Source of the DNA: Bacillota bacterium
GTDB lineage: Bacteria > Bacillota > Bacilli > Alicyclobacillales > SLC66
NCBI GenBank assembly: GCA_021820825.1
Contig: JAKADD010000212.1
Coordinates: 1 to 5,314 of the forward strand
Direction: 5' to 3'
Length of the DNA: 5,314 nt
Shown: positions 1 through 5,314 of the stretch, piece by piece
Layout of the letters: the number at the start of each line of letters is the position of its first letter
Numbering within the stretch: position 1 is the stretch's first letter
The notes under the pieces: model-generated
Databases searched by the model: none
The model's input: only the letters and a program-made list of their open reading frames with translations
What the model was told of the DNA's origin: nothing
Translations under genes and position numbers: made by a program

Positions 1-693
1 TGCCCCCGACCGCTTTGCTTCGTGGGCGCGTTCAATCACACGATCGCAGGACGATGTAATATTGGGAAGATATACGCTGTTTCCCCCCGTCAGGGCGTTC
101 GCGTCGCAGACTGCCGCCGCGCATCTTTTCACCCGCTCGCTCCAGGGCGCAAAGGACTGATCCGCAAGTCCGTGATCATCCTTGATGAGATCTATGCCAC
201 CGCGCGCACAGGCGTGCGCCAGGCGGGCCAGTGAATCTGCGGACAGGCCCAGCGGCTTGAGCGCCGTGCTCAACAGGGGGCGCCGAGGCTCCTGAAATAT
301 TTGCCGGAGCCCTGATCGACCGAACCGGGGGCCATCATACATGTGTAAAAAACGCGGTGATAATTGCAGGCGTTCAAGCCGAATCCCTGCTTGCAAACTG
401 ATATTTCCAAACACCACGTTGAATAGTTGAGTCAATTCGGCGCCCGCCACTTCGCTTGCAAAGGAGATGGTTGCAGTCCAACGACCCGCACCTTCTTGGG
501 AAAACGTTTCTATTCTGCCCACTATATGTTCAGGGATATCGCCCTCCGGCAACAGGTCCTCCGGAAATTCAACAGTCTGTTCAACGCAGATGCTGTGGGC
601 CGTCGCTCGCGCCTGTCTCTCATCGCCGCAAATAGAGTAGGCGGCGACAAAGCGTTCTCCGGACAGCGGGATATGAACAGGATCAAAGCGCAT
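1..693 (-). CDS. RuBisCO-like protein (form IV), N-terminal 231 residues; runs off left edge
   Basis: This is the last visible gene of the leftward operon and is open to base 1, so about half of a usual 370-430 aa protein is seen. Residues 1-135 fit the RuBisCO N-terminal domain (VVFGNISL at 93-100, DGPRFG at 120-125). Residues 138 onward enter the barrel: TALKPLGLS (143-151), GGIDLIKDDHGLADQ (165-179), YLPNIT (208-213). By motif alignment K146 equals spinach K175, K171 the carbamylated K201 and D173 the ligand D203. The metal ligand E204 is H174, and KP-LGLS is one residue shorter than KPKLGLS, losing K177. It therefore should not fix CO2, and it is not a typical MtnW enolase, which keeps KDDE. 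RLPs act as enolases, isomerases or decarboxylases on sugar phosphates. From memory, DDHGLA-type motifs occur in the non-photosynthetic branch that includes D-apionate enzymes. The ATG at 693-691 overlaps the previous stop (TAATG), with GGAGG at 705-701, 7 nt upstream. The family is firm; the substrate is inferred only. Confidence 0.9.
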   Translation of the reverse strand, partial: MRFDPVHIPLSGERFVAAYSICGDERQARATAHSICVEQTVEFPEDLLPEGDIPEHIVGRIETFSQEGAGRWTATISFASEVAGAELTQLFNVVFGNISLQAGIRLERLQLSPRFLHMYDGPRFGRSGLRQIFQEPRRPLLSTALKPLGLSADSLARLAHACARGGIDLIKDDHGLADQSFAPWSERVKRCAAAVCDANALTGGNSVYLPNITSSCDRVIERAHEAKRSGA

Positions 694-1700
694 TATAGAG
701 CCTCCGCCTTTGCTTCGCTATGGACCGGGTTCACCCGGACAGCGGTCAGTTCTCCGTCGTCAATAAACAGTTCCATTCCCACAAGGCGTTCAACGGTTTT
801 CACCAGCGCCAGCGCGTCCAGACCGTATTCCCGCATCAGATAGTGCTGGCTTGCCCCGTGTGCGAACTGGTCGGGGATTCCGATGCGAATGAGTGTGCGT
901 CCGCTGCCCGCCTCGGCCATCAGCTCGGCCACAGCGCTTCCCAACCCGCCGATAACCGTATGGTTTTCCATCGTAATCACGCCGTATCTGGTTTTGGAAA
1001 TAGACTCCAATATAGCCGGATCGGCAAACGGCTTCAGGGTCGACACATGGATATGTTCGATCGCGATTCCGCGTTTACGCAACGCGACGGTGGCCCGCAT
1101 GGCCTCTTCTGTGCAGATTCCCGAACTGATCAGTGTGATGTCGGATCCTTCACAAATGCGTCGCGACACGCCGAGCTTCATTCGTTCATTCCTGGCGAAC
1201 AGGCGGGGGATCTCGCCGCGCAGCATCCGGATATAAACGGGTCCTGGAATATCCTGAGCCACGTCAAGGACAGATTCAACGTCCGTGGCGTCACCGCATT
1301 CCAGCACCGTCATGTTGGGCAGTGACCGCATCACGGCAATATCCTCGATCGCCTGGTGCGTCGCGCCGCCCGGTGTCATGATGCCAGGCAGAAAGCCGAA
1401 CATGCGCACGGGCAGATTGGGATAGGCGATGGACATCGCGATCTGATCCAGGGCGCGGCGGTAGATAAACACCGCAAATGTATGAATAAATGGGTAGAAT
1501 CCCTCGCGCGCGAGTCCCCCCGCCATGCTCATCATGCTCTGTTCCGTCATGCCCATGGAAAAGAAACGATCCGGATACACGTCCCGGAACAGATCGATCT
1601 CCGTGGAACCTGTGAGATCTGCAGACAATACCAGCACCTCCGGTCGATCCTTCGCCCAGGATACGAGATTGTTCGCATGAACGCGACTGACTACTTCCAT
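693..1700 (-). CDS. Transketolase-like protein, C-terminal (pyrimidine-binding) subunit
   Basis: This 335 aa protein is the second half of a split thiamine-diphosphate transketolase. Such subunits carry the pyrimidine-binding domain, whose glutamate activates ThDP, plus the transketolase C-terminal domain. ADLTGSTEIDLF (27-38) and FFSMGMTEQSMMSMAGGLA (46-64) contain the catalytic Glu E53. FAVFIYRRALDQI (75-87), the THQAIEDIAVMRSLPNMTV stretch (114-132) and PVYIRMLRGEIP (154-165) are typical of the family. The C-terminal domain shows LKPFADPAIL (222-231) and ENHTVIGGLGSAVAEL (245-260). The family motif usually read FGESG is FAHGASQ (279-285) here, which may reflect another substrate. The gene overlaps its upstream partner by 10 nt and has its own AGGAGG at 1713-1708, 7 nt before the ATG, so coupled expression in fixed ratio is likely. 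The complex should move a two-carbon ketol unit between sugar phosphates in the cytosol. The donor and acceptor cannot be read from sequence. AptB-type (apulose-4-phosphate transketolase) and general transketolase roles are alternatives. Confidence 0.9.
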   Translation of the reverse strand: MEVVSRVHANNLVSWAKDRPEVLVLSADLTGSTEIDLFRDVYPDRFFSMGMTEQSMMSMAGGLAREGFYPFIHTFAVFIYRRALDQIAMSIAYPNLPVRMFGFLPGIMTPGGATHQAIEDIAVMRSLPNMTVLECGDATDVESVLDVAQDIPGPVYIRMLRGEIPRLFARNERMKLGVSRRICEGSDITLISSGICTEEAMRATVALRKRGIAIEHIHVSTLKPFADPAILESISKTRYGVITMENHTVIGGLGSAVAELMAEAGSGRTLIRIGIPDQFAHGASQHYLMREYGLDALALVKTVERLVGMELFIDDGELTAVRVNPVHSEAKAEAL

Positions 1701-2635
1701 CGCTCACCCTCCTGTTCCATGGTTTGCAGCGCGAGTCGATACTCGTCGCGCTCTGTCTCACTCCTGAAACGAACATAATGCAGTTTTGGAATTCGCTTCT
1801 GCAACAGTGAAATGCCAGCGCAGGGATCTGTGCGACAAAGCACAACGACCGGGGCGCCCCGGCCAGTGGCGGCAGCTGGTTGCGCCAGGGCTTCGACATC
1901 ATGCCCATCCACTTCAAACACGATAGCGCCAAACGACCTCAGCTTCGCCGGCAAATCGCCGAGATCAAGAACAGCGGTCATCTCACCGTCGCACTGCTGA
2001 CCATTGACATCCACGTAGATCAAGACATTGTCCAGGCGATGGTGATACAGAAGTTCAAATGTTTCCCACGTCTGACCCTCCTGGAACTCGCCGTCTGACA
2101 TATAGACGACACAGCGTCCACGTTCGTTCCGAAGTTTGCGGGCCAATGCGACTCCCGCCGCCTGACTCAGTCCCTGGGCAAGTGAACCTGTCGTCAGTTC
2201 CATGCCAGGGGAGTGTTCGGCGCCAATCATTTCCACGGTGCCGCCATCTCTGTTGAACTGCAGCAGCCCTTCCGGAGACATCCTGCCCACTTCAATCAAT
2301 GCGGCGTAGAGCACCAGCGCGTAGTGCGCGGGCGAAAAAAAGAAGCGATCCAGATCGGCGTGCTGTGGACCGTTGTACAGCGCGCCCGTGGCACTGCCCT
2401 TGCCATGACCGGGAACTCCCGCAAATGCAGCGGGAATCGCGGGCGCCGCGCTCTCGCCGATATGGAGGACTTTCGTATACAGAACTGCGATGGTCTCGGC
2501 GGCGGAACAAGCCTGACTCAGATAACCGCCGTTGTTATCGATCGTATGCTCCAGCACACGGCGGCGAATTCCGTTGGCGACCTTCCTGGCGGCATGCGAC
2601 CACTGTTCTTCCGAGAGCTGTAGATCCACATTCAT
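1691..2635 (-). CDS. Transketolase-like protein, N-terminal (ThDP diphosphate-binding) subunit
   Basis: This 314 aa protein is the N-terminal half of the split transketolase completed by the next gene. It binds the diphosphate and metal ends of ThDP: SDGEFQEGQTWE (180-191) is the GDGxxxEGxxxE motif with Ser for the first Gly, followed by LDNVLIYVDVNGQQCDG (201-217) with the metal-ligand Asn at N211. TTGSLAQGLSQAAGVALA (148-165) and DGHD (243-246) are also family motifs. Two points are unusual. The usual SKGH or SNGH before the active-site His is SPAH (101-104). The usual TxxGKG stretch is replaced by TDPCAGISLL (269-278), followed by KLHYVRF (284-290). These changes suggest a specialised substrate pocket; a housekeeping role is less likely. 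GGAGGA at 2647-2642 lies 6 nt before the ATG, and only 18 nt separate this gene from the mtnA stop, so it belongs to the same operon. Active enzyme would need a heterotetramer with the C-terminal subunit. Confidence 0.9.
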   Translation of the reverse strand: MNVDLQLSEEQWSHAARKVANGIRRRVLEHTIDNNGGYLSQACSAAETIAVLYTKVLHIGESAAPAIPAAFAGVPGHGKGSATGALYNGPQHADLDRFFFSPAHYALVLYAALIEVGRMSPEGLLQFNRDGGTVEMIGAEHSPGMELTTGSLAQGLSQAAGVALARKLRNERGRCVVYMSDGEFQEGQTWETFELLYHHRLDNVLIYVDVNGQQCDGEMTAVLDLGDLPAKLRSFGAIVFEVDGHDVEALAQPAAATGRGAPVVVLCRTDPCAGISLLQKRIPKLHYVRFRSETERDEYRLALQTMEQEGERWK

Positions 2636-2653
2636 GTCGATTCCTCCAAAACG

Positions 2654-3694
2654 CTAGTTAAACAGTTTCGCCAATCCTGCTGTGAACGGTGGATACACGA
2701 TCCCCTTCTCCGTGATAAACGCCGTGACGTACTTGGCTGGGGTGATGTCAAACGCCGGGTTGCGCACCGCGGCGCCAGGCAATGTGATCAGTGTGTCGCC
2801 GATCGTGGTCACTTCAGCCGCCGCTCGTTCTTCGATCTCGATCATGTCGCCGCTCGCCGTCTGGCGATCCAGCGTACTGAGCGGCGCCGCCACGTAAAAC
2901 GGCACACCGTGCGCGTGCGCGGCAAGGGCCAATTGATACGTTCCGATCTTGTTGGCGACATCGCCGTTGGCCGCGACTCGATCACACCCGACCAGACACA
3001 GGTCAATGCCTGTTGTCCTCATGATGTGCGCGGCGGCGCTGTCCACGATCAGCGTGTGGGGCACGCCCAGTTGTGTCAGTTCCCACACCGTCAGCCGCGC
3101 GCCCTGAAGACGCGGCCGCGTCTCATCGACATATACGTGCACCTGTTTGTTCTGGACGTGGGCAGAGTGAATAACGCCCAGCGCAGTGCCATGCTCGACG
3201 GTGCCAAGCGCTCCCGTATTACAGTGATGCACGATGTTGGCGCGGTCTGGAATGAGTGCGGCGCCAAACGCTCCGATGGCGCGGTTCACCTCGCCGTCTT
3301 CCTGATAGATGCGGTTCGCCTCAAGCAGGACAGCTTCGCGAATTGTCGCCGCCGAATCGTCGGGGAGCGCGTGCACGCGTTCCAGCACTCGCCGCAGCGC
3401 CCATCTCAGGTTGACGGCGGTGGGTCTGGCCTGCTGCAGTTCGTCCGCCGCAATCTCCAGACGCTTGCGCAAGGCGGGCCCATCCATGTTGGTGTCAGCG
3501 CCGGCCGCCAACACCAGCCCATATGCGGCAGATACTCCGATGACCGGCGCGCCGCGCACAGTCATGTTTGCAATGGCCTCCGCCACGCTCCGGTGATCGG
3601 TCAGATCCACATACTCCACCTGTGCGGGCAACAGCCGCTGATCCAGCAACCGCAGACGATCGCCCAACCATTCCACACTGCGAAACGCGGTCAT
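2654..3694 (-). CDS. mtnA: S-methyl-5-thioribose-1-phosphate isomerase
   Basis: MtnA converts 5-methylthioribose-1-phosphate to 5-methylthioribulose-1-phosphate in the cytosolic salvage of methylthioadenosine from polyamine and SAM metabolism. Homologues also accept 5-deoxyribose-1-phosphate. At 346 aa it has normal family length. Visible motifs are RGAPVIGVSAAYG (47-59), RPTAVNLRWALRRV (90-103), HHCNTGALGTVEHGTALG (156-173) with catalytic Cys C158, DETRPRLQGARLTVWEL (190-206), GCDRVAANGDVANKIGTY (236-253) with catalytic Asp D238, and RNPAFDITPA (311-320). C158 and D238 correspond to C160 and D240 of Bacillus subtilis MtnA, so the enzyme should be active. It is the first gene of the leftward operon, upstream of the transketolase pair and the RLP. 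The ATG is preceded only by a weak CGGAG; a nearby ATG 7 nt upstream is out of frame, and the start keeps the usual N-terminal VEW...LLDQ motif. No mtnK, mtnN, mtnB, mtnC or mtnX is visible, so the canonical pathway is not shown here. Confidence 0.96.
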   Translation of the reverse strand: MTAFRSVEWLGDRLRLLDQRLLPAQVEYVDLTDHRSVAEAIANMTVRGAPVIGVSAAYGLVLAAGADTNMDGPALRKRLEIAADELQQARPTAVNLRWALRRVLERVHALPDDSAATIREAVLLEANRIYQEDGEVNRAIGAFGAALIPDRANIVHHCNTGALGTVEHGTALGVIHSAHVQNKQVHVYVDETRPRLQGARLTVWELTQLGVPHTLIVDSAAAHIMRTTGIDLCLVGCDRVAANGDVANKIGTYQLALAAHAHGVPFYVAAPLSTLDRQTASGDMIEIEERAAAEVTTIGDTLITLPGAAVRNPAFDITPAKYVTAFITEKGIVYPPFTAGLAKLFN

Positions 3695-3727
3695 GATCCA
3701 TGGCTCCGTTCTTTGATTTCATCATGA

Positions 3728-3744
3728 TGACGGCAGCACCGTCA
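3728..3744 (-). promoter_or_regulatory. Short hairpin-forming inverted repeat just upstream of mtnA
   Basis: TGACGG and CCGTCA form 6-bp arms around a 5-nt centre. The repeat lies about 33 nt before the mtnA start and directly abuts a 12-bp perfect palindrome TCATCATGATGA (3719-3730), with which it overlaps by three bases. In the mtnA transcript it could fold into a small stem near the ribosome site, or in DNA act as a protein site. No T-run follows, so it is not a terminator. Function is unknown. Confidence 0.4.
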
Positions 3745-3756
3745 AAGTATGAATAA

Positions 3757-3783
3757 TGTGCGCAGTTGATCCTTCTGCGCACA
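3757..3783 (-). promoter_or_regulatory. 9-bp perfect inverted repeat in the mtnA leader
   Basis: TGTGCGCAG and CTGCGCACA are perfect 9-bp arms separated by 9 nt. The GC-rich arms would make a stable stem in the leader RNA about 63 nt before the mtnA ATG. No run of T follows on either strand (ATTATT on minus, ACAATCC on plus), so an intrinsic terminator is unlikely. A repressor or activator operator, or a leader hairpin, are both possible. It does not match the conserved cores of the SAM-I riboswitch or T-box that I know. Confidence 0.5.
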
Positions 3784-3795
3784 ACAATCCCTTCG

Positions 3796-3811
3796 ATATA
3801 GATTTCTATAT
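3796..3811. promoter_or_regulatory. 16-bp AT-rich palindrome, operator-like
   Basis: ATATAGA and TCTATAT are 7-bp perfect arms around TT. An AT-rich dyad of this size in a divergent intergenic region is typical of an operator for a dimeric regulator. It sits downstream of the candidate mtnA promoter and 137 bp upstream of the plus-strand membrane gene. No regulator is identified in the window apart from the damaged GbsR-like fragment, and I have no evidence linking the two. Confidence 0.4.
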
Positions 3812-3837
3812 GAGTGACCCAACTCCTCCTGGGTACG

Positions 3838-3865
3838 ATTTTAGCCGAATTATTGCGCGGAGCAA
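3838..3865 (-). promoter_or_regulatory. Candidate sigma-A-type promoter for the mtnA operon
   Basis: On the minus strand TTGCTC (3865-3860) and TAAAAT (3843-3838) are separated by 16 nt; the -35 matches 3 of 6 and the -10 matches 5 of 6 consensus bases. Transcription would start near base 3831 and give a leader of roughly 135 nt containing all three inverted repeats. It overlaps the candidate plus-strand promoter, so the two directions could interfere. This is the best match I found, but it is weak. Confidence 0.3.
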
Positions 3866-3881
3866 ATGGCTGTCGTATAGT
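3853..3881 (+). promoter_or_regulatory. Candidate sigma-A-type promoter for the membrane-protein gene
   Basis: TTGCGC (3853-3858), a 17-nt spacer, and TATAGT (3876-3881) give an ideally spaced promoter with a good -10 (5 of 6) and a moderate -35 (3 of 6). It lies about 50 bp upstream of the plus-strand gene starting at 3933 or 3945. No better candidate was seen between the two divergent genes. Confidence 0.35.
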
Positions 3882-3932
3882 CAACGGAGAGGGAACATTC
3901 CTTTTTATGGTCCATGCCGCTAACAGTCAGGA

Positions 3933-4343
3933 ATGGTGAGTAGAATGCGATTGGCGCCTTGGTTAATGGTAAGCATAGCGATAACTTTTTTATTTACGGG
4001 TAACGAACAAAATATTTTAGTAAGAATACAACATAACTGGTCCGGAGCCATCATTGTCCTTGTCGTTGGTTTCATTTACCAAAGTCGTTTTGGGTTAACT
4101 CGCAAAAGTGTCGGACAGCAAATTCGATTAATGAGCAATAAAAAACGCACTACATTACGAGTTTTGGGAGTAGTGACTTTCCTTTTAGGCATTTTGATTG
4201 AGCTATTTCTCTACTTCCTTCCAAATATCATCCTAATTCCACTGATTGTGATTTGCGCCATGGTTGCCCCAACATGCCTCTATTATTCATACTACTCGAA
4301 GGGGAGTTCAGTTGCTATCGATAAGAAAGGGCATTTTCACTGA
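3933..4343 (+). CDS. Hypothetical small membrane protein, about four helices
   Basis: I do not recognise this 136 aa protein. Hydrophobic stretches at about residues 8-22, 36-50, 77-96 and 98-118 predict four membrane segments. Between helices 2 and 3 is a basic loop (residues 52-76, with SNKKRTTLR at 68-76), probably cytoplasmic, and the tail after residue 122 is short and polar. There is no enzyme motif and no convincing signal peptide separate from the first helix. The start is uncertain: ATG at 3933 has AGGA directly against it, GTG at 3936 is also in frame, and ATG at 3945 (residue 5) has GGTGAG 4 nt before it. The later ATG is quite plausible and would not affect the helices. Base composition is far more AT-rich than the mtnA operon, which suggests a different origin. 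The gene is followed after 159 nt by the GNAT gene on the same strand. It probably sits in the cytoplasmic membrane; its role is unknown. Confidence 0.65.
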   Translation: MVSRMRLAPWLMVSIAITFLFTGNEQNILVRIQHNWSGAIIVLVVGFIYQSRFGLTRKSVGQQIRLMSNKKRTTLRVLGVVTFLLGILIELFLYFLPNIILIPLIVICAMVAPTCLYYSYYSKGSSVAIDKKGHFH

Positions 4344-4403
4344 CGTCTCCTTGATGGGTTCTAAGGGCACCGACCCAGTACACACCCATCGTACTGGAGA
4401 CGT
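4343..4403 (+). repeat. Nested inverted repeat after the membrane-protein gene
   Basis: ACGTCTCC (4343-4350) pairs with GGAGACGT (4396-4403). Inside it ATGGGT (4354-4359) pairs with ACCCAT (4384-4389), and GGG (4365-4367) can pair with CCC (4374-4376). A rival 7-bp stem, CCAGTAC (4375-4381) with GTACTGG (4391-4397), overlaps the outer stem and would exclude it. The repeat begins at the last base of the upstream stop codon. Only a broken T-run (TTTCTATT) follows, so it could be a weak terminator, an RNA-stabilising structure or a switch controlling the downstream GNAT gene. The pairing is seen directly; the function is inference. Confidence 0.5.
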
Positions 4404-4502
4404 TTCTATTAAAGCAAACCCGGTAAAGCAACCCCGGAAAATTAGCGTATCCAGGAATGTTATTGGGCGGGATAGTTTAGGAAACTAAGAAAGGAGACGC
4501 CG

Positions 4503-5042
4503 ATGCAAATAAAATTTGTAGAATACAGCCAGTCAGACCAAGACGAAATTGTTCATTGGTTGACATCTGAAACGTGGGAATATTTTGAGACACCATCACC
4601 AACGCAAGAAATGATTGTAAATTGGGAGTCAAACGGGCATTTTCATGGCGAGCAAGCGAGGTCGTTTTGGATTCAATCGGGAATTGGGGAGAATGTCGGT
4701 TTTATCACAGTGTTTGAGATACGGGATCCAATCCCAAGAATCGATCTTCGAATCAGTGCTCCCTATCGTAGGATGGGCATTGGAAAGCAAGCACTTCGCT
4801 TCATCGCTGATTTTGTATTTCGGGAGTTACCTGCAGCGTTGCGCATTGAAGGTAATACAAGGCAAGATAACATCGCGATGAGAAAGACATTTGCAGCTTG
4901 CGGATGGGTGAAGGAATCACACTACCGAGCATTGTGGAAAACAGAAACAGGAGAGTATGCGGCAGCTATTGGATACGCCATTATAAAACAGGATTGGTTG
5001 AATGGAACCGTGACGGCAGTAGACTGGAGCGATGAACCATGA
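4503..5042 (+). CDS. GNAT-family N-acetyltransferase (RimJ/RimL-like)
   Basis: This 179 aa protein is of normal length for a GNAT enzyme, which transfers an acetyl group from acetyl-CoA to an amine. The acetyl-CoA pyrophosphate loop is RRMGIG (89-94), following the beta strand RIDLRISAPY (79-88) and leading into the helix KQALRFIADFVF (95-106). The second conserved block is IEGNTRQDNIAMRKTFAACGW (115-135, with N118 and N123), followed by KESHYRALW (137-145), then YAIIKQDW (158-165), a common ending in the RimL-like group. The substrate cannot be told: protein N-termini, small amines and antibiotics are all acted on by relatives. AAGGAG at 4491-4496 lies 6 nt before the ATG, so the start is well supported. 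No clear promoter was found in the 159-nt spacer, so it may be co-transcribed with the membrane-protein gene, subject to the nested repeat between them. GC content is intermediate between the AT-rich neighbour and the operon. Confidence 0.88.
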   Translation: MQIKFVEYSQSDQDEIVHWLTSETWEYFETPSPTQEMIVNWESNGHFHGEQARSFWIQSGIGENVGFITVFEIRDPIPRIDLRISAPYRRMGIGKQALRFIADFVFRELPAALRIEGNTRQDNIAMRKTFAACGWVKESHYRALWKTETGEYAAAIGYAIIKQDWLNGTVTAVDWSDEP

Positions 5043-5068
5043 TAAGGAAACGCGGGTAAGCAGAATAG

Positions 5069-5314
5069 TATTTTGCACATCTGCGGAACTCATTGCAAGA
5101 TGCTTCTACACAGCCACTCCTGAAACTAAGTGAGTACAAGAAATCGCGACGCGCGAATGTATTATATCTGCAGATAAGACTGTTTCGCAAAGTCGGGATC
5201 CCCGGAAGCCGAAGGGATCACTATGAGATTCAGTCTGATGCGTGGACCGGGGCGTTTCGGGCGAGTCTGGCGCAGGGGCAGGCGTTTCAGAGTTTATTGG
5301 AACGGGCGGCGGCC
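5069..5314 (+). pseudogene. Partial or degraded GbsR/MarR-type transcriptional regulator, runs off right edge
   Basis: From a TAG stop at 5066-5068 the frame stays open to the window end (82 codons). It contains no ATG; the first TTG is at 5093. The segment RLFRKVGIPGSRRDHYEIQSDAW (from codon CGC/AGA at about 5177 to 5245) closely resembles the wing region of GbsR-like MarR regulators, where a pattern like LVRKVxxPGxRRDYYE follows the recognition helix. The downstream residues (FRASLAQGQAFQSLL) fit the dimerisation helix. The usual 60-90 residues before it, including a clear winged-helix recognition helix (SKxNVS pattern), are absent or scrambled; only ANV and LKLS remain. Another frame nearby reads TSAELIARC (about 5079-5105), which may be the shifted remnant of the helix-turn-helix. 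I read this as a frame-disrupted gene. It could instead be an intact gene with a non-ATG start, or one broken by acquisition of the neighbouring AT-rich DNA. The family call is moderate; its pseudogene status is inferred. Confidence 0.5.
5165..5176. repeat. 12-bp perfect palindrome
   Basis: TATCTGCAGATA reads the same on both strands. It lies inside the degraded regulator, exactly where the recognition-helix region should be, so it may be a chance product of the decayed sequence. No function is claimed. Confidence 0.3.

Follow-up and report, generated by a model that had tools for sequence, protein, structure and literature searches.

A divergent split transketolase paired with a RuBisCO-like protein: a candidate thiamine-dependent branch of methylthioribose salvage

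Methylthioadenosine disposal and sulfur recovery in anaerobes without MtnB and MtnD are only partly known, through the DHAP shunts and the MTA-isoprenoid shunt. The window analyzed here, the whole stretch of 5,314 nucleotides from a Bacillota bacterium, raises the question of what a transketolase split into two genes may be doing between mtnA and the gene of a RuBisCO-like protein (RLP). According to the initial annotation, no known route from the MtnA product uses a transketolase. This agrees with the literature searched, in which we also found no description of a salvage branch combining a transketolase with an RLP. Our best reading of the sequences, to which we give about an even chance, is that the operon encodes a late thiamine-dependent branch of 5'-methylthioadenosine/methylthioribose salvage.

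Genes of the operon

Open reading frames and profile matches bear out the four coupled genes first noticed at this locus: mtnA-TK_N-TK_C-RLP form a real operon, all on the minus strand within positions 1 to 3694. By their coordinates, mtnA and TK_N are separated by 18 nt, TK_N and TK_C overlap by 10 nt, and TK_C and RLP overlap by 1 nt. Positions 5-3725 of the window align by blastn at 84.8% to the locus of a close relative (L001), which has the identical four genes in identical order; the alignment still includes a short stretch 5' of mtnA (3695..3725, no strand assigned). Since the next gene past the RLP in L001 lies on the opposite strand, the operon ends with the RLP in that relative. No class II aldolase was found beside mtnA in the window or in the L001 operon. 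A search for a riboswitch or other RNA upstream gave no Rfam match at E up to 1, a scan of positions 3500-4600 returned one promoter and one terminator, no excess over shuffled sequences, and no near match among plasmids pointed to a plasmid origin.

The mtnA gene (2654..3694, minus strand) encodes a 5-methylthioribose-1-phosphate isomerase that passes TIGR00512 (420.4 bits vs a cut-off of 279) and NF004326 (452.4 vs 271) and scores below the cut-off of the ribose-1,5-bisphosphate isomerase model TIGR00511 (240.4 vs 314.1). Its closest PDB chain, 1t9k, is named as a probable methylthioribose-1-phosphate isomerase.

The RLP gene (1..693, minus strand) is cut by the window edge, and its first 231 of about 385 residues match PF00016 with 61.8 bits (cut-off 30.1). 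The closest complete relative, P0121 (385 aa, 97% identical), is itself closest to PDB 3qfw (266.8 bits; next 4nas, 155.0), which we take to be an RLP of R. palustris and which our tree places outside the 83 RLPs, on a long branch. R. palustris has a DeepYkr RLP, RLP1, described in the available part of PMC5893883 as a 5-methylthioribulose-1-phosphate isomerase; the adjoining cupin is a 1-methylthioxylulose-5-phosphate methylsulfurylase. Bacillus methionine salvage, with its MtnW enolase, likewise uses MtnA and then an RLP. It differs in that the window RLP falls far below the MtnW cut-offs (TIGR03332, 68.1 vs 513.6; NF007095, 98.3 vs 409; scores low partly because the query is truncated) and in that MtnB and MtnD are absent from 29 of 30 genomes.

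Pairing of transketolase and RuBisCO-like protein across genomes

At least 509 relatives of the RLP were confirmed, and the best 80 of their loci were analyzed. TK_C adjoins the RLP, with both on the same strand, in 58 of these 80 loci, spread over 10 named phyla, and TK_N is present too in 52 of the 80; these counts lean on clustering, since the locus profile library was derived from clusters of the same loci, with representatives checked against Pfam or NCBIfam. An overlap of 1 or 4 nt joins the TK_C and RLP frames in 37 of 59 loci, the window included with those drawn from the best 80 of at least 509. Outside the named phyla, the pair also reaches one Asgard archaeal bin.

Even draws of 798 Bacillota and Chloroflexota genomes contained the RLP family in 21 genomes, with a transketolase adjoining in 12, a cupin in 6 and neither in 3. 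Because of these draws the pairing goes beyond chance, and we regard it as well supported. The Chloroflexota draw gave nine TK_C matches past E 1e-70, from which G487 and G490 (254 and 264 bits, 43-45% identity; RLP family absent at E 1e-60) were excluded as probable canonical split transketolases. Among 13 transketolases of the RLP-linked type in the draws, 12 adjoin an RLP. Strict dependence on the RLP is broken by the remaining one, in G467, which stands alone among solute-binding-protein genes in a genome without RLP at E 1e-60.

The co-occurrence search thus finds the pair conserved widely rather than confined to one strain. What recurs of the proposed four-gene set is the core TK_N-TK_C-RLP, while mtnA is an optional neighbor: among the 58 transketolase loci of the best 80 of at least 509, mtnA occurs in 14, mtnK in 9, and one or both in 15. 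The 44 loci that lack mtnA nearby count against the salvage reading. In L043, a methylthioinosine/methylthioadenosine phosphorylase-like gene overlaps the end of the RLP. At the genome level, MtnA is above cut-off in 24 of 25 genomes with the RLP-linked transketolase, MtnP or MtnK in 22, and MtnB together with MtnD in one. MtnB and MtnD each exceed their cut-offs in one of 30 genomes, both in G023 and not in those of the nearest relatives (G001, G002), absences weakened by the incompleteness of metagenome-assembled genomes. The initial annotation had named a complete canonical mtn pathway elsewhere in the genome as an argument against a new route; among the 30 genomes none was found, save in this Alicyclobacillus genome (of locus L050), where MtnB and MtnD are both present.

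Another sugar, of the apiose or apionate type or imported, could instead be the substrate of the transketolase-RLP set, with mtnA and mtnK as chance neighbors. Sugar transport genes do lie near some transketolase loci (SBP_bac_1-type in 12 and Peripla_BP_4-type in 8 of the best 80 of at least 509), FGGY-kinase-like and Dak genes lie near some RLPs without transketolase (L036), and G467 has the RLP-type transketolase with no RLP. We consider this quite improbable: the kinase in 9 of the 58 transketolase loci among the best 80 of at least 509 matches the methylthioribose kinase model, with L079 and L058 above the TIGR01767 cut-off, and a cupin alternates with the transketolase as RLP partner. 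The D-apionate RLP model OiaX scores far below cut-off on the truncated window RLP (71.6 bits vs 700), leaving the apiose/apionate alternative of the initial annotation unsupported.

Divergence of the transketolase active site

TK_N (1691..2635, minus strand), the half of the divergent split transketolase that binds thiamine diphosphate, matches PF00456 (67.7 bits, cut-off 22), and TK_C (693..1700, minus strand), the pyrimidine-binding and C-terminal half, matches PF02779 (104.4 bits) and PF02780 (71.7 bits). The TK_N, Pyr and C domains of the transketolase family are all above cut-off, while all NCBIfam transketolase equivalogs are below cut-off on the window enzyme. The closest PDB chains are 6yak, the N-terminal component of a split transketolase, and 6yaj. 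This closest solved structure has the same two-chain division yet keeps the canonical His and Arg substrate residues, several of which the RLP-linked family replaces in all or nearly all members.

Residues were compared in an alignment including 21 canonical split transketolase copies, on which the catalytic and donor histidines, H26 and H100 in E. coli transketolase (EcTK) numbering, were placed by motif. The H26 position is Tyr in 52 of 53 TK_N (a gap in one), the H100 position is Met in 51 and Leu in 2, and the phosphate motif RSFHR has become S-S-F-L-R in the window, with the first Arg and the His gone. Overall, active-site residues are replaced in 53/53 TK_N or 58/58 TK_C. At two positions where the C. 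hydrogenoformans enzyme uses Lys to hold the cofactor diphosphate, the RLP-linked transketolase mostly has Pro, so by alignment its cofactor binding is altered too, a point against the salvage reading. H100 of EcTK reads the donor, is Phe in DXP synthase, and when changed to Phe or Leu (H100F/H100L) raises activity with pyruvate (available part of PMC7661550), and RSFHR is given as the transketolase phosphate motif in the accessible text of PMC11659671. The losses at H100 and RSFHR would fit a donor without a C1 hydroxyl.

Transketolases in two parts have been described and are common, as the same part of PMC7661550 indicates and as the 21 canonical copies aligned here illustrate, and an ordinary housekeeping enzyme could lie near the RLP by chance. 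The pairing in even draws and the replaced active-site residues make this very improbable, and a canonical transketolase is also carried by 25/25 genomes with the RLP-linked one (161-510 bits vs 53-82 for the divergent enzyme). Because of this second, canonical enzyme and the replaced donor-C1 and phosphate residues, the RLP-linked transketolase is, on this comparison, not the housekeeping one.

A proposed route and its competitors

The substrate is suggested by the cupin. It adjoins the RLP in 7 of the best 80 of at least 509 loci, and no locus of these 80 has transketolase and cupin together. Cupin-partnered RLPs are scattered among transketolase-partnered ones on the RLP tree, with at least five label changes, four forced for the cupin by starred branches. 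The best cupin matches in the nearest relatives are 21.9 bits (G001) and 21.2 bits (G002), vs 192-336 bits in six other genomes. Exclusion is not strict per genome, being broken in one of 25 transketolase genomes (G029), whose cupin lies beside an O-acetylhomoserine sulfhydrylase gene. Since cupin and transketolase alternate on the tree, 1-methylthioxylulose-5-phosphate, the substrate of the cupin, is probably also that of the transketolase. A methylthio-pentulose-5-phosphate had been suggested from the window, and the methylsulfurylase-like cupin partnering the same RLP clade points to it as well.

In the salvage branch proposed here, MtnA, assigned by profile to a family of known function, would supply 5-methylthioribulose-1-phosphate, which the RLP, judging from its clade and cupin-partnered relatives, would isomerize to 1-methylthioxylulose-5-phosphate. 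A TK_N/TK_C heterotetramer, in place of the cupin methylsulfurylase, would then use thiamine diphosphate to break the C2-C3 bond of this ketose, giving a two-carbon unit besides glyceraldehyde-3-phosphate. By analogy with the loss of water in phosphoketolase and of sulfite in sulfoacetaldehyde acetyltransferase, this unit would most likely expel methanethiolate from its enamine form, yielding methanethiol and acetyl-phosphate or acetate. O-acetylhomoserine sulfhydrylase, above cut-off in 22 of the 25 transketolase genomes, could convert methanethiol to methionine. Such genes near transketolase loci are weakened as proof of methanethiol, the neighbors in L016, L017 and L050 matching best cystathionine gamma-lyase/synthase or methionine gamma-lyase, none above cut-off. 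Within this proposal, that the transketolase takes the product of the RLP is well supported, and the fate of the two-carbon unit is the weak point; the reaction itself we infer. Only tentatively do we suggest a 'methylthio-phosphoketolase' converting 1-methylthioxylulose-5-phosphate and phosphate to glyceraldehyde-3-phosphate, acetyl-phosphate and methanethiol.

Like the MTA-isoprenoid shunt of Rhodospirillum rubrum and Rhodopseudomonas palustris, this route would begin at the MtnA product with an RLP seemingly of the same broad clade. That shunt uses a cupin methylsulfurylase, whereas here a split transketolase would form a C3 phosphate and a C2 unit instead of DXP. The DHAP, DHAP-methanethiol and DHAP-ethylene shunts are likewise oxygen-independent and cleave the MtnA product C-C into three and two carbons. 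Their class II aldolase acts directly on 5-methylthioribulose-1-phosphate, while RLP isomerization followed by thiamine chemistry is expected here. Some transketolase genomes have both the DHAP-shunt aldolase and the transketolase-RLP pair. In at least eight (G008, G010, G012, G014, G015, G016, G028 and G029) mtnA or mtnK has a class II aldolase gene no more than about 3.5 kb away, so 5-methylthioribulose-1-phosphate may also enter the DHAP shunt there.

Microcompartment shell genes adjoin 3 or 4 of the 58 transketolase-RLP loci among the best 80 of at least 509. In L032 the transketolase-RLP genes come after shell proteins and an acetylating-acetaldehyde-dehydrogenase-like gene (TIGR02518, 535.7 bits, cut-off 620.1); ORF lengths and EutN matches show the same layout in L062, and L034 is cut. 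These loci belong to some Chloroflexota and one spirochaete. The dehydrogenase-like neighbor would fit an aldehyde product better than acetyl-phosphate.

A serious rival, in our view unlikely, is that the natural substrate of RLP and transketolase derives from 5-deoxyribose and not from a methylthio sugar. Loss of the H100 equivalent fits a 1-deoxy donor equally well, and both L032 and L062 suit this reading, though microcompartments are confined to the few loci counted above. We know of no RLP of this clade acting on 5-deoxyribulose-1-phosphate, from which an aldolase would yield acetaldehyde in a single step. MtnK and MtnA do accept 5-deoxy sugars as well, according to the available parts of PMC10986504 and PMC8102628.

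With a methylthio substrate, the transketolase might eliminate no methanethiol and instead free intact (methylthio)acetaldehyde, or an aldose might accept the methylthio two-carbon unit. Transketolase chemistry would be at its simplest here, and the initial annotation was worded this way. It has a parallel in SqwGH, the 6-deoxy-6-sulfofructose transketolase, which is also split, handles a sulfur-bearing sugar, has the changed phosphate motif RAFDR for RSFHR and ends by releasing sulfoacetaldehyde; SqwGH belongs to another pathway with other partners, it works on a donor that still has the C1 hydroxyl, and the accessible text of PMC11659671 does not mention an RLP. We think this outcome improbable: the DHAP-shunt aldolase already makes methylthioacetaldehyde from the MtnA product in a single step (available parts of PMC5893883 and PMC10986504), so that a two-enzyme detour would gain little, and transfer to an aldose would give a dead-end sugar.

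Cultured organisms in which the proposed thiamine-dependent branch could be tested are Heliobacterium mobile, H. chlorum, Heliophilum fasciatum, Sporotomaculum syntrophicum, Alicyclobacillus sp. ALC3 and Alkalispirochaeta alkalica. The transketolase-RLP pair is a candidate third oxygen-free branch of methylthioadenosine recycling, and if real would give the thiamine enzymes a further reaction and the RuBisCO superfamily a new partner. Some of the methanethiol of anoxic habitats could also come from it, and it suggests what some unassigned microcompartments might contain. Should the 'methylthio-phosphoketolase' prove true, at least ten phyla, and also an Asgard archaeal bin, would have a methionine salvage that needs no oxygen, is redox-neutral and conserves energy.

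A four-gene operon and its upstream DNA

Four genes follow one another on the minus strand of the window: mtnA (2654-3694), which scores over its equivalog cut-off; TK_N (1691-2635) and TK_C (693-1700), the two halves of a divergent split transketolase (TK), both with profile matches to transketolase domains; and a RuBisCO-like protein (RLP) gene cut by the window edge (1-693), with a match to PF00016. The spacings in this order are 18, -10 and -1 nt. Despite their domain matches, TK_N and TK_C reach no NCBIfam transketolase equivalog cut-off, and the RLP, a query truncated by the window edge, passes no RuBisCO, MtnW or OiaX equivalog.

An RLP alignment was scanned against species-representative genomes, confirming at least 509 relatives, and the best 80 loci were kept. 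Genome-level statements concern these relatives of the window rather than its own genome. The nearest named loci among the best 80 are L001 and L002, two Bacillota MAGs. L001 has all four genes in identical order, and the following gene lies on the opposite strand. L002 carries a 158-aa mtnA remnant (4257-4733) ahead of TK_N, and its genome has a full-length mtnA adjoining mtnK, Dak and an aldolase/dehydrogenase-like gene at a separate place (L142).

Upstream of mtnA, window positions 3726-5167 (~1.44 kb) have a G+C content of 0.438 compared with 0.589 in the operon and do not align to L001, where the stretch separating mtnA from a divergent 169-aa gene is shorter. This DNA encodes a GNAT acetyltransferase and a 136-aa ORF without a Pfam match, and looks like an insertion. 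Positions 5168-5314 (plus strand) match the later part of the L001 divergent gene (6392-6534) at 86% identity; judging by its position, this gene looks like a regulator. Since the earlier part of this gene was not found adjoining 5168-5314, the gene is apparently interrupted in the window.

Pairing of the transketolase with the RLP

Neighbours at the 80 loci were counted with profiles built out of these loci themselves. TK_C accompanies the RLP in 58 of them, and TK_N, TK_C and RLP are all present in 52. A cupin gene resembling the methylsulfurylase of the MTA-isoprenoid shunt lies with the RLP in seven; none of the 80 loci has both TK and cupin, and 15 have neither, contig ends accounting for some of these. 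With the window included, TK_C and RLP share a strand in 59/59 cases, with reading-frame overlaps of 1 nt in 23/59 and of 4 nt in 14/59; gaps of 757-805 nt occur in three loci (L048, L058 and L075), and these spacing figures leave out the gap at locus L017. By record title, the TK loci come from Bacillota, Chloroflexota, Nitrospirota, Acidobacteriota, Spirochaetota, Planctomycetota, Myxococcota, Calditrichota and Elusimicrobiota, in addition to one Lokiarchaeota bin and one Candidatus Aminicenantes bin; many are metagenome bins for which mis-binning is possible, above all for the lone archaeal bin.

Two even draws, of 398 Bacillota and 400 Chloroflexota genomes, were independent of selection by RLP. 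The RLP family was found in 9/398 Bacillota genomes at 420 bits or more (next match, 179 bits), with TK adjoining in six and cupin in the other three; all six TK_C matches at E 1e-70 adjoin the RLP. The Chloroflexota draw yielded 12/400 RLP genomes at E 1e-60, with scores down to 282 bits (G713). TK adjoins the RLP in six and a cupin in three (profile scores of 102, 104 and 199 bits), and three have neither, one of these being cut by a contig end. Nine TK_C matches were detected there at E 1e-70; seven score 386-550 bits, six of them adjoining the RLP, and the remaining two (254 and 264 bits) were left out of the TK count. The unpaired TK, in genome G467 (L135 3163-5177), has the family signature motifs and two SBP_bac_1-like solute-binding-protein genes as neighbours, and no RLP was found within 7 kb of it or genome-wide at E 1e-60. 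Combining both draws, the 21 RLP genomes divide into 12 with TK, 6 with cupin and 3 with neither, and the RLP adjoins 12/13 TKs (12/15 including the two left-out matches).

In one Chloroflexota clade (L035, L036 and L064), this RLP has neither TK nor cupin beside it. Its neighbours there are genes for dihydroxyacetone kinase and sugar ABC transporters, joined at L036 by an FGGY-kinase-like gene, and the clade perhaps represents another pathway for the RLP.

The transketolase active site

In each of 25 TK genomes, PF00456 has a match at 53-82 bits, placed at the RLP by coordinates in part of these genomes, besides one or more at 161-510 bits. RLP-linked sequences (53 TK_N and 58 TK_C, window included) were aligned with 21 canonical split and 9 or 4 fused transketolases. 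Residue numbers are those of the window proteins; E. coli transketolase (EcTK) numbers, placed by motif, are the ones we take to correspond. The N-terminal "GHP" histidine position is Tyr38 in 52/53 TK_N (one gap), and the second (EcTK H100) is Met136 in 51 and Leu in two. The "SKGH" histidine position is His104 in 30 TK_N and Gln in 22. In TK_C, Leu104 occupies the phosphate-motif histidine position and Gly111 that of the aspartate beside it (both 58/58), while the first arginine of RSFHR is replaced by Ser, Thr or Ala in 48/58, often followed by Lys or Arg at the next position. Retained are the donor His115 and Arg161 (58/58 each) and catalytic Glu53 (57/58) in TK_C, and His286 (53/53) and the metal/ThDP motif Asp181...Asn211 in TK_N.

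According to the accessible text of PMC7661550, K68 and K240 hold the cofactor diphosphate in the C. hydrogenoformans enzyme; Pro occupies these positions in ~92% of RLP-linked TKs, so the cofactor pocket is altered too. The same text describes the H100 position as consistently Phe in DXP synthases, with H100F and H100L raising pyruvate activity. As a reading of sequence, Met at this position would fit a donor without a C1 hydroxyl. RSFHR serves to orient the phosphate in the transketolases of C. hydrogenoformans and S. stipitis, and the sulfofructose transketolase has a changed form of it (PMC11659671, accessible text).

The TK_N proteins fall into two subtypes. In the 30 with His104, the proton-wire position, five residues ahead of the conserved Glu, is mostly Glu as well; in the 22 with Gln it is Ser, Ile or Ala. 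Neighbouring mtnA, mtnK or transporter genes are found chiefly with the His type (3/22 in the Gln type).

Salvage context, with a proposed substrate and product

Of 58 TK loci, 14 have mtnA, 9 have methylthioribose kinase and 15 have one or the other; mtnA is immediately upstream of TK_N in seven loci and the window. The Clostridium drakei locus (L079) reads solute-binding protein, ABC ATPase, permease, mtnK, mtnA, TK_N, TK_C and RLP, and the last five genes also form a row in Alicyclobacillus sp. ALC3 (L050) and Lokiarchaeota (L066). At L043, a gene overlapping the RLP end exceeds the methylthioinosine phosphorylase cut-off of 223 with 239.0 bits and, at 240.8 bits, falls short of the MTA phosphorylase cut-off of 274.85.

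Gene content was surveyed in 30 genomes: 25 carry TK-RLP, 4 carry cupin-RLP, and in that of L006 the RLP adjoins neither partner. MtnA exceeds its cut-off in 29/30 (24/25 TK genomes), as do MtnP in 24/30 (19/25), MtnK in 10/30 (10/25), MtnP or MtnK in 22/25 TK genomes, and O-acetylhomoserine sulfhydrylase in 25/30 (22/25). MtnB and MtnD, markers of canonical methionine salvage, are each over cut-off in 1/30, both in the Alicyclobacillus genome (L050). G001, the closest relative to retain the operon intact, encodes MtnP and O-acetylhomoserine sulfhydrylase; the operon copy is its sole MtnA, and no MtnB, MtnD or MtnK is over cut-off. At least eight TK genomes (G008, G010, G012, G014, G015, G016, G028 and G029) encode a class II aldolase, scoring below the MtnB cut-off, no more than ~3.5 kb from mtnA or mtnK, which counts against a single route. 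At three Chloroflexota loci (L031, L037 and L049), TK-RLP is preceded by mtnA and by genes for an LsrF-like thiolase/aldolase, a short-chain dehydrogenase and a class II aldolase; each cluster holds two options for C-C cleavage.

The accessible text of PMC5893883 reports that R. palustris RLP1 (DeepYkr clade) converts 5-methylthioribulose-1-phosphate to 1-methylthioxylulose-5-phosphate, from which the protein encoded by the adjacent cupin gene frees methanethiol. In a quick maximum-likelihood RLP tree (87 rows, short search, simple model, many open forks), 59 TK-partnered and 9 cupin-partnered rows are intermixed with at least five label changes; comparing cupin with all other rows gives six changes, four forced by strongly supported branches. 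We infer that the RLP is a 5-methylthioribulose-1-phosphate isomerase and, as our main inference, that TK acts on 1-methylthioxylulose-5-phosphate, which would follow if the RLP reaction stayed constant while its partner was swapped. Exclusion of TK and cupin is not strict at the genome level: one of the 25 TK genomes (G029) also encodes a cupin, adjoining an O-acetylhomoserine sulfhydrylase gene, with no RLP in the 7 kb examined around it.

TK would cleave its substrate between C2 and C3. The fate of the two-carbon unit is more tentative than the RLP function, the TK substrate and the cleavage site. On chemical grounds we prefer elimination of methanethiol, since a thiolate adjacent to the thiamine enamine leaves readily; this may yield acetyl-ThDP and then release acetyl-phosphate or acetate. 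Phosphoketolase and sulfoacetaldehyde acetyltransferase are precedents for elimination at thiamine enzymes. A plain lyase would yield methylthioacetaldehyde, a compound already made in one step by the DHAP-shunt aldolase.

At microcompartment loci the natural reading is an aldehyde product, perhaps acetaldehyde formed via DXP from 5-deoxyribose. At L032 (3912-12258), TK-RLP genes come straight after those for shell proteins (PF00936, PF03319) and a CcmP-like protein and a gene nearest acetylating acetaldehyde dehydrogenase (535.7 bits, under the cut-off of 620.1), which counts against the preferred acetyl-phosphate or acetate outcome. L062 shares this arrangement, judging from ORF lengths and EutN hits; the L034 locus is truncated; and EutN genes occur at L033 along with a class II aldolase gene and mtnK. 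The shell genes at these four loci possibly indicate a microcompartment for methylthio- or deoxypentose breakdown. MtnA and MtnK accept both methylthio and 5-deoxy sugars (PMC10986504 and PMC8102628, accessible text), and a single enzyme set might serve both.

The open literature searched, to which subscription papers and preprints largely do not belong, does not describe this operon. In their accessible text, PMC6302742 does not mention transketolase and PMC5893883, PMC7895386, PMC8102628 and PMC10986504 do not describe an mtnA-TK-RLP operon; the main text of a microcompartment catalogue (PMC8217296) contains neither "transketolase" nor "thioribose". Within this literature, we file the TK-RLP set as an unreported branch of methylthio/deoxypentose salvage, combining a known RLP type with an unreported transketolase subfamily.
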